Positions 1-32,458 of a stretch of 32,458 bases of DNA are shown in pieces. The stretch comes from Chloroflexota bacterium. GTDB lineage: Bacteria > Chloroflexota > UBA11872 > VXOZ01. The stretch spans positions 1 through 32,458 of the forward strand of contig JAJEAH010000081.1 in assembly GCA_022824225.1 (NCBI GenBank), in the 5' to 3' direction. The translations under genes were made by a program, and so were the position numbers. Numbering within the stretch: the first letter of the stretch is position 1; every line of letters begins with the position of its first letter. The notes below the pieces were generated by a model. The model ran no database searches. It was not told the origin of the DNA and was given only the letters and a program-made list of their open reading frames with translations.

Positions 1-44
1 TCGCTCCGCTAGGAATGACATTGAGTGCCGTTCGGAATGACAGA
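1..44. repeat. Partial copies of a dispersed repeat (CATTCCGAAC family)
   Basis: Two copies of a short arm, of the form CGCTCCG-T/C-T/A-C/A-GGAATGACA, lie at about 1-23 and 26-44. The same arm recurs at 359-378 and 388-406. The word CGTTCGGAATGACA is what ties them together. They look like fragments of a dispersed palindromic element whose fullest copy here is at 281-378. No gene is visible in this stretch. Confidence 0.6.
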
Positions 45-50
45 GGGGGT

Positions 51-265
51 GCTGCGTTCGGCATGGCGTGGGCGCGTGCTGCGTTCGGTTTGGCGTGGGC
101 GCGCGCTGCGTTCGGTTTGGCATGGGCACGTGCTGAGTTCGGTTTGGCATGGGCACGTGCTGCGTTCGGTTTGGCATGGGCGCGTGCAGCGTTGGTTTGG
201 CGTGGGCGCGCGTTGCGTTCGGTTTGGCGTGGGCGCGTGCTGCGTTCGGCGTGGCGTGGATGTGC
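51..265. repeat. 27-bp tandem repeat array, about 8 copies
   Basis: Eight units follow head to tail from position 51. Seven are 27 bp and the sixth (186-211) is 26 bp. The core is GCGTTCGGTTTGGCGTGGGC with small substitutions, and the last copy is the most diverged. There are no spacers, so this is a tandem repeat and not a CRISPR array. Because 27 is divisible by three, the array stays open in several frames and gives periodic low-complexity peptides of nine residues. No start signal or domain suggests a real protein. Confidence 0.85.
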
Positions 266-280
266 GTTCCCTGTCTTTTG

Positions 281-410
281 TCATTCCGAGCCCTGCGAGG
301 AATCTAGCGCCCGCGCAACGTGCCGCCCGCTTGGCGCGGCTCCTTAGATTCCTCACTGCGCTCCGTTCGGAATGACATTGGATTAGTCGCTCCGTTCGGA
401 ATGACATTCG
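281..410. repeat. Long imperfect inverted repeat of a dispersed element
   Basis: The left arm begins TCATTCCGAGC and runs to GAGGAATCTAG at about 306. The right arm begins CTTAGATTCCTC at about 343 and ends CGTTCGGAATGACA at 376. The arms are imperfect reverse complements separated by about 36 bp of GC-rich sequence. An extra right-arm copy follows at 388-406. The shape is that of a REP- or MITE-like element. No transposase or target-site duplication was recognised. Positions 411-631 hold nothing else that I can interpret. Confidence 0.6.
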
Positions 411-631
411 ATACACCCTTCGCGCTACCTCTTCACCCTCCCCCGTCTCCCCGCCTTCTACAACATACAGATGACATGAGATCTAGCCCAACAAGGTGAT
501 CAAGTCAAAAGCTACTGTTTCCCGCTAAACTACCTGAACAATGGAGAGAGACTGCGGCTGACCGCGTTGGCGTACGACCGACTAAGCCGGTTTCCCTGCC
601 TACCGGAGGAAGAACATGGGCGCCGACGGGG

Positions 632-2047
632 CTAGGTAAGCGCGGCGCGGTCTTGCCCCAAACGCGCTCGCGCCGTTTCTATGGCAGCCTTGACCCGCGA
701 GGGCGCAGTGCCGCCTGGAATGTCGCGCGCGGCAAGGGAGCCGCTGACGGTATTCACCTCAAACACATCGGTGCTGATGTGTTTGGAGAACTCCTGATAC
801 TCCTCAAGCGTCAGTTCCCCAAGGCCGCAGCCGCGGTCGAGGCAGCACCGGACGATGTTGCCTACTACCGTGTGCGCTTCGCGAAACGGTAAGCCCTTCT
901 TCACGAGATAATCGGCGAGGTCCGTAGCGGTGGAGAAACCGCCTGCAGCAGCCTCTGCCAGACGCGCGGTGTTCACGCGCAGGGATCCCATCACGGCGTC
1001 CATGATTTCCAGACACGCCGCGGTGGTATCCACGCCGTCGAAGAGCGCTTCCTTGTCTTCCTGCAAGTCCCGGTTGTAAGTCAGCGGCAATCCCTCCACG
1101 AGCGTAAGCATGGCAAAGAGGTCGCCAAATACCCTTCCCGCCTTGCCGCGCGTCAGTTCCGCCGCATCGGGATTCTTCTTCTGCGGCATGATGCTGGACC
1201 CGGTGGCGTAGGCATCGTCTATCTCTACGAAATCAAATTCGGCAGTCGACCAGAGGATTACTTCGGCCGCGAGTCGCGAGAGGTGCGTCATGATGAGGCT
1301 GCATACATGCAGCGCCTCGATCACGAAGTCCCGGTCGCTCACCGCATCCATGCTGTTGGCGGCGATAGCCTCGAAGCCAAGTTCCCGGGCCACGGAGGCG
1401 CGGTCCAGCGGGTAGGGAGCCCCCGCCAGCGCTGCCGCGCCCAGCGGCAGAACATTCACCCGCGCTCGGCATTCCCGGCTGCGGGCAAAGTCCCGGCTAA
1501 ACATCTCTACGTAGGCGAGCAAGTGGTGGCCGAACGTCACCGGCTGCGCGCGCTGCAAGTGGGTGTATCCCGGCATCGGCGTCGCGGCGTGGGTCTCGGC
1601 GTGGTCCAGCAACGTCGCCTGCAAGCGGCAGAGCTGTTCGCCTAGCAAGTCCAGCGCGCCGCGGCACCAGAGGCGCACGTCGGTCGCTACCTGGTCGTTG
1701 CGGCTGCGGGCGGTGTGCAGCTTGCCCGCCACAGCGCCAATTCGCTCTTGCAGGAGGTCCTCAACCGCAGAGTGCACGTCTTCCCAGCGTTCGGCATTGG
1801 GGACTATTGCGCCGCTTTCGATTTTCGCCAGGACATCCGCCAGGCCCGCGCAAATGGCATCAGCCTCAGCCTCGGCAACAATGCCCTGCTTGGCCAGCAT
1901 GCGGCAGTGCGCCAGTGAGCCGGCAATATCCTCACGGTAGAGCCGCCAGTCTACGGGCAGCGACGTTGAAAACGCCAGCATATCGCCTGCCAGCGGCTTG
2001 TCGAAACGTCCGCCCCAGAGCGTGGCCCCCTTCTTGGTAGTCTCCAT
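632..2047 (-). CDS. argH: Argininosuccinate lyase
   Basis: This 471-aa cytosolic enzyme cleaves argininosuccinate to arginine and fumarate, the last step of arginine synthesis. The N-terminus carries the family LWGGRF motif (residues 10-15). HTARSRNDQ is at 111-119, a conserved TH pair at 162-163, and the fumarase/aspartase-superfamily signature GSSIMPQKKNPD at 283-294 forms the flexible catalytic loop. Length is normal for ArgH. I chose the ATG at 2047 because LWGGRF normally lies about ten residues in. An in-frame ATG at 2083 has a slightly better upstream purine stretch but would add residues that homologues lack. It is the last gene of a minus-strand group with argD and argG, but 282 bp separate it from the preceding gene, so it may have its own promoter. 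Confidence 0.97.
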   Translation of the reverse strand: METTKKGATLWGGRFDKPLAGDMLAFSTSLPVDWRLYREDIAGSLAHCRMLAKQGIVAEAEADAICAGLADVLAKIESGAIVPNAERWEDVHSAVEDLLQERIGAVAGKLHTARSRNDQVATDVRLWCRGALDLLGEQLCRLQATLLDHAETHAATPMPGYTHLQRAQPVTFGHHLLAYVEMFSRDFARSRECRARVNVLPLGAAALAGAPYPLDRASVARELGFEAIAANSMDAVSDRDFVIEALHVCSLIMTHLSRLAAEVILWSTAEFDFVEIDDAYATGSSIMPQKKNPDAAELTRGKAGRVFGDLFAMLTLVEGLPLTYNRDLQEDKEALFDGVDTTAACLEIMDAVMGSLRVNTARLAEAAAGGFSTATDLADYLVKKGLPFREAHTVVGNIVRCCLDRGCGLGELTLEEYQEFSKHISTDVFEVNTVSGSLAARDIPGGTAPSRVKAAIETARARLGQDRAALT

Positions 2048-2329
2048 GTGCCGCCCTACCTTACCTACGTTCGCTATTCCCATTCCAGGTGGTTCTCCCA
2101 GTCCCGGCCAAAGCCCCGCCACAAGAACGGTAAACCAAATTCGCCCGTTGAATTCGTCGCGAGTTGCAGAGCTGTGACGCCAGCCGAATCAGCCATGCTT
2201 CCGGCTGGTCGCCACAGACGGCTTTCAGGCTTTATTCCAATTCGCTTGGTAGTCCAATTCTGAGCGCGCACGGTTGACCCACGCCGCTCCGTTACAAGCC
2301 TTCGGTGAGCCGACCAGCAGTCCGTCTAG

Positions 2330-3148
2330 CTAATCAGCCTTGCGGTAGCCCCATTCCTTCTGTCCTACAACGCGCCACTTGGCCACGACCCCGTCTCGCG
2401 CAAGAGCCACCAATTGCTCTGCGACAGTTCTCCGCTCCCAACGAAAGAGCAGCGCGAGCTCCCGCGCCGTACAGTAGGGCGCGTTGGCGACCGCCTGGCA
2501 GAGCAGCTTCGTTCTTGCCTCCTCCGCCGAAAGGTCGAGCGTCATGGCCGCGGGCGGGGCATGGCGTTCCAGCAAGTCCCAATCGTGCATGGTGAAGCCT
2601 GCCAGATCGCCGCCCACCACTGTGATCAGACATTGCTCCTGCAACCGGTGCAACGCCGCGTTGTACTGCCGCCGGTTCCTGCCGGCGAGCGCTTCCACTT
2701 CCTGCCGCAACTCGCGCGATGAAAGCGGGCCCTGAACTGCCACGACTTGCAGCATAAGCCGCGCCACCGGCTCTAACGCGTCATCTCGTAGAATGCGGTC
2801 CACGGATTCGTGCAGTCCCCACAGGCGGCGGAAGGCCGGAAAGAGTTGCCAGGAGACGAACAGGCCCCGCTGCCGGAGAAAGTGGCCGTAGGCGCAGCGC
2901 CTCGCCGCCGGTAGCGTGTTCTTCCAGCGCCAGACGACGTGGGAGAACAACTGGGACGCGCCGCTCGCGCGAATTTCGGCGGCGCTGACGCTCGGCCATG
3001 GCAGCCGCGCCGGCGCAAAGAGGTGCGCGAACCCGCGTTCGTCAATGTATGCGGCGGCCGCATCTTCCGTGGTCACGCCGCTTCCATCGGCGAGCAAGAG
3101 CGCGGAATCACGTTCCTTTTGCACACGATCGAGGCTAATGGCATCCAT
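2330..3148 (-). CDS. AlkZ-related winged-helix DNA-binding protein
   Basis: This 272-aa protein resembles the AlkZ-related branch of the winged-helix DNA-binding (HTH_42/YcaQ-like) superfamily. Its relatives include DNA glycosylases that unhook crosslinks or remove alkylated bases. Family-like features are YIDERGFAHLF near residues 34-44, the WRWKN segment near 73-77, YGHFLRQRGLFVSWQLFP near 87-104, and two C-terminal winged-helix stretches near 145-190 and 215-265. Glycosylase activity is inferred and not shown. The call is based on remembered family motifs. Only the ATG at 3148 gives the full frame and it lacks a clear ribosome-binding site. A GTG at 3076 preceded by GGAAG is an alternative that keeps the conserved part. 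It lies between argG (96 bp away) and argH in the same direction, with no obvious functional link to arginine synthesis. Confidence 0.7.
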   Translation of the reverse strand: MDAISLDRVQKERDSALLLADGSGVTTEDAAAAYIDERGFAHLFAPARLPWPSVSAAEIRASGASQLFSHVVWRWKNTLPAARRCAYGHFLRQRGLFVSWQLFPAFRRLWGLHESVDRILRDDALEPVARLMLQVVAVQGPLSSRELRQEVEALAGRNRRQYNAALHRLQEQCLITVVGGDLAGFTMHDWDLLERHAPPAAMTLDLSAEEARTKLLCQAVANAPYCTARELALLFRWERRTVAEQLVALARDGVVAKWRVVGQKEWGYRKAD

Positions 3149-3244
3149 GGTGCGGCCCCGCGACCGGCTTCACTCTGCGGATGCCCCAATACGGCATGCA
3201 TGCGCGTACACGTTTCAGCCGCGTCTTGCCAGTCTCGCCGCTGG

Positions 3245-4498
3245 TCACGCGTCTGCCGCGTCGCTCGCCTTGAGCCCCTTGGCGTGGGGCAAGAGCGGCG
3301 CGTCTTCACCGTGCAATTGCTGGCGCGCCTGCACCTGGGTGCTCAGTCCCCAGATCTTCACAAAGCCCTCTGCCGCGCGGTGATCGAACGCGTCGCCGCT
3401 GAGATAGGTCGCCAGGTCTTCCCGGTAAAGCGAATGCGGCGACTGGCGGCCGACGACCGTCGCCTGCCCGCGGTAGAGCTTGACCCGCACCGTGCCGCTC
3501 ACCGAGCGCTGCGTGCTATCCACAAACGCCATGAGATCGCGGTTGAGCGTGGAAAACCACAGACCGCCGTACACAAGCTGCGAGATCTCTTCCGCCACCA
3601 CGCGCTTGAAGTGGGATTGATCGCGGGAGAGCGAGAGCTGCTCCAACGCCTCGTGGGCCTTGAAGAGGATGGTGCCCGCCGGGCATTCATAGATCTCCCG
3701 TGACTTGATACCAACTACGCGGTTTTCCACGTGATCGACGCGGCCCACGCCGTGGGCGCCGCCCAACTCATTGAGCTCGTTGATCAAGTCAACACCGCTC
3801 TTCTCTTCACCCTGGACCGTTACCGGTATGCCATTCTCAAAGCCTATTTCAGCGTACGCCGGCGTCTGCGGCGCACGCTCAGGCGCTACCGTCCACTCAT
3901 ACGCCTCCTCAGGGGGCTCGGCCCAGGGGTCTTCCAGGGGGCCCGATTCGACACTGCGCCCCCAGAGATTCTGGTCCAGGCTGAACGGTTGGCGGGAGCC
4001 CTCCGGCACCGGAATGCCGTGCTCCTTGGCGTAGGCTTCCTCTTGGTCGCGGGTCAGGCCCCACTCCCGCACCGGCGCAATGACCTGCAATTCCGGGGCC
4101 AAGGCGTGCACGGAGACGTCGAAACGCACTTGGTCGTTGCCCTTACCCGTGGAACCGTGGGCCACTGCCTGCGCGCCCTCTTCACGCGCCACGTCCACCA
4201 ACAGCTTTGCGATGAGCGGGCGGCCCAAGGCCGTGGCCAGGAAATACGCGTTTTCGTAGACGGCGCCTGCTTTCAACGCCGGCCAGATGAAGTGCTCCAC
4301 AAACAGGTCGCGGGCGTCCACCACATAGGCCTCGCGGGCGCCGGTCTGCTTCGCCTTTTGCTGTATGGCCGGCAAGTCCGGCTCGTGGCCGAGGTCGATA
4401 GTAAGCGTGACTACGTCCATATCGTAGTGCTCTTGCAGCCAGCGAATGCACACGCTGGTGTCCAGGCCGCCTGAATAGGCCAGGACTACAGTAGCCAT
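3245..4498 (-). CDS. argG: Argininosuccinate synthase
   Basis: This 417-aa cytosolic enzyme joins citrulline and aspartate using ATP to make argininosuccinate, which is the substrate of ArgH encoded downstream. The N-terminal PP-loop AYSGGLDTS is at residues 7-15. The GSTGKGNDQVRFD signature is in the first third, followed by the synthetase and tetramerisation domains. It is slightly longer than the usual 400 residues because of a short C-terminal tail. The ATG at 4498 is preceded by AGGAG at good spacing, which favours it over the upstream open frame to 4546. It sits between argD upstream and argH downstream on the same strand. Confidence 0.97.
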   Translation of the reverse strand: MATVVLAYSGGLDTSVCIRWLQEHYDMDVVTLTIDLGHEPDLPAIQQKAKQTGAREAYVVDARDLFVEHFIWPALKAGAVYENAYFLATALGRPLIAKLLVDVAREEGAQAVAHGSTGKGNDQVRFDVSVHALAPELQVIAPVREWGLTRDQEEAYAKEHGIPVPEGSRQPFSLDQNLWGRSVESGPLEDPWAEPPEEAYEWTVAPERAPQTPAYAEIGFENGIPVTVQGEEKSGVDLINELNELGGAHGVGRVDHVENRVVGIKSREIYECPAGTILFKAHEALEQLSLSRDQSHFKRVVAEEISQLVYGGLWFSTLNRDLMAFVDSTQRSVSGTVRVKLYRGQATVVGRQSPHSLYREDLATYLSGDAFDHRAAEGFVKIWGLSTQVQARQQLHGEDAPLLPHAKGLKASDAADA

Positions 4499-4514
4499 AG
4501 GGTGTCTCTCCTGT

Positions 4515-4967
4515 TTAGGATGGCCGGGGGGTGTTCCCGTACACAAGGTTGGGAAAAGTCGCCGATTTCAGCCTTGCTCTTGTCACGTCCGCTTGAATGG
4601 CGGCAGTCAAACTATCTAACAAGTGTGGCGCCAACGCCAAAGCGGCCAAGGCCCCGATCACGGCGACCGCAAACGCGCACACCTGCAGACGCATTCGCAA
4701 CGCCAACCCGCGCAGGTCGGCCTTTGCCGTACGCTCGCTTACTGCCTGCTTCACTGCCAAAGAGCCGAAACGCACAGAGTCAGTGTCCGCCTTCAAGACC
4801 ACAACTTCTGCAATCACAGCGGCTACATCGGCTTCGGCAGCAGCCGTGTCAACTTAGGCTGCGCGCGCACCATGGATTTTATCCATGGTGTCAATCATAG
4901 CTTCAGCTATCGTCTCGCTGACGCCTGCGCCAATGTGCGTCTCTATCGCCCTGTGGGCGCCGAACAC
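4515..4967 (-). pseudogene. Interrupted small membrane-protein frame between argD and argG
   Basis: One reading frame runs from about 4967 (GTG; a TTG at 4994 is also possible) to 4515 and is broken once by an in-frame TAA at 4854-4856. The first part reads as a 37-aa amphipathic stretch ending IDTMDKIHGARAA. After the stop, the frame continues through an Ala/Val-rich charged region, and a GTG at 4817 would give 100 aa. This second part has one clear hydrophobic segment at about residues 44-65. I do not recognise the family. It begins about 67 bp after the argD stop and ends 16 bp before the argG start, so it sits as an operon member. It could be a gene broken by a point mutation, two tiny genes, or a non-coding stretch that happens to be open. 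Confidence 0.35.
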
Positions 4968-5033
4968 TGCCGAAGGATAATTGCTCTCTGCCAACCCGAA
5001 GCGCTGCCGTTGGCAGGCGCAAGACTAACTGCC

Positions 5034-6221
5034 TTACAGAATTCCGCCCAGGGTCTTCTCGATCCGCGCCAGGCCCTCGTCAGCTTCCGCATCGGTAAGT
5101 GTCAGCGCCGGCGCCATGCGGATGCTGGGCGGGGCGACGCGATTTACGATCAGGCCGCACTCAAGACCGTGGGCAAGGAACTTCTCCGCTCGTTCTTCGC
5201 CCAGGTCAAACGCCAACAGCAAGCCCTTGCCGCGAATATTCTCGATGGCGCCGCCGTGGCGGGCGCTGATGTCGGCGAGACCGGCCTTGAGGCGCTGCTC
5301 TTGCCGGGCCGCGTTTTCCCACAGTTTATTGTCGCAGATGTACTTCACTACTGCCGCCGCGCCCGCGCACACCAGCGGATTGCCGCCAAACGTCGAGCCG
5401 TGGTCGCCGGGCACGAAAACTGAGGCCCGTTCGTTCACCATGCACGCGCCGATGGGCAGGCCGCCGCCAAGCGCTTTGGCCAGCGCCACCACGTCCGGCT
5501 GGATGCCGTAGTGCTCATAGGCAAAGAAACGTCCCGTGCGGCCGATGCCGGTCTGCACTTCGTCCAGAGCCAAGAGCAGGTTGTGCTCGTCGCACAGCGC
5601 GCGCAGCCCGTGCACGTAATCCTGGTCAGCCTCGTATACGCCGCCTTCGCCCTGGATAAGCTCTACTAACACACCGGCGGTTTTCGGCCCCACCGCCGCA
5701 GTCGCCGCCGCGAGATCGTTGAACGGCACTCGCACGAAGCCCTCGGGCATCGGCACGAAGTCCTCTTGATAGTGCGGATTGGCCGTGGCAGCCACGGAAG
5801 CGATGGTGCGCCCGTGGAAGGCGTTGGACATCACGATGATCTCGTAGGCCCCGTCGCGGTTGTGCTTACCAAATTTCCTGACAACCTTGATAGTGGTTTC
5901 CAGCGCCTCTGAGCCGCTGTTTACGAAGAAGACGCGGTCCAGGGCGGAGTTTTCCACCAGCAATTCCGCCAGCTCATATTGGCGCGGCAGGTGGAACAGG
6001 GAAGACGTATGCAGCAACGTGGTTGCCTGCTGGGCAATCGCCTTCACCTGTACGGGATGCGCGTGGCCCAAGGCATTGACCGCGATGCCTTGCAGGAAGT
6101 CCAGATAGCGCCTGCCCCGGTCGTCCCACACCCACGAGCCGTCACCGGACACCAACGTCACCGGCAAACGGTTGAATGTGTTCATGTAATACTGTTTCTC
6201 TTTGGCAGGCCAGTCGGTCAT
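5034..6221 (-). CDS. argD: Acetylornithine aminotransferase, class III PLP enzyme
   Basis: This 395-aa cytosolic PLP enzyme interconverts N-acetylglutamate semialdehyde and N-acetylornithine in arginine synthesis. The class III pattern is clear: NSGSEALE at 101-108 in the cofactor phosphate region, FHGRT at 135-139, the LALDEVQTGIGRTG segment at 217-230 with Asp220 contacting the PLP ring nitrogen, and AKALGGG at 248-254 with Lys249 as the Schiff-base lysine. Length is typical of ArgD. An ornithine or 4-aminobutyrate aminotransferase role cannot be excluded from sequence alone, but the argG/argH context supports ArgD. ATG 6221 has AAAGGAAG just upstream. The frame is open to 6428, but that extension contains the promoter and is not coding. 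It is the first gene of the minus-strand cluster. Confidence 0.93.
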   Translation of the reverse strand: MTDWPAKEKQYYMNTFNRLPVTLVSGDGSWVWDDRGRRYLDFLQGIAVNALGHAHPVQVKAIAQQATTLLHTSSLFHLPRQYELAELLVENSALDRVFFVNSGSEALETTIKVVRKFGKHNRDGAYEIIVMSNAFHGRTIASVAATANPHYQEDFVPMPEGFVRVPFNDLAAATAAVGPKTAGVLVELIQGEGGVYEADQDYVHGLRALCDEHNLLLALDEVQTGIGRTGRFFAYEHYGIQPDVVALAKALGGGLPIGACMVNERASVFVPGDHGSTFGGNPLVCAGAAAVVKYICDNKLWENAARQEQRLKAGLADISARHGGAIENIRGKGLLLAFDLGEERAEKFLAHGLECGLIVNRVAPPSIRMAPALTLTDAEADEGLARIEKTLGGIL

Positions 6222-6266
6222 GCGACTTCCTTTCTTTGCGCAGCGGGCCGAAAACACTCTTTGCCT

Positions 6267-6295
6267 AGTATAGCGTAGCGGTGGCCGCTTTTGAA
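6267..6295 (-). promoter_or_regulatory. Likely sigma70-type promoter of the argD cluster
   Basis: Read on the minus strand, TTCAAA (6290-6295) is followed after 17 bp by TATACT (6267-6272), giving four of six and five of six consensus matches. It would start RNA near 6260, about 40 nt before the argD start. No convincing arginine-repressor box was seen. Confidence 0.5.
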
Positions 6296-6413
6296 CCGCG
6301 CGCCAGCGCCACGGGAGCGCCAACTGTTCCGGGTGCTCTGGCGGGAGACAAGCCCCCGCGCTGCCCCAATGTGACAGAATTGGGGTTGACGCCCGCGTCG
6401 CACGCCCCACCAA

Positions 6414-6442
6414 TGGACAATAGGCCATTTAACGGCTACACT
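6414..6442 (+). promoter_or_regulatory. Likely sigma70-type promoter of the isomerase gene
   Basis: TGGACA (6414-6419) and TACACT (6437-6442) are separated by exactly 17 bp. They match the consensus at five and four of six positions. The predicted transcript would begin near 6449 and have a leader of about 43 nt before the ATG at 6492. It is arranged back to back with the argD promoter. Confidence 0.5.
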
Positions 6443-6491
6443 AGCGCGCAGCAGTCATGTTCTACCCGTCCTGCCAAGGAGTTCCTTTCCT

Positions 6492-7352
6492 ATGAAGTTC
6501 ATTATGTTCACTAAGCACCTCGAGCACCTGAACTACGACGAAGTCGCCGATACTATCGCCGATATCGGCCTCAATGGTGTCGATCTCACGGTCCGCAGTC
6601 CCGGCCACGTGCTGCCCGAAAACGTGAAGACCGACCTGCCCAAGGCCGCCAAGGCCATCCGCGACCGCGGCCTGGAAGTTGGCTGGTTGACCACGAACAT
6701 CTATGGCGCCGACGCCCCTCACGCCGAGGACATTCTGGCTACCGCCAGCGACCTGGGTATCAGGCAGTTCAAGCTCGGCTATCATCGCTATGAGGGCTTC
6801 GGCAATATCAAGCGGCAAATCGCTGAGACCCGTGAGGCGCTGCGCGGCATCGAGCGGCTCTGCCACAAGTACGACGTGTGCGGCGGCATGCACGTGCACT
6901 CGGGGCCGTACATGTCCGCCGTGACGCCTATCATCGGGACCCTGATCGAGGGCTTCGACCCTCAAGCCATCGGCCTGTACGCCGATCTGGGCCATATGGG
7001 CGTGGAAGGCAGCTACGGCGGCTGGCTGCAGGGCCTGGACTTGCTCTCCGACCGCTTGGTGATGCTGGCAATGAAGAACATGGGCCAGTTCTGGGAAGCG
7101 GACGCGAAGACCGGCGAGCACAAGTGGCAGCGGAAGCTGGTGCCGCTGGACCGCGGCTTTACGCCCTACAAAGAGGCGTTCGGCTATCTCAAGCAGATCG
7201 GCTACAACGGTTACGGTTCGTTCCACAGCGAGTACCAAGGCGCGGCCACGTGGAAAGACCTCAACCACGCTGAGCTCATCCAGCAGACGAAGGATGACTA
7301 TGCCTACGTGAAAGGGATTTGCGCCGAGTTAGGCATCCCCCACGACGCGTAG
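6492..7352 (+). CDS. Sugar phosphate isomerase/epimerase family TIM-barrel protein
   Basis: This 286-aa protein looks like a member of the AP-endonuclease-2-like TIM-barrel family, which includes xylose isomerase-like, inosose dehydratase and hydroxypyruvate isomerase enzymes. Barrel strands with likely metal or substrate ligands are GVDLT near residue 29, GWLTTNIYG near 60, FKLGYHRYEG near 94, GGMHVHSGPY near 134, GLYADLGHMG near 157, and GYGSFHSEYQ near 240. The His and acidic residues at the strand ends fit a divalent-metal centre. Substrate is unknown. AAGGAG lies ten bases before the ATG. The next gene is an aminotransferase on the same strand, 102 bp on. The pair may act on the same sugar or inositol derivative, but this is inference. 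Confidence 0.8.
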   Translation: MKFIMFTKHLEHLNYDEVADTIADIGLNGVDLTVRSPGHVLPENVKTDLPKAAKAIRDRGLEVGWLTTNIYGADAPHAEDILATASDLGIRQFKLGYHRYEGFGNIKRQIAETREALRGIERLCHKYDVCGGMHVHSGPYMSAVTPIIGTLIEGFDPQAIGLYADLGHMGVEGSYGGWLQGLDLLSDRLVMLAMKNMGQFWEADAKTGEHKWQRKLVPLDRGFTPYKEAFGYLKQIGYNGYGSFHSEYQGAATWKDLNHAELIQQTKDDYAYVKGICAELGIPHDA

Positions 7353-7376
7353 TTGGGTTTCGAACGTGTGACGCTT

Positions 7377-7406
7377 GCAGCGGGCCGACGCGCTCTGGCC
7401 CGCTGC
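7377..7406 (+). other. Perfect stem-loop between the isomerase and aminotransferase genes
   Basis: GCAGCGGGCC (7377-7386) is exactly mirrored by GGCCCGCTGC (7397-7406) around a 10-nt loop. No T-run follows, so it is not a classic intrinsic terminator. It lies 49 nt before the aminotransferase start and could attenuate, stabilise or process the message. Confidence 0.5.
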
Positions 7407-7454
7407 GGCAGGCGGCAAGGTAGGGCAGGGCAGGCAAGCGGAAAAGGCTTACCC

Positions 7455-8786
7455 ATGGCAGCACAACTCGCACTCTTGGGCGGCGAACCGGCCGTCACGC
7501 TTGACCACGAGTATTACTCGCAGTGGCCGATATACGGTGAGGAGGAAGTCCAGGCGGTAACTGGACTCATTCGCGACCACGCTCTCGCCAGCCAGTTTGG
7601 CGGTCCGGGGCCGATTACGGACCTGGAACGCATGGTGGCGAAGACATGGGGCGTCAAGCATGCCCTGGCCCACTCCTCCGGCACGGCCTCACTGCGGTCG
7701 GCGCTATTCGGCGTTGGAGTCCTGCCCGGAGACGAGGTAATCTGCCAGTCCGCCATTCATCCGTTCAACTGCTTGCCCATCGTCGGCAGCGGCGCGGCGC
7801 CCATCTTTGCCGACATCGATCCGGTCACGCTCACCCTCGACCCTGTGGATATAGAACGCAAGATTACGCCCCGCACGAAAGCCATCATGGTGGTGCACTG
7901 GCCCGGCTGTCCGGCGGACATGGACGCCATCATGGACGTCGCGGCCCGGCACGGGCTGCGGGTGGTGGAGGACAATTGCGTCTCCCAAGGGACGACCCAC
8001 GGCGGGCGCATGGCCGGGTCAATTGGCGATGCCGCCGCAGTCAGCTTTCAGCACGGCAAGAGCACGTCCGCCGGTGAGGGCGGCGTCTTCATGACCAACG
8101 ATACCGAGGTCTACCAGCGCGCCGCATGCCTGGGACATTACGAGCGTCTGCGCGAATTGCCAAATCCAAAGTGGCGCGCCGTGTCCGGCTTTAGCTTTGG
8201 CGAGAAGTACCGCATGGCCACCTTGAGCGCAGCCATCGGCGTAGTGCAGATGAGGCATTGGAAAGAGCGCCTCGACGTGCGGCACGCGAACACTGACAAG
8301 CTGGGCGCGGCCATCGCGAGTATCAAGGGTTTCTCCGCGCCGGACTTCCCAGACTACTTCCCGTCCCCCTACCGGAGCGGTCGCATTGTATTCGATCCGA
8401 GCGCGCTGGGCGGCATTTCCCGCGAGCGGCTGCTCCACGCCCTGCAAGCCGAGGGCGCACAAGTCTCATCACCGGCGCAGAAGAACACGCTCACGCCCCA
8501 CGCCAACGGCCTCACCCACATGCTGCACAAGCATCCGGTCTTCCAGGGCAACGAGCATGGAACCGGGGACGTTCTCTGGGAAGTCTTGGGGCCGCATGTC
8601 ACGCGAATTGACTATAGGAATGTCGTCCTGCCGGTAACCGAGGACCCCGAAATACCCTACTATTCGATCCGCGTGCCCAGCTTCACCCGTCCGGCGGATG
8701 AGCTGATCGAGCAATATATCACCGCTTTCGCCAAAGTTGCCGCCAATGCAGAGAAGCTGAGCGGCGCGCTCGCCGAGGCCCGTTAG
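7455..8786 (+). CDS. DegT/DnrJ/EryC1/StrS family PLP aminotransferase
   Basis: This 443-aa protein belongs to the sugar aminotransferase/dehydratase fold-type I PLP family. These enzymes usually act on keto-sugars or keto-inositols. HSSGTASLRSAL near residues 73-84 is the cofactor phosphate region. VEDNCVSQG at 171-179 carries the Asp that pairs with the pyridine nitrogen. SFQHGKSTSAGEGG at 197-210 carries the likely Schiff-base Lys202. It is longer than the roughly 370-400 aa usual for nucleotide-sugar members, closer to AHBA-synthase or inosose-aminotransferase relatives. The ATG at 7455 follows AAAAGG at good spacing. The frame is open upstream to 7353, but that part covers the hairpin and has no start signal. 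With the isomerase upstream it may act on an inositol or sugar derivative. The substrate cannot be assigned. Confidence 0.85.
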   Translation: MAAQLALLGGEPAVTLDHEYYSQWPIYGEEEVQAVTGLIRDHALASQFGGPGPITDLERMVAKTWGVKHALAHSSGTASLRSALFGVGVLPGDEVICQSAIHPFNCLPIVGSGAAPIFADIDPVTLTLDPVDIERKITPRTKAIMVVHWPGCPADMDAIMDVAARHGLRVVEDNCVSQGTTHGGRMAGSIGDAAAVSFQHGKSTSAGEGGVFMTNDTEVYQRAACLGHYERLRELPNPKWRAVSGFSFGEKYRMATLSAAIGVVQMRHWKERLDVRHANTDKLGAAIASIKGFSAPDFPDYFPSPYRSGRIVFDPSALGGISRERLLHALQAEGAQVSSPAQKNTLTPHANGLTHMLHKHPVFQGNEHGTGDVLWEVLGPHVTRIDYRNVVLPVTEDPEIPYYSIRVPSFTRPADELIEQYITAFAKVAANAEKLSGALAEAR

Positions 8787-8836
8787 GGCCGATTGGCGAC
8801 AGCGGCCACCTGAAAGCCCTGCGCAGGAATTCCTCT

Positions 8837-8920
8837 TATCCCTGTAGCGCGGGGGTTGGCCATGTGGTCAGTGCCATGGCCGGAGACAAGATCGCCTATC
8901 CCTGTAGCGCGGGGGTTGGC
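8837..8920. repeat. Exact direct repeat, two copies 60 bp apart
   Basis: A 24-bp word with core CCCTGTAGCGCGGGGGTTGG occurs identically at 8837-8860 and 8897-8920. The 36 bp between copies are unrelated. Similar GTAGC/CGGG words appear near 15735-15755 and 15819. It looks like a dispersed intergenic element. Confidence 0.7.
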
Positions 8921-8945
8921 CCCCAATGCTGTCGCACAAAGGCCC

Positions 8946-8997
8946 GCGCCAGAGCCGTTCGCCCTGAGCCAAGTCGAAGGGTGAACGGCTCTGGCGC
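8946..8997. repeat. Long hairpin built on a dispersed CCCTGAGC...TCGAAGGG repeat
   Basis: GCGCCAGAGCCGTTC (8946-8960) is the exact reverse complement of 8983-8997, and the 22-bp centre contains CCCTGAGCCAAGTCGAAGGG. No T-tract follows on either strand. It lies between the convergent aminotransferase and acyltransferase genes and may act as a weak bidirectional terminator, but mainly looks like a repeat element. Positions 8787-9266 hold no credible gene. Confidence 0.65.
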
Positions 8998-9035
8998 GAG
9001 ATTGTCGGTTCTAGGCCTTCTACGCTCCGCTTGCG

Positions 9036-9106
9036 CTTCGACAGAGCCTGTGCTGAGCCTGCCTGCCCTGAGCTTGTCCAAGGGCCAAAGCGCTCAGCGC
9101 GAACGG
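9036..9106. repeat. Second degenerate copy of the CCCTGAGC/TCGACAG repeat
   Basis: This stretch contains CTTCGACAGAGCCTG, CCCTGAGCTTGTCC and a terminal GCGCGAACGG. These words are shared with the hairpin at 8946-8997 and the elements at 31656-31770. It is intergenic and I see no coding potential. Confidence 0.5.
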
Positions 9107-9266
9107 ATAATACTTAAGCCAACCACTTTGACGCGACAGGATTAGGGCTTGTCCACCGCTCTTCTCAAGATGCAGATCGGCGCGGTTGCTTCTCATCCGC
9201 AAAACCCCAAGCTGACCTCGCGTGGCGCAACTCTTTCCGCAGTGTGCCATGGCCTTGAGCGCTACA

Positions 9267-10442
9267 TCACTTACTTGCCATCACTGGCTGTCTCCTTGGC
9301 CGCTCTCGCTTCCCGTTGAGCATCGTCCCAATCAGCGTGTAGCGCACACCCAATTGATAGCTCCCAAGCAGCACGGCGGTCACGACGCCGCAGATCAATG
9401 CGAATTTTAGATGCGCGTTCAGCGGCCATGTCAGCACCAGCCGCTGTGCAAAGACGATGAGCGGCAGATGCCACAGGTAGAGCCAGTAGGACGAGTCCGA
9501 TACGTAGCGCACCCAGTACCGTTCCCGCGCTGCGATCAAGCGGAAAAGCCCGATCAAGCCGAAACACATCAGCCAGGCATACGCAACCTGGAAAACCCCG
9601 GACATCGGCCCCGCCCACGCTGACTCTTCCGCGGGGAAGAGCAGCGCATGGGCGACCGGGAACACCAGCACAAGCGCCGGCAGCAGCGCCAACGCCCACC
9701 AACGGCGCATTGTGAAACGACGCCGGTAGAAGAAAGCGCCAAAGAAGAAGAAACAGGCATAGTAGCCCAACACGAGCGGACTCGGAACAAGACCGTCCGC
9801 GGTATCGGGACCGACGATCGGCTCATGCATGAGCAACTGCGGCACAAGCACAAGCGGTACCAACGCCCACCAGAGCGCCGGATGAGAATACTGCACACCC
9901 AACCGCGCAAGCGCGAGAAAGGCGGCGCAAAGCCAGAGAAGCATCCAGAGAAACCAGAGGTGGTGAAAGCCGTCAAGCCAATAGAACGGCCAGAAGGCAA
10001 TACGGAACTCGCTCCCAATGAAAGCCCAGGTTCCCACCGGAATAACGGTGACACAGCACAAAGCAAGAGGGAGTGCGATGCGCTTGGCGCGATGCAGCGC
10101 CAGTTGGCGCAGACCGCGCCGCTCCCACAGCATGGCGGTAAAGAACCCACTGAGGAGAAAGAAGACCGGCATACGGAAACCGTGAATCGCATTCAAGGCA
10201 ATCCAATACACGGTCGCGGGCGGATCGGGATGCTGGATCGGCCACGCATCGGGAATCAAGAAGAGAAACGCGTGCAGCGCGATCCCCAAGAGCATCGCCA
10301 CCGCGCGCAGGGCATCCAATTCGTGGAACCGCGGGCTTGCGGACCCTGTGGCTGGCTGCGAGGCGCCGCCGTCCAGTGCAACCGGAAAGGTTTCAGCTTT
10401 CCTAGACGACACGGCGGACTCAAGTGAGGTTGTTTCTGGCAT
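9267..10442 (-). CDS. Acyltransferase-3 family integral membrane protein
   Basis: This 391-aa protein has about ten hydrophobic segments and belongs to the acyltransferase-3 (OafA/NodX-like) family. Members transfer acetyl or other acyl groups to extracytoplasmic sugars, lipids or peptides. The family motif RFHELDALRAVAM is at residues 38-50, just before the first membrane segment, and a conserved-position His57 follows in the membrane. The first 37 residues are polar and probably cytosolic. The ATG at 10442 was chosen. A TTG at 10493 would add 17 residues, and neither has a clear ribosome-binding site. It lies 101 bp downstream of the amidohydrolase on the same strand. Substrate is unknown. 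Modification of a surface glycan is possible given the export operon further along, but that is inference. Confidence 0.85.
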   Translation of the reverse strand: MPETTSLESAVSSRKAETFPVALDGGASQPATGSASPRFHELDALRAVAMLLGIALHAFLFLIPDAWPIQHPDPPATVYWIALNAIHGFRMPVFFLLSGFFTAMLWERRGLRQLALHRAKRIALPLALCCVTVIPVGTWAFIGSEFRIAFWPFYWLDGFHHLWFLWMLLWLCAAFLALARLGVQYSHPALWWALVPLVLVPQLLMHEPIVGPDTADGLVPSPLVLGYYACFFFFGAFFYRRRFTMRRWWALALLPALVLVFPVAHALLFPAEESAWAGPMSGVFQVAYAWLMCFGLIGLFRLIAARERYWVRYVSDSSYWLYLWHLPLIVFAQRLVLTWPLNAHLKFALICGVVTAVLLGSYQLGVRYTLIGTMLNGKRERPRRQPVMASK

Positions 10443-10543
10443 TCTCTTGACTGGCTCGCGGTGTTCAGTGTCACGGAGCTTAGCGTTTTGCAACGAAATA
10501 TCTCAAGTACGGCGCACCGCAGCGGCGCGCCACTCACTGCCAG

Positions 10544-11395
10544 TCACGACAGCCCCAGCAGCCGCGCTCCGTTCTCCCAGAGCAGCGCCCGGCGCTCCAC
10601 AGCACTCAGTCGCGCCTTGTCTATGTGTTCTAGGGCCCGGCGCTGCGGCATGAGCGGATAGTCGCTGCCAAAGAGCAGGCGTGACCCGCAGAGCCGGGAC
10701 CCAATCTCGTAGACCTGCGGAGCATAGAGGTACGGCGTGGCTGCCGTGTCGTAGTAGGCGCTCTGCGTCACCGTTTCAATCTCCGGCATCAACTCGTAGA
10801 AAAGCAATCCGCCGCCCCAATGAGCCAATACGATCGGAACGTCTTGCGCCAGTTCCAGGTGGCAGACCAGCTTCTCCGGTGTGGCTTTTCCCTTACCAGG
10901 ATAGGTGTGCCCGACAGGTTCACTGGCATGCAAAAGGAGAATCATGCCATGGGCACGGCAGGCCTCGATGACGGGCCGCAGCGTGCGTTCATCAGTTAGG
11001 TCGAACCCTTGCCCATCAGAGTTGAGCTCGCCAACCCCCCGAAAGCCCAGCCCAGCGCAGCGCCCGATCTCTTTGGCAGCGCCCGGATCGCCCGGCACAA
11101 CGGCGCAGAACGGCACAATCTGGCGATAGGGCCTGAGAGCTTCTACAATGGAATCGTTGGTGTCGCGGCAAAGTCCGGGGTCGCGCCAGCCGAAGTTCAG
11201 CGCCACAGTGGCCGCAACGCCATCACGATGCATGGCACAGGCGAGATCGTCAGCAGTGGCGAGTCGGCTTTGCGGAGCAGCGTAAAGGCACTCAAACCAC
11301 GGCTCGTGGGCAAAGTAGCGCTCACGCGCATGCACAATTTCAGCGGGAAAGACATGGGTGTGGAAGTCAAGAACGCGCTCGCCGTCTATTTGCAC
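10544..11395 (-). CDS. Amidohydrolase family TIM-barrel protein
   Basis: This 283-aa protein is an amidohydrolase-2 type metal-dependent hydrolase or decarboxylase. The metal motif DFHTH is at residues 10-14. Further strand-end motifs are LLLHASEP near 153-160, VLAHWGGG near 190-197, and LFGSDYPL near 242-249 with the catalytic Asp. The family includes decarboxylases of the ACMSD/gamma-resorcylate type and lactonases, so the reaction cannot be fixed. The only usable start is GTG at 11395, with AAGGGA close upstream. It therefore overlaps the 5' end of hemW on the other strand by 42 bp. The acyltransferase gene follows on the same strand. Confidence 0.8.
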   Translation of the reverse strand: MQIDGERVLDFHTHVFPAEIVHARERYFAHEPWFECLYAAPQSRLATADDLACAMHRDGVAATVALNFGWRDPGLCRDTNDSIVEALRPYRQIVPFCAVVPGDPGAAKEIGRCAGLGFRGVGELNSDGQGFDLTDERTLRPVIEACRAHGMILLLHASEPVGHTYPGKGKATPEKLVCHLELAQDVPIVLAHWGGGLLFYELMPEIETVTQSAYYDTAATPYLYAPQVYEIGSRLCGSRLLFGSDYPLMPQRRALEHIDKARLSAVERRALLWENGARLLGLS

Positions 11396-12553
11396 ATTCC
11401 CTTCTGCCGCGTGCGGTGTCCATACTGCGATTTTAACACGTACGCCGGCATGCAGTCGCTCATCCCCGCGTACGTAGAGGCGCTATGCCGCGTCATCGCG
11501 CGGGAAGGCGCGGCCAGCGGCTACCGGGCTGCCCGCACGGTCTACTTTGGCGGCGGCACCCCGTCGCTGCTGGCGCCGCAACACGTAGCCCAAATCATAG
11601 ACGCGGTAGACGCCGTCTTGCCGCTCACGGCGCAACGCGAGATCACGCTCGAAGCCAATCCCGTCACCGCCGATGCCGCGCGCTTCGCCGGGTTCCGCGC
11701 CGCCGGGGCAAACCGCCTCTCCTTCGGCGTGCAGAGCTTCACGGACCGGTTCCTGAAGGTCCTCGGCCGCGACCACGACGCCAACCAAGCCAAGCGCGCC
11801 CTGCGCATCGCCCGCCAAGCGGGCTTCGACAACGTCAGTCTCGATCTCATGTACGCCGTGCCCCAGCAGTCGCTCGCCGACTGGCGGCATGACGTGGATG
11901 CAGCCCTTGACCAAGCGCCGGAGCACGTGTCACTCTACTGCCTCACCGTGGAGCCCGCAACGCCGTATGCCCGCTGGGTCGGCAACGGCCGTCTCAAACT
12001 TCCCACTGACGACATTGCCGCCGACATGTACGACCATGCGCGGGAGCGCCTGGCGGCCGCCGGCTATGAACACTACGAGATTTCTAACTGGGCCCTGCCT
12101 GGCAAAGAAGGGCAGCACAACCAAGTCTACTGGCGGCATGAGCCGTATCTGGGGCTGGGCGCGGGCGCGCACGGCTACCTCAACGGTACCCGCACTGAGG
12201 AAATCCGTGCCCCGCGCGACTACGTCGAGCGCGCGCTCAAGGGAAATTCAACCGCCTTACGCTCAGAGAAGATCTCTCATGGGACGGCGATGGAAGATAG
12301 CATCTTTCTCAATCTGCGGCTGTTGCGGCGCGGCATCGTGCGCAGCGAGTTCGCCGAGCGCTTTGGGGCTGACCCAGCAACGCTTCTTAGCTCGCAGTTG
12401 GCAGAACTGTCCCGCGCCGGCTTGGTGTCCGTGGACGAGAAGGCAATTTGCCTTACGTCGAACGGATGCTTCCTCGCCAACGAAGTTTGCGTGCGGCTGA
12501 TGACCGGCCTGGAGTCCGAGATTTCTACCGCCGATCCCGTTGTGTCTCGCTGA
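11354..12553 (+). CDS. hemW: Heme chaperone HemW, radical SAM protein
   Basis: This 399-aa cytosolic protein is related to oxygen-independent coproporphyrinogen oxidase HemN but matches HemW, a heme-binding chaperone that delivers heme to respiratory enzymes. The radical SAM cluster motif CxxxCxxC is Cys18, Cys22, Cys25 in HIPFCRVRCPYCDF. FGGGTPSLL near 57-65 and LSFGVQSF follow. The segment QHNQVYWRHEPYLGLGAGAHGY is spread over about 22 residues near 255-276, and its HNxxYW is typical of HemW. A C-terminal winged-helix HemN-C-like domain ends the protein. The ATG at 11354 is preceded by GGGAAAG. The frame is open far upstream, but that part is antisense to the amidohydrolase gene. The start overlaps the amidohydrolase start head to head. 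Confidence 0.9.
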   Translation: MGVEVKNALAVYLHIPFCRVRCPYCDFNTYAGMQSLIPAYVEALCRVIAREGAASGYRAARTVYFGGGTPSLLAPQHVAQIIDAVDAVLPLTAQREITLEANPVTADAARFAGFRAAGANRLSFGVQSFTDRFLKVLGRDHDANQAKRALRIARQAGFDNVSLDLMYAVPQQSLADWRHDVDAALDQAPEHVSLYCLTVEPATPYARWVGNGRLKLPTDDIAADMYDHARERLAAAGYEHYEISNWALPGKEGQHNQVYWRHEPYLGLGAGAHGYLNGTRTEEIRAPRDYVERALKGNSTALRSEKISHGTAMEDSIFLNLRLLRRGIVRSEFAERFGADPATLLSSQLAELSRAGLVSVDEKAICLTSNGCFLANEVCVRLMTGLESEISTADPVVSR

Positions 12554-12583
12554 AGGCAAGGGACCCTGCCCCGGGCCGGATCA

Positions 12584-12603
12584 TGTGGCCGAGCTCGGCC
12601 ACA
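12584..12603. repeat. Perfect 20-bp palindrome between convergent genes
   Basis: The half-site TGTGGCCGAG (12584-12593) is followed immediately by its exact reverse complement. It lies in the 96-bp space between the hemW stop and the end of the convergent zinc-ribbon gene. There is no loop and no T-tract, so it resembles a protein-binding palindrome or cruciform more than an intrinsic terminator. Confidence 0.5.
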
Positions 12604-12649
12604 CTGACGTGCAACCGGCCTGGAACCCGGCTCTTCGACCGCCTCCTGA

Positions 12650-13822
12650 TCAAGCAGCCGGAGTCGCAGCGGACTGGCCCGAGGCTACCGCGCTGCCCGT
12701 TGGCGGGCCGTCAGTGTCCCGCATTCGCTGATAGCGCTGCACCAGCAGCAACCCAACGGTCGCGATGGTTACTATGACGATTGCCCCATGCACAAAGCGG
12801 ATTGCGCCAGGCGGGAAAGTATCCCACAGCGCCCCAACGGCAATCGTAAAACCGATCAGTCCAAGCGCAAAGTACACCAAAAGCATGCTGGTCTGCGTTT
12901 TCTTGCCCCTTGCTTGGGCCATGAAAAAGGCAATGATGGCATACACAACGAAACAGGTAACTGCCGTCCCACCGGCTCTGAGGAAGTGCTCCCACATCTC
13001 CTCTCCGGTGAGGTAGCCAGTGCCCCACCACAACGCATCCAGAATCTCCACGGCAGTGATAGCTATAAGAACATACACCACCCGCCGCACCACGTGGTAG
13101 ATGCGGCCCGTACCGATCGCGACAAGGGACAAGTATCCACCGTAGACCCCGCACACACCAACACCAATTAGCGAGAACATTGCCCGCCGGAGCTCGTTGG
13201 GGCCGCCTGCGAAGTCGGTCCACACCTGCCAAATCATGATAGACAACCCCACGCATAAGAAAGCCGCCCATAGCATCGGCAGGAATGACAGGGCCGTCCA
13301 CAGCGCGCCCGCACGGTCACGACAGCAAAGAGCGAGATAGGCATTGGCAATTACGCTGAGCATGATGCCAACTATGATCAACATGGTGAGGAACAGGTCT
13401 TCGAGATTTAGAATCGAGAGATTAAAGCGCAGAGAAACCAGTCCGAGGATTGCCCAAATGAAACTGCCTGCGGCAACAGTCCAAATCATGATCGGCGTAA
13501 CGATAGAAGCAAACCCACCGGACGTATCGACCCTGAGAAAGCGCGAATACTTGCTCCAGTCTACGTCCGCTGACGCTGAGGTCTCTCCTCGCGACGGCGG
13601 ACTACCAACTGCATCTGCCGCCACCGGAGGTTCTTCCTCCGGTAGTTGCCTGCCAACCTCGCGCGCTGCCGCCGGAGCCTCTTCCTGAGGGGATTGCCTG
13701 TCAATCCCGCGCGCCGCCGGTGTATCGCCTTGTCGCGTGCGGGCGCCGCATTGGGCGCAAAACTTCGCGCCCTGGTCCAATTCGCTGCCGCAGTTGGTGC
13801 AGAACCTGCTCGTGGACTCCAT
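12650..13822 (-). CDS. Zinc-ribbon polytopic membrane protein
   Basis: This 390-aa protein begins with a double-CxxC zinc ribbon (Cys8, Cys11, Cys22, Cys25). A low-complexity linker follows, made of three 16-residue repeats (residues 36-83). From about residue 105 onward there are roughly eight hydrophobic segments. Such zinc-ribbon-plus-membrane proteins are common and of unknown function. The ribbon probably faces the cytosol. I do not recognise a specific family. The ATG at 13822 has GGAGGG at ideal spacing. An in-frame GTG at 13873 lacks such support. Its promoter at 13905-13934 is divergent from the ankyrin-repeat gene, and the pair may be functionally linked. Confidence 0.75.
   Translation of the reverse strand: MESTSRFCTNCGSELDQGAKFCAQCGARTRQGDTPAARGIDRQSPQEEAPAAAREVGRQLPEEEPPVAADAVGSPPSRGETSASADVDWSKYSRFLRVDTSGGFASIVTPIMIWTVAAGSFIWAILGLVSLRFNLSILNLEDLFLTMLIIVGIMLSVIANAYLALCCRDRAGALWTALSFLPMLWAAFLCVGLSIMIWQVWTDFAGGPNELRRAMFSLIGVGVCGVYGGYLSLVAIGTGRIYHVVRRVVYVLIAITAVEILDALWWGTGYLTGEEMWEHFLRAGGTAVTCFVVYAIIAFFMAQARGKKTQTSMLLVYFALGLIGFTIAVGALWDTFPPGAIRFVHGAIVIVTIATVGLLLVQRYQRMRDTDGPPTGSAVASGQSAATPAA
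13574..13717 (-). repeat. Three 48-bp tandem repeats inside the zinc-ribbon gene
   Basis: The encoded units are 16 residues each: AARGIDRQSPQEEAPA, AAREVGRQLPEEEPPV and the more diverged AADAVGSPPSRGETSA. They form the linker between the zinc ribbon and the membrane domain, so copy number could set linker length. Confidence 0.7.
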
Positions 13823-13904
13823 GCGGTCGCCCTCCAATTCCACTTTCTGGCTCGGAACCGTGCCGACATGCACAGTTGACTAACTTAAAGTGCTGACAGG
13901 CAAT

Positions 13905-13934
13905 AGTATAGAATAGAAGAAGTGGTAGCGTGAA
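13905..13934 (-). promoter_or_regulatory. Possible promoter of the zinc-ribbon gene
   Basis: On the minus strand, TTCACG (13929-13934) and TATACT (13905-13910) are 18 bp apart, with four and five of six consensus matches. The RNA start would be near 13898, about 76 nt before the chosen ATG, upstream of the alternative GTG as well. Confidence 0.45.
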
Positions 13935-14076
13935 GGTCTGGCGACGGTAATCTTCTCAGCGCAACGCTGTAGGTACTTAAGGCGGTCCTGTGCGTCCGAA
14001 AGACCGTACGCGCTGAAGTGGCTGACTGCACATACATTGCCTGCCCAAAACGCCGCTGATTGAGGAGCCGGTTGCC

Positions 14077-14823
14077 ATGATCCGCTATGTCGTGGGGTTT
14101 ATCCTGGCAGTCATCGTCGCCATCGCAGCGATTGTCGCGATAGTCGCCTTTTACGAGGACTCCGCACCCGCGCCACGCCCGGTGGAAACCCAGGAGTTCA
14201 CGGCCCGCGGTACCGATTCAAAGCAAGCGACGCCTCTGCCCACACGCAAACCCCTGCCAACACCAATCCGCGCGTCCCAGCCCGCAAGTCCTACCCAAGC
14301 CCCTGCCGTCGAGCCCTTGCCAACACGCGAACCCCGGCCAACACCTGTGTCCCAGCCCGCGCGACCAACCCAAGCCCCTACCGTCGAGCCCCCGCCTACG
14401 TTGCCGCCCGTGCCTGAAGCCACGCCCTATCCGCCCGGCGACCCCGAGCTCTACTCGGCAATTTTGAGAGGCACAGTAAGCAATGAAGAGTTGCAGGCTC
14501 TCGTAGAGGAGGGGAGAGAGGTAAACGCAAGCAACGAACAGGGCGATCCGTTCCTATACACGGCGATTTGGCGGGCCTCTCCCGAGAAAGTTCAAATACT
14601 CGTGGACGCCGGCGCGGATGTGGACGCGCGCGACAGCGACAACAACCCGTTGTTGTACACCGCGATCTGGCGGGAGAAGACCGACGCGCTGCGGATACTC
14701 GTCGCTGCCGGCGCCGACGTGAATGCAAGACTGGCCGATGGCAGGTCTCTGCTGGCAGTGGCGAGTTTTCGGGGCACGCCGGAAGCGGTAAAGATTCTGA
14801 TCGACGCAGGCGCAAGAGAATAG
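14077..14823 (+). CDS. Membrane-anchored ankyrin-repeat protein with Pro/Thr-rich stalk
   Basis: This 248-aa protein starts with a single uncleaved-looking membrane segment (residues 5-25). A Pro/Thr-rich stalk (about 31-121) carries two copies of a repeat of about 26 residues, at 53-79 and 80-104. Three ankyrin repeats plus a partial fourth follow (122-156, 157-189, 190-222, 223-248), recognisable by the LYTAIWR and LVDAGADVDAR pattern. Ankyrin repeats bind proteins, and here they are probably displayed outside the membrane on the stalk. The partner is unknown. GAGGAG lies ten bases before the ATG. It is divergent from the zinc-ribbon membrane protein. Confidence 0.8.
   Translation: MIRYVVGFILAVIVAIAAIVAIVAFYEDSAPAPRPVETQEFTARGTDSKQATPLPTRKPLPTPIRASQPASPTQAPAVEPLPTREPRPTPVSQPARPTQAPTVEPPPTLPPVPEATPYPPGDPELYSAILRGTVSNEELQALVEEGREVNASNEQGDPFLYTAIWRASPEKVQILVDAGADVDARDSDNNPLLYTAIWREKTDALRILVAAGADVNARLADGRSLLAVASFRGTPEAVKILIDAGARE
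14233..14388 (+). repeat. Two-copy internal repeat coding for the Pro-rich stalk
   Basis: Copy one encodes 27 residues beginning PLPTRKPLPTP and copy two encodes 25 residues beginning PLPTREPRPTP. Both end in PTQAP(A/T)VE. The nucleotide sequence is also clearly duplicated (81 and 75 bp), suggesting recent stalk lengthening. Confidence 0.7.
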
Positions 14824-15132
14824 CAGGACGAGACCTCCGTCCCTGGAGAGAGCGGTGCCCAGAGACGAAACGAGAGTGATGGCAGGACCGGGTGCGGTAG
14901 ACGCAAGAGCCGGTCGAAGGCAGGCGTGAAGGCGCCGTGTCGCCAGCCCCAATCAAACAAGAGAGTTGCCGCCGTGCACGTAAAGTCTGATAGTATTGTA
15001 CCGTTCGGCTGCGAAGGATTGAGAGTTCGGGAACTCACGCCTGCAGAACTGCATGCAGTGTACGTCCATCTCTATCGAGCCGAGCGGAATACCGACAGGA
15101 ACTACGTCAGGAACACTAGATGGGAGTCAGCC

Positions 15133-15519
15133 ATGGCGGTCCTCTTGCATACCCGCATACGCGTGAGCGATCTGGACAACTCGATCAAGTTCTACTGCGA
15201 ACTGCTGGGCTTCAAGGTGATGAGCCGGAGCGAGCGCTCGCCCCACGGCAACCAGATTGCCCATCTGGAATTGCCGGGCAACCTGCATACGTTGGAACTG
15301 ACGTATTCCGACGACTACGACCTCAATGTGCCCGAAGACCTGATGTACCTCGCCATTGGCGTGCCTGACTTGACGGCGTTTTGTGCCGATCTGGAAGCCA
15401 AGGGCATCGAGATTTGGCCGGACGATTGGCGGGCAGTCTTCGCCGACGGCAGGAAGATGGGCTTCATCGACGATCCCGACGGCTACGAAATCGAGTTGCT
15501 CGAGCGCGCAGACGCATAG
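15133..15519 (+). CDS. VOC-fold (glyoxalase/dioxygenase-like) protein
   Basis: This 128-aa single-domain protein has the vicinal-oxygen-chelate fold seen in lactoylglutathione lyase. Paired beta-alpha-beta modules are visible: HTRIRVSDLDNSIKFY near 6-21, HLELPGN and LELTY in the first half, LAIGVPDL near 78-85, and GFIDDPDGYEIELLE near 110-124. His6, a Glu in LELTY and the Glu in YEIEL could be metal ligands. The His normally found before LAIGV (as in HLAIGV) appears to be Tyr, so lactoylglutathione lyase activity is doubtful. The ATG at 15133 follows GGGAG at good spacing. The upstream open frame back to 14926 has no start signal. No operon partner is evident. Confidence 0.75.
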   Translation: MAVLLHTRIRVSDLDNSIKFYCELLGFKVMSRSERSPHGNQIAHLELPGNLHTLELTYSDDYDLNVPEDLMYLAIGVPDLTAFCADLEAKGIEIWPDDWRAVFADGRKMGFIDDPDGYEIELLERADA

Positions 15520-15942
15520 GAAGAGTCTGCTCTTTCTCCATCAATCGAGGTTTTTTTGCCAACCGCCAAGTCCAGCACGTCAGCGTCCGCACTTTCACCC
15601 GCAATCAAGGGGTTGGGCCACCGCAGCCTGCTCGTTGGCGAATTGGGGCCATCCGCACTATCTCCCTCTTCTGAGGAGTTAACCTGCGTACGACGCTTGG
15701 TTGCCACGTGGGCGGGCGCTTCAGACTTCTCAGGCCGCGGGGCTACACCCGCGGCATGGAGCTATGAGTGTGGCCCGCTCTTTGAGAGTCTTGGCGAGCG
15801 CGGCAGCGCAGCCCACGTGTAGCGCGGCCTATAGTTCATTACGGCGTTCCGCCCAACAGCGCCCGCCCTGTGGCCGCCGTCGTGTGGGCGCAATTCGCAG
15901 GCGCACGGCCCGCAAGAACGCATAGCCTCCGGTAGGCAAGCC
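15520..15942. other. Intergenic region with a short palindromic repeat
   Basis: There is no credible gene here. The stretch contains a T7 run at 15551-15557, preceded about 17 nt upstream by a weak AAGAG/CTCTT stem that may end the VOC transcript. It also holds a palindrome CCGCGGG-GCTACA-CCCGCGG near 15735-15754. That palindrome resembles in reverse complement the GTAGC/CGGG words at 8837-8920. It lies between convergent genes. Confidence 0.45.
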
Positions 15943-16467
15943 CTACAGCAGAATCTCAGGCGACGCACCCGCCGTGTACCAGCTTGGATCGGCAAAGTGG
16001 CGGGTCTCCTCCAAGTCAGTTGCGGCCGCCAGGATTTCTTCCATGGTCCGGCCGCAAACCGGATGGATGGCTAGGGGAGCGATTTCCGTCAACGGACATA
16101 GCGTAAAGCCGCGTTCGGCCAGGCGGGGATGGGGAACGGTCAGTTCCGGTGTCGCGATAACGTCTTCCCCGTAGAGCAGGATGTCGATGTCTATCGTGCG
16201 CGGCGCGTTGGGCACAGAGCGCTCGCGGCCAAGCGACTGCTCGATTGCCAGGGCGCAGTCCAATAGGGCGGCGGGGCTCAAATCCGTGTCGCCTTCCAGC
16301 ACCGCGTTGAGGAACCACGGCTGCTCTGTGAACCCCACGGGCTCCGTTTCATAGACCGACGAGACCTGGGTAAGGATCACGTGCGCGTGCAGCTTGCGCG
16401 CCGCGTGCTGGAGGTTGGCGAGTCTATCGCCGACATTGCTGCCCAGGCTCAGGTAGACGACTGCCAT
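15943..16467 (-). CDS. folK: 2-amino-4-hydroxy-6-hydroxymethyldihydropteridine diphosphokinase
   Basis: This 174-aa cytosolic enzyme transfers pyrophosphate from ATP to 6-hydroxymethyl-7,8-dihydropterin in folate synthesis. The N-terminus VYLSLGSNVGDR, the VSSVYETEPVG strand, and the family signature APRTIDIDILLYG (about residues 88-100) with its magnesium-binding Asp pair are all present. VPHPRLAERGF follows. Length is normal for single-domain FolK. No folB or folP is adjacent. Instead it is the last gene of the glycan-export operon, starting four bases after the methyltransferase stop, so its expression is probably coupled to it. Confidence 0.95.
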   Translation of the reverse strand: MAVVYLSLGSNVGDRLANLQHAARKLHAHVILTQVSSVYETEPVGFTEQPWFLNAVLEGDTDLSPAALLDCALAIEQSLGRERSVPNAPRTIDIDILLYGEDVIATPELTVPHPRLAERGFTLCPLTEIAPLAIHPVCGRTMEEILAAATDLEETRHFADPSWYTAGASPEILL

Positions 16468-16471
16468 GGGT

Positions 16472-17749
16472 CTAGGCCTCTTTCGCCTCGCTCACCGCGT
16501 CGCTCAGGTCGTTTTTCGGCGTCTCGTCATCGTGCAACCAGATCTTGCGCACGGCCACGCCGAGTTCGCGGGTATCCGGCGATCCCGACACCTCCTGGGG
16601 ATTCCATGGCTCATCCCAGTGAAAGGCGACATCCAGGCGCTCTTCGGCATCCGGCGGCGCCGGAAACGTGAGCGTCTGCCACTCGCCCGGCGGCAATTGC
16701 AGGGGATGCTTGACCTCGTTCGTGTAGAAGGCGCCGGTTACGGTCCGCGCCAATTCCTGCGGCCCCGAAAAGAGCTGGACCGAGATGTACTTCTGCCCGC
16801 CAAACTTGAGGCGCGCCAACGCATCACGGCTCGTCCAGCGCACCTGCGGCGGCCAGTCCTCGCACGGATACCAGCCGCCGCCCAATTGGGGCACTTCGTT
16901 CTCTCCCATCACCACGGCGCTTTCGGACACCCGTCGATAGCCGTGCACGTCGGTGTAGAGTTCGTCGGGATAGCCGTAGCGGGGCTGGGACACGGCACGG
17001 GCGCGCACCAGGATCACGTCTTGCTGACCGCGCAGGAGCCCAATCCGCAGCGCGCCCCGCACGATGCCGTCCAGAAACGCGGGATGGTCGTATGAACCGT
17101 CATGAATGACGGTAGTCTCTTCCACCGCGTAGTTGCAGTGCGCCAGCAAGCGCCGCAATTCGCCGACACTGAACTCGCGGTTGTGCCGGGCATTTGAGCC
17201 GTGACCGGAAAACGGCGGGTAGATGTTCTTTCCGCTGAGGAATCTCAATATGTTCGTATAGCGGAAGGGGTTAGGCGTAGATATGATGAGCTGCCCTTCC
17301 GGCTTGAGCACCCGGTGAATCTCATAGAGCGTCCACGTGGGGTCGTAGGTCAGGTGCTCGATCACTTCGCAGTAGAGCACCAGGTCAAAGTGACCGTCGG
17401 GATAGGGAAGGGCATCGAGCTCAATGTTGGCGCCCTGAAACGACACAACTCTCCGAAAATCATGGGCGGGACTGGCAAGCGTCATCTTGCCGTCGTCTAC
17501 GGATAGCCAGTACGGCTCATTGAGGGCAGACAGGTCGAAGTCCGTGTAGCGCAGCAGGAGCGCCGTCATGAAGTACGGCGCGGCTCCGATCTCCAGGACG
17601 TTGGCGCGGGGCGGCAACGCATCCGGAATCATGGCAAACGTCGCGCCCAGCCGGTCGAGCGCCGTATTGAGGTAGTCGCTTACCTCCTTGCGCTGGGCAT
17701 GCTCCAAGGAGCGCAGAAACTCCAGCGCCTCCGAATAGTCCAAATTCAT
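16472..17749 (-). CDS. SAM-dependent methyltransferase with C-terminal shared beta-sandwich module
   Basis: This 425-aa protein has a class I methyltransferase domain (about 45-250). Motif I is VLEIGAAP (51-58), the acidic FDLVLYCEVIEHL lies at 121-133, and LIISTPNPFR at 154-163. Residues about 288-405 form a second module, starting GGGWYPCEDWPPQVRWT and ending PDTRELGVAVRKIWL. The same module occurs on the neighbouring Wzt-type ATPase and inside both glycosyltransferases. I infer that the module recognises the glycan, or keeps the enzymes together, and that the methyltransferase may modify or cap the chain. The start codon overlaps the stop of the upstream GT4 gene in an ATGA, implying translational coupling. 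An O- versus N-methylation target cannot be told. Confidence 0.85.
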   Translation of the reverse strand: MNLDYSEALEFLRSLEHAQRKEVSDYLNTALDRLGATFAMIPDALPPRANVLEIGAAPYFMTALLLRYTDFDLSALNEPYWLSVDDGKMTLASPAHDFRRVVSFQGANIELDALPYPDGHFDLVLYCEVIEHLTYDPTWTLYEIHRVLKPEGQLIISTPNPFRYTNILRFLSGKNIYPPFSGHGSNARHNREFSVGELRRLLAHCNYAVEETTVIHDGSYDHPAFLDGIVRGALRIGLLRGQQDVILVRARAVSQPRYGYPDELYTDVHGYRRVSESAVVMGENEVPQLGGGWYPCEDWPPQVRWTSRDALARLKFGGQKYISVQLFSGPQELARTVTGAFYTNEVKHPLQLPPGEWQTLTFPAPPDAEERLDVAFHWDEPWNPQEVSGSPDTRELGVAVRKIWLHDDETPKNDLSDAVSEAKEA

Positions 17750-19374
17750 GGGGTCGTGTCTTTTCTAGGCTCGTCCAATAAAGTGCGACCGCATACCACG
17801 TCGTCCACAAGCTCCCGGAGTCGCTGCGCAAACCGCTCTTCACTGAAGCGCTGCGCCCGCTCGATCGCCCCGGCGCGCAACTTGGCCAGCTCCGCCGCAT
17901 CCGAGACCGCAGCCATCGTGAATTCCTGTAATTCGGCCAGCGTGCGCCACAAGAATCCGCTGCGGCCGTGCTCGACGATTTCGGCCGGCCCGCCTATGCC
18001 CAACACTATGGGCACACAGCCGGCGGCCATGGCTTCCACCGGCGTAATCCCAAAGTGCTCGTAGCGCTCTGGGTAGCGCGTTTCGCTCTGGCCGAAGCCC
18101 GTGGCATGCCAGTAGAGGGTAGCATGGCTGTAGAGTTGGCGTAACGTGGCGTAGTCAACATTGGGGTGCAGCACCACGGGCAAACCTTCAGCCAGGCGTT
18201 TGACCCTTTGAAAGTACTCCTGGCTGAGACTATCCTGGGCCACGCCTCCCGCCAGATGCAGCTCCCATCCGACCAAGTCTTGCCGCGACAACGCGGCAAA
18301 AGCTTGCACCATCTCCGGGAACTTCTTCTCATGCCCTTGGGGAAAGAACCTGCCTACGCTCAGTATCATGCGGCGTTTCTCACCGGGTTGAAAGTCGCTG
18401 ACGGCAACAGGGGGATAAAGAATCTCGCCTCTCAAACCCCATGCTCGTTCCACCCAATCGCCAACGTACTGCGATATGGGGCAGAGCAGGTCGTACGTCC
18501 GAATGTAGTCCAAAGACGGGTTCTCCGGGATACCGTGCAGGCGCAAGCCCAGCTCCGGGAAGAACCGCTCGAACACGATTTCATACAGGTAGTAGCGCCA
18601 CGTGCGGGAGCGCACCGCGGCGACGGCAACGCCAACCTGGCGGTAGTCGTGTTCCTCTATACCGGCAATGCGGCCTGAGTAGGTCTCGCTGGAAAACTCC
18701 AGCCGCGCGCGGCCGTCTTGGATGCAGTCTTTGGGCAGGACGAACTCGACGTTCTCGTAGTCGCCTGTGCGCGTTTGCAGGGCGGTCTCGGCCAACACCC
18801 GCCCGCCGGAGGAGATCCGCAAGGGGACCGGCGCCCAGCCGTCGGGACGAAAAGACCCCGCCACGATCTGCATCGGTATGTCGCGCCGCCAGCCGGCAAA
18901 GGGCACCTCCACCACGGCCTTGCCGGCTGACCAACGGTACCAGCCTTTACCTAGCTCCTGGATAGCATAGAATCCCTCGCGGAACTGGGGCACGCTGAGT
19001 TCCCGCAACAGGTGCCGGCCAAGCCATTGCCGCAGGCGGCCATCCCAGGTGTGCATGCCGAGAAACGGAAAGTACACGAACATGATGCTGTGACGGGCTT
19101 GGCTGGGCACATACGAGGAGTGCGATCCATTGATGAAGAGGTCGTACTCCGCCGTCAAAGGTCCCATCAGGTCGAAAGGGAGGTCTTCGACACACCGCAA
19201 GCGCACGCGGGAGAGATCGATATTGAGTCTACTGCCGAGCGCGGCCAGATCGATGGGTCGATGGGTGATGAGGGTGACGTCATGGTCGGCAGCGAGCACT
19301 TTGGCCGCTACGCCGGTGTACCGCTCCGCGCCCCCTTGGGTATGCAGCCACCGGTTATAGATGCCTATGTTCAT
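17746..19374 (-). CDS. GT4-type glycosyltransferase with inserted beta-sandwich module
   Basis: This 542-aa protein is a GT-B fold glycosyltransferase. The N-terminal MNIGIYNRWLHTQGGAERY is a typical acceptor-domain start. The C-terminal GT4 donor domain runs from ILSVGRFF (about 337) to HFGITPVEAMAAGCVPIV, which carries the Glu-rich nucleotide-sugar motif. Between about residues 131 and 256 the acceptor half is interrupted by a module with the pattern GFYAIQ...YRWSAGKA and the ending HDYRQVGVAVAAV. These match the C-terminal modules of the neighbouring ATPase and methyltransferase. Typical GT4 enzymes are about 350-420 aa, so the extra length is explained by the insert. The ATG at 19374 was chosen from homology because no strong ribosome-binding site is seen. 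It begins 19 bp after the GT2 stop. Confidence 0.85.
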   Translation of the reverse strand: MNIGIYNRWLHTQGGAERYTGVAAKVLAADHDVTLITHRPIDLAALGSRLNIDLSRVRLRCVEDLPFDLMGPLTAEYDLFINGSHSSYVPSQARHSIMFVYFPFLGMHTWDGRLRQWLGRHLLRELSVPQFREGFYAIQELGKGWYRWSAGKAVVEVPFAGWRRDIPMQIVAGSFRPDGWAPVPLRISSGGRVLAETALQTRTGDYENVEFVLPKDCIQDGRARLEFSSETYSGRIAGIEEHDYRQVGVAVAAVRSRTWRYYLYEIVFERFFPELGLRLHGIPENPSLDYIRTYDLLCPISQYVGDWVERAWGLRGEILYPPVAVSDFQPGEKRRMILSVGRFFPQGHEKKFPEMVQAFAALSRQDLVGWELHLAGGVAQDSLSQEYFQRVKRLAEGLPVVLHPNVDYATLRQLYSHATLYWHATGFGQSETRYPERYEHFGITPVEAMAAGCVPIVLGIGGPAEIVEHGRSGFLWRTLAELQEFTMAAVSDAAELAKLRAGAIERAQRFSEERFAQRLRELVDDVVCGRTLLDEPRKDTTP

Positions 19375-19393
19375 GGCGTTACGCGCATGCCGT

Positions 19394-20845
19394 TTACCCC
19401 ACGTCGTCCTCGGCTGGAACGAGCCAGCGCTCGATTTCATCCTGGGACACTGTGCGCCTCTTCCGGATGGCCCTCCTGCTCGCTAGGACGCCCGGCGCAA
19501 GCGCGAGTAGCCGCGCGCAGACTTTCGCGCGGATCCACAGGCGACGCCAATGCGCGCCGCCGCCCGGCCGCCGCATGAGCAGTCCGCCGCCGGCTTGCGC
19601 CGCGTTCCACACCGTCTCGGCGGCATACCGGCGCAACTGCTGCAGGGCCAGCCGCCAGGGCGCGTTCTTCAAGAGCATGAGTAACCGGTTGAGGTCTACG
19701 TTATAGGTGAAAAGCGGCGACCACTCCCCCGCCGAGCCGCTGTGCACGTGGCGCACGCGTGCCTGGGGAACGTACCGGATCTGCCAGCCCTGGGCACGGG
19801 CGCGCCACGCCAAATCCATGTCCTCGTAGTACATGAAGAAACGCTCGTCGAAGAGGCCCACGGCCTCGAGCATTTCGCGGCGCAATAGGCACGCTGCGCC
19901 GTTGAAGTGAAAGACGTCCGGGTCCGCATCGTATCGTCCGTCGTCCCACGACGGATAGACGTGTCCGTGTTCGACCTGCGTGCCTCGGTCCAGGCCGGAA
20001 CCATCAGGCAGAATACACGAACCAGCGCTCTGCAGCAGGGGTCTGGCATGGTGACCCACCCACGGGAGGAGCGGGACACACACCTTCCCCGGCACCGCAG
20101 CCGCCGCGCCCGCGTAGACGGTCTGGCCGCCGCAGGTTATCGCCACGCGCACGGGCCGGTTGTCCGGGCGCCACGCGGCCAGCATGAGTTCCAGGGTCCG
20201 GCTGCGAGACTCGGCGCGCGCCGCCGGCACGCCCAGCACCGCGCGTTCGCCGGTCCAGTGTATGACATGGCCGGCCGCGTCGCGTTCCGGCGCGTAGAAA
20301 CCGTTTAGCAGCCGCACTTCCCGGTCCCACGCGTCGCTCCCTTCCCGAACGTGGGCAGCGTAGACTTGCACTCCCAGCGTCCGTTCGTCCGGTGAGCCGG
20401 TTTCCGCCTGGGGCGAGAACGTCTCGCAGCGCAGCGCGAGGGGCGCGTAGTCGTTCATGTACACCAGCTTGGCCGTGGTGGCGCCTAGTTTCCGGTCGGC
20501 CAGCATTGGGTCTATCAGGCGCCGCAACCAGTCGGCCTGCACGGCCGTATCGGAATTGAGCAGCGCCACGAACGGCGAACCATTGGCCTGTATTGCCCGG
20601 TTATTGCCCTTGCCAAAACCCAGATTGCCGCCATTGTCCAGCACCCGTACACCGGGAAAGCGCTCCCGCACCCAGGCGGGCGAGCCATCAGTGGACGCGT
20701 TGTCAGCCACGATGACGTTGAACCGGTCGGTTGGATACGTGGTCTGCAGCAGCGCTGTCAAGCAGCGGCCCAGGAATCGCTTACCGTTCCAATTCAGCAC
20801 GATGACGGTTATGTCCGGCAGACCGCAGTCCCTAGAATTCGTCAT
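19394..20845 (-). CDS. GT2 family glycosyltransferase with split beta-sandwich insert
   Basis: This 483-aa protein is a GT-A fold inverting glycosyltransferase resembling the rhamnosyltransferase group. VIVLNWNGKRFL is at 14-25, VADNASTDGS at 46-55, the NSDT metal/nucleotide site at 97-100, and the catalytic-region YYEDMDLAWRA at 339-349. Between them, residues about 132-292 are an insertion absent from ordinary GT2 enzymes. It contains first a tail-like motif SPDERTLGVQV (151-161), then a head-like motif GFYAPE...HWTGERA (182-202). Both are recognisable in the modules of the neighbouring proteins, but here they are in swapped order. The C-terminus is basic without a clear membrane anchor. 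The ATG at 20845 is preferred over the TTG at 20854. Donor and acceptor sugars are unknown. Confidence 0.85.
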   Translation of the reverse strand: MTNSRDCGLPDITVIVLNWNGKRFLGRCLTALLQTTYPTDRFNVIVADNASTDGSPAWVRERFPGVRVLDNGGNLGFGKGNNRAIQANGSPFVALLNSDTAVQADWLRRLIDPMLADRKLGATTAKLVYMNDYAPLALRCETFSPQAETGSPDERTLGVQVYAAHVREGSDAWDREVRLLNGFYAPERDAAGHVIHWTGERAVLGVPAARAESRSRTLELMLAAWRPDNRPVRVAITCGGQTVYAGAAAAVPGKVCVPLLPWVGHHARPLLQSAGSCILPDGSGLDRGTQVEHGHVYPSWDDGRYDADPDVFHFNGAACLLRREMLEAVGLFDERFFMYYEDMDLAWRARAQGWQIRYVPQARVRHVHSGSAGEWSPLFTYNVDLNRLLMLLKNAPWRLALQQLRRYAAETVWNAAQAGGGLLMRRPGGGAHWRRLWIRAKVCARLLALAPGVLASRRAIRKRRTVSQDEIERWLVPAEDDVG

Positions 20846-20927
20846 TGACGTCAATCATCCGGCTATGTACATCCAGATTCGCGGCGTGAGACAATAACAC
20901 ACTTTGAGACACGCCCCCGTCGGCAAG

Positions 20928-22610
20928 CTACTCCAGCCAGACCTCGCGCACAGCGACGCCGAGTTGGCGTCGGTCGCGCGTCCGGCCCTTGACCGGCGAC
21001 GACATGGGATTTTCCACCACTATGTCAATCCGTAGCGGCTGCGTGTTCGCGAGGCCGTCGAGCGGAAAGACATATCGTTCGAAGTCCGGTGTTGCGAGGG
21101 AAAAGTCACCGATGTTCTTGCCGTCGACCAGTATGTGGCCGGTAACCGGCTCACCGCTGTGGTGCGGACGGCACATGGCGATTCCCAAGAGTTGCGCCGT
21201 GCCCGCGTTTTGCAGATAGAGTCCGGCACGTCCCGCCGTCCAGCGCACGTGCGGCGGCCAGTTCTCGAGTGGAAACCAGCCTTCGGCCAGGTATTCCTCT
21301 TCATCGTGGCCCATGGCAATGTGATCCGGCACAGGACTCCATGGCACCGCCGGGGCAGTGGGCGCAACAGAATTCGCTACAGCATCCCCCGCCGCCGCCC
21401 GCCACGTCTGCTGGAGCGCCAGCATCCCCGTTTGGGCTGCCTCGGTGGGGGTTACGACAAATCGTGTGACGTTCTTCCACATGTCTAACGGTTTTCGCCA
21501 GTCCTCCCTGGGCCAGATGCCAACACTCACGTCAAAGCCTCCGGCATGGAGCGGCAGCTCCGGCAGCACGCACAGCAACTCGCCCGTGCCCTTGGGCAAG
21601 GCAAAGGTCTTGCCAGCCGCCGCGCTGTGGCTGCCTGCCACGAATACGCCGTCGGCGCGGTGAATGCCAATACCGACGCTGGCCGCCGGGACCGTCGTGC
21701 TCGCCGTGTAGGCAATGCGAACCCACACGTCCGCCCCCGGCGCTACCTCGACCACGGGCTTGCCGTCTGTATCTGTCACCGTCACGCTCTCGATCGCAAC
21801 ATCGCCGCTGCCCCAGCGCATCTGCCGCGTGTCGGTGACCTCCGGCAGCCGGCTCGAGGCAACTGCCACCTGCAAATCGCCGCGATGCCGCGCTTCCGCC
21901 AGATACGCGTTGATTACTGCATCCGGCGGGCCGTACATGCGGGCCTGTCCGCCTTCCACCCAGAGCACCTCGTCGCAAAAGCGGCCGACGGACGTTAGGT
22001 CGTGGGACACGAACACGATGGTCATGCCCGCCTGCTTGAACTCGCTCAGCTTGGCAAAGCACTTCTGGCGAAAAGGCATGTCGCCCACGGCCAGCACCTC
22101 GTCGATGACCAGCAACTCCGGGTCCACGTGCACAGCCACGGCGAAGCCCAGCCGCATATACATGCCGGAAGAGTAGTGCTTCACCGGCTCATCGATGAAG
22201 CGTTCCAGGCCCGCGAAGGCAACGATTTCATCGAAGCGCTGCCGCATCTGCTTGCGGGGCAAGCCAAGGAACGCGCCGTTGAGGAAGACGTTCTCTCGTC
22301 CCGTAAGGTCGGGATGGAAGCCGGCCCCCAATTCGAGCAGGGCCGACACACGACCCCGGACATCCACCGTGCCGCCGGTCGGCTCCAGCACGCGGCACAT
22401 GAGCTTGAGTATCGTGCTCTTGCCGGCGCCGTTGCGTCCGATGACGCCGAGGGTGCGGCCGGCTTCGAGGTTGAAGGACAAATCGCGCAGCGCCCAAAAC
22501 TCTTCGCGCGAACTGTCGCGCCGCAGCCAGCCAATGACGGTCTCCTGCACCGTGCGGCGCTGGCGCACGATGAAGCGCTTGGAAACACTGTTGAACCGCA
22601 CTGCTCGCAT
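20928..22610 (-). CDS. wzt: Wzt-type polysaccharide ABC exporter ATPase with two C-terminal domains
   Basis: This 560-aa protein has a full ABC ATPase domain (1-240): Walker A GRNGAGKST at 58-66, signature YSSGM at 146-150, Walker B LLVIDE at 166-171 and the H-loop His203. Residues about 265-390 look like the Wzt C-terminal immunoglobulin-like domain that binds the end of a finished glycan in O8/O9a-type systems. A Pro/Ala linker (about 400-430) leads to a third domain (441-560). It begins EGWFPLENWPPHVRWT and ends DRRQLGVAVREVWL, and is homologous by eye to the modules on the downstream enzymes. Ordinary Wzt proteins end after the second domain. It starts directly after the permease stop, with GGAAGAG as ribosome-binding site. 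A TagH-like teichoic-acid role is the alternative. Confidence 0.9.
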   Translation of the reverse strand: MRAVRFNSVSKRFIVRQRRTVQETVIGWLRRDSSREEFWALRDLSFNLEAGRTLGVIGRNGAGKSTILKLMCRVLEPTGGTVDVRGRVSALLELGAGFHPDLTGRENVFLNGAFLGLPRKQMRQRFDEIVAFAGLERFIDEPVKHYSSGMYMRLGFAVAVHVDPELLVIDEVLAVGDMPFRQKCFAKLSEFKQAGMTIVFVSHDLTSVGRFCDEVLWVEGGQARMYGPPDAVINAYLAEARHRGDLQVAVASSRLPEVTDTRQMRWGSGDVAIESVTVTDTDGKPVVEVAPGADVWVRIAYTASTTVPAASVGIGIHRADGVFVAGSHSAAAGKTFALPKGTGELLCVLPELPLHAGGFDVSVGIWPREDWRKPLDMWKNVTRFVVTPTEAAQTGMLALQQTWRAAAGDAVANSVAPTAPAVPWSPVPDHIAMGHDEEEYLAEGWFPLENWPPHVRWTAGRAGLYLQNAGTAQLLGIAMCRPHHSGEPVTGHILVDGKNIGDFSLATPDFERYVFPLDGLANTQPLRIDIVVENPMSSPVKGRTRDRRQLGVAVREVWLE

Positions 22611-23471
22611 CTATATCTCTTCCACGAACCTGCTGGCATAGTGGCGGAAGAGCCAAAGGCCGATCCAGAGCAGCACCATTGCCGTCGCGGCGGTTAGGAG
22701 GATGTGCTTGAAACGCCACAACGGCCAGCCGTAGAGCAGCGCATACCGGTACCCCTGAATCAATGCCGCCATAGGATTGAGCATGTAGACCCAGCGCCAG
22801 AGGTCAAGTCCCAAGATCTCTCTATTTGGGATTCGTTCCAGCACGTATACGATGGGCGTAAGGAAGAACCAGGCAATCAACGCCACGTTCATAATCGACT
22901 CAAGATCGCGAAAGTAGACGTTCAGAGCGGCCACGATCAGCGCCAGTCCCAGCATCAGTAGTACCTGCACGAGCACCAGCGCCGGCAACCACCACACGTT
23001 ACTCGTCAACGGAATGCGAAACGCAATGGCAAAGATGAAATAGAGCGGCAGCGCCAACAAGAAATGGATGAGGTTCGCCACGACCACGGAGAGGGGGAGA
23101 ATCTCCCGGGGAAAATACACTTTCGTCAGCAGGTCGCGGTTGCCCGTAATGCTCGACATGGCCCGCGTGATGACGTCCGAGGTGAAGTTCCATATCAACA
23201 AGCCGCTCAGAACATAGATGGGAAAGTTAAGGACCACCGGCTCGATGCCTTCAGGATCGCTCAGAGCGCGGAAGACCAGGGAAAAGACGAGCATCATCAG
23301 AAGGGGATTGAGCAGCGACCACGCGAAGCCGAGCACGGAATTCCGGTAGCGCACCTTGATGTCGCGGACTACCAGATTGGCGAGCAATTCCCGATAGGCC
23401 CACCACTCACGACTGATTGCCCACAGGCGCAGCGGGTTGGGGAAGAGGATGAAGGTGCGAATTGCGTTCAT
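22611..23471 (-). CDS. wzm: ABC-2 type polysaccharide exporter permease (Wzm/TagG-like)
   Basis: This 286-aa membrane protein has the ABC-2 permease pattern. An N-terminal amphipathic stretch with YRELLANLVVRDIKVRYRNS precedes about six membrane segments. The conserved loop KVYFPREILPLS is near residues 125-136, and the segment FLTPIVYVLERIP is near 216-228. With the ATPase encoded directly downstream it should form a channel that carries lipid-linked glycan across the membrane. The ATG at 23471 overlaps the thpR stop as ATGA. A GTG at 23498 would extend it by nine residues into thpR and is less likely. Confidence 0.92.
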   Translation of the reverse strand: MNAIRTFILFPNPLRLWAISREWWAYRELLANLVVRDIKVRYRNSVLGFAWSLLNPLLMMLVFSLVFRALSDPEGIEPVVLNFPIYVLSGLLIWNFTSDVITRAMSSITGNRDLLTKVYFPREILPLSVVVANLIHFLLALPLYFIFAIAFRIPLTSNVWWLPALVLVQVLLMLGLALIVAALNVYFRDLESIMNVALIAWFFLTPIVYVLERIPNREILGLDLWRWVYMLNPMAALIQGYRYALLYGWPLWRFKHILLTAATAMVLLWIGLWLFRHYASRFVEEI

Positions 23472-24049
23472 GTGTTTCGCAAGGGAAACCGCCGGCACAC
23501 CGTGTACTCGGCGCCGCCGGGACGCAACTCGCTCCGCATGAGCGCCACACTTTCCACCGTAAATTCCATCGCTTCAGAGTCCTCTAGCGCCGCGACCCAA
23601 CTCTCCAATTGCTCCGCCTCCCACGCGGCGATGCCCTGGCGCACGCGCGCCAGCGTAACATGAGGCGCAAGCGGGCGTCTTTCCCGGTCGAAACCACTGT
23701 GCGCCAACAAGCATTCGGTCTTCTCGTGCAACTGCCGCAAGCTATCGTTTGGGTCCGCCAACACGCCCCACACCATGTGCGGCCGCCCGCGGCGGCGGAC
23801 GATGCGCACGCCGGATACGGTCACTGGGAAAGGCGCGCTGCCGGTAACGACACGTTCCATCACCTCAACAATTACGGTTCGTCTCTCGCCAGTGACCTCA
23901 CCGAGAAACTTGAGCGTCATGTGCAGGTTTTCGCTGCGGACCCAGCGCACGCGCTCCGCTCGCTCCGCCGCCGGACGCACGCGTTCGGTCAAACTATCTC
24001 GCACGCATTCTGGCAAGGCGATGGCGAGAAACAGGCGTTCGGTGTTCAC
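23468..24049 (-). CDS. thpR: RNA 2',3'-cyclic phosphodiesterase (2H family, LigT/ThpR-like)
   Basis: This 193-aa cytosolic protein belongs to the 2H phosphoesterase superfamily. Family members hydrolyse 2',3'-cyclic phosphate ends of RNA to 2'-phosphate. Both catalytic HxT motifs are present: HMTLKFLG (His43/Thr45) and HVTLARV (His130/Thr132). Spacing and length fit ThpR. The GTG at 24049, with GGGAA close upstream, gives the usual short N-terminus. A TTG at 24067 is possible. It is the first gene of the glycan-export operon and overlaps the permease start by four bases, an unexpected partner for an RNA enzyme. Confidence 0.9.
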   Translation of the reverse strand: MNTERLFLAIALPECVRDSLTERVRPAAERAERVRWVRSENLHMTLKFLGEVTGERRTVIVEVMERVVTGSAPFPVTVSGVRIVRRRGRPHMVWGVLADPNDSLRQLHEKTECLLAHSGFDRERRPLAPHVTLARVRQGIAAWEAEQLESWVAALEDSEAMEFTVESVALMRSELRPGGAEYTVCRRFPLRNT

Positions 24050-24213
24050 GGCGTTCCCAAATGCCAACTGTTCTGCGTCGGACTACTCTTGCGCGTCACG
24101 CGGGGCGGCCAATGCACAGCCAGCCGCCGCCAAATCAGTGGCGTCTGCCCCTCCATCCAACCGGAAAGGGCCGGTTGCCCACACCGCCGGTTGGGGAGCG
24201 GCGAACGCTCTTC

Positions 24214-24243
24214 TTGTCACGTGCTTCCTATGGAAAGTATAAT
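24214..24243 (+). promoter_or_regulatory. Strong-looking promoter toward galU
   Basis: TTGTCA (24214-24219) and a perfect TATAAT (24238-24243) are separated by 18 bp. RNA would start near 24250, leaving a leader of about 190 nt before the galU ATG at 24442. The wider non-coding stretch 24050-24441 contains otherwise only the opposing promoter and a doubtful 38-codon basic frame (24254-24370). Confidence 0.6.
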
Positions 24244-24265
24244 CGCTGTGAAAATGCGCCGCCAA
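24236..24265 (-). promoter_or_regulatory. Possible promoter of the thpR-export operon, overlapping the galU promoter
   Basis: On the minus strand, TTGGCG (24260-24265) precedes TATACT (24236-24241) by 18 bp. Its -10 element shares bases with the TATAAT of the opposite promoter, so the two polymerases could not occupy the site together. The match is weaker (four and five of six) and the leader to the GTG at 24049 would be about 180 nt. Confidence 0.35.
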
Positions 24266-24441
24266 TGCAGGCGCGGGCCAGTGCGTGAACGGGCCTACCG
24301 TCAATATCGTCGCGGCAGTCGCGTTCAGTCACAGGCGCATGTTGGCGGGAAACGCAGCGACTACCCGTAAGAAAGCTCCGCACCGGCGACAAACGACTCT
24401 TCCTGGACCCTAACCATGAATACACACACGGGGAATCCGGC

Positions 24442-25326
24442 ATGAAAGTCCGCAAAGGGGTGTTCCTGGTTGCCGGACTGGGCACCCGAACACTGCCCGC
24501 TGCCAAGACCATACCGAAAGTGATGCTGCCGCTGGCGGACAAGCCGGCTATCCAGTACGTGGTCGAGGAAGCTGTCGCCGCCGGTATCGAGCAGGTCATC
24601 CTCGTGACTGCCGCCGGCAACCAGGCGGTGGAGGACTATTTCGACACGGCCTACCGGCTGGAAGAAACCCTTGCGGCGCGAGGTAAGGAAAAGGAACTCG
24701 CCGAGTTGCGGGCGCTTAAAGAAATGGCCGCGGTCATCGGCGTGCGGCAGCACGAGCCTTTGGGTACCGGCGACGCCGTACGCACGGCGCGAAGCGTGGT
24801 GGGTGACGAACCGTTCGCGGTTTTTCTCCCCGACGACGTTATCGACGGCCAGCCTCCCGCTATTCGGCAGCTCATCGACGTGCACGAGACCTACGGCGGC
24901 GAGGTGGTGGCCGTCATGCCCGTGCCCCGCGAGCACGTGGACCGCTACGGCATTGTGGAAGGCGCTGAGGTGGCGGCGGGTGTACGCAGGCTGCGCAGCC
25001 TGATCGAAAAGCCGCCGGTGGGTCAAGCGCCGACCAATCTGGCGATAGTGGGCCGCTACGTCTTCACGCCCGCGATTTTCGACTATATCGACCGCATCCC
25101 CACCGGCGCCGGCGGTGAAATCCAGATCACTGACGCCATCGATGCCCTGGCCCAAGAAGGCGAGGTCTACTCCAGCGAGTTTACGGGTACGCGCTATGAC
25201 ATGGGCGACAAGGTGGGCTACTTGAGCGCCTCGATGGACTTGGCCCTCAAACGCCCCGACCTGCGACCCGGTCTGGTGAAATATCTGCGCAGCCTGGACC
25301 TCGACCGCTTGGACTCCCCGTCATGA
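24442..25326 (+). CDS. galU: UTP-glucose-1-phosphate uridylyltransferase-like nucleotidyltransferase
   Basis: This 294-aa cytosolic enzyme would make UDP-glucose from UTP and glucose 1-phosphate. The nucleotide-binding N-terminus AGLGTRTLPAAKTIPKVMLP, the helix KPAIQYVVEEAVAAGI, FLPDDVI near 130-136, the EKP segment, GRYVFTP near 205 and the GAGGEIQITDAI strand near 221-232 follow the GalU order. Two usual motifs differ. PKEMLP is PKVMLP, and the GLGHA loop is GTGDA, which is more like other sugar-nucleotidyltransferases, so the nucleotide or sugar could differ from UDP-glucose. GGGGAA precedes the ATG. It overlaps the polyprenyl synthase start by ATGA. It is divergent from the glycan-export operon, for which it could supply a donor sugar. 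Confidence 0.85.
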   Translation: MKVRKGVFLVAGLGTRTLPAAKTIPKVMLPLADKPAIQYVVEEAVAAGIEQVILVTAAGNQAVEDYFDTAYRLEETLAARGKEKELAELRALKEMAAVIGVRQHEPLGTGDAVRTARSVVGDEPFAVFLPDDVIDGQPPAIRQLIDVHETYGGEVVAVMPVPREHVDRYGIVEGAEVAAGVRRLRSLIEKPPVGQAPTNLAIVGRYVFTPAIFDYIDRIPTGAGGEIQITDAIDALAQEGEVYSSEFTGTRYDMGDKVGYLSASMDLALKRPDLRPGLVKYLRSLDLDRLDSPS

Positions 25327-26420
25327 ACCGGAGGGCCTCGCGAGCCGAACTCATGGCGGCGCTCGCGGCGCGACGGGAAAAGGTCTACGCGTACGTTAAC
25401 GCGGCGCTTGACCGGTATCCCTTGCGATCGCGCCATCTCGGCGCGGCTGCCGCAAGTTACGTCCGCCGGCCGGGCAAGGGACTGCGCTCGGGCGTCCTGC
25501 TGCTTAGCTGCGCCGCCACCGGCGGTGATGAAGCGCGCGCCGTCCCCGCGGCGGCGTCAGTCGAGCTCTTCCACGTGTGGACGCTCGTGCACGACGACGT
25601 AATCGACCAAGACGACGTGCGGCGCGGCAGGCCGACGGTCCATGCCGAGTTCACGGCCCGCGCCGGCGCCGACCTGGGCCTAACCGGACAAGACGCCGCC
25701 CACTACGGTCTCACTCAAGCGGTGTTGGCCGGCGACGTCCAGCAGGGCTGGTCGGCCGCCCTGCTCACGGAAGCCGCGACGCGGCGGGGCGCGAGCGCCG
25801 CGCTCGTGCTCAGCCTGGTAGCCGAACTCTTTGGCTCGGTAGAATCGCACCTCGTTGACGGCGAGGCCCTGGACGTGGAGCTTAGCCTGCGTCCGCCGGG
25901 CACGGTCGGCGAGGACGAGACTCTGGACATGATAGAGAAGAAGACCGGCGCTCTCTATGCATACGCCGCCCTTGCCGGTGCCTGCCTGGGCCTGGGGACG
26001 TGGCAGCCGGCGGATCCGGCCGCAGCGGCGTTAGCGGCTTTCGGGCGGAATTGCGGCATCGCGTTTCAGTTGCAGGATGACGTGCTCGGTGCGGTCGGCG
26101 ACGCTGCGGTGACAGGCAAACCCGTGGGCGCGGACTTACGCGAAGGCAAGCCCACGCTGATCGTCGGCGCCGCCTGGCGCAATGCCACAGACGCACAACG
26201 CAGCACACTCAGCCAGGCGCTGGGCAACCGCGCCGCGACGGATGCGCAGATCCGGCGCGCGACACGGTTGCTGCAAGACCTCGGTGGCGTCAAATTCGCC
26301 CGCTCCCGCGCCCAAGCCTACGTGGCCGAGGCGCATGATTGCCTCGCCGCCGTGCCGCAGTCCCCCGCCCGCAGTCTGCTGCACGCCCTGGCCGACTACG
26401 TGCTGGCGCGAGACGCCTGA
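25323..26420 (+). CDS. Polyprenyl diphosphate synthase family protein
   Basis: This 365-aa all-helical trans-prenyltransferase condenses isopentenyl diphosphate onto an allylic diphosphate. KGLRSG at about 52-57 is a variant of the usual GGKRxRP. The first Asp-rich motif is HDDVIDQDDVRRGRPTVH (90-107). The second is QLQDDVLG with the downstream GKPVGADLREGKPT. Product chain length cannot be read reliably, but a C15-C20 or longer chain is plausible. An unusual polar stretch with TGQDAAHYG near 121-129 precedes the ALxGD segment. Translation is coupled to galU by a four-base overlap. The pairing could serve lipid-linked glycan assembly or simply general isoprenoid supply. Confidence 0.9.
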   Translation: MNRRASRAELMAALAARREKVYAYVNAALDRYPLRSRHLGAAAASYVRRPGKGLRSGVLLLSCAATGGDEARAVPAAASVELFHVWTLVHDDVIDQDDVRRGRPTVHAEFTARAGADLGLTGQDAAHYGLTQAVLAGDVQQGWSAALLTEAATRRGASAALVLSLVAELFGSVESHLVDGEALDVELSLRPPGTVGEDETLDMIEKKTGALYAYAALAGACLGLGTWQPADPAAAALAAFGRNCGIAFQLQDDVLGAVGDAAVTGKPVGADLREGKPTLIVGAAWRNATDAQRSTLSQALGNRAATDAQIRRATRLLQDLGGVKFARSRAQAYVAEAHDCLAAVPQSPARSLLHALADYVLARDA

Positions 26421-26670
26421 CCCGCCCGCAATTTGCAAACATCCGTGCAGTAGCGTACGCTAGCGCCAAACCAACTGCGCCGGACCTCAGGCGCCGCCGG
26501 CGTTGCGCCCGCGCTGGCGCCATCGAAAGAAACTACAGCCAATCGGCCCGCGCGGCGCGGCTCTCCCGCACCTGAAATAGAGAGATAAGAGAGCCAATTG
26601 ACCGTGGGCGCGCCTGCGAGCGGGTGCAGTCCGCGCCACCGACATCACCGTAAACTAAGGAGCAACCGCT

Positions 26671-27699
26671 ATGGCAGACGAGATGGGTGTAGGCCTGGTC
26701 GGACCCGGCTGGGTGGCCAACGAGCACATTCGCGCGTTCAACAATAATCCGCATACGCGCATGGTTGCGGTGTGCAGCCGTGACGCGGGCCGCGCGCAAG
26801 GGGCGATCGATGAATTCGAGTTGGACGCCAAGCCCTATACCGACTATGAGAAGATGCTGGCTGACCCCAACGTGGACGTCGTTTCCATTTGCACGCCCAA
26901 TTTTGCTCATGCCGAGCAAGGCGCGTTGGCCGCGGAAGCAAATAAGCACCTCGTTATCGAGAAACCCATTGCCATATCCGTCGAGCAACTCGACCGCTTG
27001 GTCAAAGCAGTGAAGAAAGCCGGCGTCAAGAGCGTGGTGAGTTTCGTGCTGCGCTGGAATCCGCTGGTGGAAACACTGCACCGGCGGCGGGAAGCCGGCG
27101 ACTTCGGGCGCATTGTGTACGCCGAAGCCGACTACATGCATGAGGTGGGGTACTTGCGCCCGCCCGGCCACTGGGGCCGTTACCAGGAAAACGTGGGCAG
27201 CGCGATGCTCTCCGGCGGCAGCCATGCCATGGACTGCATCCGCTGGCTTACGGGCAAGGACGTCGAGTCAGTGTCCGCCTACTCCACACCCGTGCGTCTG
27301 GAAGAAAAAGGCTTCGACTTTCCGCTCACCACGGCTGCTGTGCTGCAAATGGAAGATGGCGTCGTGGGCCGCGTGACCGCCACGATGGAAGCCCACATGC
27401 CCTATGTTTTCCACATGTCGGTGCAGGGCGACCAGGGCACGGCGCGCAACAACCGCATCTACTCACGCTCGTTCCCCGGCCTCACGGACTTCATGGACAT
27501 ACCGACGGTCATGCCGGATTCCGGCGACGTGGCGCACCACCCGTTCCAGGGCGAGATCGACCACATCGTCGAGTGCATTTTGAACGATGAAGACTCCCAC
27601 GCCGACATCTTCGACTCCGTGAACACCCACGAAGCCTGCCTCGCGGCGGACATCTCGGCTGCGGAGGGCCGCCCGGTGGCCCTGCCTCTGCTCGGCTGA
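26671..27699 (+). CDS. Gfo/Idh/MocA family NAD(P)-dependent oxidoreductase
   Basis: This 342-aa protein begins with a Rossmann fold, GLVGPGWVANEHIRAF (8-23), in place of the usual GxGxxG. VVSICTPNFAH is near 70-80, and the family EKP motif at 97-99 carries the catalytic-region Lys98. A C-terminal alpha/beta dimerisation domain has GGSHAMDCIRWL near 187-198, whose His is the likely proton donor. Such enzymes oxidise or reduce sugars, inositols and related polyols. AAGGAG precedes the ATG. The amidohydrolase gene follows after 22 bp and is probably co-transcribed. Substrate is unknown. Confidence 0.9.
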   Translation: MADEMGVGLVGPGWVANEHIRAFNNNPHTRMVAVCSRDAGRAQGAIDEFELDAKPYTDYEKMLADPNVDVVSICTPNFAHAEQGALAAEANKHLVIEKPIAISVEQLDRLVKAVKKAGVKSVVSFVLRWNPLVETLHRRREAGDFGRIVYAEADYMHEVGYLRPPGHWGRYQENVGSAMLSGGSHAMDCIRWLTGKDVESVSAYSTPVRLEEKGFDFPLTTAAVLQMEDGVVGRVTATMEAHMPYVFHMSVQGDQGTARNNRIYSRSFPGLTDFMDIPTVMPDSGDVAHHPFQGEIDHIVECILNDEDSHADIFDSVNTHEACLAADISAAEGRPVALPLLG

Positions 27700-27721
27700 G
27701 GGAGACAGGCGAATCACTGTC

Positions 27722-28558
27722 ATGCCCATCGTAGAGTCCCACGTTCACATTTGGGCGCAAGACGACAACTATCCCTTCGCGCCGACGCTGCCGGACGTGC
27801 CCGTGCCTACCACCAACGCTACGGCGGAGATGCTCCTGGCCGAAACGGCCCAGGCCGGCGTCGATCACGTGGTTTTGGTGCAACCGAGCACGTATGGTTG
27901 GGATAACCGCTATCTGGCTGCAAGCATCGCCCGCTATCCCCGGCAGCTTGCCGGTGTGTGCCTTGTCAATCCGCTAGATGAGGAGGCCCCGGCGCAGCTC
28001 GAACATTGGGTCACGGAGCACGGCTTTCACGGGGTGCGGCTCCACGCGGCGCGGCCAGACAGCGCGGAGTGGTTTACCACGGAGCAGACGGGCCGGATTT
28101 GGTGGAAAGCCGCGGACCTCGGCATACCCGTTTGCGTCCTGATGGACCTTACCCACGCACCGCTGGTGTCAGAAATGGCGGCGCGGTTTCCCAGCGTGGA
28201 CGTGGTTGTCGACCACATGGGACGCATCGACGTGGCCGAACGCCCGCCCTATCCCCAGTTCAGCGCACTGCTCACGCTCGCCGAACACCCACGCACCTTC
28301 GCCAAAGTCTCAGGCATGTTGCACTACAGCCGGCAAGACTATCCCTACGCCGACACCCATCCGTTCTTTGCCATGGCAAAAGACGCCTGGGGGCCGGAGC
28401 GGCTCATGTGGGGCACGGATTGGCCCATGCTGCTGGACAAGGCCGGCTACCTCCCCCGTCTTACCGCCGTGCGCGACGAGATGCCGTTCTTCAGCCAAGA
28501 TGACCTGGAATGGGTGCTCGGCAAGACCGCGCTCCGGCTCTGGCGCTTTGCTCCCTAA
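27722..28558 (+). CDS. Amidohydrolase-2 family protein (lactonase-like)
   Basis: This 278-aa TIM-barrel metal hydrolase has SHVHIW at residues 6-11. It also has HGVRLHAARP near 102-111, VVVDHMGRID near 160-169, and LMWGTDWPMLLD near 227-238 with the catalytic Asp. The pattern resembles sugar-lactone hydrolases such as L-rhamnono- or L-fucono-lactonases. Directly following a Gfo/Idh dehydrogenase, it could open the lactone that the dehydrogenase forms, giving a short polyol oxidation route. This is inference from order and family. The ribosome-binding site is weak. Confidence 0.85.
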   Translation: MPIVESHVHIWAQDDNYPFAPTLPDVPVPTTNATAEMLLAETAQAGVDHVVLVQPSTYGWDNRYLAASIARYPRQLAGVCLVNPLDEEAPAQLEHWVTEHGFHGVRLHAARPDSAEWFTTEQTGRIWWKAADLGIPVCVLMDLTHAPLVSEMAARFPSVDVVVDHMGRIDVAERPPYPQFSALLTLAEHPRTFAKVSGMLHYSRQDYPYADTHPFFAMAKDAWGPERLMWGTDWPMLLDKAGYLPRLTAVRDEMPFFSQDDLEWVLGKTALRLWRFAP

Positions 28559-28683
28559 GGCCGGACACGACTTGAACTAATGCCTGATGTCCCGCTGGTG
28601 GGCGCGAAAGCTGCCGCCGGGGCGGCTCAATGTGCAGCGCTGCCCTGTCTTGGCGATGTTTCGGTTTGGTGAATTACCGGATC

Positions 28684-28698
28684 ATACGCGAATCGTAT
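28684..28698. promoter_or_regulatory. Short inverted repeat upstream of the glycoside hydrolase gene
   Basis: ATACG (28684-28688) and CGTAT (28694-28698) flank CGAAT, in an AT-richer stretch about 55-70 bp before the glycosidase ATG. It could be an operator or part of a promoter, but no convincing -35/-10 pair was found. Confidence 0.25.
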
Positions 28699-28751
28699 AC
28701 CATTGAATATGTGGCGCAGTTTCACTAGCCTCCCAAAGTGAGGAATCACCT

Positions 28752-30626
28752 ATGCCCCGACGCTTCCGGCAGCTTGTAAGTGCTCTTCTCATAGCAACTA
28801 CTTTGAGTCTGACCTTTGCGGCCTTGCCGGCCGCTGCGCAAGAATCCTTGGACCAGCCAATCCCCGGCGGTCACTTCTATAAACAGGCCAACGGCTATGG
28901 CGGCGCCGGCAGCCAGGGCTATTCGGTTTGGGACGGTCCCGGCGGCCTGAGTTTCTATAGCAAATTCCAGCAGGTCGGCGGCGTGAACGGCGTGGGCTTC
29001 CCCGCCTCCCGGCGATACGAACAGGATGGTTTCATCTATCAGGTTACGCAGGGCACGCTCTTGCAGTACCACCCGGTCTACAACCAGGTGCTCCTCGGCA
29101 ATACGTTTGAGATTCTGGAAAGGGCCGGAATGAACGCGGTGCTTGCCTCGCGGGGCATCCCCGAGCCTATCACCGACGACGGTTCCGGCGGCGACTTCCA
29201 GCGCGCGAAGCAGATTCGGCTGAGTTGGCTCACCAACGCCGGCATCCGGGACCGCTATTTGGGCGCCGGCGGCGAAGAGGCCGCCATCGAACTCTATGGC
29301 CTTCCCATGTCGCGGCCACAGCCTTTTGGGCCGTTCATTGCGCAGCGTTTCCAGCGTGTTGCATTCCAATACTGGACGGAAGACGTGCCTGGGCTTGGAA
29401 TTAGCAGAGGCGCGGTAACGACCATTTTGGGCGGCGATCTGTTGAAGGAATTCGATCTCCTGCCCGCCGAGGCCACGCTCCCGCACAGCATCGATGAGCG
29501 CCCGGAACCGGTGGCCGGCATGGTCGGCCAAGCGCCGGTACAGGAGGCCGCGACCGGCATGACCGTGCGCAGCGCGCAAGCGCCTGGCAAGCTGCCTCAG
29601 TACACCAATAACCTTGGCTACGGCATGCAAGCGGACCTCTTTTGGCTATCACCTGCTGACAAGAACCGCGCGTACCAACTCATTACGGATGCCGGTTTCA
29701 CGTGGGTGAAGCAGCAAGTGCAGTGGTCCTCAATCGAACCGGTGGAAAAGGGCGGCTTCGACTGGGCCGAGCTTGACCGTGTGGTGAACTCGGCGCACGA
29801 TGCCGGCCTGAATGTCCTGCTCTCCGTCGCCAAGACTCCGCACTGGGCGTTGGCGCCGGGCCTCGATCACGGCCCGCCCGCTAACCCCAACGACTTTGCC
29901 GACTTCATGCGGATACTGGCCACCCGCTACCGCGGCAAGGTGCAAGCCTATGAAATGTGGAATGAGGCCAATCTCGCCGTGGAGTGGAAGCCGGTGACGC
30001 CGGCCCCGTTTGTCGAGTTGCTGAAGGTGACCTACGCGGCAATCAAACAAGCCGACCCTAGCGCCGTGACCATCATGGGCGCGCTGACCCCCACGGGCGT
30101 CATCGATCCAAACGTCGCCATCGACGACGTGGAGTACTTGCGGCAACTCGTGGCTTACAACAACGGTGAGGTCGCCAATTACTTCGACGTGCTCGGCGTA
30201 CACCCCGGCGGTTTTAACCACCCGCCCACCGACACGCCGCAGCAAATCACCAGAAACCTGACCGGCGGATTCGGCAGCCACCCCAGCTTCTTCTTCACCC
30301 GTTACGCGGAGCTACACAACATACTCCTGGCAGCGGGCATCAACAAGGACGTCTGGTTCACGGAGTTTGGCTGGGCGGTCTCGGACCAACCGGCTCCTGG
30401 CTATGAGTACGCGCTGCAGAATTCCGACCAAGACCAAGCCAACTACCTGGTGGATTCGTTTAATTTGGTCAGGCAGCAGCATCCGTACGTGGGCGTCATG
30501 ATCGTCTGGAACCTAAACTTCCGCGTAACGCAGCCGAAATCCCATGAGACCTGGGCATTTGGCATCCTCAATGCGGACTGGAGCCCGCGGCCGGCGTACA
30601 CAGCCCTCAAGTTCATGCCTAAGTAG
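28752..30626 (+). CDS. Secreted glycoside hydrolase-like protein with N-terminal repeat domain
   Basis: This 624-aa protein has a clear signal peptide (basic MPRRFR, hydrophobic core, cleavage probably after AAA near residue 29). Residues about 35-240 form a non-catalytic region with two similar halves, each ending in a strand rich in Gly, Phe and aromatic residues. One includes VNGVGFPASRRYEQDGFIYQ (79-98), reminiscent of LGFP-type repeats. Residues about 285-624 are a TIM barrel of the GH-A clan (GH5/GH39-like). The acid/base is in EMWNEAN (Glu405) and the likely nucleophile is in WFTEFGW (Glu538). It should hydrolyse a polysaccharide or glycoside outside the membrane. The substrate is unknown. 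GAGGAA precedes the ATG and an intrinsic terminator follows. Confidence 0.85.
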   Translation: MPRRFRQLVSALLIATTLSLTFAALPAAAQESLDQPIPGGHFYKQANGYGGAGSQGYSVWDGPGGLSFYSKFQQVGGVNGVGFPASRRYEQDGFIYQVTQGTLLQYHPVYNQVLLGNTFEILERAGMNAVLASRGIPEPITDDGSGGDFQRAKQIRLSWLTNAGIRDRYLGAGGEEAAIELYGLPMSRPQPFGPFIAQRFQRVAFQYWTEDVPGLGISRGAVTTILGGDLLKEFDLLPAEATLPHSIDERPEPVAGMVGQAPVQEAATGMTVRSAQAPGKLPQYTNNLGYGMQADLFWLSPADKNRAYQLITDAGFTWVKQQVQWSSIEPVEKGGFDWAELDRVVNSAHDAGLNVLLSVAKTPHWALAPGLDHGPPANPNDFADFMRILATRYRGKVQAYEMWNEANLAVEWKPVTPAPFVELLKVTYAAIKQADPSAVTIMGALTPTGVIDPNVAIDDVEYLRQLVAYNNGEVANYFDVLGVHPGGFNHPPTDTPQQITRNLTGGFGSHPSFFFTRYAELHNILLAAGINKDVWFTEFGWAVSDQPAPGYEYALQNSDQDQANYLVDSFNLVRQQHPYVGVMIVWNLNFRVTQPKSHETWAFGILNADWSPRPAYTALKFMPK

Positions 30627-30688
30627 CGCCACGGCAACCAGAGGACGCGGCGACCGTAGGCTGTGGGTGAGTGAGGAAATGAGAAGCG

Positions 30689-30731
30689 AAAGACCTGCCC
30701 GGGCGCAAGTGCCGCCAGGGCAGGTCTTTTT
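30689..30731 (+). terminator. Intrinsic terminator after the glycoside hydrolase gene
   Basis: AAAGACCTGCCC (30689-30700) pairs perfectly over 12 bp with GGGCAGGTCTTT (30718-30729) around a 17-nt loop. The stem runs into five T residues on the plus strand. It sits about 60 nt after the stop codon. On the minus strand the T-run is only three, so it mainly serves the plus-strand gene. Confidence 0.85.
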
Positions 30732-30812
30732 CCTATCCAGTCTCGGACAAGGCGCGCATGACTTGGGCTTTGGGGCCAAACTTGCCTGACTGAAGAGAAA
30801 GGCGAGGACCCG

Positions 30813-31586
30813 TCAGCAACTCATGTAACGCTGCTCGAATGCGGACACAATGGCCAACAGCTCGTCGTCCAACCGGCTGAGCGCAGATTCCCGTAGCTCC
30901 GCGGGCACGCCGCCAAAGAAGGGCTCGGCGATGGAACCGGTGATGCACGCCAGCGTATCGGCGTCACCGCCCAGCGAAACGGCGTTGCGGAGCGCGTCTT
31001 CGAAGTCATTTGCTTCCAAGAATGCCCGTATCGCTTGCGGCACCGTGTCCTGGCACGACTCGTTGAACCGGTATCCGGGCCGGATTTGTGCCAACGTAGC
31101 CTGCAAATCATAGCCAAAGAAGCTCTGCACAAACTTCTGAATGCCGTCCTTGGTGTGGCCTGTGCGCGCCAGGAATATTGCGGCGGCGGTTGCTTGCGCC
31201 CCGCGAATGCCCTCAGGATGATTGTGAGTCACAACGGCGCTTTGTTCCGCCAGCGTCAATACGTCAGCGAGACAGGACGCCACATACGCCGCCGGGCTGA
31301 CCCGCATCGCCGAGCCGTTCCCCCAACTGTTGTACGGAGCGAGGGAATCAGACGACGCCCAACCATGGAACGCGCCGCCGTAGCCGGCATCCGGATAGCG
31401 CCGGTAGTACTCCTTCAGCAGAACCGCGTAGTCTTTGCCGTGCAGCAGCGCGTCAGCGAGCGCTACGGTCAACACCGTGTCATCGGTGAAGAAGCAACGC
31501 GGGTCTATGAGCGGAAAGTCCTTCGTCTTCGTCGCCTCGAATTCGTGGACCGAGCCAACTACGTCTCCCGCGATAGCGCCAATCAT
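30813..31586 (-). CDS. ADP-ribosylglycohydrolase family protein
   Basis: This 257-aa all-helical protein belongs to the DraG/ARH family. Its members remove ADP-ribose from proteins or nucleic acids using two magnesium ions. The N-terminal metal motif FTDDT is at residues 33-37, SWGNGSAMRVSP at 87-98, and the C-terminal GGDADT at 206-211. The ATG at 31586 follows GGAGG at ideal spacing. The frame is open upstream to 31772, but that stretch is a dispersed repeat element and has no start signal. No ADP-ribosyltransferase is adjacent, so the target (protein, DNA or RNA) is unknown. It is convergent with the glycosidase. Confidence 0.9.
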   Translation of the reverse strand: MIGAIAGDVVGSVHEFEATKTKDFPLIDPRCFFTDDTVLTVALADALLHGKDYAVLLKEYYRRYPDAGYGGAFHGWASSDSLAPYNSWGNGSAMRVSPAAYVASCLADVLTLAEQSAVVTHNHPEGIRGAQATAAAIFLARTGHTKDGIQKFVQSFFGYDLQATLAQIRPGYRFNESCQDTVPQAIRAFLEANDFEDALRNAVSLGGDADTLACITGSIAEPFFGGVPAELRESALSRLDDELLAIVSAFEQRYMSC

Positions 31587-31655
31587 GGGCTCATCCCTCC
31601 GGCTAAGAGCTTGTCTGCAATCGTCTTTTGCACGACCAACGTTCGCCCCCGTATC

Positions 31656-31770
31656 CAGTTCGGGGCAGGCTCTGAGCCTGTCGAAGGGTGAGTAGAACCG
31701 CCGTAAGTTGGCGAACAGCCGTTCATGCTTCGACAAGGGCTTCGCCCAGTCCTCAGCACGAACGGTTTCC
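31656..31770. repeat. Dispersed CCCTTCGAC-type repeat cluster
   Basis: Two related arms lie here. 31656-31690 contains TTCGGGGCAGGCTCTGAGCC and TGTCGAAGGGTGA. 31726-31770 contains TTCGACAAGGGCTTCG and TCAGCACGAACGG. These words also occur at 8958-8990 and 9036-9106. They form imperfect inverted arms about 35 bp apart. Their presence upstream of the ADP-ribosylglycohydrolase gene keeps its frame artificially open. Confidence 0.6.
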
Positions 31771-31812
31771 ATCAGCCTTGTAGACCACTTCTAAAATGAT
31801 CGTAAACAGGCT

Positions 31813-32458
31813 CTAAGGCACGTTTATGAACACGATAGCAAAAAGCGCGAGAACGATGCCGGCTGCCGTTACCCGGCCAAAGCGCTCGCCAAAGAGTATC
31901 ATGCCGCCCAGCAGAGTCGTCACCAGTCCCACCGTTGCGGTGAGCGGAAATACGATCGTGCCCGGCAAGACTTCCAACGCCCGGAGCAGCATGGCGATCT
32001 GAAATAGGTTCGTGGCGCCCATCACTACGCCCAGGCCCACATTGTGCTTCAGCGACGTGGTTTGCAGGGCCGGCATGCGGAAGCGCTCGCGCAGCGGCCA
32101 GACGAAGGCTGCGCCCAGCGTGGCCGCCACGAATACGGAAGCCGTGTACAGCGGTTGGTGCGCCGGAGTGCTGTATACCGAAAACGCCTTGGCCGCGGTC
32201 AGCCCCGCTCCCGAGAGAAAGAGCGCAGCCAGGATCATGCTCCACGTATACAGTGAGTGCCCGCGCCGGCCGCGGGACGCTTGATAGGCGTCGGCGCCCA
32301 GCAGGGGCAAGGCGGCAAACGCCAGAGCCAGTCCCGCCACTTGCAGGACACCCGGTTGCTCGCCCCACATGAAGATCGACGCAAGCGTGGGCAATGCGAT
32401 CGCTAGGCGGACAATGCCAAAGGTGATGCCGATTCCGACAAGCTCCATGACCGTGAAC
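31813..32458 (-). CDS. EamA/DMT-type transporter, 5' end outside the window
   Basis: About 215 codons are visible with six to seven hydrophobic segments. The final part has the pattern LEVLPGTIVFPLTATVGLVT and ILFGERFGRVTAAGIVLALF, which is typical of the second EamA repeat in drug/metabolite transporters. The frame remains open through the edge of the window beyond the ATG at 32448. That ATG has no ribosome-binding site in view, and the protein is shorter than the usual 280-300 aa, so I treat it as partial. Substrate is unknown. The dispersed repeat cluster lies just past its stop codon. Confidence 0.75.
   Translation of the reverse strand, partial: FTVMELVGIGITFGIVRLAIALPTLASIFMWGEQPGVLQVAGLALAFAALPLLGADAYQASRGRRGHSLYTWSMILAALFLSGAGLTAAKAFSVYSTPAHQPLYTASVFVAATLGAAFVWPLRERFRMPALQTTSLKHNVGLGVVMGATNLFQIAMLLRALEVLPGTIVFPLTATVGLVTTLLGGMILFGERFGRVTAAGIVLALFAIVFINVP

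Follow-up and report, generated by a model that had tools for sequence, protein, structure and literature searches.

A predicted circularly permuted beta-sandwich module within the GT-A catalytic domain of a Chloroflexota GT2 glycosyltransferase

Wzt proteins of characterised ABC-transporter-dependent glycan systems recognise the capped end of the glycan by means of a carbohydrate-binding domain (PMC9445017). Complexes among the synthesis enzymes are documented for O-antigen synthesis of this type, and the terminator of Klebsiella pneumoniae O7 has a predicted carbohydrate-binding module (CBM), which is known in no other terminator (PMC11231755). Other precedents concern the rearrangement of domains. 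Domain insertion is found in 20% of multidomain proteins and is usually considered apart from circular permutation (PMC13114784). An engineered, circularly permuted starch-binding domain, RoCBM21, still folds and binds, with improved affinity (PMC3511584).

The window analysed here is a stretch of 32,458 nucleotides from a Chloroflexota bacterium. It encodes a GT2 in which both phenomena, insertion and permutation, act on one domain.

Gene run and borders of the insert

A run of minus-strand genes in the window encodes an ABC-transporter-dependent glycan pathway, with Wzm, Wzt, GT2, GT4, and a SAM methyltransferase (Table 1). We located an undescribed module in Wzt, GT4, and the methyltransferase with a motif search and with a profile derived from three copies. 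The order wzt-GT2-GT4 is kept across the class, as are the modules in Wzt and GT4. Wzt presents two tandem C-terminal beta domains, Wzt_C and then the module. The Wzt_C model matches residues 263-397 of this protein and not the module at residues 436-560.

The GT2 reading frame can also start at an ATG (position 20845), giving 483 aa. Three Pfam families match this protein above their curated cut-offs. PF13641 (E 4.9e-22) and PF00535 (E 1.5e-19) lie before the insert, and PF13632 (E 1.8e-11) lies after it. The NSDT motif is at residues 100-103 (DNA 20546-20557, minus strand), and EDMD is at residues 344-347 (DNA 19814-19825, minus strand). In 49 sequences, N100, D102, and D347 were invariant, and E344 and D345 nearly so. 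By family match and catalytic motifs, the enzyme is assigned to the GT2 / GT-A glycosyltransferases, with a predicted transferase activity. Both motifs sit outside the insert; the initial annotation had placed it between them with both retained, and this holds.

Insert-free homologues align with the GT2 at residues 13-132 and restart at 266-274, with almost nothing between. The insert therefore spans approximately residues 134-272. Its length, about 139 residues, is shorter than the 160 or so first estimated.

Table 1. Features of the glycan gene run and of the GT2 insert (window positions)
Feature	Position	Strand	Evidence or remark
Wzm-type ABC-2 permease, membrane partner of Wzt	22611..23498	-	PF01061, E 3.5e-21
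Wzt ATPase gene	20928-22610	-	Wzt_C PF14524, E 3.7e-16, residues 263-397
Normal-order module, C-terminus of Wzt after Wzt_C	20931..21314	-	AlphaFold2 of module: pLDDT 87.3, pTM 0.84
GT2-family glycosyltransferase with permuted insert	19397..20854 (ORF 19394-20854)	-	486 aa from TTG
GT-A core, first half, residues 13-133	20456..20818	-	Alignment to insert-free homologues
Whole inserted permuted module, residues 134-272	20039..20455	-	Permuted profile, full-length, E 3.3e-44 (profile includes this insert's own sequence)
Tail segment, placed first, residues 134-171, strands 7 and 8	20342..20455	-	Normal-order profile 96-125
Linker joining the former C- and N-termini of the module, residues 172-184	20303..20341	-	Rotation cuts
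Head and middle segments, residues 185-272, strands 1-6	20039..20302	-	Normal-order profile 6-69
GT-A core, second half (residue 273 onward), and C-terminal helices	19397..20038	-	Alignment to insert-free homologues
GT4 gene	17746-19440	-	PF00534 (Glycos_transf_1) at residues 353-500
Normal-order module inserted upstream of Glycos_transf_1 in GT4	18604..18978	-	
SAM methyltransferase gene	16472-17749	-	PF08241, E 2.2e-11
Normal-order module, C-terminus of SAM methyltransferase	16532..16909	-	

One module in rotated order

The normal order of the module is head-middle-tail, with strands 1-8 in a predicted beta-sandwich of about 125 residues. The normal-order profile was made from 49 module sequences, none of them a GT2 insert. 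Against the window GT2, it matched two separate blocks in exchanged order, with a whole-protein E of 3.7e-10. Model positions 96-125 matched residues 139-169, and positions 6-69 followed at residues 181-248. The tail segment (LALRCETFSPQ...DERTLGVQV) is thus placed before the head, which contains GFYAPE...HWT. The initial annotation had read this order from SPDERTLGVQV preceding the GFYAPE...HWT motif, and the profile bears it out, with about 20 residues from the end of one to the start of the other.

Rotation was assayed by trying every possible cut on each of 29 distinct inserts. All 29 scored higher when rotated (19.7-49.5 bits) than in native order (11.8-27.6 bits). In each of them, the best cut separated the LGV tail motif from the head; in the window insert, it lies after residue 170. 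This insert rose from 23.9 bits to 47.2 bits (E 1.6e-16 for the single sequence). Once rotated, it covers profile positions 6-125 one time, in a single alignment. Among 580 shuffled inserts, for which a cut was tried every three residues, the highest score was 7.0 bits. In the reciprocal comparison, a profile of permuted inserts matched the GT2s of this family in one piece. Conversely, nearly all modules of Wzt, GT4, methyltransferases, and PMT-like proteins were matched by it in two pieces, with the order reversed.

The amino acids D156, R158, L160, and G161 of the tail are invariant in all 29 inserts. Likewise, G185, E190, and W200, across the junction from the tail, are invariant in the same 29. 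In the 49 normal-order modules, D114, R116, and G119 do not vary. Since tail residues are invariant in permuted and normal-order modules, the tail constellation is kept in both orders. These invariant residues may be structural rather than involved in binding.

The AlphaFold2 model of the full GT2 had a mean pLDDT of 93.1 and a pTM of 0.91. In the normal-order module of Wzt, strands 1-8 are at 23-26, 29-34, 42-48, 57-63, 66-73, 79-84, 94-100, and 121-127. DSSP of the GT2 model places strands 1-6 at residues 197-201, 204-210, 219-226, 235-241, 244-251, and 256-262. Strand 8 is at 163-171, and strand 7 is the second half of a strand at 123-143, predicted to be continuous with a GT-A strand. By sequence alignment and the DSSP order of the predicted models, the eight strands correspond one to one, in the chain order 7, 8, 1-6 in the GT2. 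The module is opened in the loop connecting strands 6 and 7, and a short linker joins its old ends. The same elements are thus present in rotated order in the predicted models.

The initial annotation had hesitated between a circular permutation and two incomplete modules in tandem, and had left the choice between one sandwich and two halves to structure prediction. The permutation stands. Each piece as half of a different domain would agree with a tail that precedes the head in the chain, and a permutation could plausibly have arisen from a tandem duplication that lost its outer halves. However, the two pieces are complementary and make up one module with eight strands, and no complete tandem copy or intermediate was seen at this site among the 29 inserts. 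We consider two half-modules very improbable and unsupported. Equally improbable is an ordinary, lineage-specific GT2 loop extension sharing short motifs by chance. Loops are common in GT-A enzymes, and the insert has no full-length match to the module unless it is rotated. Nevertheless, the rotated match, the shuffled controls, and the reciprocal profiles refute this reading, which the initial annotation had named as the outcome that would overturn its own. All parts of the module are present once, in the order tail, head, middle. We conclude with high confidence that the insert is one complete, circularly permuted module.

No Pfam or NCBIfam model covers the module in the scanned hosts, and the 49 modules were also scanned with Pfam. 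No Pfam family recurs among them, and PF14524 matches none; a single member matches CBM60 at E 0.045. In a sequence search, the module profile matched no PDB chain at E<=10. By sequence, the module does not belong to a known CBM family. Foldseek searches with the normal-order module retrieved mainly CBMs and sugar-binding domains, among them CBM51, CBM36, CBM35, CBM29, and a lectin-like sugar-binding domain. This similarity is at the level of the fold only (TM mostly 0.40-0.61, 6-16% identity). A beta-sandwich shared with CBMs was found at these moderate TM values for the normal-order module only.

Distribution and history of the permuted insert

In 400 Chloroflexota genomes, we found the full-length permuted order at 28 loci, which are spread over 27 of the genomes and are always in this GT2. 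Other matches of the permuted profile in the 400 genomes are partial and fall within positions 38-128. A comparison of insertion points among homologues, suggested in the initial annotation, gave the same site and a conserved permuted order in the 28 loci.

The normal-order profile matches 77 of the 400 genomes. Its hosts include PMT-like membrane proteins and additional GT4s and methyltransferases. Outside Chloroflexota, it matches the genome of a Syntrophaceae MAG (L032). Seven loci from other Chloroflexota families (L202, L204, L206, L207, L208, L212, and L215) have the undescribed module in proteins of about 690-955 aa. It is C-terminal in these proteins, and once near the N-terminus; several of them have PMT-type glycosyltransferase matches. 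A second GT4 of the same genome, outside the window (L198:4414-6045, contig C4), presents an inserted normal-order module. A different GT2 (L010:3734-5431) has a normal-order module after its catalytic domain and adjoins a GT2 with the permuted insert. Both topologies are therefore found in neighbouring GT2 genes at L010. In four genomes of the same genus (G033, G077, G157, and G301), the permuted GT2 is missing and the module has no match, which makes the distribution of the cluster across the genus patchy.

The family f4 has a GT2 at the same locus without the insert, leaving about 9 residues where the insert-bearing GT2 has 141. This orthologue is approximately 50% identical to the insert-bearing GT2 on both sides of the site. 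The f4 genes are L150:5469-6506, L151:5353-6624, L163:6193-9111, L210:4633-7674, and L214:4322-7363, and their Wzt and GT4 keep the modules. At L163, L210, and L214, GT2 and GT4 share a single open frame of about 1000 aa.

The host tree was computed without the insert columns. The absence of the insert from f4 at the same locus could mean repeated insertion of the permuted module, with f4 never having had it. However, f4 is nested among the insert-bearing GT2s (support 98/91 and 100/97), and a tree that groups the insert-bearers together with f4 outside is rejected (AU p 0.001-0.002). The insertion site and the permutation are identical in all insert-bearing members, which also argues against repeated insertion; we regard it as improbable. 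The host tree needs two changes, a gain and then a loss. Because f4 is nested, two changes suffice, and the grouping of insert-bearers is rejected, one gain and one precise loss account for the distribution. The permuted insert very probably had a single origin in the ancestor of the GT2 family. It would have arisen once, been inherited with the wzt-GT2-GT4 order, and been cleanly lost in f4. This family keeps the transferase, so the insert is dispensable in some members. As a conjecture for the genetic route, the module could have been duplicated in tandem and then have lost the two outer halves, which would give the tail-head order. In the module tree, the modules of Wzt, of methyltransferases, and of the permuted GT2s are each on one side of a branch, and the branch of the permuted modules is weak (support 69).

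The GT2s of three gut Eubacterium loci (L012-L014, e.g. L013:7686-8942) group within the insert-bearing clade, and at the same site they have an insert of 111 residues. Their adjoining GT4 shows no module. The HHalign score of this insert against the permuted module was 16.6, while shuffled sequences had a mean of 10.4 and a maximum of 18.6. It may be a worn-down permuted module, and the three loci were left out of the permuted-insert counts. No further member turned up among 249 scanned genomes of the phylum of Eubacterium.

Possible role and comparison with known systems

The profiles and predicted models place one complete module in a loop of the GT-A catalytic domain. The opening between strands 6 and 7 gives it new ends, and these enter the core. 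The hosts of the module handle glycans (Wzt, GT2, GT4, and PMT-type proteins), and methyltransferases are also among them. We lean towards a CBM that would recognise the glycan of the cluster. The copies in Wzt, GT2, GT4, and the methyltransferase might hold or check the same polymer. Elongation, methylation, and export would then act on one recognised glycan. Such coordination is plausible, although we stop short of calling it probable. The permuted attachment in the GT2 might hold the putative binding site in a rigid position on the catalytic domain, possibly close to the acceptor end. More speculative, and rather unlikely in its full form, is the idea of an undescribed glycan-recognition module shared by the whole pathway and permuted in the GT2 so that it is rigidly built in as part of the acceptor site.

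Beta-sandwiches serve also as interaction or oligomerisation domains. The main rival keeps the same anatomy and takes the module for a protein-protein docking or oligomerisation domain. The copies in Wzt, GT2, GT4, and the methyltransferase would then bind each other and tether synthesis to the exporter. The presence of the module in four consecutive genes of one cluster is consistent with it. So are the role-specific groups of the module tree, which would follow if each copy had a partner of its own. The carbohydrate-binding domains of known Wzt proteins dimerise by exchange of C-terminal strands (PMC9445017), and the documented complexes of O-antigen synthesis point the same way (PMC11231755). 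However, the module is also found in proteins outside such clusters, namely PMT-like membrane proteins and other GT4s, and its structural neighbours are mostly carbohydrate-binding domains. Docking seems rather unlikely. The explanation as a whole, a permuted module of single origin in a GT-A loop with putative carbohydrate binding to a shared glycan, appears fairly probable to us.

Permutation and insertion are each known, and their combination in a glycosyltransferase appears new. Among the papers searched, we found no precedent for a GT-A enzyme with a permuted or inserted carbohydrate-binding domain, which does not prove its absence. The initial annotation had called an insertion in a GT-A core unusual. 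This applies to the insertion of a permuted domain and not to domain insertion in general. A further outcome is a module that is widespread in the glycan-building proteins of Chloroflexota and undescribed in Pfam. The gene cluster and f4 supply natural controls: an unpermuted terminal module (Wzt and methyltransferase), an unpermuted inserted one (GT4), a permuted inserted one (GT2), and an orthologue that has lost the insert (f4). For this reason, why the domain is permuted on insertion is directly testable.

Compared with known systems, Wzt_C (PF14524) is, like the module, a beta-sandwich on ABC-transporter-dependent glycan machinery. However, the module is also present in GT2, GT4, methyltransferases, and PMT-like proteins, and it is permuted in GT2. 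CBM51, CBM36, CBM35, CBM29, and CBM27 have an overall fold like that of the predicted normal-order module (Foldseek probability 1.00). CBM36 gives the best TM, up to 0.61, and the identity to these beta-sandwich CBMs is about 8-15%. GalNAc-T and GlfT2 have GT-A catalytic domains like that of the GT2 and are among the top Foldseek hits. Their extra beta domain, a lectin domain in GalNAc-T and an N-terminal barrel in GlfT2, is terminal, and neither is known to be permuted. RoCBM21 is engineered and free-standing, whereas the GT2 insert is natural, conserved, and embedded in a catalytic domain (PMC3511584). The O7 terminator resembles the GT2 in fusing a CBM-like domain to a glycan-modifying enzyme of an ABC-transporter-dependent pathway (PMC11231755). 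Here, in contrast, four successive proteins have the module, which is both inserted and permuted in the GT2.
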